Positions 1 to 64,000 of a stretch of DNA of 64,000 bases are shown piece by piece. The notes beneath the pieces were generated by a model, which was given only the letters and a program-made list of their open reading frames with translations, was not told the DNA's origin and made no database searches. The stretch covers positions 4,795,001 to 4,859,000 of the forward strand of contig BSQZ01000029.1 of the NCBI GenBank assembly GCA_033239005.1. The letters are read 5' to 3'. Within the stretch, counting starts at the first letter, position 1. Every line of letters starts with the position of its first letter. This stretch comes from Lamellibrachia satsuma (Eukaryota > Annelida > Polychaeta > Sabellida > Siboglinidae). The position numbers and the translations under genes are program-made.

Positions 1-298
1 AATTGCGTCCATGTGCTTGATTTGTTTATTAATTCGAAAATGTTGTTTCAAAAAATATAATAAAATTCATAGATCAACACGTAATTTAAAACATGCGTTG
101 CATTTGTGTGGACCCGTGTTCCAAAGCGCGCGCACAATTTAACAATATAAAATGCGTAATTCCAGTAAAATCCATAGGACTGTTTAACCGTTTTATTAGT
201 TGTATTTTAAGTATATCTAGTCATCAGAAAAAGTTATATTATATGCATATATAATATATAGAATTATATTACTTACTTATGTCGTCCACTTAACATGG

Positions 299-300
<2 letters not shown>

Positions 301-370
<70 letters not shown>
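301..370. repeat. (AT)n microsatellite
   Basis: A pure AT dinucleotide run of about 70 bases. A shorter, interrupted TA run lies at 778-821. Confidence 0.95.
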
Positions 371-374
<4 letters not shown>

Positions 375-1298
375 TTGTTTCATTTATATAACGTCGCCAT
401 TTGTCAGCTCCTGACAAATGGCGACAAAATATAACAGCTGACGTGTTAAAAGTACTTTCATATATTTTTACTTCTCCCTGTCACCATATCAGACGCATTT
501 TTGTCCAAACACTGTTTGCTATAAACAAGTATAACTATAATGATCGGTACCTACCTATCGTTTTTCCGTTAATCTGGTCAGAAGCAACCGAACCTTTATC
601 AACCAGATGACAAATAGTTGGCAGAAGATTGCACATCTTCTTTCTGATTTTTTGGAACCCTGAAATTAGGTCGTCGCTCCGGTTCTTTGAAGAGGCTGTG
701 AGAGCAGTGCACAGCGAGGCACCGCGATTGTCGCCTATTCACCTAACGTTTATACACATTATATCCTACATGATAACTATATATATATAGATATATATAT
801 GTATATATATATATATATATAGTCCCTTTAGGCTTTGTAACCACAATGGCCGTCAAATAACAGGCTTCAGACGTACATGGGGACACTACAAGGGTGAGAG
901 ACAGGTCTGTAATTAGCGATATCTCGGCGATCTTCTCGTTTCACCCAAGTGGGATAACCTTTGCTCCTGGCAGTCCCACCCGTTACTCGAGACAGATTCT
1001 ATCGATTGAAAGGCGTTTTTTCTTTTTCCTGAATTTGAAAGTTCTCCGCCAGAGGCGAGAATCCCAAACGCGATTACGCAAGATTTCGCCAGCATGCACA
1101 CGATTGATGGGGCTACATTGAGAACATTCACACGATTGATGGGGGTACACTGAGAACAGAGTTTCACTGACGTTTAGAGAACTACAATCGTAGCGCAGAC
1201 AAAAATAACTACTTACGGGTGAAACACAATATCTTATCTGCGAACAGCAACAGTAGATAAGCACGCTCGTGACTATATCGTGGTTAGTTCGTGCGCTT

Positions 1299-1302
1299 GT
1301 GT

Positions 1303-1356
<54 letters not shown>

Positions 1357-1571
1357 GCGTGTGCGTGCGCGTGCGCGGAGGCGTGTGCGTGTGGGTGGGC
1401 GTGCGCGTGCGGGTGCGCACACGCGCGCGCGCGCGCACACACACACACACACGAACGCGCACACAAACACACACACGCACACACACACACAAACAAACAC
1501 ACACGTCCAAGCGCACGCGCACATGCGCACGCACACGCACGCACGCACGCACGCGCACACACACGAACACA
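1299..1571. repeat. Compound (GT)n-(GC-rich)-(AC)n microsatellite, self-complementary
   Basis: A GT/GC-alternating block (about 1299-1410) passes through a GCGC-rich centre (about 1420-1436) into an AC/GC-alternating block (about 1436-1570). Because (AC)n is the reverse complement of (GT)n, the whole tract is one large imperfect palindrome of alternating purine-pyrimidine. Such DNA can form hairpins or Z-DNA. All six frames are open here for this reason only. Confidence 0.9.
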
Positions 1572-2084
1572 CAATTTAATTACATTTAACGAATTGTTTG
1601 CTTTAATTCTCCGTCGTGAAAGACAAACATAAATGACGTATCATTTGGTCACACCCGGGTAACCATGTGTTGTCGTTGTTTCACGGATTATTCAGTTATT
1701 CGTAAACGCAAACACGTCTGTATCCCTCGCTCCCTCCCTCGCTGCCTCCCTCGCTCCCTCCCCCTCCGTTCGACCATCCTTCCCCTGTTCGGAACCCCCG
1801 TCTCTACTTATCCTATACACTATTGTTGCTTCTGTGAATTAAGCAGTTGATTCAACATTTGCAAATATAGTATCTCAAAACAAAACACAACATCGGTCAA
1901 ACGCACTGAAAAAGTAACAAACTGCGTACTTAGCTACGCCCGACTGTGTCCTCGTATTGCTCAAACACAGATAAGACGAGACTGTCCAGGCCTTTCTGTT
2001 TCGCGTAAACCGGAAGTGAAACGGAACACGTCTATTCGACAAACGCTATTTTGAATAAGAAAACACAGGGTTCGGTAGAAAGTA

Positions 2085-2399
2085 AAGGTGCGATCTTACA
2101 CAGCGCGGCATCCAGTCATTGGAAGTGCTCAAAACGCTTTTACGCTTCATCCCCTTCAATGTTCCATCGCCATCTCGACTTCTCTAGCAAGCATTCAGCC
2201 ACGCTGCAAAGTAATGCGCGAGAAGACTATTCGTTCACACACCCACCTACGTCTGTTGCCAGGTACTCATTATTACAGCTGAGTGAACCAAGGCAACGTG
2301 GGGTGAACGAAATTGCTAGCAGCAGCAGCAAGAGGATTCCAACCCGGGTTCTCTCGACTGACAGCCCGATGTTCTAACCGCTGCACCACAGCGCCCCAG
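2085..2399 (-). mobile_element. tRNA-derived SINE, full-length copy A
   Basis: On the minus strand the element begins at 2399 with a tRNA-like head: an A-box-like segment (GTGGTGCAGCGGTTAGAA) and a B-box-like segment (GGGTTGGAATCC). It continues through a body ending near 2085 in a tail with paired GCG..CGC motifs (GTAAAAGCGTTTTGAGCA, then ACTGGATGCCGCGCTGTGTAAG). The same order of blocks recurs on the plus strand at 32432-32752, and parts recur at 28193-28312 and 44998-45115, which shows a dispersed family. The tail resembles the 3' ends of L2-type LINEs, the usual source of reverse transcriptase for such SINEs (inference). Confidence 0.8.
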
Positions 2400-3111
2400 T
2401 TAGACAAAAACAGCTAGGAAAGTAAGCACAGAAAATAATCTTCGTAAACAGAACATATATATATATATACATTTATTTGTTTTCCTTCACCAAGTCAGCG
2501 TCTGTTGCGCAATCATTTCGTAAACAATGAATGATTAAGCTTCTGCTACGCAGATGCGCGCAAAGAAAAGAGATGAGTTGTGCCCTCCGTCGAACCTGCT
2601 CCACCAAACTGCAGCGGGCTCGTTTGACGTAAATCTGCCAGTTGTGGGGCCGCTGCAGAGAGATCGCACGACAAACGTAATGCAACGGATATATTAAGTA
2701 AGAGTTCGACGCTCTTTCTAGTCGGCAATGACGAATGAATCGTGTTTACCAAATGCTAGTTAGTCTTGCTTGTAGGACGTGTTGCGATAATAGAGCGTCT
2801 ACGGTACATGTGCTGTACACGTGTCTGGCACAACAGTGGGCACACTGGTACGAGATTACAAACATACACAGGACGGTGCCTCGATGATCTAATCTGGCAT
2901 CCTGCGAGGTTTGAACGCACTGCGTCAAGTGATATTGTCCGATGGCGATGGAAAACAATATGAATTATTTGTACTTTTCCCAAAATAAATAACGCAACAT
3001 TTAATAGCCATGGTCGTGTATTAAATAAATGACTGTGTAGTGGTTTCTCGTGAACGTCTATAGAAATGATAAACCTTAGTATTTGTTCGTCAGGCTATGA
3101 TTTAACAAGAT

Positions 3112-3900
3112 TAAAATCCAAACCAAAGGCCCATATGGCAAGTGGACAAGGAAGCCATTGGCTTATCGAGTGTCCATCAGTGTTCGTCTACGTGTAACCC
3201 GCCCTCCTGAGATATGTGTCCAACTTGTTTTTAAACATATTCACGCTGCTAGTGGATATACAATCCGTAGATAATTTGTTCCATTCATTTACTGTCCTCT
3301 GTGCGAATGAGTACTTCCTAATATCCAATCTACACTGATCCTTTACTAACTTTACCTCATGTCCTCTAGTTCTGCTATCTTTCTTGAGAGAGAACAAAAT
3401 ATTTCTATCAATATTTTCATACCCATTCAATATCTTAAAAACTTCAATCTGATCTCCTCTTAACCTCCTTGTCTCTAGAGTTGTTAAACCACATTATGTC
3501 AGGCGTTCTTCATAACCAAGGTCTCTCAGTTCTGGATTAATTTTAGTTGCTCTCCTCTGTATGCGTTCAAGTGTATCTATATCCTTCTTACGATATGGTC
3601 TCCACGTTTGTATACAGTATTCTAAATGAGGTCTAACTATTGCTTTGTACAGAGGTATAACTAGCTTTGTATCCTTGTAAGTTATGTTTCTCCTAATCAA
3701 CCCAAGAATTTGATTCCCTTTGAAGCTGCAACACCACATTGCTCTGAAACTTTCATATCAGCAATTATTGTAACTCCTAAGTCCTTTTCTTTTACAGTAG
3801 TAACCAGAACGGTATCTCCCATTTTATAGATTACATCCAGGTTCCCATGACCTGTAAGTAGGCATTTACATTTCCCCAAATTGAACAACATCTGCCATTT
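3112..3900 (-). mobile_element. CR1/jockey-like LINE, 5'-truncated 3' fragment with frameshifts
   Basis: The minus-strand translation gives the C-terminal part of a non-LTR reverse transcriptase in two or three frames: 3891-3697 (LFNLGKCKCLLTGHGNLDV...), 3739-3494 ([18 protein letters not shown]..., HLEYCIQTW) and 3430-3188 ([10 protein letters not shown]...). The same protein and 3' UTR occur in the longer copy at 39370-40962, about 85-90% identical by eye. The copy ends abruptly at about 3900, in the middle of the RT region, so it is a dead 5'-truncated insertion. Confidence 0.88.
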
Positions 3901-5828
3901 ATGAGTAGCCGTCAGTCCAAGAAACCTCCCGACTCGCTAACTGACACTCACACAACTCCGAATCTCTTGGCTAATTGCTACTAAGCAGCACATGTCCGCC
4001 GGCAGGTTCAATGCTTGTCATCACGGAAATCCGAGCTGTCAGTGAGTATGTGATTTATACACAAGTAGACGGCACAGAGCACATCGTATGAACTCCTATG
4101 ACCATATAAACGTACAACAAAGCTACGATTACTTAATGAATGACGATAAATGAAGACATTTATGGGAACATCGTAGACACTTACGACAGGCGATGGGTAC
4201 GGACACGAGGGTGGTTGTCGTCACGCATCGCGGGGGTGGTCAAACCGGAAGTCGTGGTCAGCTGTTAAAGCACGTCTTGCATGTCTATTCTATCGACCAA
4301 GGTCGCACCCAACGTCACGGATGGCAAATAAAAATGAGCCGCGCATGTCCACAGAGTCAACAGTTTTACACAAGTCTTATTATAGAGTTTTATATTAAAA
4401 GGACACATTATTGATATTGCCCGAATAAAAGATAGTCAACAAATCAGCACAGATTTACTATCGATTTCTTGATTAAAATGATATTTTATTGTTATTGCCC
4501 GATCAAAAGATGGGTACGCCGAGACTGCGGGCGATGAGCCTCCTTTACAGTTTGTTGGTTTTGCGTAAAACGACCCATAACTTTTGCTCGGCGACTGCGA
4601 GAAGCCGCGTTTGATTACCGCACGACACTTAAACGATGTCGTTACAAATTAGGGCCGGTGTTTCACCTTGCTCCACTGGTTAGACGCGACCGTCACTTCC
4701 GGGAGACGCGCCGCGGACGACTAGTAAATACGGCAGACGGAGATGATGCAATGTCTGCCTACGCACGAGATCATCAATTGTTCTACTACAATCAGACCTC
4801 ATTGAATCGAAATGGTTTACGATGTATTTTAATGAACGTCACATCGTCTAGTCGGCTTTTATGTTTTGCTGCTGTTGTGGCGAGCAAAATGTCAAATACA
4901 AACTGTTTGTGTGATTTCCCCAAGGATGCGGGGGGCGCACATTGATTAGAAGAGGATCTAGATCAAAGTCAATTCCATGCAGTACATTGCCTATTTTTTT
5001 CAGACCTTCCTTGATATATCTATCTATCTATCGCAAATTCGTGTTTTGACATTTCTGATAATTGTATAGGTTAATATTTATTCTTTCTAAATCATCGACC
5101 TGCAGTAGCATTTATTTTTAATAAAATAATACAATTTCATTTTAGAGATAATCAATACTGAAGACGCTCCCGGTCATTTGTCGGCACAAACAAACAAACA
5201 AACAAACAAACAAACAAACCGGATGTTGTCTTTATGTCTACGGTGCCAGAAGCCACCAGACATTTAAGTATGTGCACGACACAATCATCGAAGTCTTCAA
5301 ACATGCCCTTTTATGTACAAAAAAGAAATTCAGAGAGGGTGCAATAAATCCTCGAAGAGAATACCGTTTCAAAATCACCGACAATTTATTCCTTTATCAT
5401 GAACCAGGAACCAGCTGCCTTTTCCAGTTTCTGATAGGTCGCGCCATAGAACGAAACAACTTCCTTTCTTCCTTTCTTCGAAATTGCCAATGTCTATTTA
5501 GTTTAGTTTTAGCACTAGCAAGCGACAGTAGGCCTACCATATGCTGGACAGACCTCAGCTGGATTGGGCTTTAAAGAAATATGACATCATTTGGATTCAG
5601 CTTCGGAAAATTCAATGATTTTTTTTCCACTTGCCATCTAGAGTATGTTGGTTGCTTTGGGCGTCAATATTTTTAATCTGCTTAAATGTTTATTAAAAAT
5701 GACCAGAAAGCGATGGAGATCATATAAGGAAAAGAAAGAAAAACTAGTTAGGACACACTGTTACAGCTGAATGACTTCTGAAGCATGTAACTGAAGGAAG
5801 ACCACAAGTTAATAATACCAAAAGGAAG
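3901..5828. other. Non-genic stretch
   Basis: No recognisable gene. ORFs at 4193-4414, 4658-4945 and 5272-5574 lack family resemblance and splice context. A short (AAAC)n microsatellite lies at about 5190-5219. Confidence 0.5.
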
Positions 5829-6402
5829 GAAATGGCTTACTTGACATTGGCTTACTTAACATTGGTTTACTTGATACTGGTTTATTTGACATTGGCTTAC
5901 TTGACATTGGTTTACTTGACATTGGTTTACTTGACATTGGCTTACTTGACATTGGTTTACTTGACATTGGCTTACTTGACATTGGTTTACTTGACATTGG
6001 CTTACTTGACATTGGCTTACTTGACATTGGTTTACTTGACATTGGCTTACTTGACATTGGTTTACCTGACATTGGCTTATTTGACATTGGTTTACTTGAC
6101 ATTGGCTTACTTGACATTGGTTTACTTGACATTGGCTTACTTGACATTGGTTTACTTGACATTGGCTTACTTGACATTGGTTTACTTGACATTGGCTTAC
6201 TTGACATTGGTTTACTTGACATTGGTTTACTTGACATTGGCTTACTTGACATTGGTTTACTTGACATTGGTTTACTTGACATTGGTTTACTTGACATTGG
6301 TTTACTTGACATTGGTTTACTTGACATTGGCTTACTTGACATTGGTTTACTTGACATTGGTTTACTTGACATTGGTTTACTTGACATTGGCTTACTTGAC
6401 AG
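5829..6402. repeat. 15-bp minisatellite, about 38 copies
   Basis: The unit is TTGGYTTACTTGACA, with nearly all variation at one C/T position (GCTTAC versus GTTTAC). Because 15 is a multiple of three and the unit contains no stop in several frames, long ORFs run on both strands: a five-residue AYLTL/VYLTL repeat on plus and SKPMS or NQCQV on minus. There is no supporting gene structure on either side, so coding is unlikely. The two unit types form an irregular C/T pattern, which suggests unequal exchange of mixed blocks. Confidence 0.95.
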
Positions 6403-6410
6403 CCTGGAAG

Positions 6411-9400
6411 AAGGACACACATTTGAACACGAAGTTAGAGAATAACAGAATAGCACACAGAATGATAAAATGAGACACTCTAAATGACTCTAAGAACCTA
6501 TGACATGTCATAAGGTCAAAGAAGGCGACTCCCCACTTTGAATCGCCACTTCCCAAACAGAGGACACCAAACTGACACTCCCTGGTAGACACAACATAGG
6601 AACGAGGCCCACTTTGCCAGAACAGCAGGAAGCTAGATATTCTTTCACCCGAGGCCCCATAGACGTAGCTGTCACAGCTGTTTGGGGTCTGGGGTACCCT
6701 ATTTACTACGTTGTACCCTGCTCGACGACTGACCCAGTTTCGTAACTCAGTTGCACTTAACCGAGGTCACGTCCTATGGGGAGGGTAAGAAACCTTGTGA
6801 TTGTACGCGTAAACAGTATATACATTTAATAAAATTACATAACAGATTTTCACGAGGAAATTACTTATATAACTTATTGAAAAACACCCTATAACAATTA
6901 ACATGTAATTTTCTGAAAGGAGTTAAATGTATTTAACCAAACCTTAACCGTCAATCAGTGGCAAATGCAGAATTAATTCCAAAGTGGACGCCAAATGGTG
7001 GGGTAACATTTTTCAGTGGATGGGCAAATTCTCCATTGTGAATGCTCCATACGATGCAGCAATTGTGCGGCGATGTCGCGCTGACATTTTAAGTGGACAT
7101 TATTTTACGACCAGGAAGAAGTTTACATAACATAGTAGAGAAAACTGCGTTGCCACATTGAAAATCTATGACTTGGATACGGGGCGTCAACACTGCGCCC
7201 TCTGTATACACAACCATCACCCCACCACACGACACGGTGTCGCTTCAACAAAAACACGCTCGACTTTTTCTCAGGGTAAGGTAAATTCAACGATCCGTGA
7301 ATTTTGTGGCATTTGTCACATATCTATCGCGTCGAGTCATGGTCGTCAGTTGTTACCTGGAGGATTTATGGCAGGTTGTCACAGTTCCCAACGAAGAACA
7401 GAATGTGATGATAATTATATGCATACTGAGAGCAAAGTATGGCGTTCAAACCATGGACATATATTTATAAATGGTTCCATGGTTCAAACCGTCTGTTCAG
7501 CGATTTTGTCTTGGGCTATAGGTGTAGGTTTACGCCGCATTCAAAGAATGCTATAAAAATCCCATTAAACACGCCATCCATACTTTACTGGGGACATGGG
7601 TATTGGCGGGTGATTCTCGGAAGAAGTATGTGCAGCCGTATGCTCACGAGCAGGTAGCTAAAATGTTAATGCATAAACGTGGTTACAAGAAGCTGACAAA
7701 CGTGCGACCTGACAGTAGCGATGTCGCGGTGGCAAATACCCGTTGACACATGACGTGACAAAAGGCCCTCAAACCGAGCGACGACGGCGCTTTCTGCCAC
7801 CTACGACCAGTTATCATTGACGATGATGTACGGTCACCTTAGAGCGCCGATGTCTCCTGCTGGTACGATCGTCTCTCATGCGGTGGACCACGTGGTGTAC
7901 CCACTACGCATATATTCCTGGACACTAAAATTAGCAGCCAACCATGCAGATACGCATTACAGGGATGGGCAGGTTTTTGCCGGAAAACCACCCCATTATC
8001 GCCCACACTGTCGCGTCATTGTTGCCTGTGGAGATATGTGAGTAACCGGGTAGCCGCCGCACCCTTTACCCCGATCTTTATTTAAACATTACAATCGTTG
8101 TAGAACATTCCTGAGCTGGCACTGCTTCAAGCAAATCGGATATTGCTGACAACGTATGCTCGCGTTGTGATGCTATAAGTGACTTACTGTCATACGCCCA
8201 TGCGCCATGCCGTTGTAGGAATGGCATTCTGAACGTTGACGTATGTGTGGAATATATCTATCAGGCATCCTTTGTAGTGAAAAAAACCCCAGTATTTTAG
8301 GTGTTCAAGATAAGTCCACGTTTCCCGTGGTCCTAGTACCCGGGAATCTCCGAAGGCCGCCACATCTATCCATATTCATTAACCCCTCTTCCCCGGTATA
8401 TAATTTCTCGCATTAGTATGCTTTTTCATCGTCCACGTTTTTCTTCACTACAATAGATCGTGTCCGCTCGAAAATTCCCCAGTAACACAAAAGACGGACC
8501 GCTGTGACGACGGAGGTACGACAAGTCGCGGAAACGCCATGGTATGTGGCACGTATACTAGCGACAAAGGGACACTTCACAAATGCCACGTAGCAATTAC
8601 GTTAGGTTGTTCAAAATGTCAGGTCATTCGTGACGTTTTCTAGACGCCCCGTTATTATGTTAGATGTGTGCTATAATAAATAAAACAAACTGTCGTTTTC
8701 TTCATAATGCAGTGACGTATTTTGAAATGTGGGCAGAATACGAAAACGAAGTAAAATGAACCCCACACTAGTTTGCGAAACAAAGAGGCTGTTGTTTACC
8801 ACACCTGTACGTTGTTCCGTTACCACACCGGTGGATGTTTTTTTTAATTTGTATGTACAATGTATTTAAATACATATGCCACAAAATATTGCAAACATAA
8901 CGACCATGCTTGTTGAGAGTATATACCAGTATATCACAATGAAACAATGGACGCTACCAAAGTTCGAGGACAACCTTGCTGAATACATGTAATATATAAA
9001 TGTAATGTACATAAGTTACAACCTATATTATAACAGTATTTTGCACACACATAATATTACTGTATATGCAATATATGGAATAAGTGATTACCACACTTCC
9101 TGTATCCAGCCACCCAATTACTTCATATTTAAAATCGAGATGAGTCACATGGTGAAGGGAGCATTTATCACGTGCAATTTGAATAAATTTGCATGCGATG
9201 CTTAGCGGCATGTGTCCGGAAAGAATCTGCCAACATCCTTCCTTAACAATGATGAACTTCTGCGTTGCATACGACAGCATATACGTACAGTACTGTGTTT
9301 ATACGGAACCGAAAGCACTGAGAACCCTGGTGGTCGCAATGAGAACAACTGCTACAAGAAAACGATGTACGTGTCGTGATAATTGCTGATATTATGGTGC

Positions 9401-11600
9401 TATTCTAAGTGTTAGTGAAGCCCAAAAGCGTAACGAGAAACGCCTTTACAAACGCTACTTTTCGAACCGAATGTCTGCTTATTATTTTTGGTGAACTTGA
9501 ACTTGAATGGTTCTGATTTGTAATTTCGAAAACGGCGACGATTCGTCACAAAAATTCTCACATACACCGTGTCGACTACAATACCCAAAATACTGCTGTC
9601 GAGCCAACTCGATACTAAGTCATACAGGTCATCCAGACGCAAGAAATGTTATATTCATATAAAATTAATGCATGGAGGCCAAAGTACATCTTATTAATTG
9701 TGCACGAACAATGGAAATCAATGCACAGAACAATCTGATCGCTTCCCATGCGTCGGTGTACAGTGTAGACGGACGTGGACCCGGCGCAATCACGCATAAT
9801 ATGCAAAACGGTCGTGTCTTTTTTCCGGACCAGTGAGCCGCAATAGAACCTTCTTTCGAAGTTTTGAACTAAGTGAATATTTAGCTCAACTGGGTGCTTT
9901 TCAGGGGGCGTCTAAAATAGGATTATTAGTAATAGACTAAGTTATAACATGGTTTCTGCATTGAACTTAGGTACATGTGTAGAATGCATATGGCTGTCAT
10001 CGTTCCGCATTGATTATCACTGTCAGGCGTGTGACAGTGATAATTAATATCAAGTTGTTTTAAGTTTGATACACATGACACTTACACGTTAGGGTGAACT
10101 AGCTGAATGTAGAATCGTGGAATATGTAATAAATATACTTGTTGGAATGTTCCTAGTGTGCAAAGAGCTGTGGTTAACACACGAACAATTATTTGTACTG
10201 GGATTCAATATTTTCGAAATCGTTAGGTGTGAAACTTAGTTAACTGCATCAATTGTCGGCAAATGTGTATAAAAACAAGCTCTTTGATGATGGAAATACT
10301 GCCGCGCCACCTGGTGAATATTATTGTTCTGCACGAATGTAGACATTCTCTTGTCATTCTCTTTGTTCAACGCATTCCGTGATCTCTATACAATACAGGG
10401 GTGCAGCTATGATTTCATAATCGAACAGGCCTTAGATATAAATACCTATTCGGACGAACAGCAGACTTTTGTCTATGTGTATTGACAACAGGATCGACAA
10501 CAGGACACGTGGGATGCCATAAATACATTATTACATCACAGATGGACTCTGACAACTAGGTAACACTAGACGGAACCTTGAGCGACAAAAAACTGCACAA
10601 ACTGTAGGTACTTGTCGCGAACACGATTTACTGAGTAATGCGCAGTGCACTATTGCACTAACTAAAGTCGGCTTTGGTTGCAAAACAAGAATTCGCGGGA
10701 CTAGTGCTTTGGGTAGACTGTTAAACAGTCAGGAAAGTCACACATCTTAATGCACCGAATGCACCGTTACTATATATTTAGTAATCGTACTTCTCAGAGC
10801 CGTTACATGACCCCGGGGTCACAAACCGTCTAGGCAAACGTTATTGTTGGCTACACCACCCACGCTTAAAACGAAACCTAGCCAAACTTTGTTTACTTTC
10901 CGAGAACGGCCAATAACCTTGTTATTGTGATTATGCAATGTTATCATTGTCAATATACATTGGAAGGATGATAAATCACACTGCAATGCCAATACTGATT
11001 GATCAAAAGAATAAAATTAGATACAAACTTCGTGACATAATAATGTAGCACAACCAAAATAATGACACTATAATAACATTATAAAACAAAAAATTATGTC
11101 CTGGTCAATGTCTCAATGGCCACATGGGGCGCTGCGGTTCGGATTCAACATCAGTAGGGTACACGAGAGTGGAACAACACAATAATGTCATGTGAGCATC
11201 TTCAGTGCCAACCCAGACTTTATGCTACAAGCTCCATCCGATGAAATAAACCTCAACAAAGCCAGCACTTACTTCACGTCACTGCCGCCTATCCGTGGTC
11301 CTCCATGATCCGTCGGCCTGCCCCGAGACGGCGTGCCTTGCTCGGCATTGTTGGCGCCCACCCGAGCCGGTCGTGAGCTGTCGACCACGGCATTCGTCCC
11401 GCGGGCCAGTCGCTCGGCCTCGCGTGATCGGGCTTTCACGGAATCCTAACCCTTCAATCGCGGCTACGTCATTGACACACGCGCCCCGTTTTAAATCAAA
11501 ACTTCGCTGGGAGTGACAGCCGGATTTCGGTGGCCGAACCGCCGTCGCCTCGACCCGACACAGCCCCCGCCCCGGACGCCGAAGTCGCGGGCTAAACGAG
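6411..11600. other. Gene-poor stretch upstream of the helical-protein gene
   Basis: I find no exon with family resemblance. ORFs of 60-130 codons (for example 7158-7556 and 9412-9642) look like chance frames. The region is mostly AT-rich and becomes distinctly CpG-rich after about 11.27 kb, where the promoter of the next gene begins. Confidence 0.5.
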
Positions 11601-11647
11601 GCTGTGATACCGCGCTATTTATATCTCGGGACATCCCGTTGCCGTTG

Positions 11648-11655
11648 TATAAAAG
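11648..11655 (+). promoter_or_regulatory. TATA box of the five-exon helical-protein gene
   Basis: A perfect TATAAAAG lies in a CpG-rich stretch, 134 bases before the proposed initiator ATG. Transcription would be expected to start near 11678. After that point the first ATG is the one at 11789, in good context (A at -3, G at +4). A second TATA-like string (CTATTTATAT) lies at about 11612. A strong TATA box is usual for inducible, tightly controlled genes. Confidence 0.6.
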
Positions 11656-11788
11656 ATGGCACGCTCCACCAACGGCAACAACATAAAAGTGAAGACGCTT
11701 GCCAGTCGGCCGAGAGAGCAACTGTTGCCGATACTCGACTACGCTACTACTACCACCCATTGTTCAATCGCGTTCACTGCAGACCACG

Positions 11789-14700
11789 ATGGATACACGA
11801 GCTTGGTGCTTTCTCAGCATCCAACACTACATGACAAGTAAGTCCGTTTTACAGGAGAGGTTTTCGGGTCGAGCCGGTTCCGGCTATGCGGGGTCCAGAA
11901 GTACGGTAACGACTGTGATATCCTTGCGGCTTTCGGCTGCCGCTACCGGCCGACTTCCACTTTCTGATCAGCCGTAGTGTCATCATTTATTCTCCTGTTT
12001 GCCTGGAACTGAATTATGGCGCGTGGACAGTCTGTGGTCGTAAATTCGCCACGTGTCGGTGGCATCGGCCCAACGTCTACCCGACCGTGTCGTCTGCCAG
12101 TGCTCGATTCCACCACGGATGGTTGGCTTAGGAATTTAGAAACCTACTCACAAAATGGTTATTGTAAACGCTTTGTTGTGTGCGTGTGCGTGCCTTATCG
12201 CGACGCTGTGTTCTCGTCGCACGAATATTAATTCGCGTTTCGGTTGACATTAGCAAGGTTGAGCGCGCGTGCAATCTGTCACCTGATGTTCTTTCCTTTG
12301 TAGACGTGTGCACCGTGATTACGATATTGGTATCTTTCTCGGCACTGACAGAATCCCGGCCAACGACAACGACGACGGTTCTGGCGCCCACAACGACAGC
12401 GACTCAGCCTCGCTGGCATCGACCCTGCGCAGGGTCAGCGCCGGTCAAACTCGGACACATATGGGAACAATATGAAGGCAGAGTGCCAACGATAAACTCG
12501 GCACATCACTTCGAAAGGATCGCCGAAAAAGCGAACTGGCTCAAAGCCAAGGTTCACACGCTCAAATCGCTCTATGTAAGTACGCGGTCGTTACCGGATT
12601 ACCACTTATCCACACCCAGTGTATATAAGCTTGCTGCTGTATTATCGCTAACCTACACTCAGTGGTCGATTCATATTCTACTTCGTGCCGCTCCATTGAC
12701 GAGTCTTATTACCTGTTATATGATCCGCTGGCAAAGTTGTAGCGCTACCACCAGTACGGAAATACCAACGCGAAATTGTTGTTTTTACGGCTGACCGATT
12801 ATGCGAGTATAACCCGGCATTTGGTGGCGGGCATCAGTGGGCGCCGCTGTCCCCCGCTACCTACCGCTGAGGACGCAATGACAGTCTGAGAGTGTCAGTG
12901 AATGCAGAAGACTCGGTTAATAGGCGGCCCTTGTGACAGGTTGTCGTCTCCCGTCGATCTAGGCAATTGGGGTAGGTGTAGTTGTGTAGTTAGGGCTGAG
13001 GTCAGGGGTTCGGAATCTTCCCCATTATCATGATGATGAGAATGGGTGACGTCTCAAAATGTAGCTATAGTCACACAACCGAACATAACAATTATCTTAA
13101 CTTGGCCGATACGCTAATACAATGCTACGTCTAATCCAGCATTCCAGCCAAATTTTTTCGTGTCTTGCAGAGGCAGCCAGAACCACTTGCCATTCACCGG
13201 CAAGTTCCCCAAATGCCATTTGCCTATGTCACACCCAAATATAATCAGATCGCACTAGAGGTAGTGTGCCTTCGCATAACGCCGCCAGTGCATTCGCGCG
13301 GCTTCGGCGGTGGCACAAAACGTGTGTTCGAGCACAAACACGGCGACATTCGCTGACGTCTGACGGGGCAGAGACGCCGGGGTTCACACGCGGTACGAAG
13401 CGCGGGCCATTTCACTGGCAGCGCCAGACGACTCTCGACACGCGCGCGCGAAGTCAGCGGAGCGCTGCGGCTGTCTGCGAGTCATTTGTTCTCGTATCGC
13501 CGAGCGGACGCGATTAAGATACGTCGCTGCCAAGGCTGCGATCGTTGTTTCCGTTTGCCCGATGGGGTCAATCCAATGTAAACGCGTTAACGCCAATATA
13601 CCCAACCTGCTGACTGACGTGTTCATACCGCAGCACCTGCGCAACGTCGCGGAAGTACCGAACAAAACATCATTTAAGTAACTACTATGACATGTCAGAC
13701 AACTAAAAAAACCGACGCGCCCCTGCTAAGTCGATTAAGTTACCGTAAACACTCCCTGGCAGTCTTAATGGATGAGATAATAGCCCACACAGTGGACGGA
13801 AAGGAAGACTCAGCTAATTTATTAACTCCCCGTTCCGTAAGCGGATCTTTCCAACAACCTGTGATAATCGCACTATCAACCTCCTTTTTTGGTATTTATC
13901 ACGGGGGTAAATAAACATGTTTATCGATACAACTGCACGAATTATTGCACTACATAGACGTGCTAACAATTTCGAGTATACCTTTCCTGGATGAAAGGGT
14001 CACAGTGCATAAAACATGATAGCGTATTCGTCATGTCATAACCAACGAACGGTCCCTAACATACGTTAGAATGCCTGCGCCAGCGTCTATCAATTAGGGG
14101 GATTGCTTGCGTGATCACTGACACTCGCGTACCCGGGTACGTTGCGGTCGCTAAACGCTACAACAGCCGCCGCCAACGCAGCAGTGCTAGACCATAGCAC
14201 CTCGCATTCTCGCATCCCATATGGTGGCGCAAGACAGCAAATACGACGTCGACAATATTAATAATAATAACAATATATGGAATTAGCGCTACAAATACAC
14301 AACGGTGGTATACGTACGTACGTACGTACGTACGTACGTACGTATGTATGTACGTATGTATGTATGTATGTATGCATGTATGTATGTATGTATGTATGTA
14401 TGTATGTGTGTATGTGTGTATGTATGCATGCATGCATGCAGGGAAGCAGGCACGCACGCACGCATGCATCGTGCAATATGTCTGCATGAATCGTGCATAC
14501 ATACATGCATACATGCATGCATGCATACATAAATGCATGCATGCATGCATACATACATACATACATACATATATACATACATACATACATACATACATAC
14601 ATACATACATACATACATACATACATACATACATACATTCCATAGTTTATTGTTACGCTTCCAGGATATACGTATAATTCATGACGGCTAACTGAACAAT

Positions 14701-17571
14701 AATGTTTAAAATATCAAATCGTCCCGTATTTGGGCCAAGGTTTATCAAGATGCGGTAGCCCATTTCAAAATCGCGTCGTAAAGAAAATTTGGCGTTGCAC
14801 AATCACTAAAATGTCATTAACCTACGCCTGTCCCGGAAGGTCGATAAAAACTAGGATAGACGTTCCCCCGGGGTACGTCTGTCCGTGAGACATATCTACC
14901 CCTATACACCGGATGACCGCTGGTGCAACGGTTGGACTCACTTTCGCCGTGGTTTAGGTGAAAGGGTTATGCACTAGTTATCGGCGACGCGTTAATTAGC
15001 GCGAGATAACCGCTTGGTGGAGTATCGGCTAATGACGTGTGTTGCTGGATCGAGCGATTAACTTACTGTCGTCAGTGTCGACACTGAACTAAAGTCGATG
15101 TTCGCGTTCAGGTAACCTCCCCAAGTAGTATTGCATCAGATAAATCGACGCGGGCCACATTCCACAAACTTAATGCGTGTAAAATGTTATCCAGACATTT
15201 ATTGTAATCTGGTCGTGCCTGATTAGATAGGTATAATAACATTACTTTGATAGTGATAACCGGGCGCTGGGTATGGGACATCGCTCGGAATGTCGTACTT
15301 GGCCAAGGTTCACGCACAATACACTAATTGTGTCTTTAAGGAAGACATCAAACAATTTCCTGAATTCGAATAGGAGGAAGTGCGTTGTGACACCATTGTT
15401 ACCAAGGGATAATCACCCAGTAAACAGGCTAACCACCACCGTGCCGTGTTGGACACGATACGAGCAGTCTAAGCGCTCACTGCGTCAGACGTCGGCTGAC
15501 TGTCGTCACGCCGCTGACAGGCGCCCACTGCTCGCTAATCGTTCATCAAACCGAATAAGTTATGCACGCCCCCGCTCCTCGTACGATGTCCATATATAGC
15601 TAATGTGAATAGCGTCGAACGCGTCCCTCAATTAGTAGCCGCACTAACTTCCGATTGGTTGACCGACAACGCTCATGTACAGACGCCCTACGGCTATATC
15701 GATGAGCTTAGAGAACGGAACGGATTCCAGTTGGGGTGAAGTGGGGACCTTAATAATATAAACATTTGAAATATCCACCAAATTATAAGGTATTTTCATT
15801 AACGCTGACCCCCGTGTTTAGACAATGTTATCTCTATCTCTACACCGTGTTCCTAACACAAATCCTATGTTTGTTGTTATGGAATAAAAGAGTAAATCCC
15901 ACAATGTTAGGTGTAAATTTTCCATAACAAACAAATGGAAAATGGAAAAACGGTGTTTAATTCAACGAAAAAAGCATAACCCTTTGCAACGAAGTTGAAC
16001 AACGCTTAAATCGATTTCTCTGTCCAAGAACCGATTTGCGATGCTACGCACGCAAGGCGGCGCATGTTGCGTCAGCATCTGCAAGTATTATTACCATAAC
16101 TCCAGATCAGTGAACCCGTAACAAACAGGTTTACCACCGGAAGCGTTAAATCATGTAAATTTTGTCGCTAGCTGGCTGCGGAAAACAAGTGTCTATTTAC
16201 ATGTGAAAGTCAACAAGCCTGACTTCCTTATTGCCAGAATGCATTTCTCGCAGACAATAATAGTGAGGGTTTTCTTTGTTATGAAATTTAACACACTAAG
16301 ACTCAATTGTATCACTACGCCGGTGCAGAATACGGCTGGAAAATCGACTTTCATCGCACCATGTATATTCGACAGGACAGAGTATCAAGTCTTACAGGAA
16401 GAAGATTCAACAGTACAAGAAGGGGAACGTTTTATACATTATATTACATTATTGCAGCTATCAGGAAATGTACACCGATTTCTTAAGTGTGTTGTTAAAA
16501 GACGGGATTCCAATTTGCCCGTAAATACGTTTTTGTCCTATTCATTCAGTGGCTACTGGAATGTGTGCGAGCGTACATCTTTAGGACGAAGCTATCTATT
16601 GCTGGGTTTCTAGAACCCTCTTCCTGATTAGCTCAGTCTGCGGCGAAATGCTGAGTCATCGGGTTGTTCGATATACAGGACGTTTATAGCAGCAAGTGGT
16701 AAATGCCGGAAAACATGGCCGTCATAAATTCCCGAAATATTTTCGGAACGCGTAATTTCTAATTTCTGTACTACTATTTCTGCTGTCGTTAAGTTTCTCT
16801 TATAAGTGTGATTACTATTTTATGTGATTATTATCACAGCTAGGATAATTTCCATGCATTATTATTACCGGAAATTCAACAGCGATTCGCCTAATGCCGG
16901 GCTGTGGCTTAGAGGTCTACTGTTATTTGTGCTGATCGTGGCCTACCAACTACGTGACTACAAATTTAATCTATATGAAACATGATTAATGGATTTATTG
17001 TCACTACCGTTCAATCATGATGTATTTACTACCACGAGGTTAGGTATATCCATAGATACGAAGTCGTAGGCCAAGGGGTATGCATCTCGGGTTATGTTTG
17101 TGTTTTGGGGACACATAGTTCCACCGGAATTCAGCTACCAATTAATATAATATGTGCAAGTACGGACGATGTGAAGAAATAATTCGTTTTCGTCTTTCAC
17201 CAGGTCAGAGAGCGGTTTGGCGACGAGGAATTCGTGCGAGAACTCGATCAGATGATGCTGGACGGAATGCCGGCTCCCACGCTAACAGAACGCAGCATCT
17301 ACAACGTTGACGTAAGTTTCTGCATCACTATACACCTGAGTAACATACAGTGGCTAGCAGGTCTCTGACACACATTTAATGGTATAAAGACTGATCTTTC
17401 TGTCGTACAGTCATGTTATATAATATAAACTATATTTATTGTGACATCTTGACCATTCAAATATGTTTAATGAACCACAATGTTTAATATAATTTGACCA
17501 TTCATAAACAAACAACGTTCGAGTTATATTTAAAAACTCTTAAAACACGTTTAGGCGGTCAATATGTCTGA

Positions 17572-17649
<78 letters not shown>

Positions 17650-20499
17650 TATACTATACAACAAGATTTTACGATAAAAACGATGAAACTTCGCACCTTT
17701 AATTACGCCAATCTCCGGTGTAATGATTGTAAACTATTCCAATTTACAATCCGCTACAAACTAGTTACGAGTGACTGCTCCCGCCGAGTCGCTCTCAAGT
17801 CAATTGCGACTTCAGCGCAAACAGACAAATACCAGCTATTTGTAGCGGCCTATTTTCCTCGAGCACCTGGGATACCCGAATGTCGAGTGTAACATAAGTC
17901 AGAACGTAACCAGCTACGTGAAACAGGTGCGACCTATCTATGTATGCACGGAGGCAGGCCACCATCTTCACGCTGCGATAATCACCACGAGTGAGTCTGT
18001 TCGCTTTCAGTAGAACGATCATTAAGCCCGGTTAACTCACGGTTTGTATTTCTGGTCCAACGAAGCGGAACGTTGCCGCCTATCATTCATGGGTAATATC
18101 AGCGGTGTTCGTTACAACTTGACGGCCAATTCGTGGTATTTACGCTCGATAATCGAAAGACAGGTCCTTCATCATCGTATACGCTTTCATCCGTCTAACA
18201 GCGCGTTATTTTATCCCGGACAAAGTGGTTCTACGCGTCTATAATTCAGGCAATCACAGCGTATGTAGTTTGTAATGACGACAATTTTGTAATCTCGTGT
18301 TTAAAATTAAGTGGTTTCGTGTTTGCTTGCTTAAAAAAGTGGACAAATGAGACAACAGTTTTTCATTTTGTGACGCAACCCGAGCAGAACGACAAGCGTT
18401 GTCAGCTGCGTCGAAGCCCTGAGTTGCCAGCAACGTGCCAAGGCGCCTTAATTCCACGGCCGTCACCGACCAAGTTACCATCCATCAGTGGGGGACCTGC
18501 CGGCGTGCATGTAGGCGCGAGCGTGCGAACGCCGCTGCGTGCGACGTCGCGCGTGCGTTGCCTGGCGTACGACATCGCTCGCGCATTGCCTGGCGACGAC
18601 GCCAAAACGTCTCGTGACGTCACAACGCCTGCACGCGCTTGACGCGCCCCGCTATGGCAATGATCCTGAAAGCGCCTGAAACATATGGTGTGTGCGTTTT
18701 TGGCCATTTCGCCGCCGATGCGTCTGAAATAACGTTCTGTGAACTCGGGAGGTCGAGGTTGAATACCCTCTTTCCTCAGGTACTTAGCCGCGCGGCGGGG
18801 TATAGCAAACCAGACGCGTTTTAAATGACCCCCATCATGTTTAGGTCAGGACGGACACTAAGATATGTAGGCCCTACATCCGTCATCAGCAGTCGGCACA
18901 CACACAGTTGTCCATCTGACAAGCACGGAAGGTGAACTGAGCGAATGTAGCAGCAGACGACATTTACAACAGGCGACATTTACAATAACTATCTTACGCC
19001 ACTTCCACGGTACCATATTGACCTGCGATTATTTGGATGTACACTCCCAAATGTCACCTGTGACGAGCACCGATACAGTCGCAAGGAATGATTGATGGCC
19101 AAACGACGCAGACGACACACAAGCAGATTGGCAGTTTGCCAGCAGACTGTTGCGTCATCTTTTGTCATTAAGGCGACGAAATTATTAGGTGCTTAGCCCG
19201 TAGCCAGGCCGCTATAAAACACTCGTCGTTCATTCATGACGGCCGACGCTTTTGCCGGCGAAATCTCAGAGACACCGATCCAGTTATCGTGCAACTTGAA
19301 CAGACGACAACAGCGACGGGGTCGCGCCACTTTCCCGCCCACCTTCATGTTGCGTTCATCGATGCGGCAAACGCCGCCGAGCAAATTGGACGGGAGACGT
19401 CGACTAGAAAACTCAGTCCTCGACGGACAAAACGCTTCCGGTAATAAATGGTGCGCCATTTATTAGGCGGATAGTCGCGTGATGCGGCTGTATTGTAAGA
19501 CCGCGCCGCCACAACAAAGCCCTTTCTGGCGATCTAACACCGCCGGGCGCGTTTGTTGACGCAGTCTGGCCGCCTAGCGTGTGTGGTCTGTTCCCTAGCG
19601 TCCCCGATCTCCCACAGAAAAAGGCTCCTGAAAAATACACCGAATGAACAGCGTCTCTCGTTTGATACAGGACGTATAAACCTTGTCAGAATTGCGACAA
19701 CCGACAGAAAATACCCATCACGATGCTCATTGCTACTTTGGCGAGATCGCATTATAACTATGCACAAGAAAATAAACTTTAGCTATCTGATGAATGGCAG
19801 AACTGACAATTACTGATTACATTAGCAACTATTGATCTCCAGTAGACAGCGACGCCAACGGGCTAACATTTTAGATTACAGTGGCGACACATAGTGTACA
19901 ATTCTGAATCTCTAAGGACCTAAAGCCCTGCGATATGTTTGGGGGTATTGCTCGTTTATGTATATAAAGCACGACACAGATAGCGAATGGCTCTCGGGAA
20001 TGGATCCACATAACACGAGTCAGCCAATTGTTATACATATCATTTGCCATTTCAATATGTTAGAGAGTTTAAAATGTCCAAATGGAGAATGACTTATATT
20101 TTACTTTGGTTGACGATCGTGTTTCTCTGGTTGCAGATACTGTCGACCGTACAGAAGTCGATCGAGAACCTCGCTCGCGGCGCCGTGTTCGTCGAGCAGG
20201 CGAGGATAGACGAGACGATCTACAGCCACGAGGAAACGTCGTACCGGACTCACTTCGAAGACGTCGAGAATCAGGGCATTTACTGGCTCATGTGCGAAAT
20301 GCAGAAGTTTCTCGCCGCCAGTGGGCACTGGGTGAACAGTGACGTCACGCGCGACATCATGAGCATCCAGATACGCGACATCACGACGCGATCGAACAGA
20401 CACGTACGCGACTACATCATATTGCGTGACCTTCAGAAGATCCTCTACAAGGTCAACGTGGACTTTTCGATGCTAAAACAGCGGACAAGTAGACGATGA
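11789..20499 (+). CDS. Candidate secreted long-chain four-helix protein (class-I cytokine-like), five coding exons
   Basis: Exons: 11789-11837, 12304-12575, 13171-13260, 17204-17311, 20137-20499 (TGA at 20497). Every junction is GT-AG with pyrimidine-rich acceptors (TTCTTTCCTTTGTAG, GTGTCTTGCAG, CGTCTTTCACCAG, TCTCTGGTTGCAG). The frame stays open for 293 residues with intron phases 1-0-0-0. Residues 18-30 (VCTVITILVSFSA) form a hydrophobic signal-like stretch, followed by a Thr/Pro-rich segment (36-52) suited to O-glycosylation. The rest is mostly helical: about 64-107 (helix A), 130-165 (B), 170-232 (C) and 260-289 (D, containing RDYIILRDLQKILYKVNVDF). Exon 3 is a proline-rich loop. The only cysteines after the signal are C58 and C226. 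IL-6, G-CSF and growth hormone genes share this five-exon, 1-0-0-0 plan, and helix D is reminiscent of the IL-6/CNTF group. Gene existence is well supported; the cytokine assignment is inference. Confidence 0.68.
13261..17203 (+). other. Intron 3 of the helical-protein gene (3.9 kb)
   Basis: Apart from the palindromic microsatellite this intron holds no recognisable element. A 136-codon ORF at 16203-16613 has no family resemblance and is probably chance. Confidence 0.5.
14309..14640. repeat. (ACGT)n/(TATG)n-(CATA)n palindromic microsatellite
   Basis: (TACG)n at 14310-14343 passes into (TATG)n to about 14430, a mixed GCAT/GCAC centre with a unique piece at about 14465-14500, and then (CATA)n to 14638. 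TATG and CATA repeats are reverse complements, so the roughly 330-base tract can fold on itself. It lies in intron 3 of the five-exon gene. The ORFs on both strands (MYVCMYVC..., YIHTYIHT...) are repeat artefacts. Confidence 0.93.
17574..17647. repeat. (TA)n microsatellite
   Basis: A nearly pure TA run of about 70 bases in the last intron of the five-exon gene. Confidence 0.95.
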
Positions 20500-23400
20500 C
20501 GTCACACATTCCTACAACTAATCGAATTCCACCCGCCATCAGGGGAACGTGCCAAAAGTGTATTTTTGTTGTCCATTTGTCTTGTTCACACATGTTACGT
20601 TTATGTTCGCCTGCGTTCGTTCGGCACGCTACAGTCGATGTTGCGGCAGAATTCTGTTCGAATGTTCCGTCCCTTGCCAACGACTGCACAGATAATGATC
20701 GGGAATCTATATTTTTAAAAGTACTTTACATATGTAATTTACATAAAAGTACCCTAACTACGCCACCCTCAGTGAGACTGATACCTTGACGTGGTAGGGT
20801 GGCTTGCGTTTCTCCGTGACCCCACGAGCTATACCGGCTGGAGTGTTAAGTTCCTGGTAGGGTCTCCCATGCCGGCCAGGTCTTCAGGTAGAGAACAGAC
20901 AAAAGTCAGTCTCTGTCACCCTTGTTCTTCCAAAACGATATTTGGATTAAGGTGACGCCATATCCAAATATTTATTTAGAATCTCGAAATTACTACCTGA
21001 AGTTTCTCTATAAACTGAAATTTTGCTCTCAGTTAATGTAAATGTATTGAGTTTGTCCGCCAGAGGCGACGTAGTCTAAAGGTTTTATTTGTACATGTTA
21101 TGTTTCCCGATCATGAAACCTGTGAGTAATAAGCTAGGACGGCGAGGGTTTGGCGGGATAACCTGAGATTAGATAGGACTGGAGACGAAGTCGACAGTGT
21201 CGACCTCTAGTGGCGGATGGGCGAGCAGGCTGTGCGTGTAATCCATCCTCTTTGGCGCCAACGCGCACTGTATATATGACAATTTAATATTATTATTTAA
21301 ATAATATATTTATTTACACTATTATTATTATTACTATTGTATAAATTTATTTATTTGAGCCGGATAGTGTAATCGGTGCTGTGCTGCGCGCACGCCGACT
21401 GCACGTGACGTTTCGTAAAACCGCAAGGGACGACGGTCGAAACTGAACACTTGCACTTTGACCCGAATAGGACAAAGTCAAAGGGCAAAGATGAAACCGC
21501 GTCACATCGACGCTAACTTTACATTCCGTTACCACCATGCCGAGAGGCACGAACTATCCGTGAGTCGCCACCAGTCATCGTAGCTGTGGTAACTATATCT
21601 CGGCAACACGTAACTGGAGAGATGAGTGATGCAACGAGGGATTATCTCGCTGTAAAGTGAGCATCTGGACATGTCTGCGCAGACTATACACGGCCGCTAT
21701 CGACGGCTGATATCGCTGCATGCACTACAGTGCGTCGGCGATGCCTGTTTCCTTCAAATATCAATCTTGTGTTAATGGGCAACTGTGGTCAGGACAATTC
21801 TGGTTAATTATGGCGATCCATCGGACGAAAGGTGACATCATAACATTGTATTCCTCATACAGGATACAAGATAAAAGGTGTGACTCTCAGCGAGGAATCA
21901 CTGGTCTGAAATATGTATTTGTGTGCGTGTGCTCCTGTGTATGTGTCTGCGTGCGTGCGTGCGTGCCTACGTGCGTGCCAGCCTATGTGATTCGTGAGCA
22001 TGTATTATTGCTGATACTCCAAATGTGATGTGATACGCCATTTTGATCAACATGATGTCTGAACATGTAATCCTCATAATTTGCAAACTGTCTAATGACT
22101 GGAGTCACAATTAACGACCATTCCTGTCAAATGCCGCGGAGCGCGAGGTGGAATCGAATCGTAGACTATCACGCCGAGCGTGACAACTCAGGGACTACTA
22201 GGCTACACGTATCCACATGTCTCCGCCTATCTCCGCGGAAACCACCAATATGTGACAGTTTACAAACTACATGATTTTTTAAATTCCTCAACATGAATTG
22301 TGTGCGCTGTTTAGCTCGTCCTGTATCTAGGCCTAATTCCAGCTAAAATGCAATACAATACTGTATTTTACTCCTAAATTTCGGACTTTGTCATTAATGG
22401 GAGTTTACACCAGAAGAAATAGCGTGTTGACGTACATCAGTGTGTAAAACTATGAGTTGGGTTACATACGAATGTGGAATAAATATTTTTTTTAGCACAA
22501 CCCAAAGTTTCTGTTTGACTAACCTTGACCTTCTCTGCTTGCAATGTCAACCTGTCTAATTTATTCATGGATCGATCTCCAAGCCAGTAATTCAAGGCCG
22601 CAGAACATATGCAACAGAGGAAAGATATTTCCTTAACCCGATAAATATCCGCGCTTTGGCGCTGTCTGTATCAGACAACGGACTTCGACTCTTAATACGT
22701 CCTACATTCATACGAGAATAAGTGGTGAACGCGGCGTCAAACGCTTGTCTGGGTGTCGACTCAGACTGTCTGAGATAGTGTGTGTGTTTGTGAGCGTGTG
22801 TCTGTCTGACAGTGCTTTATTTATGTGTCTGTAGCGCATCCTCCGTCGACTCCAGCGAGCACGCTCCCCGCAAGTACTTGTCAGGAGTGTCACTTCGTAG
22901 GAGGTCAATGATCTCGCTCGCAACATCGAGTCAATTTCTATTCAGCCGACGAATTAATGTAGACAGACAGAGAGAAACACTGGCGTTAACGGCCGTACTG
23001 GAGCGGGCCACGATTGTGATAAGTTGTGCATGTATATTAGATTAAAGATGATTTTGAATGTAATTGTTAGTATGTCAGAGCTACACCGGGATATGCTATA
23101 TTTTTATTAATAAAACGTCTGATGAAGCTAATGTTGACAAGTTGTTTTGCTGTTGCTGTTATTGTTGCTGCGTAACCTACACGCCAAGCCCACCTATTCT
23201 GGCAGAATAGGCTGCCGGGGTACCGGTTTGAGAGAGCGAATGTATACACCAATCATAATGCTTTCATCAAATATCAGCAAGCAAAAGTGGGCATTGTATT
23301 ACATTACATTACATCACATTACATTACATACAAACTATTACGTTTCGAATCTACATAACCGTCCCGCCCTGGTACACAGTAATAAATATCATCAACATGC

Positions 23401-24120
23401 ATAAAATCTTTAGATATTTAGGGGCACAGAACACACTGAAAGTAACGTAATTTAAAAAAAATCCACTCCTTACGTATCCCCCCCGGGCGACTTTGCCACA
23501 TGTTGCCTACGGCTTTGACTTGGAAAAAAATATGTTGGCACCGTTGTTGCTGAAACACCATTTGTCAGTCTGCATAGCGCACATTGTGTATGTCCTGTCA
23601 TAAATCACCCAATGCCTTATCTACGCCCAAAATCATTTAGTCATTCACTGTTAGTTCATTGTAGTCCGACCTTTTATGTATGCAGTGATATGTCGTGACA
23701 AATTAAAAAGCTCACACAATATCGCCTAATATACGAGAGCACGTCATTGCAAAACACTACTTATGTTCGGCAGTGAACGGTAGTCCATGATTCGCCCATG
23801 GCTAAAAAACATCTTACTGGCTGACGAGGCAACTGGGATAAAGTTCAGTTATTTATTGTTCGACTGGATATAATACCACCACTGGAGTTGAAATCCTTCG
23901 TCATTTGGCACAGAACTGATAGTCTCGATTATCTATTATCTCTATAGAGCCTGGATCATGATTTCACTTCCGGGTCCAAGGCATACGAATCAAGTGCGAG
24001 TAATTTTGAGAAGATTGTTTGCGCCTTGAAACATATGAACAAGGAAAATGACACATTTGCAGACTACCATACTACTGATGTGCACATGATTACATTTATC
24101 TATTAGCACATTATGCACAT
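20500..24120. other. Region downstream of the helical-protein gene, no gene recognised
   Basis: This holds the presumed 3' UTR with several ATTTATTTA motifs (20970-20978, 21308-21316, 21345-21356), the LINE-leader fragment, short GT and ATTAC simple repeats (21920-21965, 23303-23328), and otherwise unremarkable sequence. No AATAAA was found close after the stop codon, so the 3' end of the gene is undefined. Confidence 0.45.
20775..20925 (+). mobile_element. Possible LINE 5'-leader fragment
   Basis: The segment running through CTTGACGTGGTAGGGTGGCT, a GAGCTATACCGGCTGGAG block and GGTAGGGTCTCCCATGCCGG resembles a leader that recurs in non-LTR retrotransposons of fish and invertebrates. This is recalled family knowledge, not a search result. 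No linked RT domain follows. Confidence 0.35.
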
Positions 24121-24129
24121 GTTAGTGAT

Positions 24130-24430
24130 TGAAGGTTCCCCTGCGTGTGTAAACAACATCTTCTAGTTTCTGCTGATTGTGGCGGAGAACATCTCCCATG
24201 TTAATTTTCTCGAGAGAAAACAATAACTGTAAGATTTGACGAAAACTCTGCAGCACGCCAGTGACATGAGCCATTGTGATAAAATTCAATGACTGCCAGC
24301 CAGCCAGGTGATAGAATCCCATCTCCTTCTGCCATCTGCTGTCCAGCGTAAAGCTGTCTTGAGCAGTTCAGCGGGTGACATTCTGCACACGTGCCCAAGC
24401 AATCTCCATCTCTTTTTATCTGTGCTGTCA
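24130..24430 (-). mobile_element. LINE reverse-transcriptase C-terminal fragment
   Basis: The minus-strand frame 24501-24286 contains RRWRLLGHVCRMS... and LLKTALRWTADGRRR in near succession (the first written here without its leading lysine). This is the pattern found near the C-terminus of many RT proteins of RTE/endonuclease-type LINEs (R.L.WLGHV.RM....P..AL.W...G.R). The frame is then lost. It abuts, head to head, another LINE fragment on the plus strand. Confidence 0.6.
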
Positions 24431-24439
24431 GCGATGCCG

Positions 24440-25015
24440 TGTCGTCTCAAGGCCCCGATTCGTTTCAATACCAAGACAAAAGTGACGAAGACATCCGTCA
24501 CCGACCTCCAGTGTACCGACGACTGTGCTATCCTTTATCACTAGCCTACACAAGCTTAACTGGACCTCAATATTGAGGTCTACCAAAGCCTGGGATCAAT
24601 GTAATCCACGCTACCACAGGCAGCAAAGCCGAGACCTCCTGAAATCGAAGTCTCATATGTGCGAGAACTTCCCACATGCCCGTTGCCAGGGGTTTCACGG
24701 GGTTCAAAATGTGAACCCCTTTTTTCTTCAAAAATAATAATAATAATAATATATTTTATGTGATACAGCGCCATATCCAATGTGAACCTCCGCAATAAAT
24801 GTGTTACACAATCACCTTCTCACAAGCGTGAACCATACCTATGGTCACACACATACCTAGGGAGTCACCTGTCCATAAAAGCAACTATCAAAGAAGAAAT
24901 CCAGCACCGAATCTTCTGTGCCAACACCTCCTTTGGGAAACTGCGCCACCGAGTTTGTGATGACTACAGCCAGAAGGAGACCAAAGTCATCTGTGTTAAA
25001 ACTCTACTACAGTCG
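24440..25015 (+). mobile_element. Degenerate LINE reverse-transcriptase fragment
   Basis: On the plus strand, TKVTKTSVTDLQCTDDCAIL (about 24470-24537) matches the catalytic box region of a LINE RT, with the YADD core changed to CTDD. Further on, 24848-25008 reads HTYLGSHLSIKATIKEEIQ followed by FGKLRHRVCDD, the downstream RT 'YLGS..S.....EI..RI..A...F..L' pattern. A poorly matching stretch with an AATAATAAT run separates them. The element is inactive. Confidence 0.6.
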
Positions 25016-25328
25016 AACCCCTGATATTTGCCCAAATTCCGGAAAAACATCCGGATTTTCCCATCACAGTAATAAGTGGTGATTCCAGGCCGAGAAAGTG
25101 AAGAACGGTGGCGCCTCATCGCGTAGCCTGCGTAATTGAGGCTGGGTCAGTGTCGCCGCCTAGCATTCCAATATCGTTACAAATAAACGTTACAACACAC
25201 TTGTAACGTCAGTTTTATTGCCAGAAGGCACCACTTTAATTTTTATATTTTAAGGGTATTTGTGGCTCCACTAAAAGTTTATTAGCTGTTCCCACAGAAG
25301 GAATCGTTCTGCGACAACCTCCTGTATA

Positions 25329-25646
25329 CCCGGGGGGGGGGGGGGGGATACTGCCATACCAAAACGGTGGGGCGTGCCCCATGGAGAGAGAGAAATCAAG
25401 AAATTTTGGGTCACCAAGAGAGAATTATTGAACAATTTATCTAATATCTATAAGTGTAAGGTAAGCCCGGGCGGAACGTTTTCATTGGGAAATTTCCTCT
25501 TCGATGAAAGAGAGAATTATCAGGTTTAATTGAGGCACAAAGAGAAAAAAATTAATTTTTTCTACGGACAGAGAGAGAAAAAGGCCAAAAACGGGCATTT
25601 GCGCGGCACATACATGTATACCTCAGTATAGGGAGTACCCCCCGGG
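25329..25646. mobile_element. Probable non-autonomous DNA transposon (MITE) with CCCGGGGG ends
   Basis: The 318-bp segment begins with CCC and a G run of about 18, then ATACTG. It ends CAGTATAGGGAGTACCCCCC followed by GGG, which is inverted relative to the start (CCCGGGGGG..TACT..). The flanks are CTGTATA on the left and CTGTAAA on the right, a near-perfect 7-bp target duplication. The interior is purine-rich with repeated AGAGAGA and has no ORF. A related CCCCCCCGGG end may lie at about 23478. Confidence 0.5.
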
Positions 25647-25849
25647 CTGTAAACTACCTGGCGATCTTTTGACGCGTCAACGGAAGCATCAAAAAGTATA
25701 AAATAATGCATGATTATCCGACAGGTGGTGCAAGTAATGATGTTTTGTGTAATCTCGCGAGAACAGAGTCTGACAGCAGAGGCTTGTTCTCGTTGTGACC
25801 TACTGTCACCACATTTAGTGTAGGCGTTACCGTGAAACGCCAGCCAATC

Positions 25850-26120
25850 AGCGTCATTATCGAGAGTCTATGCGAATTTTGTTGTTGCTTGATTTAACTT
25901 TTCAGCCGGAGAGTTGTGTCAATACGATCAAAGTTAATTCGAACTGAATCGTATCAACTGATAAAAGCTAACTCTTATTTTTGTAAACTAGTCAAATGCC
26001 CGGGTGACTTCGTAATTAGCTAAATATAATTTCCGTCACAACGAAAACCTCGCTCCGCATCCTGGCGAAGATGTGTGCGACAAACAGTAGCGCCACAGCG
26101 CGGATCCTGGATAATCGAGG
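25850..26120 (+). repeat. Dispersed repeat, copy 1 (partner at 60500-60740)
   Basis: Shared blocks in the same order are TTGTGTCAATAyrATCAAAG, CTCTTATTTT, CAAATGyCC, GTAATTAGC, TGTGTGCGACAAAC and GATAATCGAGG. The copies are diverged and carry indels. There is no ORF and no family name is recognised. Confidence 0.65.
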
Positions 26121-26409
26121 TTATGTTTGATATAGTCTCCAACACGGGCACCTTCTACATATTCGTTTGATTCAAGGGAGCTTTTAACGGAAGTCGTGTT
26201 ACGTACTCAAGTTTAACATATAAATGTGTTCTAACAATGCTACATACACAACACTTGCATACGTTGTACAACGTCACCATTTCTCGTAGTAGTTTCAACG
26301 ATAATTGAACTAAATATACGGGTGTCATCTTTTCCACAGTACACATGACTTAGGTCTGTAGACTACTTTTAAGATGCCACGTCGACTAACTCAAAAATAA
26401 GCACTTTAC

Positions 26410-26491
26410 CTATTTCGTCACCATGTCCGGCCGCACACAACACCTGGAGCAGCTCTGGGGACAGAATAAACGGAACTCCTTTCAATGGCAT
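26410..26491 (-). CDS. Fucose mutarotase-like (RbsD/FucU family), first exon only
   Basis: On the minus strand, ATG at 26491 opens MPLKGVPFILSPELLQVL, then CAAGHGDEI, ending ATA G|GTAAAG at 26410 (phase 1). This is the start of the RbsD/FucU fold: fucose mutarotases begin with a 'LKG.P..LSPELL..L..MGHGDEIV' segment whose histidine (H23 here) is the catalytic residue interconverting alpha- and beta-L-fucose. Family proteins are about 150 aa. The following exon should begin with Leu-Ala-Asp-Ala-Asn-Phe-Pro-like sequence below 26410, and I could not find it. This may be a real gene with short unrecognised exons or a stranded duplicate of exon 1. Confidence 0.55.
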
Positions 26492-27179
26492 CTTTGCAAT
26501 CGTTGTTTGAACTTCTGGTGTAATATCTGGTCCCTCACTGCCGAAGGACGATTGCACGATTTACCGTAAATGTATTAATTTTGTCCGGTAATTGCTGCAT
26601 TTTCACAATGCAGGTACCTAGATGCATACACACAAGGGTAATTTCTAACTTGTATGTCAAAACAGCATTTAGTTCCTTAACTAAATTTAAAACGAATAGC
26701 TGTGATTGCATTGTTTATTTTTGTAACATGTTCGATAGATTATGTAGGAACAACATAATATTATATTTTTATTTCATAAAAAAAATATTTCACAATAGTG
26801 TAATAATATAAAGAATATTTCATACCATGTAGTGTACTTATTCTAAAAATATGCATTTCATAAACAACATATATGTTTATTTTATAGCAATAAAGAATAT
26901 TTATAATAGTGTATTTATTATAAAAATAAACTTTTCATAAGTGTTTATTAAATAAATATGCATATTTAAAAAAAAACTTAACACTGATGTTCACCCTGTA
27001 AACACGATATAGCCGATTGTCATCTGATCTCTCCTGTCAATAATTAACATGCATAATCCCTGCAACAGCAAATAATATTATACTAGTATATGAATTCTAA
27101 TGCTTTAAAAACAGTTAAAAGTCACATACACACAATTTTGTTTGCTGTGAAGTAATTACCATTACATATTATTTGGTGG

Positions 27180-28155
27180 GGAAGCAATGATAGATGCATT
27201 CATGATCACATACCAAAAGATTTGGGAAACCAGGACTTGGCCTGAAGAGTGGACAAAATCACTCAAAATAACGATACCACAGAAAGGGAACTTACGCTGT
27301 TGTAAGAACTACAATCGAACAAATCTTCAACACAAGACTGTTAATCGAGAAACACGTTGATCACCATCACGACCTATATCACAAAGGACTCTGGAGAGTA
27401 TTGCAATGCTATAACATTGATGAAGGACTAGTGACACTACTCGAATCGCTATATGGACCATCAACGAGTGCAGTGTTACATGAAGGAGAAGTTTTACAAT
27501 CGTTTTGAACATCGGTCAGAGTTGGCCAGGTATGCCTTTTGTCGCCAGTGCTGTTCAACTTATACCTTGAAAATATCACGATATCGATAAACAGTAGAGA
27601 GATCAGCAACCTCCAATACGCAGATGATATTGACCTAATTGCTGAAACAGAGGAGGAGCTACAAGAACTTACAACAACACTGGAAAGGAGAGCGCGTGCT
27701 TACTGAATGGAAATAAGTGCAGAAAAGAGCAAGATCATGGTCAACAGATCATGGTTAACAGCAGAATAGCGCCATAAACTACTATATTAATGATTGGAGA
27801 ATGCCTCGAAGAAGTAACATCATTCAAGAACCTCACGTTGATCATCTCCTCTGAGGGCGACAAGAACCCGCAGGACCACAAGAACCACTTTTGGCCACAG
27901 TAAAACGCTGAAAACTCCATTGGTTCAGTCATACAACCAGACACAACACACTTGCCAAAGAAATACTACAAGGCACGGTCAAAGGTGGCAGAAAATGAGG
28001 AAGACCAAAAAAAAAATGTACATGGACAACATTCAAGAGTGGACGGGTCTGGAGCCACAGGAATTACGCAATGCTGCCCACAACAGTCCCAGATGGAGAA
28101 AGATCACTGTGGGAGACGCGAAGTGTGCACCCCTGTGCCCGGTCAAGGGATGAGT
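27180..28155 (+). mobile_element. Degenerate LINE reverse transcriptase
   Basis: The plus-strand fragments are in order but in broken frames: EEWTKSLKITIPQKGN (about 27255-27300), a middle segment with VLQCYNIDEGLVTLLESLYG (27398-27457), LLSPVLFNLYLENI (27538-27580), the catalytic box ISNLQYADDIDLIAET (27603-27650), and a C-terminal HNTLAKEILQGTVKGGRK region (27942-27995). Several in-frame stops and shifts make it dead. The YADD motif itself is intact. Confidence 0.78.
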
Positions 28156-28192
28156 GAGCAAGTGCGATTATTTGGGTGAGTGAGTGCGATTA

Positions 28193-28312
28193 TTTGCCAC
28201 AGTTCACTTAGCTGAATGAATGAGTACCTGGCTACAGACAGAGGTGGATATGTGAACTAAAGTCTTCTTGCAGTAATTACAGCATAGCTGAATACTTCCA
28301 AGAGCAGCTTTA
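28193..28312 (+). mobile_element. SINE family body fragment (5'- and 3'-truncated)
   Basis: CACAGTTCACTTAGCTGAAT, GAGTACCTGGCTACAGACAG, GTGGATATG and a GCAGTAATTACAGCATAGCT segment follow the body of the SINE at 32432-32752 block by block. The tRNA-like head and the tail are missing. Confidence 0.7.
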
Positions 28313-28681
28313 AAATATTAATTATTCCCCACACCCTTGTCAATGGGAATTTATTCTTAACAAAATTAATTTTGCTGATTTGACAGATGCCCTGGCCTGT
28401 TAAAGCTATTCTAAGAGTAACATTAGGTTCACATAACCAACTTTTCCTTTATTTATTCTTTTCTGATATCTTTGCATACTTATTTTTTTACTTGCGATTT
28501 TCATATTGTAATAACACAGACTGGCTAAAATTAATGACAAAAGATAATAAATAAAAAATAAACATTCGATAGCAGACTGGCTATCATGAAGCTAATAACT
28601 ATTTTAATATAATTATAAAAAAATAACTGACTGATTGTTTATATTCATCAGGCATTCAAGTGAGGTGCAATGAACATTTTG

Positions 28682-31600
28682 TTAAGTTGAGTGAATAGTT
28701 TCGTGTTCCATGATCTTGGCAATTGTATTTAGCTGCATGTTGCGAGTGCCTTCATAGATCGTTCCTGTAACAGAAAATAATACTGCAACTAAATAACTTT
28801 GGCAACAGTGAAATTACATTTACAATAGTAAAATTACAGTTATAACAACAGTTATATTACAGTTATGACAACAGTTAAATTACAGTTATGACAACAGTTA
28901 AATTACAGTTATGACAACAGTTAAATTACAGTTATGACAACAGTTAAATTAGTTATGACAACAGTTAAATTACAGCTATAACAATAGTTAAATTACAGTT
29001 ATAACAATAGTTAAATTACAGTTATGACAACAGTTAAATTACAGTTATGACAACAGTTAAAGTACAGTTATGACAACAGTTAAATTACAGTTATGACAAC
29101 AGTTAAATTACAGTTATGACAACCGTTATATTACAGTGTTGACTACAGTTAAATTAGTTATAACAACAGTTAAATACAGTTATAACAACAATTAAATTAC
29201 AGTTATAACAACAGTTAAATTAGTTATAACAACAGTTAAATTACAGTTACAGCAATAGTTAAAAACCCTTGATTCAGTACACAACCTACATTATAAACCA
29301 GAGTAGGGGTGAAATATATTTATTTTATCAAATATAAATACTGTATTCGTCCTAATCAGCATACATGGTTTAAAAAAATTAATTTTTTAACTGGAACAAA
29401 TTTCATGAAATGTGTTCCAATAAGCACCTAAGTTTGTAGATCAAGATGATGTCGATGACTCGCTCGGATGATATGCGGCCCTGGATGTGCAAATGGCTAA
29501 TGCCACTTGACAACGACGATGTAGAACCAATGACTGAAGAAACCACATTGACTTTTATTGTCACTGACATTGGTCCTTAGTCAGCAACGTAGTTCACGTG
29601 TGCTTGTCGAAAGAACTGTCCAAAGCAACAACACGCCAGTACTTTCCCAATAACGTTAAGTCGGCAGGAAATATAGAAACAATTGCCATCAACTAAAACC
29701 CCACATGTTTAAACCTGTTTGTAGTCCATAGCTCCTTAGTGTACCAATCCCACTGTTTATGACTGGACTTGTTAAACCGACTAGAACTGTCTAACCCTTG
29801 TTTTTGTGGGCTGCTGAGCTTGGGTTTCTTTAATATTTTAGCACAACAAAAGTTTTTTATTGGATTGTATTGTATAGATCTACGTTGGAAGTCGGCGATC
29901 CTCATTCACATCTGTACAGCACCATCTGGTTGACTAGTGTAACACAACTGGGGACCTGTTGACCGGTATTTATTCTAAATGAAGCGTTTCTGTACAATTA
30001 AAATTACCTCGATCCTTGGAACTTCTGATTTCAAAGCACATCAACAATGTAATAGTATTATTAATGTGCTTTAATATTTACTTATGTAGTATATTTACCA
30101 CCAGAAATTGCATAAAACGTGAATTCAAAAATGGTACATCTTCACCAAGTCTCACTCAATTGGCCTTCTCATTTACCAATCAACGTAATTGTTCAGTTTG
30201 AGAGGTGAGTGGCATTGTGACAGTGTATTTATAAGTACGTATAACATATTGGTTGATTAAAAATAATATCTATAAAAAATCATGAAAATAATGTTTTTCT
30301 ATCGCTCAATTGTTCTGATGTTTGTTGCAGCTGAATAAATACTAAGCGGTCCCTTACTACACTCCGTACAGTACACTCACTAGATGGCACCATTGTTGTC
30401 TCGCCACATGAGCATGCTACCGGTGTACGCCGAGTAAGCGTATCAAAAACTACCTATGAATGCTTATTATTTATATTTATTTATACATTCACGGATGGTC
30501 AAAAGTATATCAGAGCACTGCAAGGTCTGCTGATATTGGTAAATATTTGATGAGAGTAAAAGTTAATCTGTCATTGCAGAACTGTGACACATCGATGGAG
30601 AGGAAATTATACTCGAGTTGCATGATTTCGTGCACCTTTTGGTGGGGGTGTACGCTTATTAGAGCATGTACGCTTATTAGTGCGAATACGGTATGTCCTA
30701 TTTTAATATCGAAACACAGGTACAATTCATAAAATCCATTTACCAATATTTAAGATCCTAAAATGTGCATATTCAAGCAGGTTAAATACACCAAATACAA
30801 ATTGTTGTATTTTGTGTGTATTTGATCAAATATGGGATTCTGGAAAAAGTCAAATGCAAATATGCAAATTCAGCACTGAGCTAAGCTTGCCATAAGCAGG
30901 TAAAGATGAGGAAGAATCTGGGCTTTTTAGTTGATGAAGGACATAATATATCTTGAATAAGCCATTCTATATAATATTGTGGGTAAATGCAAATTTACAC
31001 AAATTGGCCACCCACCGACGATGCAATCTCTGTAATATTTCTCAACTGGAAACTCTTTGGAGATTCCGACACCGCCCAGCAATTCAACGCACTTCCTCGT
31101 TGTGATGCACGCCACCTGCAAGTTTGGACAGAACGTGTCATTTCATGAGATTAAGTGGCTCAGTTCTAGTGTGTTGAAGTACCTCAAGTACAGAACCAAA
31201 GCAATACATATCAAAATTAAGTACAATTTCATCACATCGGCGTCAGATTAATGTCTGTTTTAATGATTTGAGTCAAACAAATGTGATTCCATGGTTATGA
31301 GTCTAGGTACATTTTTATTGAAGACTTGTAATAAACTTCCTCCGATACTTAGTCATAACTAATGTGTAATCAAGGAGGACTGCTTGTTAGTGTCTTGACA
31401 TGTCCTGAAACAAGTATTTAGTGACAGCAGTGCAAAGTAGAATGATTCATCCAAAGTTCTCAGTATCTTGGCTATGTGTTCAATGTAGGACACCAGTGAC
31501 ATTTACTGGAAACGATAAGAACACATAGTCAGATTGAAAAAACTGTCATTGAAGGATAAACTCAAATGTATGTGTACAATGTACATGCCTCAATTAATAT

Positions 31601-34600
31601 TTCTTTTTATTGGATGCTCATCTTTTTTTGTTCATTTTCTTAATATCTTTATTTTAAATATGAATTTATTTTCCAGCCTACTTCAGCAGCATAGAACTTG
31701 GCCATTGCAGCTTCCTTGACAAAGTCCATGCCTGCTTCCTTGCGTCTCGCTGCGTTGTACACCAGGAGGCGTGCCGCCTCTATCTGGGTGCCCAATTCTG
31801 CGATGGAATGCTGCATCGCCTTAAAAATAAATACACTGTATATAATTTCATTTAGTGCAGGTTGAAAATATCTCATTTAGTGCAGGTTGAAAATATTTCA
31901 TTTAGTGCAGGTTGAAAATGACAATATGCACATAGGAATGCAGAATGAGAAAATAACACAAGCTTAAATTCCATTCAAGTCTTCAGTGTAAAACCTTCCT
32001 CAATATTTGTATGAGTTAATGAAACTATATTACTTTACTGAATATTAATATCTATGTAATAATTTTTATAAAACCTTCCTACTATGAAGATTTACTTGCA
32101 GTACATAATATATTTATAGAGGTTTGCAGCATTAGTTAAAGGTTGCATTTCCCACCTGGAAATCCCAGATCCTCTTATTGAACTGTTTCCTCTCAAGCAG
32201 GTAGGGAAGAGTGTTGTCAAGGCAACCTTGAGCCATTCCTACCAACTGTTGGGAAAGTAGGAAACCAATGAAGATGTTAGACTAATACACCCTTAAAACT
32301 CCCTCTACATTGCATTTAGCTCATTACGAATCAGGCTCGTTGAAGTTCAAATTTAACTTTTGTTAAAATTATCAAGATTTATTATTAGATCAGGTAACTA
32401 CTGAAAGTGTGAATAGCTCCATGCCATAGTAGGGGTGCGGTGGCATAGCAGTTAGAACGTCAGGCCCTCAATCGAGAGAACCCAGGCTCGAATACTCTCG
32501 CAGCTGTTTTGAAGCTTTGGCAATTTCGATCATCCCACATTGCCATAGTTCACTCAGCTGTATATACGAGTACCTGGCTACAGACAGGTGGATATCAGAA
32601 TGAATAGTATTCGCGCAGTAATTGCAGTGTGGCTGAATGCTTCCCAGAGAAGTCGAAAAGGTGTTGGAATGAATAGATCTGCCAGGGGGTGAAGTATAAA
32701 ACGGTTTGAACAATCCCAAGGACTGGATACAGCGCTAAATAAGAATGTATATTTACCTTTTACATTTATAGTATATAGAGCTGGATGGCTTTTCCCAAAA
32801 ATATTTTAATAGTTTGTCCAATGATTTAATAACAATAATTAACTTCTATGGCACCTATATCCTCAGGAACCTGAGCTCAGAGGTGCAACAAAACAGAATC
32901 ATTAAGCATAGTCGTGAACAGGGATGTGCAAAAGTCATTTCAGAAGAAGGGACAACCAAAGATTTATGGTAGAAATGCAATTTGGAATAAATATGTCTTG
33001 AATTTTTTTGGAAGAAAGCTATAGATTCAGGTGTTTTCAAAGTGATGAGCAGTTCATTCCAGACCTTAGGTGCAGCGACAGAGAAAGCATGTTTGCCAAA
33101 ATTAAGTTTTGTTTTAGGCACAACAAGTTGTGAAATTGAGAAATCTGAGCTGCCTAGGAATATTTGAAAGATGTAGGAGACTAGCCAAGTAGGGTGGTTG
33201 TTGTGTAGATAGACCACGATATGTAAGAGAGGACAGCTTAAAATTAATTTGATAAGTAACAGGAAGCCAGTGTAACTGTTAGTAGTGGTAGTGATGGTGA
33301 AAAACAAGGCGCCCTGAGTACCACACATGCCAGACAATTTTGTACTCGTTGGGGTTTAGCCAAGTCTCTTTTAGCAATGTTATTTAGTAGTGAATTACAA
33401 TAGTCAAGGCGGCTACTAATTAATGCTGTTGATAATGTTTTAGCAGTAGATATGTGATGCCAAATTCGACGGAGATCACGTATATGATAGAAACAGGATT
33501 TGCATACTTGAGAAATATGCTGGTGAAAGTTGAAGTCACTATCAAAGACAACACCTAGATTACGAACAGTATCTGGTGGGAATGTATCACTGCCAAGCAG
33601 TTTAAATGGAAAATGGCTGATGACTAACTAAATAAGACATCTGCACAAACAAGCCACAGTGGAGATCAGACAGGTGTGTCCTAAAATGATTTTAAAACAA
33701 ACCATAGTGGAGACCAGACAGGTGCGTCCCAAAATATTTTTAAAACAAGTCTTGGTGGAGACCAGACAGGTGTGTCCCAAAATTATTCTAAAACAAGCCA
33801 TAGTGGAGACCAGACAGGTGTGTCCCAAAATGATTCTAAAACAAGCCATAGAGGAGACCAGACAAGTGTGTCCCAAAATGATTCTAAAACAAGCCATAGA
33901 GGAGACCAGACAGGTGTGTCCCAAAATGATTCTAAAACAAGCCATAGTGGAGACCATACAGGTGTGTCCCAAAATATTTCTAAAACAAGTCATGGTGGAG
34001 ACCAGACAGGTGTGTCCCAAAATGATTCTAAAACAAGCCATAGAGGAGACCAGACAGGTGTGTCCCGAAATGATTCTAAAACAAGCCATAGAGGAGACCA
34101 GACAGGTGTGTCCCGAAATGATTCTAAAACAAGCCATAGAGGAGACCAGACAGGTGTGTCCCGAAATGATTCTAAAACAAGCCATAGAGGAGACCAGACA
34201 GGTGTGTCCCAAAATGATTCTAAAACAAGCCATAGTGGAGACCAGACAGGTGTGTCCCGAAATGATTCTAAAACAAGCCATAGAGGAGACCAGACAGGTG
34301 TGTCCCGAAATGATTCTAAAACAAGCCATAGAGGAGACCAGACAGGTGTGTCCCGAAATGATTCTAAAACAAGCCATAGTGGAGACCTGACAGGTGTGTC
34401 CAAAAATATTTCTAAAATAAGTCATGGTGGAGACCAGACAGGTGTGTCCCAAAATGATTCTAAAACAAGCCATAGAGGAGACCAGACAGGTGTGTCCCGA
34501 AATGATTCTAAAACAAGCCATAGAGGAGACCAGACAGGTGTGTCCCGAAATGATTCTAAAACAAGCCATAGAGGAGACCAGACAGGTGTGTCCCGAAATG

Positions 34601-35595
34601 ATTCTAAAACAAGCCATAGAGGAGACCAGACAGGTGTGTCCCGAAATGATTCTAAAACAAGCCATAGTGGAGACCTGACAGGTGTGTCCAAAAATATTTC
34701 TAAAATAAGTCATGGTGGAGACCAGACAGGTGTGTCCCAAAATGATTCTAAAACAAGCCATAGAGGAGACCAGACAGGTGTGTCCCGAAACGATTCTAAA
34801 ACAAGCCTTACAGGAGATCAGACAGGTGTGTCCCGAAATGATTCTAAAACAAGCCATAGTGGAGACCTGACAGGTGTGTCCCGAAATAATACTAAAACAA
34901 GCCATAGTGGAGAACAGACAGGTGTGTCCCAAAATGATTCTAAAACAAGCCCAGACAGGTGTGTCCCAAAATATTTCTAAAACAAGTCATGGTGGAGACC
35001 AGACAGGTGTGTCCCAAATTTATTCTAAAACAAGCCATAGAGAAGACCAGACAGGTTTGTCCCAAAATGATTCTAAAACAAGCCATGGCGGAGTTTATTA
35101 TTCTAAAACAAGCAATAGAGGAGACCAGACAGATGTGTCCCAAAAATATTATAAAAGAAGTGATAGAGGAGACCAGACAGGTGTGTCCCGAAACGATTCT
35201 AAAACAAAGCGAGTGAAAAATATCATTGAGGAGAGAACTTGAACTACTACTGCAATCTTTATTGCTTATTACGTTTTATACAACACGATTCACAAATAGC
35301 AGTATAAAGAGGAAAGTAAATGTAACTTAGAACCAGAAAATATATTAATTGGGTATTCAAACATTGTATTTGGTAACTGATATGTGTAATTAATTACAAA
35401 AAGTCCCCATTTCGATGGGCTACGTACCTGTGACCCAATCCCAATACGACCTTCATTCAGCATCCCTATAGCGTATTTGTAGCCCATTCCCAGCTCTCCC
35501 AGGATGTGGCTTTCTGGAACCTAAACATATATTGGAGGTGCTTCAACGTTTAAAAAACAACATCTGCAATTTTTCAATAGAAAAATTTAACCTTC

Positions 35596-35638
<43 letters not shown>

Positions 35639-38600
35639 CATTTCTGAACAATATCACATGCAAGTTTTTAGTCATGGGATGGTAGAAAGTATGTTGTGCT
35701 ATTCCTGTTAGATGCATTGCTTCTTGGGTGTCAAACTTTCAGGGGTTCATCTACGCCCCCATGAAGGAGTCACAATGCTCTGCGAACAATTACGTACAAC
35801 TGTTCACAGTGTCATGTGTCTTCTACAATTGTCCTAAGTTACTTAATAGTTACAAGGGCAAGACGATGACAGACGTTACTATACCCAGTGGTGACGGCTT
35901 TACTTTTGTACTTGTGTAAAAGTAATTCAACTCAAAACTACTTGAGTATAATAATATATTTATTTGTACTAGAATAATAATATATAATAATAATAATATA
36001 TTTATTTGTACTAGAATGTGTACAATTGAGTTAAAACAATGTTTACTGGGTACGTAAACCAGAGAGCAACGAGAGCATTTCGTCTTTAAAAAGAACTGCT
36101 ACACACATTCGCTATATTGTACAACAACACATCCTTTACAAATGAAACTTTGTTTAGAAGTAGACCCATATATAATTTAGTAGTAGACCTGTATATAACA
36201 TCCAGCCTTTCTTGACAGACATTTTGAATGAGATAATAAAAGTAATTAGTGTTCACATTACAGAAGGTTGTGGCATCAAGTTTAAATTGTGACAATGTGT
36301 AATTAAAACTTTTAGACATGTGAACCACTACCGTGAAAAGCTAGACGAGAGAGCACATTCAAACTGGTGTTATTGCATTTTAAGCAACTCTGCATAAAAC
36401 GCACCATAAATAAAAGTAAAAGGATTTTGTAAAAAAAGTACTCGAGTAAACCTACTTTTCAAAAGTACTTGAAGTAAAAGAAATAACAACAAAATCATGA
36501 GTAGTATTACTTAGAAATAACAACAAAATCATGAGTAGTATTATATAAATTACCCAGCTTGCATCTGGCAACTATTTTGCAACCACTCTGGCTATAACAG
36601 TGTTCCCAGACAGCCTTAGTTGGTCAATCGGTCTGCCACCCTTGAACATCGTGCTCACTTGGATGCTTGGAAAATTACATTATCGTTAATGAGAGCTCAC
36701 AACATCAAATAATGTCAGTTAAATACAGAACTAAATCAACGATGAGGCACAACTTGTCTTTTTACTGACATGTTCCAACGCAGTATAGGAGAGGCTAGAT
36801 TTTAGAACAGGATAGATATGTGGAGGTGTGACTGGATCTGACTAGCTAGACGGTTAATCAAGTAGTAGTAGTGGAAATTTGGCTTCTAGGGGGTAATACT
36901 CTTTCTGTAGCACTGTCCTTAGTAAAAGTAACAAAGAACTTTGATGCCTAGCTGATGAAGCCATCTGGTTTGTGAACCTCCACCTTCTCATGTCTTCTTA
37001 GACATGTGTTTTCAACTCACATAAATATTGAAATAACAGGCTTTAGCAGCTAGCTGGGTTGGTTACCTGGTGCTAGCTGGGGCTAGAAATGATCAAAAGA
37101 CAGACCAGTGGAACAGAGGCCTGCTATTGCTAATTGCAATTAAATGCCCTGTCAGGGTGAATAAGCCACTATAAGATGAAATGAAATCTAATTTAATTTA
37201 ACTGATTGCATTTCAAGAGTAAGGCTGTGCAAATAATGAGGGGTTTTCGACTACGAAAAGATGCTGCCAAATGGTAGAGTATAAATTTTTTACTCTTTAG
37301 TTCTGTAAACTAATCATTATTATGAATTTATTAGACATCTCAATATGAATTTTATTCATGAAATTAAAATAATATTTCATGCTGATGTAAGCCGGTAAGG
37401 TCACTGCTGACAATGGGCGAAAATCGATGCAGTTCTCAATCCATGGTGCGCATTCACTCACACATATCAGAATTGTATCAGTGTACGGGGATTATCAATA
37501 CAATGTCAAAATCGCAAATTTTAATATTTATAATAAAAAATGATGTATCAGAATATTACTGATTAATATGTTTCAATGGTGCAATGGAAATGTTTGCACC
37601 ATAAATTATTATGTTAGCGGACTTGATCTGCACATGATCTATGCCAATATTTGGCAGACTTCGTTCACTGAATTATATATAACAGTGGTTGTATCAACTT
37701 CCCAAAGATAGTTTTGTATGCAAATAGGATCGCAATCTGGCTAGCCATCAGCAGTGGTTTTGCAAAAAATGTAACGAAAATATATTGCAAAGTAAATGAA
37801 AGTAACATAGTAAAAAGTTGTGTTACTTCAGATGAAATTATTTTATTACAAGTAAAAGTATTTAGTCAAAATTGTACTTTGTTACATGCCAATTACTTGA
37901 GATAAGTATTCATATATTGTAACAAAGTACTTTAACTTTATTACATGACACCACTGACTATACCTGCCAGTGTTATGTTGCAATTTTGAGAGTTGGACTC
38001 CAAGAAGCCATCAAGATACTGACTGGCAGCAGCAGGATATTTATGTGATAACGTTGTGTATCCTGTCATTTTGTAAATATTGCTATCACTACAGTCACTT
38101 ATGAACTATCATGTTATTTTTTGCTAGTGTTTACAATGTAAGACATATTTCACCAACAAACTATCGTATGTCATCTACTTGTGGACCAGAACCTCACCTT
38201 GACATTTTCAAAGTGGATAGCACAGGTACTGGAAGCGCGAATACCAAGCTTGTCTTCATGTTTGCTGATGGTCAGTCCAGCTGAGTCAACGTCCACCAAG
38301 AAACATGTGATACCACGGTAACCCTGCAGTTTGAAAAATTATATAATTTTTTATTATTACATTAATTATAATGGTAATGTAGTAACTTTCAACAGCATAC
38401 TGATAATGCGACATTATAACTGGATGAAAATAACATGTGGCTAAATTCCTTACTTAGGCAAACACACTAACAAATTAAAGGAACAAAGTATGATTGTTTT
38501 TTATTAACCCCTGTAAAATTATATTCCTCAGCAAGCAATATAAACATGATGTTCTGACCAAAATATTCAAATAACATGGATAATGGTAAAATTATATTAA

Positions 38601-41600
38601 ACAAATTGCGGTTTCTTAAAATGCATTTGGACGATCAAGAGTTGTATGTTAGATTTAATTTATACTAAATAATATGATTTTATTATAAACATGACTAGAC
38701 TGTGTATTTTCCACAAGAGTGTGATTGCCTTACTTGAGATGGGTTTGTGTTTGCCATGACCAGGAAGACTGCTGCATGCTCGGCGTTACTGATCCACATC
38801 TTCTCTCCGTTCAAGGTGTAGCACTCTCCGTGTTTCGTCGCAATCGTCTTCAGGGCAAAGGCATCAGACCCCGAGCTTGGCTCTGACAGACAGAAACTGC
38901 CCACCTGAGATAAACATATTTATGGCATCAGATCATGGGTGAATTTGGTGTGCGTGTGTCGGGGGGATGGATTCTGTATTTTGAACAAACAAAAAGGGTG
39001 ATTAGTTAATCTGGTTGGTTGGCGGCCCAAAGAATAGCATAGCAAATATATAAACTTTTTTAACTTACCATGTTTGTGGCTAACTGTGGCAGGTAGTTTT
39101 CCTGTTGTTCAGTTGTTCCATATCGCATGATGAGCATATTGATGAGGGTGTTCTGGATGTCCACCAGCACACTCACTGACATGTCCACCTTTGCTAGTTC
39201 CTCGATCACAATGTTTGTTCCAAAGAATGTTGATCCAGTACCGTTGTATTTCTCATCGATTTCTACACCCATGAACTGTTGAAAAGAAAGTGCAAAATAA
39301 TGTTTATCTACTCACGTATTAGTTGGCTGAAAATATGATGCAAAACGGTAATGAAAACAAGATTTGCCATCCAAGCCAAAGGCCCAGATGGCAAGTGGAC
39401 AAGGAAGCCATTGGCTTATCGAGAGTCCAACAATGTTCATCTACTTATAACCTGCCCTCCTGAGATATGTCTACCTTGTTTTTAAACATATTCACGCTGC
39501 TAGCAGTTACACAATCTGTAGACAATTTGTTCCATTCATTTATTGTCCTCTGTGAGAACGAGTGCTTCCTGATGTCCAATCTACATTGATCCTTTACTAA
39601 TTTTACCTCATGTCCTCTAGTTCTGCTATCCTTCTTGAGTGAGAAAAACATATTTCTATCAATATTTTCATACCCATTCAATATCTTAAAAACTTCAATC
39701 TGATCTCCTCTTAACCTCCTTGTCTCTAGAGTTGTTAAACCACATTCTTTCAGGCGTTCTTCATAACTAAGGTCTCTCAGTTCTGTATCATTTTAGTTGC
39801 TCTCCTTTGTATGCGTTCAAGTGTATCTACATCCGAAACTATTGCTATTTTCCGAAAAAAACTCAAGACATATCTATTCCAAATTGCATTCCCACCATAA
39901 ATGTTCGGTTGTCCCTCGTTTCTGATACTGACTTTTGCGCGTCCTTGTTTACGATTACGCCTACTGATTCTGTTTTGTTGCGCCTCTGAGCTCAGGTTCC
40001 TGAGGATATAGGCGCCATAGAAGTCAATTATTATTATTATTATTATTCTTACGATACAGTCTCCATGCTTGTATACAGTATTCTAAATGAGGTCTAACTA
40101 TTGCTTTATAAAGAGGTATAATTAACTTTTTTCCCTTGTATGTTATGTTTCTTCTAATCAATCCAAGAATTTGATTACCCTTTGAAGCGGCAATACGACA
40201 CTGCTCAGAAACTTTCATATCAGCGCTTATTGTAACTCCTAAGTACTTTTCTTTTACAGTAGTACCCAGAACAGTATCTCCCATTTTATAGTTTACATTC
40301 AAGTTCCCATGTCCTGTATGTAGGCATTTACATTTCCCAAAATTGAACAACATCTGCCATTTCTCAGACCATTTCACTAATCTATCTAGATCGTTTTGTA
40401 AATGTTGTTTATCACCATCAGTATTAACTTTTCTAAACAGTTTTGTGTCATCCGCAAATTTCAGTACGTTACTTGTTATACTGTCGTCCAAGTCATTGAT
40501 ATAAATTAAGAATAATATAGGTCCCAATACTGATCCTTGAGGTACCCCACTCAAAACCGATTTCCAATTTGAAACTTCTCCATTTACTACAACTCGTTGT
40601 CTTCTGTCAATCAGCCATTGTTCTATCCAGTCAGTTATGCTATCCCCGATACCATGGGCTTTTAATTTAAGTAGTAATCTTTGATGTGGCACTTTGTCAA
40701 AAGCTTTCTGAAAATCTAAGTAGATAATATCTACTGGCGATCCCACGTCTATCCACTTAGTGATTTCTTCCAAAAAACATAACATATTTGTTAAGCATGA
40801 CCTCGCTTTAAGGAATCCATGTTGAGATGAATTTATTAATTTATGCTTAACGAGGAAGTCCACCATATGGTATTTAATTAACCTTTCTAATAATTTACAA
40901 ATCACTGACGTTAAACTTACTGGTCTGTAATTCTCTGATTTATTTCTCGAACCCTTTTTAAATAATTACATACATAAAAACATATGAACACAAACTCAAG
41001 CAGAAAAATAAAATTCAAACTGTATATTCTAGTACATGATACTAATATGTCACTACACCAATCTAATTCACAATATAATTACTATAGACTAAAAGAAGAC
41101 ATGTACAAAACACACGCTCATAAAAATGTTGACGAAAGCAATTTAAAAAAAACGGGTTGATGAAAAAAAATTATATTTAAGAAAACAATGCCAGAAAAAT
41201 TATGTTCTTTACTATATTATGGCATGCATTACTGCAAAAAATAGTGCTTTCAATACAAATCCATGCCAGGTCTGAAGAAGATTCAAGTGATTCTGTACTA
41301 ACCCCATGATCAAACAGGTCCTTGATTAATGAAGCTGGCATGTGAGATATCTCGTCCATCTCTTTGACCAGTGGACCTACAACTTCCCTCGCAAACTTGG
41401 CCACTGAAATAGGACCAACAGTGGACCATGGGTTGTGGAGTTACAGTGTACATATCTAACATATGCAATGTTATTCAAGTGTCCTCAAGAAACTATGATA
41501 ATCTGGGAATTGTTTTTCCAAAATTGCTTTAAAATCCACCCTCAGAATGTTGTGTCTAGCAAAGTTAGTAGATACAAGGAGGTGAATTAGATACCAACAG

Positions 41601-42231
41601 CATGTCTAAAACAATGTTGTTTGTAGATCCCATGAACAGAAAAACACTGTCTTGCGAGGACGTATGCTGACCAGTGTATAATTTAGGAAGGTGCATAACG
41701 ACAACAGCATCTACTATTTAGCATACATACATTTGTTTTAACTTTGAAACCTTATATACAACAACTGAGAAACAAATTATAAAGAAATGGATGCAGGCCC
41801 CTGTACATGGACATCAACAGAAACAAAAGAAATAGTCACAAGTTTTGGTAGGAAACAGAAAATAGGTCAACAAAGTTAATATATTTACTAGGATATTATT
41901 GCCGCTTGAATACTAATTCTAACTGAGCAATATTACTTTATTTCTGTTATTTATTCCTATGACATTAGTTTTGAGAGTCAGATAGCCACTGATCCTTACC
42001 AGATACCTTCATCATCTGTTCTTCTTCAGTAAGAGCTGTTAATGGGGGGTTGTGCACGTGGGTTGTTGAGTATCGGGTGATGCCCCGACTGAAGTGTCTA
42101 ATAGTTGCACCATGTGGAGCCACTAGTGGACACTTGTGAAATAATTCTGTCAACTGTGGCCATGCTGTGCACCGGCAGCAGGCAGATGAAGAGAATAATC
42201 TCACTGCACGTTTGGTAGTTCTTCTAAACAT
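28682..42231 (-). CDS. ACADSB: Short/branched-chain specific acyl-CoA dehydrogenase, mitochondrial (ten exons)
   Basis: Oxidises 2-methylbutyryl-CoA and related branched acyl-CoAs in isoleucine catabolism, passing electrons through FAD to ETF in the mitochondrial matrix. Exons in transcript order: 42231-42000, 41403-41303, 39275-39069, 38904-38734, 38323-38198, 35520-35428, 32245-32156, 31819-31682, 31115-31016, 28764-28682. All junctions are GT-AG and phases match, giving 446 aa (human about 432). Residues 1-50 are Arg/Ser-rich with almost no acids, a mitochondrial presequence. [14 protein letters not shown] (184-197) fits the acyl-CoA dehydrogenase signature, [17 protein letters not shown] lies near 402-417, and the catalytic glutamate is E424 in TIYEGTRN. 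Exon sequence follows ACADSB more closely than ACADS or ACAD8 ([28 protein letters not shown]). The introns are packed with repeats. The gene appears intact. Confidence 0.95.
28795..29262. repeat. 23-bp minisatellite, about 20 copies
   Basis: The unit is ACAGTTATGACAACAGTTAAATT with variants (TATAACAAT, missing ACAG). It lies just inside the last ACADSB intron, beginning about 30 bases from the exon-10 splice acceptor. Confidence 0.92.
29270..31015 (-). other. ACADSB last intron, remainder
   Basis: Between the 23-bp minisatellite and exon 9 I see AT-rich sequence without a recognised element or exon. ORFs here are short and unsupported. Confidence 0.5.
31845..31918. repeat. 25-bp direct repeat, three copies
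   Basis: The unit TCATTTAGTGCAGGTTGAAAATAT is tandemly repeated about 25-70 bases upstream of the exon-8 acceptor of ACADSB. Confidence 0.9.
32432..32752 (+). mobile_element. tRNA-derived SINE, full-length copy B
   Basis: The head is GGGGTGCGGTGGCATAGCAG followed by TTAGAACGT (A-box-like), with GGCTCGAATAC (B-box-like). The body has GAGTACCTGGCTACAGACAG, and the tail has GGGGGTGAAGTATAAAACGG and ACTGGATACAGCGCTAAATA. It lies in the ACADSB intron between exons 6 and 7, opposite to the gene. Together with copy A at 2085-2399 it defines the family. Confidence 0.82.
32843..33625 (-). mobile_element. L2/CR1-like LINE, 3' fragment
   Basis: On the minus strand, 33610-33290 reads [20 protein letters not shown], then [19 protein letters not shown] and [14 protein letters not shown], the standard RT region after the catalytic box. 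Then 33150-32990 gives [20 protein letters not shown] followed by WNEL, the C-terminal 'AFS.AAP..WN.LP' module. A frameshift separates the two. The 3' tail near 32845-32900 also occurs at 39955-40046. The 5' truncation coincides with the start of the 48-bp minisatellite. Confidence 0.82.
33650..35215. repeat. 48-bp minisatellite with higher-order structure, about 32 copies
   Basis: The unit reads roughly ATGATTCTAAAACAAGCCAT AGAGGAGACCAGACAGGTGT GTCCCAAA. Variants (CCGAAATG, TGGTGGAG, AAATATTTCTAAAATAAG) recur in order: the variant block at 34378-34440 is repeated at 34666-34728, exactly 288 bp (six units) away. Being a multiple of three, the array keeps long ORFs open in several frames on both strands (402 codons on plus, 434 on minus). 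It lies in an ACADSB intron and is unlikely to encode protein. Units degenerate and shorten after about 34940. Confidence 0.94.
35594..35639. repeat. (TTG)n microsatellite
   Basis: About 15 TTG copies in the ACADSB intron just upstream of exon 6. Confidence 0.95.
36780..37150 (+). repeat. Dispersed repeat, copy 1 (partner at 44690-44995)
   Basis: Shared blocks are CTTAGTAAAAGTAACAAAGA versus CTTGTAAAACTAACAAAGA, CTGATGAAGCCATCTGG versus CTGATGATGCCTTTTGG, ACCTCCACCTTCTC versus GCCCCCACCTTCCC, AGCAGCTAGC, and GACAGACCAGTGGAAC versus GACAGGCCAGTGCAAC. The copies are diverged and non-coding. Confidence 0.6.
39370..40962 (-). mobile_element. CR1/jockey-like LINE (RT domain and 3' end), interrupted by another LINE
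   Basis: On the minus strand the RT begins near 40960 ([20 protein letters not shown]) and is open from 40905 to 40024: [39 protein letters not shown] and the catalytic FADDTKLF box are all present. The C-terminal part resumes at about 39830 and ends in the 3' UTR at 39370. Between them (39834-40046) sits a second element. The copy is 5'-truncated, so ORF1 and the endonuclease are absent. It is related to 3112-3900 and sits in the ACADSB intron between exons 2 and 3, in gene orientation. Confidence 0.9.
39834..40046 (+). mobile_element. L2-like LINE 3' end nested inside the CR1-like LINE
   Basis: The plus strand reads [19 protein letters not shown] and a stop (a typical LINE C-terminus), then a 3' UTR whose CCTCTGAGCTCAGGTTCCTG AGGATATAGG block matches, reversed, the LINE at 32843-33625. 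It ends in (TTA)n at 40026-40046. The host LINE is cut between GTATCTACATCC and CTTACGATACAG; the uninterrupted copy at 3570-3595 shows the join. Confidence 0.85.
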
Positions 42232-42509
42232 TCTCCCTGGAAAAAGTTGCGTAACGTGTGGATCAGTATCAAACTTAGATAATCTTGATGTATTAATACA
42301 TTTTTTAACGTGAATAGATTAATTAGACTGCTGATAATAATAATTTTTTCACAGTCAATCTTATCTTTTTTTCGTTGTAGCATTTCAACAGCTTTCAACT
42401 ACGTTCATCATGCTGACTACCACTAGATGGCGAGCGAGGGCTGGTACCGTCTCTCTCATGTCTACAACCCCCAGGGGAGCCACCCAGACTGAGGCTGCTG
42501 TGACAGCAT

Positions 42510-43030
42510 CTGTGTACACCATCAAGTGGTAGTTAGTCTGTGTACACCTGTGTACACCATCAAGTGGTAGTTAGTCTGTGTATACCTGTGTACACCATCA
42601 AGTGGTAGTTAGTCTGTGTACACCTGTGCACACCATCAAGTGGTAGTTAGTCTGTGTACACCTGTGTACACCACCAAGTGGTAGTTAGTCTGTGTACACC
42701 TGTGCACACCATCAAGTGGTAGTTAGTCTGTGTATACCTGTGTACACCATCAAGTGGTAGTTAGTCTGTGTACACCTGTGCACACCATCAAGTGGTAGTT
42801 AGTCTGTGTACACCTGTGTACACCATCAAGTGGTAGTTAGTCTGTGTACACCTGTGCACACCATCAAGTGGTAGTTAGTCTGTGTATACCTGTGTACACC
42901 ATCAAGTGGTAGTTAGTCTGTGTACACCTGTGCACACCATCAAGTGGTAGTTAGTCTGTGTATACCTGTGTACACCATCAAGTGGTAGTTAGTCTGTGTA
43001 CACCTGTGCACACCATCGAGTGGTAGTTAG
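42510..43030. repeat. 38-bp minisatellite, about 13 copies
   Basis: The unit is CACCATCAAGTGGTAGTTAG TCTGTGTACACCTGTGTA with GTGCA/GTGTA and TACA/TATA variants that alternate in a partly regular way. It lies just upstream of the ACADSB start. Confidence 0.94.
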
Positions 43031-43359
43031 TTTGATGAAAGCTGTAAAAATATCAAAACATTAATTGTGAACTGTTGTTTGTAAGAACGAGGCAGTCTGC
43101 ATTAACAATGAGCAGGCAGCAATCGGTCGTATTTTATTTTGTCATGTGTGATTATTTTTCATAGTCAACCATATCTTTTTTCTTTGTAATGTTTCGCTTG
43201 CTTTAAGCTGCCTTTATCACACCAACTACTGTTAATGGCATCACTGGTGGGCAGTACTTCATCTTCTATACACTAGGTGGCCCACATACACCACACCCTC
43301 CTTGGGCCAGGGTTACACAATTCTGAGTTGGGTGAGCAGATCTGCAAATGACAGCAAAA

Positions 43360-43580
43360 ATGTTTCTTATTCACAGAGCAGCTCTGTGAATTACGACAAC
43401 AAATGTTCTCAGCTCTATGAATAATGGCAAAATTTATACTTATTCGCAGAGCAGCTCTATGAATTATGGCAAAAGGTATTCTTATTCACAGAGCAGCTTT
43501 GCAAATTATGACAAATTGTAATCTTATTGGCCAAGCAGCTCTGGGGAGGACTGATTATGGAAAGAGTTATTCTTATCTGC
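43360..43580. repeat. Degenerate tandem repeat with CACAGAGCAGCTCTGTG palindromes
   Basis: Four units of about 60-70 bp share TTATTCACAGAGCAGCTCTG and GAATTATGGCAAAA. The core is a near-perfect palindrome. A related stretch occurs at 53555-53605 (CTGCTCTATGAATTATAATA, then TTCACAGAGGAGCTT). Confidence 0.8.
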
Positions 43581-43689
43581 ACATTAGGCTGTGACAATGG
43601 CTTCGAGTCGTATATTTAGATTTCCTGTTATGTGAACCATATTTTTTAGCACGATAGAGTGAGGTTGGGACCCTTGCTACACCCGTCAC

Positions 43690-43785
43690 TATAACATAGG
43701 GAATATAGTGTGTGCGTGTGTGTGTATGCATGCGTGTGTGTGTGTGCAAGTGCATGCGTGTGCGTGTGTGTGCAAGTGCATCCGT
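43690..43785. repeat. (GT)n-rich microsatellite
   Basis: An interrupted GTGTGTGCATGC-type run; the minus-strand translation MHLHTHTRMHTHTRTH is an artefact. Confidence 0.85.
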
Positions 43786-43857
43786 GCTATAGTGAATAAC
43801 CAGGACAGATTTTTATGAACTAATAACCATGCATACATTTTACAATCAGTGGATAAT

Positions 43858-44066
43858 TTAGATAAAAAGTTACATTTACAAGCAAAAGTTTAATTGTCAC
43901 AATCCAGAACAACTGACAGACAATGCCAGCAGGCCAGTGCCAGCAGGGCAATGCCAGCAGGACAATGACCGCAGGGCAATGCCAGCCGGACAATGACCGC
44001 AGGGCAATGCCAGCAGGGGAACATACCACATTTGTGATAGCCGGGAGTAGGCACTATTTCGTTACA
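43858..44066 (-). mobile_element. Putative LTR of a gypsy-type element (left copy)
   Basis: Similar in the same orientation to 47828-47978: AAGCAAAAGTTTAATTGTCA, ACTGACAGACAAT, CAGCAGGGGAACATACC, then TTTGTGATAGCCGGGAGTAG and GCACTATTTCGTTACA. Read on the minus strand both copies begin TGTAAC, the usual TG start of an LTR, which implies a minus-strand element. This copy contains an extra tandem expansion of GGCAATGCCAGCA-like units (43920-44020). Confidence 0.6.
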
Positions 44067-44434
44067 TCTCTCCTAACATAAAAAGAATTTGATCTAAATG
44101 TGAATTTGACATCAAATAATAATAATAGGAATTCCACATTAGCACAGCAGAAGAGTCAGTTTAACTGTTAACTGTTTGAATGTTCACAGTTGCATTGCAC
44201 CTTAATTATAACCCTGAAGTCTGATATTTGGCTTACGCAGACACTTCGAGCATGTCTGGAGTGTGAGCTTATGTAGACTCAGCAGACACATCTGACTGCT
44301 CAGCATGATCAGCACCAGAAACATGTGGCTGTCTAGCCGGTGTTTTCAGTCGTGCCGTTGCCAGATATGGGGTCATCATCATTATCAAACTGTTCCTGTG
44401 ACAGAAATAGTCTGGGGACATCTTAAAGTCGCAA

Positions 44435-44674
44435 TCAGTCCCCCCATAGTCCGCGATATTTTGTCCGGTCAATCGCCATCTCTGTGAGTCTTACAAGGTC
44501 TCTGCCCGACCGTAACTTCACACCCTTCTCTTTGAGGTCTGAGTGAAACATGTCAAATATGTTGGTGGTGCGCCTACCAACTCGGCCTCTGTATTGATTT
44601 GACCCAGCAACCACAAACTGCAGGGACAGTTGTGCGGGGGCATCCTCGGGCATGCGCAACCCACGGCCGAACAT
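44435..44674 (-). other. Possible coding remnant of unknown origin
   Basis: A minus-strand frame reads MFGRGLRMPEDAPAQLSLQF, then FHSDLKEKGVKLRSGRDLVR and LTEMAIDRTKYRGLWGD. The ending resembles the C-termini of some LINE RT proteins (...L......LA.DR..WR). It continues into the frame 44472-44269 without a clear gene structure. Confidence 0.3.
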
Positions 44675-44689
44675 GGATACTTTTCAAAA

Positions 44690-45115
44690 TACTATTGCTA
44701 GAGGGTCATTCCAGTAGTAGTATCAGCAATGTGGCCAATCAGGATTCAGGGAAACTGGACATGGGTAAGGCTGAATACTCTGGCCAGAAGTTCTTGGCAC
44801 TTTCCCTTGTAAAACTAACAAAGAAATTTTTCGCATAACTGATGATGCCTTTTGGCTTGGGAGGCCCCCACCTTCCCTCAACCCACAGACAGCACATGTC
44901 TTATCAGCATGGACACATCAGCAGCTAGCACGGTTAGTTAGCTGGGGCATGGAAACCATGATGACAGACAGGCCAGTGCAACCGAGTCCTGTTGTTGTCA
45001 AAGAAAAGTCTAGATGGCATTGGAATGAACAGGTCTGCCAGGGGGTGAAGTGTAAAGCGCTTTGAGCAGTCCTAAGGACTGGATACAGCGCTATATAAGG
45101 ACATACCTTTTACTA
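44690..45115 (+). mobile_element. Dispersed repeat copy 2 followed by a SINE tail
   Basis: 44690-44995 matches the repeat at 36780-37150. 44998-45115 matches the SINE 3' body and tail (GGGGGTGAAGTGTAAAGCGC, TTTGAGCAGTCCTAAGGACT, GGATACAGCGCTATATAAGG). The tail here keeps the paired AAAGCGC/GCGCTATATAA motif best. Confidence 0.65.
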
Positions 45116-45985
45116 TTACAAGTGCTACTAAAAATCCTGATCTTATTTGCAAAATCAAGTTTGATTTGGAAAATCATGTCTGAAAAAATTAAGTTTGCCA
45201 TCTATTAAGTTATGTAGGAGAGAAAGTAACAGGACAAAAACAGGTTATTTAGATTGTGATTATAACGTACACCAGTACATTATAAGTGTACTTTCATGTG
45301 ACAATGTTGTGTTATGAAAAGTCATTATAAATTATATACAAAATCTAACTTGACATTTATTGATAACCATGTCCAAAGTATTTGGAATAGTATTTGAAAA
45401 TTTCAATTTCAAATACTTTAGGGAACTATTTAAATACAAATACTTTCATTTAATCAATGTCAAATACAAATACTTAAAAATGTATTTAAATACTTTCAAA
45501 TACAAATGTATTTGACCCCATATATGACGTTGGCATCTCTGATACATCAGCACAGCCCAAGTCCACATTTAACAGCGTTTCTTGGGATGGTGTACTCCTG
45601 ATATCTCGTCGACTGCGTCGATACATGCACGTACCAACTCGGACATCATACGAACGAGGTCCTGCGTCTCCGTCACAGGTCTTCTTGCCTGGAAGCCGTA
45701 GGCACACACTACCACTAGTATTCAGTCCTGGCAGTGGATGTGAGTGTGCATTGTAGTAGTACTCCTGCTTTGCCTTGGCAGCTAATGGCGCACGACTGTC
45801 ACTCACAGCAGAATGACGTGGCTGTAGCAGAGGAGCAGCCATGGGAAGCAGCGTCTTGCATCTATGACCCATAAGTCTCTGAGAAGGACTAGTGCCCATG
45901 CCCTCAGATGGTGCATTACACCAGTCGAGGAGCACTAGGAACTCTGACATTCCCTCCCCCTCGTCCTTTCTTCACTGCATTCTCA
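45116..45985. other. No gene recognised
   Basis: AT-rich sequence with TTTAAATAC/CAAATACAAATAC repetitions at about 45375-45520, then a 154-codon minus-strand ORF (45950-45486) without family resemblance. Its position between the LTR-like repeats makes retroelement-derived sequence possible. Confidence 0.35.
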
Positions 45986-45989
45986 GCCT

Positions 45990-46250
45990 TCCCGTTTCAC
46001 TGTGCATAGTGTGGTGTTGACGTCACATGCTGGAAACACCACTTCTTTGTAACACTAATAAACTCAGCAGATGCAAACTGTGACATATTGTCTGAAACCA
46101 CAAGATCTGGTATGCCATGTATGGTGAACAGAGATGACAGTACTCTGATTACACTTTGTGACGTCACATTTCGGGTGATATACTCTACCTCCAATTAATT
46201 TATAAAATAGTCACACACACCACCAACAATGTGTACCCATGCAGTTGAGG
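45990..46250 (-). mobile_element. Gypsy-type integrase core remnant
   Basis: The minus-strand frame reads MEVEYITRNVTSQSVIRVLS, then FTIHGIPDLVVSDNMSQFAS and AEF: the second catalytic aspartate region of a retroelement integrase (V.DN...F.S..F). Upstream on the same strand, 46245-46197 continues the domain through one stop codon. It is a broken, inactive remnant. Confidence 0.75.
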
Positions 46251-46539
46251 GACCAAATACTGTTTGGTATGTCAGTCTGTGTATGCGAAACATTGCTTTG
46301 CAAGGAAGACTTAACACTAGGTAAAGTGTTAGATATGTGCCGAGCATCGTAGCTGTCGCACAAGCAGATGCAGGAAGTACCGGTAGACAATGGAGCATCA
46401 TTGCCCATAGGAAGACAGTCAATGCAGTTCACAAGGCAAGAGAGACAAGCCAAGATATCAACAGAAATCATGGTCAGGCAAGGTCTATGAAGCGTCATGC
46501 TCTGAAAACGTTGTGTATCAACCTCAGGAAGTGTCATCT

Positions 46540-47820
46540 GTTCAACCCGCCACAGGCAGAGTTGCCATGCTTAAGCTGAGAAATTCAGGAAACTATATGA
46601 AGTTTCAACTGGACACTGGTGCTGAGTGTAATGTGGTACGGTTACATCTGTATGAGAAGGCCACAGGAGACGTCAAAAAGAGCAACGTCACATGGCCAAT
46701 GTGACACCGTACAATGACGTGACCATAGTGTTCGGAGGCACGAAGCTGACGTTGAGCAGACAAGTTCTGCTAGCAGTGCATGCTGCATTGTAACTTGTTG
46801 AAGCTAACATTCATCCATTGCTAGAACGAAAAGCGTGCGTGGGAATGCATCTCATCAAGGTTCTGGACTCTGACGATGTCAATCGTCCTGTCACAGGTGA
46901 TCATCCTGTGTTCACAGTCAGGAGGCTGGCCAGCCACCGACTAAAGAGCAGCTTGTGAAAAACTTCCTCATTATTTGCCGATGGAGTTGACAAAAGCCGG
47001 ATGGAGAGCATTACATCTGCCTGGATCCTGTGCAGCACGCGCCTAGACGAGTGCAGGTGGCACTGCGATCGAACCTGCAGAGTACACTGGAAAATCTGGT
47101 GCAACAGGATGTTCTGGCTCCTGTGACTCAACCAACTCCTTGGATGTCGTTGATGCTGGCTGTGCCGAAGTAGAACGGGAAAGTGAGGATTTGTCTTGAT
47201 CCCAAGGACTTGAATGTTGCTGTTCAGAGGGAAAACTATCCTCTCCCCACAACAAAAGCGACATTGCGACACGTGTGCATGGTGCCAACATCTTTACAAT
47301 CCTAGATGCAAGAAGTGGATTTTGGCACATTTGCCTGGATGATGGTTCATCAAGGCTCACTACCTTTAACATGCCATCCGGATGTTTTTGATGGAAGAGA
47401 ATGCCTTTTGGGATCAGCTGTGCCCCAGAGGTATTTCAGCAAAAGATGCGTGAACTGGTCGAGGACATCGCTGGAGTTAAGGACAACTTTGCAGTAATTG
47501 GATGTGGATCAAAAATGGCAGCTGCGGTCAAAGATCATGACAAGAATCTAGTGAAGTTCTTAGAGTGCTGTGACCAGAGAAATGTGAAACTGAACACTGA
47601 GAAGTTACTCATGCGAGTTGTGTGGGCATAGAGAGGTGTTTTCATTGAGCACGAGAATGCCTCTATTGGCCACACACGTCACAAGACATGAAGAAGTTCG
47701 TCTCGACGTGAGACATCTGCCTGGCTCACCAAGCATCTCAACAGAGAAGCAGCATAAAGTGGTCATGTGTCCATGGGCCAAGCTGGGCGTAGACCTGTGT
47801 CCCATTGCTGCCACCATATA
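46540..47820 (+). mobile_element. Gypsy-type pol remnant (protease, RT, integrase zinc-binding region)
   Basis: Plus strand, in order with several frameshifts and stops: an aspartic protease site LDTGAECNVV (46609-46638), RT segments PLAPVTQPTPW-like at 47115-47145, KVRICLDPKDLN with NYPLPTTKATLRHV (47180-47275), MPFGISCAPEVFQQKMREL (47401-47457), DHDKNLVKFLECCDQRNVKL (47536-47595), and an integrase zinc-finger/linker region (47650-47815). The RT catalytic aspartate box is missing between 47480 and 47520. The orientation is opposite to the integrase core at 45990-46250. Confidence 0.8.
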
Positions 47821-47827
47821 ATGATAT

Positions 47828-47978
47828 AAACGACAAGTATTTATAAGCAAAAGTATAACGAAGGCAAAAGTATAATCGTCACAAGCCAGAATGACCAACA
47901 GACAATTAAAGTAGTGCAACACCAGCAGGGGAGCATACTGCATTTGTGATAGCCGGGAGTAGGCATTATTTTGTTACA
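47828..47978 (-). mobile_element. Putative LTR of a gypsy-type element (right copy)
   Basis: Direct repeat of 43858-44066. The outer end read on the minus strand is TGTAACAAAATAATGCC. With the left copy it encloses about 3.9 kb of gypsy-type pol fragments. Confidence 0.58.
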
Positions 47979-48532
47979 CACCCTAGTGACTATGTCGAAT
48001 GTAAGCGTACTTAATACTGGTGTTGTACTAGGTGCTGTTCGAAGTCAGTACCTTATTAGCAGCCACAACAGTCCTTGAATTAACACAACAGAATTGAAAG
48101 TGGCGAGCCTTCGAATACTCATCTAATGCGGTCTCGAAAGAATTCCAAGTGTTGCAAAATGTAAATCATAGCATATATATACCTTCATAAAAAGCAATCA
48201 AATATGTAATGTTTCGAGGCAGGGATCGTCCCAAAGCCCCATGCAGCGTGCATGAAAGATTAAAGTAAAAGCCCAATCATTTTCAAGTCACGGTTTTACC
48301 GCATAGAATAAATAATTTATATGTCAGTAACCATTTTTGACAGTCTGTCACATTACCTCCTTATTCTATCATTAACACGGCGGTAATTAAGATCACAGTT
48401 TGAGATGCGCCGCACACAGCAAACCATTCGGCAAGCTTCGGGTGTTTCCGGTCGCGTGACGTAGCAGCGGGAACTCATCGTAGACTGCCGCATTGTAAAC
48501 ATTGTTGAGCGCACTGATAGTTGACTCAAAAC

Positions 48533-50754
48533 ATGCCTAGAATCTGTATTGCGGGTGGACGTTCCAATCAAACATCGGAGACAGTAAGTCTACATAAATT
48601 TCCTATAAAGGATAGGAAAATGTGTGCGCTTTGGAATCGTTTCGTTCGCGTGAAACGGGCTGACTGGACCGAGCCGTCGGCGCACTCGATATTGTGTTCC
48701 GCCCACTTTCTTCGATCTGATTTTGATCGCTCTCTAACATCAGTTGGGGTTTAGCAAAAAACCTGTACTGAATGACGATGCGGTGCCATCAGTCTATGCC
48801 AGCACTCACAGGAAGGTAGCCACAGACGCAAGTGGAACGGCGATTGTTACTTCCAGCGGTGACGAACCGAAGCCAAAGGCAAAGAGGCGAAAAAGAAAAC
48901 GAAGTGCTGCCCTGGTGAAACTGTCAGCCCACCGGGTAAGCTTAAAAGTTACAATTATGTGTTGTTTTCAAGTGAGCACATCTACCTAAGATTCTATTAT
49001 TAGTTACCATATTATGTATTTGTCAAATTATTATTCATATTGCTATGTCTATGACATGACAGTTATATCCATAGTCATACATACCTAGTCCTACGCCTAT
49101 ATATAGGCCCTAGCCTAGCCTGTCAGTGTCAGTACTCAGACTCAGTACGCCAAGAAGACCATTAGCCAGGTCCAGCACATGTTTACCAATTAGATGTTGG
49201 AACGTGGCTGTGAGATGTCTGTCTAAATGAGTATGTGCAGTTTCCCACTAAGCTTGTCTGACTGGTGTTTATTTCATAATTTTGGTAGATTGCTGTTGCA
49301 TTTCAGAATGCTTATAGTGTGCATATGTTCGAAATAAAATGTACAATCCCAATGTTGTAATTTTTTAACACATTTAAACATTCGCATTATTACGTTGTCC
49401 AGAGACTTGAAGACAAAAAGCTGCAGACCACCACCAGTACAATAACCAGTCTCGAGTCAACAGACCACCACCAGTACAATAACCACTCTCGAGTCAACAG
49501 ACCACCACCAGTACAATAACCACTCTCGGGTCAACAGACCACCACCAGTACAATAACCAGTCTCGAGTCAACAGACCACCACCAGTACAATAACCAGTAT
49601 CGAGTCAACAGACCACCACCAGTACAATAACCAGTATCGAGTCAACAGACCACCACCAGTACAATAACCAGTATGGAGTCAACAGACCACCACCAGTACA
49701 ATAACCAGTATCGAGTCAACAGACCACCACCAGTACAATAACCACTCTCGGGTCAACAGACCACCACCAGTACAATAACCAGTATCGAGTCAACAGACCA
49801 CCACCAGTACAATAACCAGTATCGAGTCAACAGACCACCACCAGTACAATAACCAGTCTCGAGTCAACAGACCACCACGAGTACAATAACCAGTATGGAG
49901 TCAACAGACCACCACCAGTACAATAACCAGTATCGAGGCAACAGACCACCACCAGTACAATAACCACTCTCGGGTCAACAGACCACCACCAGTACAATAA
50001 CCAGTATCGAGTCAACAGACCACCACCAGTACAATAACCAGTATCGAGTCAACAGACCACCACGAGTACAATAACCAGTATGGAGTCAACAGACCACCAC
50101 CAGTACAATAACCAGTATCGAGGCAACAGACCACCACCAGTACAATAACCACTCTCGGGTCAACAGACCACCACCAGTACAATAACCAGTATCGAGTCAA
50201 CAGACCACCACCAGTACAATAACCAGTATCGAGTCAACAGACCACCACCAGTACAATAACCAGTCTCGAGTCAACAGACCACCACCAGTACAATAACCAC
50301 TCTCGAGTCAACAGACCACCACCAGTACAATAACCACTCTCGAGTCAACAGACCACCACCAGTACAATAACCACTCTCGGGTCAACAGACCACCACCAGT
50401 ACAATAACCAGTCTCGAGTCAACAGACCACCACCAGTACAATAACCAGTATCGAGTCAACAGACCACCACCAGTACAATAACCAGTATCGAGTCAACAGA
50501 CCACCACCAGTACAATAACCAGTATCGAGTCAACAGACCACCACCAGTACAATAACCAGTATGGAGTCAACAGACCACCACCAGTACAATAATCAGTATC
50601 GAGTCAACAGATAGAGACGAGGAGAGTCAGCCTGAGGAGGAATCGCCAAATGTTGGAACTTCTGGTTGCACATGTACCTGTGTCATACACCAGTCTCCTC
50701 CTAAACACACCATGCCTCGTGCTGTTCAGATTCGACAAAGCATGCGTAGCAAAG
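48533..50754 (+). pseudogene. THAP-domain protein gene, frameshifted and split by a coding minisatellite
   Basis: Exon 1 (48533-48935) opens MPRICIAGGRSNQ, then SLHKFPIKDRKMCALW and HSILCSAHFLRSDFD: a THAP zinc-dependent DNA-binding domain with C5, W34, P48, C55, H58 and F59. The second zinc cysteine expected about four residues after C5 is absent. Near 48740 the frame shifts by one; the next frame gives GFSKKPVLNDDAVPSVY, the domain's closing AVP motif, then a basic KAKRRKRKRS stretch ending CAC CGG|GTAAGC. Exon 2 starts after CAG at 49403 (RLEDKKLQTTTSTITSLEST), is filled by 32 copies of a 37-bp unit, and resumes as DRDEESQPEEESPNVGTSG to AAAG|GTAATT at 50754. Later exons are not found. It may be a recent pseudogene or carry assembly errors. 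Confidence 0.7.
49427..50610. repeat. 37-bp minisatellite, 32 copies, inside THAP exon 2
   Basis: The unit is ACCACCACCAGTACAATAAC CAGTMTCGAGTCAACAG; 1184 bases is exactly 32 units. Variants are CAGTCTCGAG, CAGTATCGAG, CACTCTCGGG, CAGTATGGAG and CACGAGTAC. A five-unit block (185 bp) at 49827-50011 is repeated almost exactly at 50012-50196. One unit would be coding (TTTSTITSLEST plus one base). From the third unit the frame meets TAA. Confidence 0.96.
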
Positions 50755-52371
50755 GTAATTATAAGACATCTAAATAATTTTTAGTAACTTGTAATAAAAC
50801 TTTTGCTGGCAAATTACTTATTTTAGTGAATTATAACGCAATATTATTTGTTATTTCTACCATAATAGTGTAGGCTGTGGGTGGTAAGCTTATGCCTAAA
50901 TTAAAAATAGACCACTGTAAGGCAAATTTGAAGATAAAATTGCGTTTATTACAGTTTAACTACTAAAATTATACAAAACCAAGTTTCTCAGTCCTTGCAC
51001 AATGTGCACTACTGATCTAACTTTGGTACCTCGTCAAAGTATAAAATGTCAACCAAAAGTTCAAAATACAACCAAAAGCAAGAACGTTAAGAACAACAAT
51101 AAAAGGTGAAAGAACACATGACATTAAACACAATAATAAAGATGACCCAAAAGACGACTCAAAATAAGACTTAAAAGACGACTTAAAAGACGTCTTAAAA
51201 GACGACTTAAAAGACGTCTTAAAAGACGACTGGCCACAATCAGGAGTGGGCCAGGACTTGCGTTCGCCTGTACAAATACAAACCAAACAAGTAAGCTATT
51301 TGCATATCATAGTGTCCAGTGTAAGATGACACATCAACATCTGTTAAGTACCATAGTTCCAACACATTGGTGTGTTGTTCACAATATTGTCTATAAAATA
51401 CCTGTTATCTTATTCAGTACTAATATATAATCATACTTGTAGGTATTAATGTAATACTAGTACTCTACATGTAAAACACCCTTAATATAATAAATTCAAC
51501 AGTCAACAATGTTGTAAATTTCACATGACTAGCCTAACTGTCATTCCACTGTTGTTTACAAGCAAGTCTTGGACACTGCTCAACTTACAGGTCTCTAGGG
51601 AATACTCAAGATCAGCCCTCTCCCAGCCACATCCTAGAGCAATTAATCAATGTAACTTCAAAGGGAGAGAGGGTACCAAACTGATCCTGGCTTAACTGTA
51701 GGGACAGTTACATAATACCTATATACATGCACAATTGATGCTTGCACCATGTCTATCACATCTTATAACATATTAACTATAACAGTAGCACCACTAAACA
51801 TGATCAAAACTTAACTTTCTAAAGGGATCTGTACATTTACCAGCTACTGACAGCAAGTGGTCAAAATCTCATTAAGCCCTGTTGGGCATTCTTCCCTAAG
51901 GTCCAGCGACCACTTATTCCTGATCTTCCACACATTAGTAATCAAAGTCACCACTAAGTAATTATAACTGATAAAGTAAATGCCTTGACACAAACAGATG
52001 GACAATTCTCTATCACACAGTATGATACAATTATAATTTGAAAACATTGCTTAATAAGGTAGAAAACATCATTTAGGGACTTACCAAAACAGAGTTGTCA
52101 TTAACTGTAGAATCACGCCTGGCCTACTGTCTTGTAATGTTGCTTCTTGCATGTCTTAATATGTTGAATATGCTATGTTGAAATATTTATATTTCCAGTA
52201 AATAGCTTTCCTGGCTATAACTATATGATTAGCATAGGTTTTGTTTTGCTACTTCTGTTTTCACTTGGTATCTTTGTAAAGAAGCTAGTTGAAGACACGT
52301 GAACAGTGTTTTATTTCTAAAAACAAACATGGCAAAATTGGAAAGGTTTTCATGCATGCATACGTTCAACA
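50755..52371. other. Intergenic, no gene recognised
   Basis: Contains only a short 12-bp tandem repeat (ACTTAAAAGACG/TCTTAAAAGACG, 51168-51231) and AT-rich sequence. Confidence 0.5.
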
Positions 52372-53256
52372 TTACAGCCTATCCCTGTATCCAACTCGCT
52401 GTTGACCAGGGGCAAGTGGAAATGTCTCCAGAAGCTTGTGTACTACACATGCTGGCAGAATTACTCTGACGTCCTTGCCGAGCCATCCCCAGCACCACCT
52501 AGCCAGCTGCCTGTAGCCCACAACGAAACTGTCTGAAAACCAAACCAAACAAATACACACACGGAAGATACAAAGACGATGGAAATTAGAAAAATACTTA
52601 ATAAAATGTCCAGTGTATTATGAGTGTTGACGATGAATAATGAAAAATAATGATGTATTCATGCATGGTGATTAATTCTTGAAACTGTGGCTTTTTATGG
52701 TTTTGCATACTTTGTCCACGAGGCTGATTGGATACCAACACGTTGTATGTTCCAAACGTATGTGATGAATAAACGTTTTTTATATCACTCAAATGCAACT
52801 ATTTTAGTCTCTTCTTTGTCTAGCAGTTATTAAATAAGCAATAACAAAAATATATCAGGTGTTTTTCATCTTAAAAAAAGTTTAGTATACTTGTGGTGTG
52901 CCTTGAATATTTCTCATAACCTTATCACGTTTGGATAAATGCATACTACTCACTCATTGTCGGCTAAATTCAGAGGTCCATACTGCTGCCTATAGTTGAA
53001 GTAGGCAGCCTGGAGGACGTTGACGTCCAGCACTACTGGCTGGAAACCTTCGTGCTGAGTGATGCACTACACCTCAGCCGCAGACTCCTGTATGATACCC
53101 ATCTACCGCACGTTCATATGACGCGACGGATCCCGGTAATGGTTCGCCATCCGAATCATACAAGTCAACAGAAATGTTACTACTCCTGTCACTGCTGTTG
53201 TCGTCACTAAAACTTTCTGAATCAACGCTGGTGCCATCAAATTCTGTTTCCGCCAT
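52372..53256 (-). CDS. P2RX7-like cytoplasmic-domain protein, two exons visible, frame disturbed
   Basis: Exon A (53256-52954, minus) opens MAETEFDGTSVDSESFSDDN, an acidic Ser-rich leader. After a frame change and one in-frame stop near 53080 it reads CITQHEGFQPVVLDVNVLQA followed by AYFNYRQQYGPLNLADN, ending GA|GTGAGT. Exon B (52528-52372), after CAGACAG, reads FVVGYRQLARWCWGWLGKDV, then RVILPACVVHKLLETFP, and stops at 52374. This is the Cys/Trp-rich domain shared with the cytoplasmic tail of the P2X7 receptor, found in many stand-alone invertebrate proteins. The Cys-rich first half of that domain is missing between leader and exon A, so this is a partial or decaying copy. It is convergent with the THAP gene; THAP and P2RX7-like genes are both commonly amplified families. 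Confidence 0.6.
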
Positions 53257-53639
53257 TTCGCTTCGTTGTCTGCGATACCGCTGTAACGAAAAGGTTCCCG
53301 CTGCTACGTCACGGGTCAAAGGTTACCCGAGGAACATTCTCACTGCGGGCAAAGTCCATTGCTGGGGCGAGTTACAAATTAATCGGTTTTCTCTGTTAAT
53401 TAGTCAGTTTTGGTGGGTAGGGTTATCAGCTATAGTTTAGTACTGCTATTATTGGTAATTTCGCGAAAAACTGTCGTGAGGTTGGGCTTTTACTTTAAAT
53501 TGTTCAAATTGCATTCTGCACATGTGCAAGAAAATGGTGCACAGTGCTTGGTTGATTCCTGCTCTATGAATTATAATAATTTTTGCTGTAATTCACAGAG
53601 GAGCTTGGCGAGTGCGTTTTGAGTTACTAAGTCTAAGAG

Positions 53640-53775
53640 TCAGACTTTTCTAAGCCTAATGCTAAGCCTAGGCCAAGGGCCAGGCTAAGCCTAGGTCAAG
53701 GGCCAGGCTACTAGCCTAGGCTAAGGCTAAGTAAGCAAGCCTAAGCCTAAGGCTAAGCCCAGCCTCAGCTCAGGC
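53640..53775. repeat. (CCTAAG/CCTAGG)-type low-complexity tract
   Basis: Irregular repetition of AAGCCTAGGCCAAGGGCCAG and AAGCCTAAGGCTAAG, rich in short palindromes, close to the RPL26 promoter. Confidence 0.8.
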
Positions 53776-54195
53776 AAGTCTAAGAACGCTAACACACTTC
53801 TGACATTACCTAGATAACAACATCGCAGTAACTGACAGTGAAAATCCCTTCCCACACACTTCTACGACATGATGGTTGTATTTGGACATTTACCATAGTT
53901 CGAAAAACTTTGGATTGACTCCCACTGACCCCACGAAGTGTAGCGTACACGAAGTGGAGGTCCCCTGGCCTGCGCACTAGCTGAGTTGAGTTAATTAACT
54001 CGCACTAAAAAGTTCACATACAAGACATTTACGAAGAAGTAAGTGAACGTAGCTTACAGAACTATGACATAAATGTCATGTTACACTGCTGACAGTTATC
54101 ATTACCTTACGCGCGAAAAGCTGAGTTGTTTACTAAAGCCTGCATTAAGGACAATCCCACAATTCTCGTTGTCGGAAGTGCTGGCGGAAGTTGTC

Positions 54196-54222
54196 CTTTT
54201 TAGCGTGGCCATATTGCCGTAG
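54196..54222 (+). promoter_or_regulatory. RPL26: RPL26 non-coding first exon with 5' TOP motif
   Basis: CCTTTTTAGCGTGGCCATAT ends at CCGTAG|GTAGAT. A transcript starting at the C of CTTTTTAG would carry the terminal oligopyrimidine tract found in ribosomal-protein mRNAs, which couples their translation to growth signalling. The next acceptor is AAATCAG at 54858, just before GAGCCGCCATG. Exon 1 is inferred from this pattern, not from transcripts. Confidence 0.55.
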
Positions 54223-54866
54223 GTAGATGCGTTTTCTTGCTTTGTAAAATCTGTTAACATCTTCACTACGAATAGCTAAAAACTTAGCATTTTTCACATT
54301 TATTTACTAGGTTGTAACACAGCTGTTTTGTTAAACTGATATATGATGTACTTGTGCCGTAACTCTGTTAACGTACACATCTTTCTTGTGCCCGGCATTG
54401 AATCCCAGTCCGTCGCCCCTTCCTTACCTAGACGTGTGCGTCTGCGTTTTTGGATAACACACTGAAAACGTAGGTCCATTCTAGCGTCTAGGTCAGTGAC
54501 AGAAAAAGATTCGAATTGAAGTGGTTGCTATTTTGAAATACCTTATGTGTAAAAAGGGAGCGTATTTGTGAAGGCATGATGTCGACATGATGACTTCATT
54601 TGAAGCCGATAATGTCAAACATTTTGTCTCATATTTGTCGTGAGATTGCCCCCAAGATAATTGTGTCGCATGGATCTACAGAGCAATCATGGCTCTGAGC
54701 AATGCTTTAACAATGCAGCAGCCAACCATGCAAATGCAAAAAATTCAGAACACATGAACAGTATATTTAAGACGATGTTACATACAACACAAAAACAGTA
54801 AATATAAGATGATACATAGCCAAGCATTGCTTAACCAACTAATAATTCCCTAAATCAGGAGCCGCC

Positions 54867-57800
54867 ATGAAGTTGAATAAGTTGGTGTCCTCCTCACGGA
54901 GGAAGAACCGCAGGCGCCACTTCCAGGCACCATCCCACATCCGTCGCAAGATCATGAGCTCGCCACTCTCAAAGGACCTCCGACAGAAGCACAAGGTCCG
55001 CAGCATCCCCATCCGCAAAGACGACGAAGTTCAGGTAAGATAGAGGTCCTTTCTTAGTTAAATTCTTTGCCTGTTTCGTTTTGGATTAAATTTTCGAACA
55101 AAATCAAACCTACCTATTGTCCACTAAGACATGTTCACTCGTTTTGTATAAATGTGTAATTAAGTTCATTCGTTTTGTATAAATGTGTAATTAAGTTCAC
55201 TCGTTTTGTATAAATGTGTAATTAAGTTTTGGTGAAATCATCGGACAAACTATTAAATTATATCTTACAATATCTGGTCAAAATTCTGGGGGGATGCAAA
55301 AGTGGTGTGACGTTATATATACAATGACACAGCTATTTGCACTTTCGCAAGTCTATCGATCAAAGTCGATTCTTTCGATGATTTTTAATAAACATATACA
55401 CTCTTATTAGATCTGCTGCGCATGCTAATTACTATTCATGCACTACATATTTGAACATCAGCAAACCAGATTAGCTATGGACTACATGCATTGAGGAGAG
55501 TTTTTTAATTAATGTGTCATATATTTTGTTTATGTATCGTGATTATGAAATTGAAATGTGTCTCGGACAATCTTACCTTGTCTGTTGTGGTTATCTATCC
55601 TGACCCAGTCATTATTGCTGCAGATTGTGCGAGGTCATTACAAGGGTCAACAAGTGGGCAAGGTAGTGCAGGTGTATCGTAAGAAGTTTGTCATCCACAT
55701 CGAGCGCATCCAACGCGAGAAAGCGAATGGTGCCTCTGTCAATGTTGGCATCCACCCATCCAAGGTAAATATATGTCAGTTGGTCGAACTGTCAAATAGC
55801 TATAAATTCCACAGGTTTACAAGTTTGACATTTTAGTGATTGTGGTTTTGCCCATGTCAGCAATGTTGTGTTAAGAAATCTTGCAGTATAGAAGAAAGTT
55901 ATCTAAGATTCAGTATGACAATGTTTTTGTAATTGGAAGAACTAAAAAATTTCAACCATGCAACTATGTTCTGGATTTTGAGTGTCGTGCAGTAGGCACC
56001 CGTGATGATTTAATAACGCAGACCTGTTCAGAGTCCCAGTGGTGATACTTGGTTTTCTGATGGTGCTTATTGCTGTTCTGATTTATTTCCCAAAAATTGT
56101 GTGAAAATTATAAGTCATTCTGTTATATGACCAGTGGCTAAACATATCTGGGGAACTTATCGTCAATCCCAGTAGGTGTGATAGTGGTTTGTTGGCAGTT
56201 AGAATTCTTGAACTGTCGTGATGTAATCCATCAAACAGAGAGCTTGCGTTTTCTCCTCAACCTTCTGGTACGCTTCATTGAAAGAACGTGCAGGTCAATA
56301 TTAGGCAAGGGTTAGAATTGGATGTGTTCAGCACTGAGTCTTGATGTGAAGTCCAGTTATATCATAATCTTAGTCGATTCATACGGTCGTGTCTGCATTA
56401 CCATGAACAAAAACAGTCTAGATTATATGCTCTTCACTTTGCAGCAGAAAGCCTCTTGTGATGAACATTTACACAGACCTGTTCTGAATACTCAGTGTGG
56501 TAAATTGTAGTTCTGAAATGGCTTTACAGTGCTTTCTCAGTACTTTCCTCGACGTGCTAGGAAATATTGAACTGAATGTTGACACCACAAATAATCAGCC
56601 GGCACTTGATCTTTGACTCAGCTTTATTCGTTAGCTGTGAAGACGGAACGTATCATCTGGTTACTGTGATTCCAGTACACATCAGTAATATGTCTACCTA
56701 CCTAAATCATGTCCTTAACTCTGGGAGCGACCAGTGTGCTGAATTCGGCCCACACAATCAGTGCGAAAAGCGTTCCAGTCGATTTTGGTATCACCCTGTA
56801 GGAACAGTTTCCATTACAGGTACCTCATAACACAGGAACAAATGGTATAATTGGAAAGCTGAATCACTCTTCGTTCTGATTCATATTTATTCATGAGCAT
56901 AGTAGATGATAGCTAATGACGATCTAGCTTACAAAACGCATCACAATGGGTGCCCATATTTGGCTGCTTTTACTATGCTCTGTATAAGAAATTTATGTTT
57001 CCATTCATAGTATCTAGATATGTTAAATATTATACCTTTGGAAAGATATATGATTGGCCTATTCAAATACATGTGAATGAGTGAGCGGGCTGTATGCATC
57101 GAATGAGCAATCATCATTACAACACATGTTGTCTGGGCTGCCGGAGCTTTTTATTTACTATTCTACCATTTTGTTTTCTCACTTCGTTTTGTATCAGTTC
57201 ACTTTAGGCTGGATTATTTCAAGTTTGCGCGTCACTATTCCGACAAATTGAATGATAGCCTTAGTGAATCACTTTATTATATTAGTTCACACAGTTAGAA
57301 CAATGTTGCAGGCTTTTTTGAGGTAAATATCACTAAGTTACCATCACAATTTCCGCCAGCTTCGACATATCGGAATTTGCATAATCCGGTGTTGGAAAAA
57401 ATCATTAAAATAAAAGTTTTAAACATATTTGAATCATTTTTGTTTTATTTTTTAGCTAATATGTATGGCTAAATTTTTCTAATTGGATATGGGGACATAC
57501 AGCCACTCGGTAATTATCTAGTCGCAGGGTGAAAATAAAAAATGTTGCTTTCTGTTTTGATGAAATACAAAAAAGTAAAATCCCCATGATAAGATGTGCT
57601 GTAGTTTTTATCATTTTATTATAATGAGTCTTTTTAACAATAAAATTATACCTCAATCACATTTGTGCGATAGTTATTAGCGATGTTATGTTTTTTAATC
57701 ACCCTTATGAAAAACTCCGATTTGTGTACAATTTATTATTAGTCACTCCACTCCTGCTGCTTGCTGCACCATCATTGTGCTGAGTGTATAATTGTGTACA

Positions 57801-59932
57801 ATTTGTTATTAGTCACTCCACTCCTGCTGCTTGCTGCACCATCATTGTGCTGAGTGTAGAATTGAGACAGTGGCATGACTGGGGAAAGCCTCTTATGATG
57901 AACATTTACACAGACCTGTTCTGAATACACAATGTGGTACATTGTAGTTCTGAAATGGCTTTCCAGTGCTTTCTCAATAATTACCTGTAGTGTAGTTCTT
58001 TTTAATATGTCATCTGATTTCCACAGAATGTGTAGTTGCACACATATGCTGTCTGTAGATTATTTTTGTGTCGATTCTAGGATTTTCTAGCAATCTGCTA
58101 CTGAGGTGAGGGTTTTTATTTTTTCAGTTTACAGATCCGGCGACACATTTTGGGAAATAAAACAATTAAAAGCGTTTTTATATATATATCCCGCCGACAT
58201 TCTCACCCAACAATTTTTTTACGAATGCGGTTGCGTTGAACCACATTACTACGCAGACAACTCATATTTCTCTGACTGTTTATATAAATGATCAGTCTCA
58301 TGCAACATTTTTGTGAATAATGTTCTGTAAGAGAAGTGATTTTCATAGTCATGACAGTTTCAAAACGAAATATAGAAGGACTACTTCCAGGCGTAGCCGT
58401 AGGCCCCGGACTGTCGTCAAACTGTGACGTGTTGCCAACATGTTGCTATGATGTTCGAACCTGTATATCTTCATACATGTGACCTGGTGACCCCACCAGA
58501 TAATGGGCCAATTGAAATGACCGTAAAAAGGCCCTGCCAAGTGTTTGTCAGTTGGCTGGCGTAACCTGATACCATAGACGACAACACGTTACAGATACAA
58601 ATTCCAGGGCCATTGTGGCGGCAAATTAAGGGGACGTGTCAATATTACAAATGGTCATTATGTTTTGTCAACGATACGTAAAACGTAAGAAATATATATA
58701 ACCAGAGTTGTTTTATTTAAATCACTCCAAAAAATCATTGATTTACAATTTTTTTATTTCTTATTTTTTTTTATGAATTTAACACAAATAATTGTTTACA
58801 AGCGTTGAGATCAACAACATTTTGTGTGTTTGAGCTATTCCCTTTCTGAATGCAGTGAAGCCACACAAACTTGTCTTCCAGAGGAAGTATCTTTTCAAGT
58901 CAGAATCCCTGAGTTAAAGTCCACTTAGAGCTTGTGCTAATTGTTACTAATTCAGTATGTTGACTGAAGTGAGATAGTCTGGGCTACAATTGTCTAATAC
59001 TGTACCAGTTTGCAGTCTGTTTAGAGACTCTTAAAGTAATCATGCCCTGGGCAGGTGCTAATCCACCCTCTCAGCAAACAATAATTATCAGGGTTACAGC
59101 CACAGACACACAGCATGCTTTCCTTTCCAAGACAGATTATGCAACTACAGCCTTGTGGACATTGTCTAATGGGTGGATTTGTCCCAATGAGTGCCACAAA
59201 CAATTTAAAATTGGATCTGGTGCTATAGCAAATATATATTATTATACATGTATTTTAAAACGACAGTTTTGTTTTAAGACAAGTACCCAAATCGATTTGA
59301 ATAGAACATGTTTAAAAGAGTTCATAAATATAGACAGCTATATAAATCTCTATATAATATATTTAAAAAAAATATAATAAATAAATAAATCTTATTTTTT
59401 TCCCTTTTAATCGTGATTTTTTTTACCCTGCGTATAACGACTGAATTCAGCTGTCTGCTTTATTCCACTGGCCGAGTATAAAGCTCACTTCTGTTAGTAT
59501 CAAATATCAGAGACAAACATGATGATGAGTGAATTTAACTCTGGGTTGTGTCTGTCATTCTGCAGAGTGTCTGTACAATTGATACCCTACAGCAGTTGAG
59601 CGTTGCTGTGGAAAGCCTCTTGTGATGAACATTTACACAGACCTGTTCTGAATACACGGTGTGGTACATTGTAGTTCTGAAATGGCTTTGCAATGCTGTT
59701 TACCTGATTCAATATTGTTGAATATGTCTTGGCTTGTATATTTGCTCATGGTTGATAGTGTTGAGAGTTGATATGACCTTGTGGTCTGCAGGTGGTGATT
59801 GTCAAGTTGAAAATGGACCGAGACCGCAAGTCGATTCTGGAGCGCAAGTCACGCGCCAGGATTAGCCAGCTCGAGAAGGGAAAATACACGGAGGAGAGCG
59901 CCAGCACAACCGCCGCCATGGAAACATCATAA
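54867..59932 (+). CDS. RPL26: 60S ribosomal protein L26 (uL24), three coding exons
   Basis: A component of the large ribosomal subunit near the exit tunnel, binding domain I of 28S rRNA. Coding exons: 54867-55034 (56 aa), 55624-55764 (47 aa), 59792-59932 (46 aa plus stop). All junctions are GT-AG and phase 0, total 149 aa (human 145). The N-terminus reads [20 protein letters not shown] then [20 protein letters not shown]. The KOW motif [20 protein letters not shown] lies at about 58-77, followed by [17 protein letters not shown] and [19 protein letters not shown]. The ATG sits in a perfect context (GCCGCCATGA). AATAAA follows at 59960. Intron 2 between the last two coding exons (4.0 kb) hosts four C/D snoRNAs in the sense orientation. 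Confidence 0.97.
55133..55228. repeat. 31-bp tandem repeat, three copies
   Basis: TTCACTCGTTTTGTATAAAT GTGTAATTAAG occurs three times in tandem, the middle copy with one C/T change, in the first intron between RPL26 coding exons. Confidence 0.95.
55994..56068 (+). ncRNA. C/D-box snoRNA, divergent member sharing the 18S guide
   Basis: C box GTGATGA (56002-56008), D box CTGA (56057-56060), and a 7-bp terminal stem AGGCACC/GGTGCTT (one G-U pair). The D' box is degenerate (CAGA, 56029-56032) and preceded by CGCAGACCTGTT, which pairs with 18S rRNA AACAGGUCUG plus a G-U pair. A C'-like GTGATAC lies at 56042. The D-box guide (GTGATACTTGGTTTT) is different from the other copies and its target was not identified. 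It lies in the RPL26 intron, sense strand, as expected for intron-processed snoRNAs. Confidence 0.6.
56448..56525 (+). ncRNA. C/D-box snoRNA, copy 1 (18S-Gm1447 guide, SNORD127-like)
   Basis: Terminal stem AAAGCC/GGCTTT, C box GTGATGA (56458-56464), D' box CTGA (56484-56487), D box CTGA (56513-56516). The 12 bases before D' (CACAGACCTGTT) are complementary to 18S rRNA AACAGGUCUGUG. By the D+5 rule the methylated base is the first G after AACA, corresponding to human Gm1447, the site of SNORD127. The sequence before D has one A/C difference from copies 2 and 3. Confidence 0.78.
57722..57862. repeat. 70-bp tandem duplication in the RPL26 intron
   Basis: GTGTACAATTTATTATTAGT ... GTGCTGAGTGTA occurs twice with a 70-base period and two or three differences, immediately before snoRNA copy 2. 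Confidence 0.95.
57883..57964 (+). ncRNA. C/D-box snoRNA, copy 2 (18S-Gm1447 guide)
   Basis: Eight-base-pair terminal stem GGAAAGCC/GGCTTTCC, C box ATGATGA (57894-57900), D' box CTGA (57920-57923), D box CTGA (57950-57953). The same CACAGACCTGTT guide precedes D'. Before the D box it carries GGTACATTGTAGTT, as in copy 3; that target is unknown. Confidence 0.82.
59612..59689 (+). ncRNA. C/D-box snoRNA, copy 3 (18S-Gm1447 guide)
   Basis: Stem AAAGCC/GGCTTT, C box GTGATGA (59622-59628), D' box CTGA (59648-59651), D box CTGA (59677-59680), with the same guide before D'. The flanking sequences of the three copies do not match beyond a few bases, which suggests that the snoRNA units were copied individually. 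It ends about 100 bases from the acceptor of the last RPL26 exon. Confidence 0.8.
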
Positions 59933-59959
59933 ACACTGCTCCTCAACGTGCTTCACTGT

Positions 59960-59965
59960 AATAAA
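59960..59965 (+). terminator. RPL26: RPL26 polyadenylation signal
   Basis: AATAAA lies 28 bases after the stop codon, followed by a GT-rich stretch (TTTGTTGTAC) at about 59986, the expected downstream element. Confidence 0.75.
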
Positions 59966-60499
59966 TTGTGATGAAAGTAATCCTGTTTGTTGTACTTTTT
60001 AAAATATCATGAACACATGACTTCACGATACATAATCTATCAGTCTGACCTACTATAAATATGTCACTTATTAATCCGTATCTGTGCACAATATATATTT
60101 TATACATGAGACACTGAGACACTGCATCAGTTAGTACATTACCCATGATGCTCCTGTAATTAATACAACATAAACCTTTGACTAAACTGCTATACAAAGT
60201 GTATCGTGTTGATGTTTACAAATTGTGGTTCTGGTAAACTCACAAAAGGTTAATATTTGGCAAGTTGATGACTCGGTCGGAGGTGAATGGCCAATTGGCA
60301 AATGTGCATTTTTGTTGCCCAACTTATGAGATAACAGCTTCAGTGATTAATTAGTTAAATTAAAATTAATTCAATATTGGTGTTAATGTGGCATATTTCC
60401 CTGCTCTCAGAAGGCCATTTGTGGAATTTGCTAGTCTCGTTTATCCGACTCGTTTGGCTTCGTGAATCTGCTGAGAATAGAATCAGTCTGTTGGCAGGG

Positions 60500-60740
60500 A
60501 CGTGTTCTGCTAAATTTTTTGCATGATTTAACTTCAGTAGGACAGTTGTGTCAATATAATCAAAGTAAGGTTAATTCCAATTGCATCGCATAAACTTATA
60601 AAAGGTACTCTTATTTTATGAATCGACCAAATGTCCAGATGACATTGTAATTAGCATAGAATCTAGGTGCCCACATAATTTTAATCACAATGAAAAGCGC
60701 ACTGCCACTATGTGTGCGACAAACGGCACCACTGATAATC
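60500..60740 (+). repeat. Dispersed repeat, copy 2 (partner at 25850-26120)
   Basis: See the block order given for the copy at 25850. Here the match runs from TGATTTAACTTCAG to GATAATCGAGGCTAGG. Confidence 0.65.
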
Positions 60741-63426
60741 GAGGCTAGGAATTTGCTGGTTCTGTTGGAGTGGGTCAAGCCACAGTATTGTGTAGGCTGA
60801 CTACAGCAGCCTCTGATTGGCTCACTGCATCGGCTTCTGCTATTGGCTGGGTTCATATCTTATATTTGACTTGTTAACCTAACCTTGTAACATGTAATGT
60901 CGTTCTGGCTGAGGCCGAGACTTGGCATGGATCCAATGTGTAGGGAGCTAAATCGGTTTGCGTATCTAAGATACGACAAGTTCTAGGTGAATGACATTCT
61001 AGTCTTTGTAACTATAATAATCCAAATGATTAGATTGACCCCTCACCCATCCACATCTCTACAAAAAAGCTGGACGTGCTGTACACATATTACAAATGCA
61101 CAGAATGGATAGCTGATTATTGCAAAATTTCAACTAGGGAAAAACTAAAAAAAAGATTTTGACCACTTGCAGTCATTAGCTAATACATGTATAGAGCACT
61201 TCAGAAAGTTCAGTTTCAATCATGTATAGTGGTGCTACTGTTATAGTTAATATGTTATGATGTTTGATATACAAGGTGGATGGATAGATTGTGCAAGTAA
61301 TAAGGTATTAGGTATATATGGATATGTAGTAATAATCTCTTATTAGTACTGTATATCTATAGATATATGATGAAGACTGGGTGCTGTACAGTATAAACAC
61401 TGGGCATCCAGTGGGTTCTTGCATGCAGCAGCATGAATGTCACTGGTCCATACCTGCATCACTTTATCATGTGTCAACTGATAAGAGCTCAGCGGTCTTG
61501 TTTTACTAATGGGTGTTCTATTTATGTCTATAGTTCAACCTTAATGCACCATTTTTAATGGATTTTTTATATTTACAAAAACCCTTAATAGAATAGATGT
61601 TACTTGAACCGGAAGAGGTATTTCCCTATCGGCCAACACTAGTGGCATCCGTGCCCACAAATGTACAAATCACAGAATCTATATAATTTTTAATGTCAGC
61701 CTTGCAATAATGCAGTTTTTTAAAGTCATGACATTTGCAACATCAAGCAAACGGTCTGAAAACATTGCTATAATTATATATATACCGGTATATAGTAACA
61801 GTATTAGAGTACGTTTGTGCATATGTATGCCAATTTCACAGATACAAAATTAAGGCTTTTTTCTTGTAACAAATGCTGCACATATGCAAACAAATTTTTT
61901 TGATTTGCAACTCGATAATAAAAATTGCACACCTGACATCAACGATTCATACATCAATATAACACGCTACGGATCAATTCAACAATTGGCATGTTTTTTA
62001 AAAGAACAACAATCTGCCAAAACATTTACACACAAGAACCAGTCGCAACACATTGAGTAAATAAACCAGAAGCTAAACAAAAGCCAATTACAATATCGAC
62101 CATTAAAAGTCAAAGACAAATGCAACAATACAAAATTAGCTTCCAAACTTAATTTAAAAGGTGGCTGGTGGCTAGTTCATTTCTTAATTCAAGGAACCAT
62201 GTGGTGAAAAGTGTGAATGCTAGAAATGGCAGTAGTTTCTTCAAAATTAATATTGCACCTGTGAAAATGAGTGTTTTATGTTCAGGGGTTTCTAAAAGTA
62301 ATATAAACTGACATTTTGAGGTAATTTTGTCTGGCTGTAGTGGCTGTCTTTTTTTGTGCAAGGCCAACTCAGCTAGCATAGACATAAGTGTTTACTTGTC
62401 TGAAATATTACGTGGTATTTTAATATCGGTCTGAACTTTTTTATTGAAACAAGCATAGAACAGCATCCCCAGCCACCTTACATTGCCAGACACGCCTAAC
62501 AAACTCGACAGGTTAATTTTAAAACACCTGCATATCGCAACACAATACACTTTAATTGCATACATTACAACAATGCGTGATCTTGGTAATAACCGAAGGT
62601 TGGAATGTGAGATAAATATGACAAGTTTTAAGTAAAGCATACCCAAACGAAAAAGTGACTGAAGACATAATTTTGTAAATTTTTCATTCACCTATTTTTT
62701 GTATTAAGTGGGGTATATATATAATCCCAATGGATAATCTGAGAGTACCTTATCGAGCCACATAGCTTGGGTGAGTAATATTAATCATTATATACAAATG
62801 AATTACCAACGACCTTTGTTATGAATCAGGCAAATACACCTTTCATAAAATAAATGAAATCTTTCAACCAGGCTCCTGTAGACAGACTGTCCATCACAGT
62901 AGAAGCAACATTGAAAATGTTCAAAGCATGGATAAGACCCACGAAGAAAGATTATAAATCCTCTACAGAGGTTCACCAAGGATACGTAGAATGATACAAT
63001 GCACAATGAATCCTTTATCCCACCCCTACATGATTATGATGTCCTGCGCATCTAAAGATAATAAGAAGGTACACCAATTCCTGGCCAGCCATATCCCATT
63101 TAGACACATTTGGATACAGTACAACTCTGTTAACTCAAAGTTGGAGGGACTAGGGAAATACTTTGTTATCCACGTGTTTCTTGTTTACCTAAGGCAGTGC
63201 GCCTGGTGGAACCAGTTATGATGGACATTTCTGTTATCAAATTCAAGTTAACCAAGTTGTACTGTCTGCATCCTTGGCTATATTCAAAACATGCAACACT
63301 TGACTAAAAGATGTTACATTGTTCTAATATCTTTGATTTAACTGTACATGATGCTATGTTTTGTATATTCATACTAACAAAAGGAGAATCTTTGTAGTGG
63401 ATTCCTTGTTAATGATTTACTTGGAT
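60741..63426. other. No gene recognised
   Basis: AT-rich sequence without microsatellites of note. ORFs at 62149-62385, 62392-62691 and 62803-63006 (minus) have no family resemblance. This may be the 3' untranslated or intergenic region of the possible gene entering from the right edge. Confidence 0.4.
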
Positions 63427-63657
63427 TCACAAACTTCTAATTCGTTCGCCAAAAAACACATTAGTGTGTATGTTATTTTTATATTTTAATCTAAAATTCT
63501 GGCCTTGATTAAAACGTGTGCTCCCACAGATAGACTGTAAATGTGATGCATTCGGTGCACAGGTGCATCCACTACTTCCTCTAACGACAGTATATCTAAC
63601 AGTTTTGTCACCATCCTGCATTCCGTTAATTTTACAGTTAACCAGATCTCGTTTTTC
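63427..63657 (-). CDS. Possible terminal exon of an unknown Cys-containing protein
   Basis: On the minus strand, after TTATTTTGTCAG, the frame opens EKRDLVNCKINGMQDGDKTV, passes GSSGCTCAPNASHLQSICGS and ends FFGERIRSL with TGA: 76 codons, four cysteines, hydrophilic. The in-frame start exactly at a good acceptor and the even composition argue for an exon; there is no known domain. Upstream exons would lie beyond the right edge. Confidence 0.35.
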   Translation of the reverse strand, partial: EKRDLVNCKINGMQDGDKTVRYTVVRGSSGCTCAPNASHLQSICGSTRFNQGQNFRLKYKNNIHTNVFFGERIRSL

Positions 63658-64000
63658 CTGACAAAATAATGTTCATAGATTAATTTTAATGCAGATTTTG
63701 CACTGGCTGAAATGATCCGTCATGTGCCTACACTGAGTGACTGTTAATTAGATCTTGTTTTTCCACTACTGGTAGTTAAAATTCTCTATCGTGGGCCTGC
63801 ATTTAATAAATGTTAATTAGATCTTGTTTTCCTGACAAACTAACATTAATAGATCCATTTTAACCGATATTTTGCACTAGTTGATATGATCCATCACAGT
63901 CTTACATTATTTGAATGTTAGTTAATTAGATCTTGTTATCCATGAGAAAATAACGTTAGTATGCCCATTTTAACCAAGATTTTCCACTGGTAGAAACTTG
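63640..64000. repeat. Degenerate tandem repeat containing the acceptor of the possible exon
   Basis: Blocks TTAATTAGATCTTGTTTTCC, TGACAAA, ACATTAATAGATCCATTTTA and GATATTTTGCACTAG recur at about 63640-63710, 63745-63770, 63810-63890 and 63918-63990, with spacings near 110 and 70 bases. The array runs to the window edge. Confidence 0.75.

Follow-up and report, generated by a model that had tools for sequence, protein, structure and literature searches.

A gene on the forward strand of the window (the whole 64,000-nucleotide stretch of Lamellibrachia satsuma DNA analyzed here) probably encodes a secreted long-chain class I cytokine with four helices, similar in type to IL-6, CLCF1, CNTF and G-CSF, and would have at least two paralogs in the same tubeworm genome. 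We consider it somewhat better than an even prospect that annelids possess a multigene family of true IL-6-superfamily ligands in which the exon plan of vertebrates is retained. Strict membership of the IL-6 family rests on receptor use.

Gene model and the Ridgeia ortholog

The predicted coding sequence comprises 293 codons and a stop, and joining and translating its exons reproduced from the window sequence what an earlier note on this DNA had described: five exons of 49, 272, 90, 108 and 363 nt, GT-AG introns throughout, and phases 1, 0, 0, 0. Exon 1 (11789-11837; + strand, as for the whole gene) encodes the start of the signal peptide and ends in phase 1, and exon 2 (12304-12575) encodes the remainder of the signal peptide, a Thr/Pro linker, a PRWHRPCAG stalk and proposed helix A, ending in phase 0. 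The Pro-rich exon 3 (13171-13260) is followed by exon 4 (17204-17311), which would encode the AB loop, begins with VRERF and contains LDGMP, and by exon 5 (20137-20499), which carries proposed helices B, C and D and the stop codon. The consensus TATA box that the note had also reported was recovered by a pattern scan (TATAAAA, 11648-11654) approximately 140 nt 5' of the start codon, whose context (ACCACGATGG) was graded good, and an in-frame stop lies upstream of this ATG at 11690. An extra ATG occurs at 11656, immediately 3' of the TATA box and 5' of the proposed start codon.

The only annotated relative that we found is NP493_58g05020 (P0001) of Ridgeia piscesae, named only "hypothetical protein," with 78% identity over 95% of the query, a match that points to a vestimentiferan-type tubeworm as the host; wider annelid relatives were not found in this word-based search of 5.8 billion proteins, in which low-identity relatives would be missed. 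We regard the Ridgeia protein as the ortholog: 196 of 208 core residues (52-107 and 138-289) are identical, and the end of exon 2, the start of exon 4 and the junction of exons 4 and 5 are the same in both models. Identity is 3/16 in exon 1, 9/17 in the signal core and 11/18 in the linker, a conservation pattern that is like that of a coding gene. The predicted gene model is more than a chance arrangement because Ridgeia shares its joins and a paralog has homologs of exons 2, 4 and 5. The Ridgeia model differs in lacking exons 1 and 3 and in starting within intron 1, so that the tiny first coding exon claimed for this gene is readable in the window (49 nt, phase 1) but absent from the ortholog's annotation. 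The Ridgeia start codon corresponds to ATA in the window and is therefore likely a prediction artifact, while the Ridgeia residues FVD would be compatible with the same tttgtag/ac acceptor. The 3' part of intron 1 (12180-12303) is open in the frame of exon 2 and resembles the Ridgeia N terminus, which explains where the Ridgeia model starts.

The remaining matches were the window's own open reading frame (ORF) P0002 and two exon-5 ORFs. Over exon 5, Ridgeia and one of these, the metagenomic P0003, are 93% identical. The other, metagenomic P0004, follows Ridgeia as far as ...ETSYR and then continues in another frame, and may be an assembly error or a broken copy. Viral contigs gave 2 pattern matches and no relative, and a locus on a prokaryote contig (L010, the one locus from 23 pattern matches; 39% over 54 residues) was judged a chance match. 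In the excerpt of one study available to us, Lamellibrachia luymesi is placed as having split from three other tubeworms about 65 Ma ago (PMC9921365).

Exon 3 is doubtful: it could be a cassette that is used optionally, or not a real exon at all. Its acceptor is the best within introns 2 and 3 and its donor (gtagtg) the weakest of the gene, as scored with typed splice weights, and the reading frame is maintained with or without it. An alignment to CNTF is colinear from helix A onward once exon 3 is omitted and starts only at DGMP when it is kept. The Pro-rich loop proposed as an exon of its own can thus be read as a 90-nt segment, but its weak donor and its absence from Ridgeia leave it in doubt.

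The order of segments proposed for the N-terminal region, a signal-like stretch followed by a Thr-rich linker, held up. Hydropathy places the proposed hydrophobic core of the signal peptide at residues 18-33 (12306-12353; mean hydropathy 1.51 over residues 17-33), with the Thr-rich linker at residues 37-52 (12363-12410) in the translation. Intron 1 directly precedes the core and, as judged on hydropathy only, splits the secretion signal. Proposed helix A (residues 82-107; 12498-12575) was placed using a low-confidence model of P0001 (helix 95-124) and an alignment to the N-terminal helix region of CNTF, with bounds that we take to be those of the CNTF helix. In the LDGMP motif (residues 156-160; 17258-17272), DGMP aligns to the DGMP of CNTF. 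Proposed helix B (residues 174-202; 20137-20223) contains AVFVEQARIDE, which is kept in both paralogs; proposed helix C (residues 206-235; 20233-20322) includes a Cys226 (20293-20295) that is invariant in the paralog comparison; and proposed helix D (residues 262-290; 20401-20487) was placed by its match to helix D of CLCF1. There is no proline among the 120 residues of exon 5, and a helix-moment test at 100 degrees was uninformative. The mature protein would have only two cysteines, N-terminal Cys58 and Cys226 in helix C, and both positions are also present in C110, one of the two paralogs described below.

Paralogs and exon plan

A search of the 735-Mb L. satsuma assembly with exon 5 (matches at E<=10) gave three matches: the gene itself, C110 (43%, E 0.0066) and C34 (37%, E 1.0). 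Local exon reading around these low-threshold matches delimited paralog C110 at 357644-365567 (- strand) and paralog C34 at 64412-67143 (- strand). Both align over the same segment, keep AVFxEQARxDE and the helix-C cysteine, and have a cag acceptor at the exon-5 start. Approximately 1.2 to 1.3 kb upstream, each has an AB exon with phase 0 at both ends and a gtaag donor; these exons begin with xxERFRG and contain LEGLP or LDGLP, matching exon 4 of the window gene (VRERFG...LDGMP). In C34 as in C110, the AB exon measures 171 nt, as does the BC exon. Cysteines in the AB loop are more numerous in C34 and C110 than in the window gene.

The equivalent of Gln229 is the end of the B+C exon in both paralogs. 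In C34 the donor of this exon is gtaagg, and a helix-D exon terminated by a stop codon starts at an acceptor 886 nt farther on; in C110 the B+C exon (362467-362637, - strand) has a GC donor (CAG/GCATGT) instead of GT, and C110 also has its own D exon (57% identity over 61 residues, E 1.8e-16). A signal/helix-A exon of C110, with PRWNCPCSG where the window gene has PRWHRPCAG, a phase-1 acceptor and a phase-0 donor, was located by local alignment within the fetched stretch (score 51, next 31). A whole-genome search with exon 2 of the window gene recovered this gene and, besides it, a single weak match that was unrelated; for C34, no helix-A exon was located in 1 kb of upstream sequence. A search with the B+C exon of C34 returned four matches, namely the three genes and one weak match containing an internal stop. 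A Pfam match of C110 to VEK-30 covered only 10 residues, fell below the cut-off and was set aside. From these exon readings, the tubeworm genome is predicted to have at least three paralogs, with C34 and C110 diverged from the window gene.

Long-chain class I helical cytokine genes have five coding exons and intron phases 1-0-0-0, and in IL-6, G-CSF and growth hormone genes the plan is signal+A / AB / BC / D with these phases. The predicted window model has five coding exons with these phases, with exon 3 doubtful, and 1-0-0 if exon 3 is left out. Taken alone, the phase argument is weak. Phases 1-0-0-0 by themselves are not rare, which leaves room for a siboglinid- or annelid-specific, secreted, all-alpha protein that is not a cytokine and whose exon plan and helix-D likeness are coincidental, a reading that we consider unlikely. 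The paralogs speak against it: from exon 2 on, C110 reads signal+A / AB / BC / D with phases 1, 0, 0, 0 and phase-0 joins between its four located exons (exon 1 was not located), and C34 shows the last three exons of the same plan (AB / BC / D). The suggestion that gene architecture is the better clue to such a ligand therefore gains from C110 and its A / AB / BC / D order, but little from the phases alone. Helix D, claimed to lie in the last exon, has an exon to itself in C34 and C110, whereas in the window gene helices B, C and D share the uninterrupted exon 5. If the locus is a cytokine gene, as we favor, C110 would retain the canonical plan (1-0-0-0; A / AB / BC / D), while the window gene has most likely lost the C/D intron and may have gained exon 3 within the AB loop.

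Searches, models and alignment tests

No Pfam family was found for the window product, and no cytokine appeared among the family searches, including those with the paralogs; sequence searches of the PDB likewise gave no relevant match and no cytokine. This lack of matches accords with a non-cytokine protein. The silence of sequence searches nevertheless says little, since phmmer searches of the PDB with CLCF1 or LIF at E<=1 likewise failed to retrieve other members of their own family. For microsynteny, a Pfam search with 10 of the 2350 stop-to-stop ORFs in the 264 kb around the gene found no gene above the cut-off. An ORF at 40024-40905 (- strand) looks by eye like the reverse transcriptase of a LINE-type element, with similar-looking ORFs elsewhere in the 264 kb, and large tandem arrays occupy 5833-6401 (15-bp unit), 28803-29263 (23 bp), 33647-35093 (48 bp), 42510-43031 (38 bp) and 49424-50611 (37 bp).

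AlphaFold2 run on Ridgeia P0001 alone gave a low-confidence model (pLDDT 38, pTM 0.24). Besides two N-terminal helices, it has long helices A (95-124), B (148-183), C (188-216) and D (243-272); a mini-helix (127-138) lies between A and B, B and C are linked by a short turn, and C and D by 26 residues. This order would suit a long-chain cytokine and is not proof of one. The claim of a protein dominated by four long helices is thus favored by the modeled helix order and the proline-free exon 5, but the model that carries it has a pLDDT of only 38. A model of exon 5 from three rows, in which helix A is absent, reached pLDDT 63 and pTM 0.57 and showed seven helices instead of three long ones. Foldseek returned 67 matches to it at E<=10, of which none reached E<=0.001. 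The best 50 of the 67 included no natural cytokine that stood out, and de novo IL-4 and G-CSF mimetics were among the weak matches. The fold is accordingly unproven, a further point for the non-cytokine reading.

Sequence similarity to the IL-6 family appears weak but not absent. A two-row core profile matched helix D of CLCF1 with a score of 23.9, reached by 0/250 and 0/150 column shuffles, and CLCF1 ranked first among 15 groups and outscored 15 reversed decoys. With C34 added, CLCF1 scored 22.2 (nulls, mean 9.35 and maximum 15.1, n=150; reversed maximum, 13.2, n=19), and with C110 added it scored 19.4 (nulls maximum, 14.6, n=150; reversed maximum, 14.1, n=19); the match was to the C-terminal helix in both tests. 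One of the 212 sequences in a first null set reached the CLCF1 score, and it was one of the 58 pieces of L010, the prokaryote locus fetched for its similarity to P0001; the later nulls comprised 150 sequences, with the plus-strand pieces of L010 that overlap its matched stretch left out. A coincidental likeness to helix D therefore has to contend with a match above 150/150 nulls and 19/19 reversed decoys. In its favor, a grouped CLCF1+CNTF+CT-1 profile scored 17.6, below its own reversed decoy (18.7), and the worm protein was not picked by a family helix-D profile from which CLCF1 was left out. With the full profile, apoE scored above the worm protein. No IL-6 family member other than CLCF1 stood out for helix D.

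When alignment scores were averaged over the three genes, the IL-6 family lay above the nulls (p 6e-5 to 1e-3) and seven all-alpha control proteins stayed at null level, which further argues against a non-cytokine protein; the controls and the cytokine set were of our own choosing. The window gene alone gave no group signal in the alignment test, and the pairwise scores of IL-6 and G-CSF were weak in the averaged test. A ligand from another long-chain class I branch, whether of the growth hormone/prolactin/leptin type or Unpaired-like, would share the class of the locus without being IL-6-like. We consider this quite improbable: among the ligands compared, CLCF1, CNTF and IL-11 rank above growth hormone, prolactin and leptin in 3/3 settings, and leptin falls to null level (-0.2 in one test; -0.21, 0.06 and 0.40 in three settings of another). 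A class II helical cytokine of the IL-10/interferon type is less probable still, as IFNA2 scores at null level and the first intron here is in phase 1; the introns of class II cytokine genes are in phase 0 only.

Putative signaling and comparison with known ligands

The earlier proposal of an invertebrate relative of the IL-6/CNTF-type cytokines survives in kind, through the exon plan of C110, the CLCF1 helix-D match, the colinearity with CNTF when exon 3 is omitted, and the averaged scores, but it does not extend to strict family membership. In the IL-6-like reading, the signal would be cleaved at about residue 33-36, and the Thr/Pro linker, possibly O-glycosylated, would lead to the stalk bearing Cys58. 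N-terminal cysteines pair with helix-C cysteines in LIF and OSM, and the retention of both positions in C110 suggests a similar disulfide, in which Cys58 of the stalk would pair with Cys226 of helix C. Helices A to D would form an up-up-down-down bundle in which long crossovers connect A to B and C to D and a short turn connects B to C, and the ligand may join two type I receptor chains (gp130/Domeless type) and thereby signal through JAK to STAT. LIFR-using members of the IL-6 family carry an FxxK motif for site III where helix D begins; no FxxK occurs in the window product or in the D exons of C34 and C110, which argues against LIFR-type site III use.

In the genome, STAT exons are present (two matches over the cut-off) and JAK gave two weak sub-threshold matches. 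The Pfam IL6Ra-bind family had 0 matches, with its control also silent, and EpoR_lig-bind had four sub-threshold matches (E 4.3-9.5), with matches also in two prokaryote control genomes. Of the 30 matches to a gp130 D2-D3 query (best E 0.0012), 20 fall on contig C5, and we read these as putative fibronectin-type domains; no WSxWS-like motif was seen in 14 of the 30 (a scan of L031-L046 and a reading of L047 and L048). These weak and partly read searches found neither a gp130-like receptor nor a convincing JAK in the tubeworm genome, and the lack of a receptor match does not show its absence.

The IL-6 family uses common beta-receptor signaling subunits, and a 2026 survey of metazoan phyla, in the portion available to us, places IL-6 family cytokines in vertebrates only, with IL6R, JAK and STAT extending as far as molluscs and a JAK recorded from the annelid Owenia (PMC13203501). 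The same portion describes Drosophila Unpaired as invertebrate ligands of the IL-6R-like receptor Domeless and suggests that ligands of another kind may have served the ancestral module (PMC13203501); an excerpt of another source places the receptor-JAK-STAT core before chordates (PMC3296744). Ligands as diverged as these would be missed at the BLAST thresholds given in that portion of the survey (E<=1e-5, identity >=30%; PMC13203501). Among the titles and abstract beginnings listed, we recognized no report that annelids or any other lophotrochozoans have an IL-6-type ligand. If the assignment is correct, IL-6-type ligands, besides the receptors and JAK-STAT, would be older than the protostome-deuterostome split, and a family of protostome ligands that shares the exon plan of vertebrates would close the vertebrate-only ligand gap. 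The PRWxxPC stalk, the xxERF AB exon, the AVFxEQARxDE helix B and the helix-C cysteine would then offer a search handle for annelid and mollusc relatives, with which the age of IL-6-type signaling would become testable.

Among known ligands, human CLCF1 aligns ungapped with the worm protein over 26-29 residues of helix D, near the C terminus of both proteins, and, with exon 3 omitted, human CNTF is colinear with the window product across helix A, DGMP and helices B and C; helix D of CNTF itself gives no match to the worm helix D. The genes for CLCF1, CNTF and LIF have helices B, C and D together in the last exon, and the window gene resembles them in this. Unlike CLCF1 and CNTF, its product lacks FxxK before helix D and Pfam-level similarity, and has the additional N-terminal PRWHRPCAG stalk and Thr linker. 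The paralogs invite comparison with IL-6 and G-CSF. They differ from these in their 171-nt AB and BC exons, compared with approximately 110 and 147 nt in vertebrates, and, in C110, in the GC donor of the B+C exon. They resemble them in having an exon each for AB, BC and D, with phase-0 joins, early AB-loop cysteines, L-x-G-L-P before helix B and, in C110, phase 1 before the signal exon.
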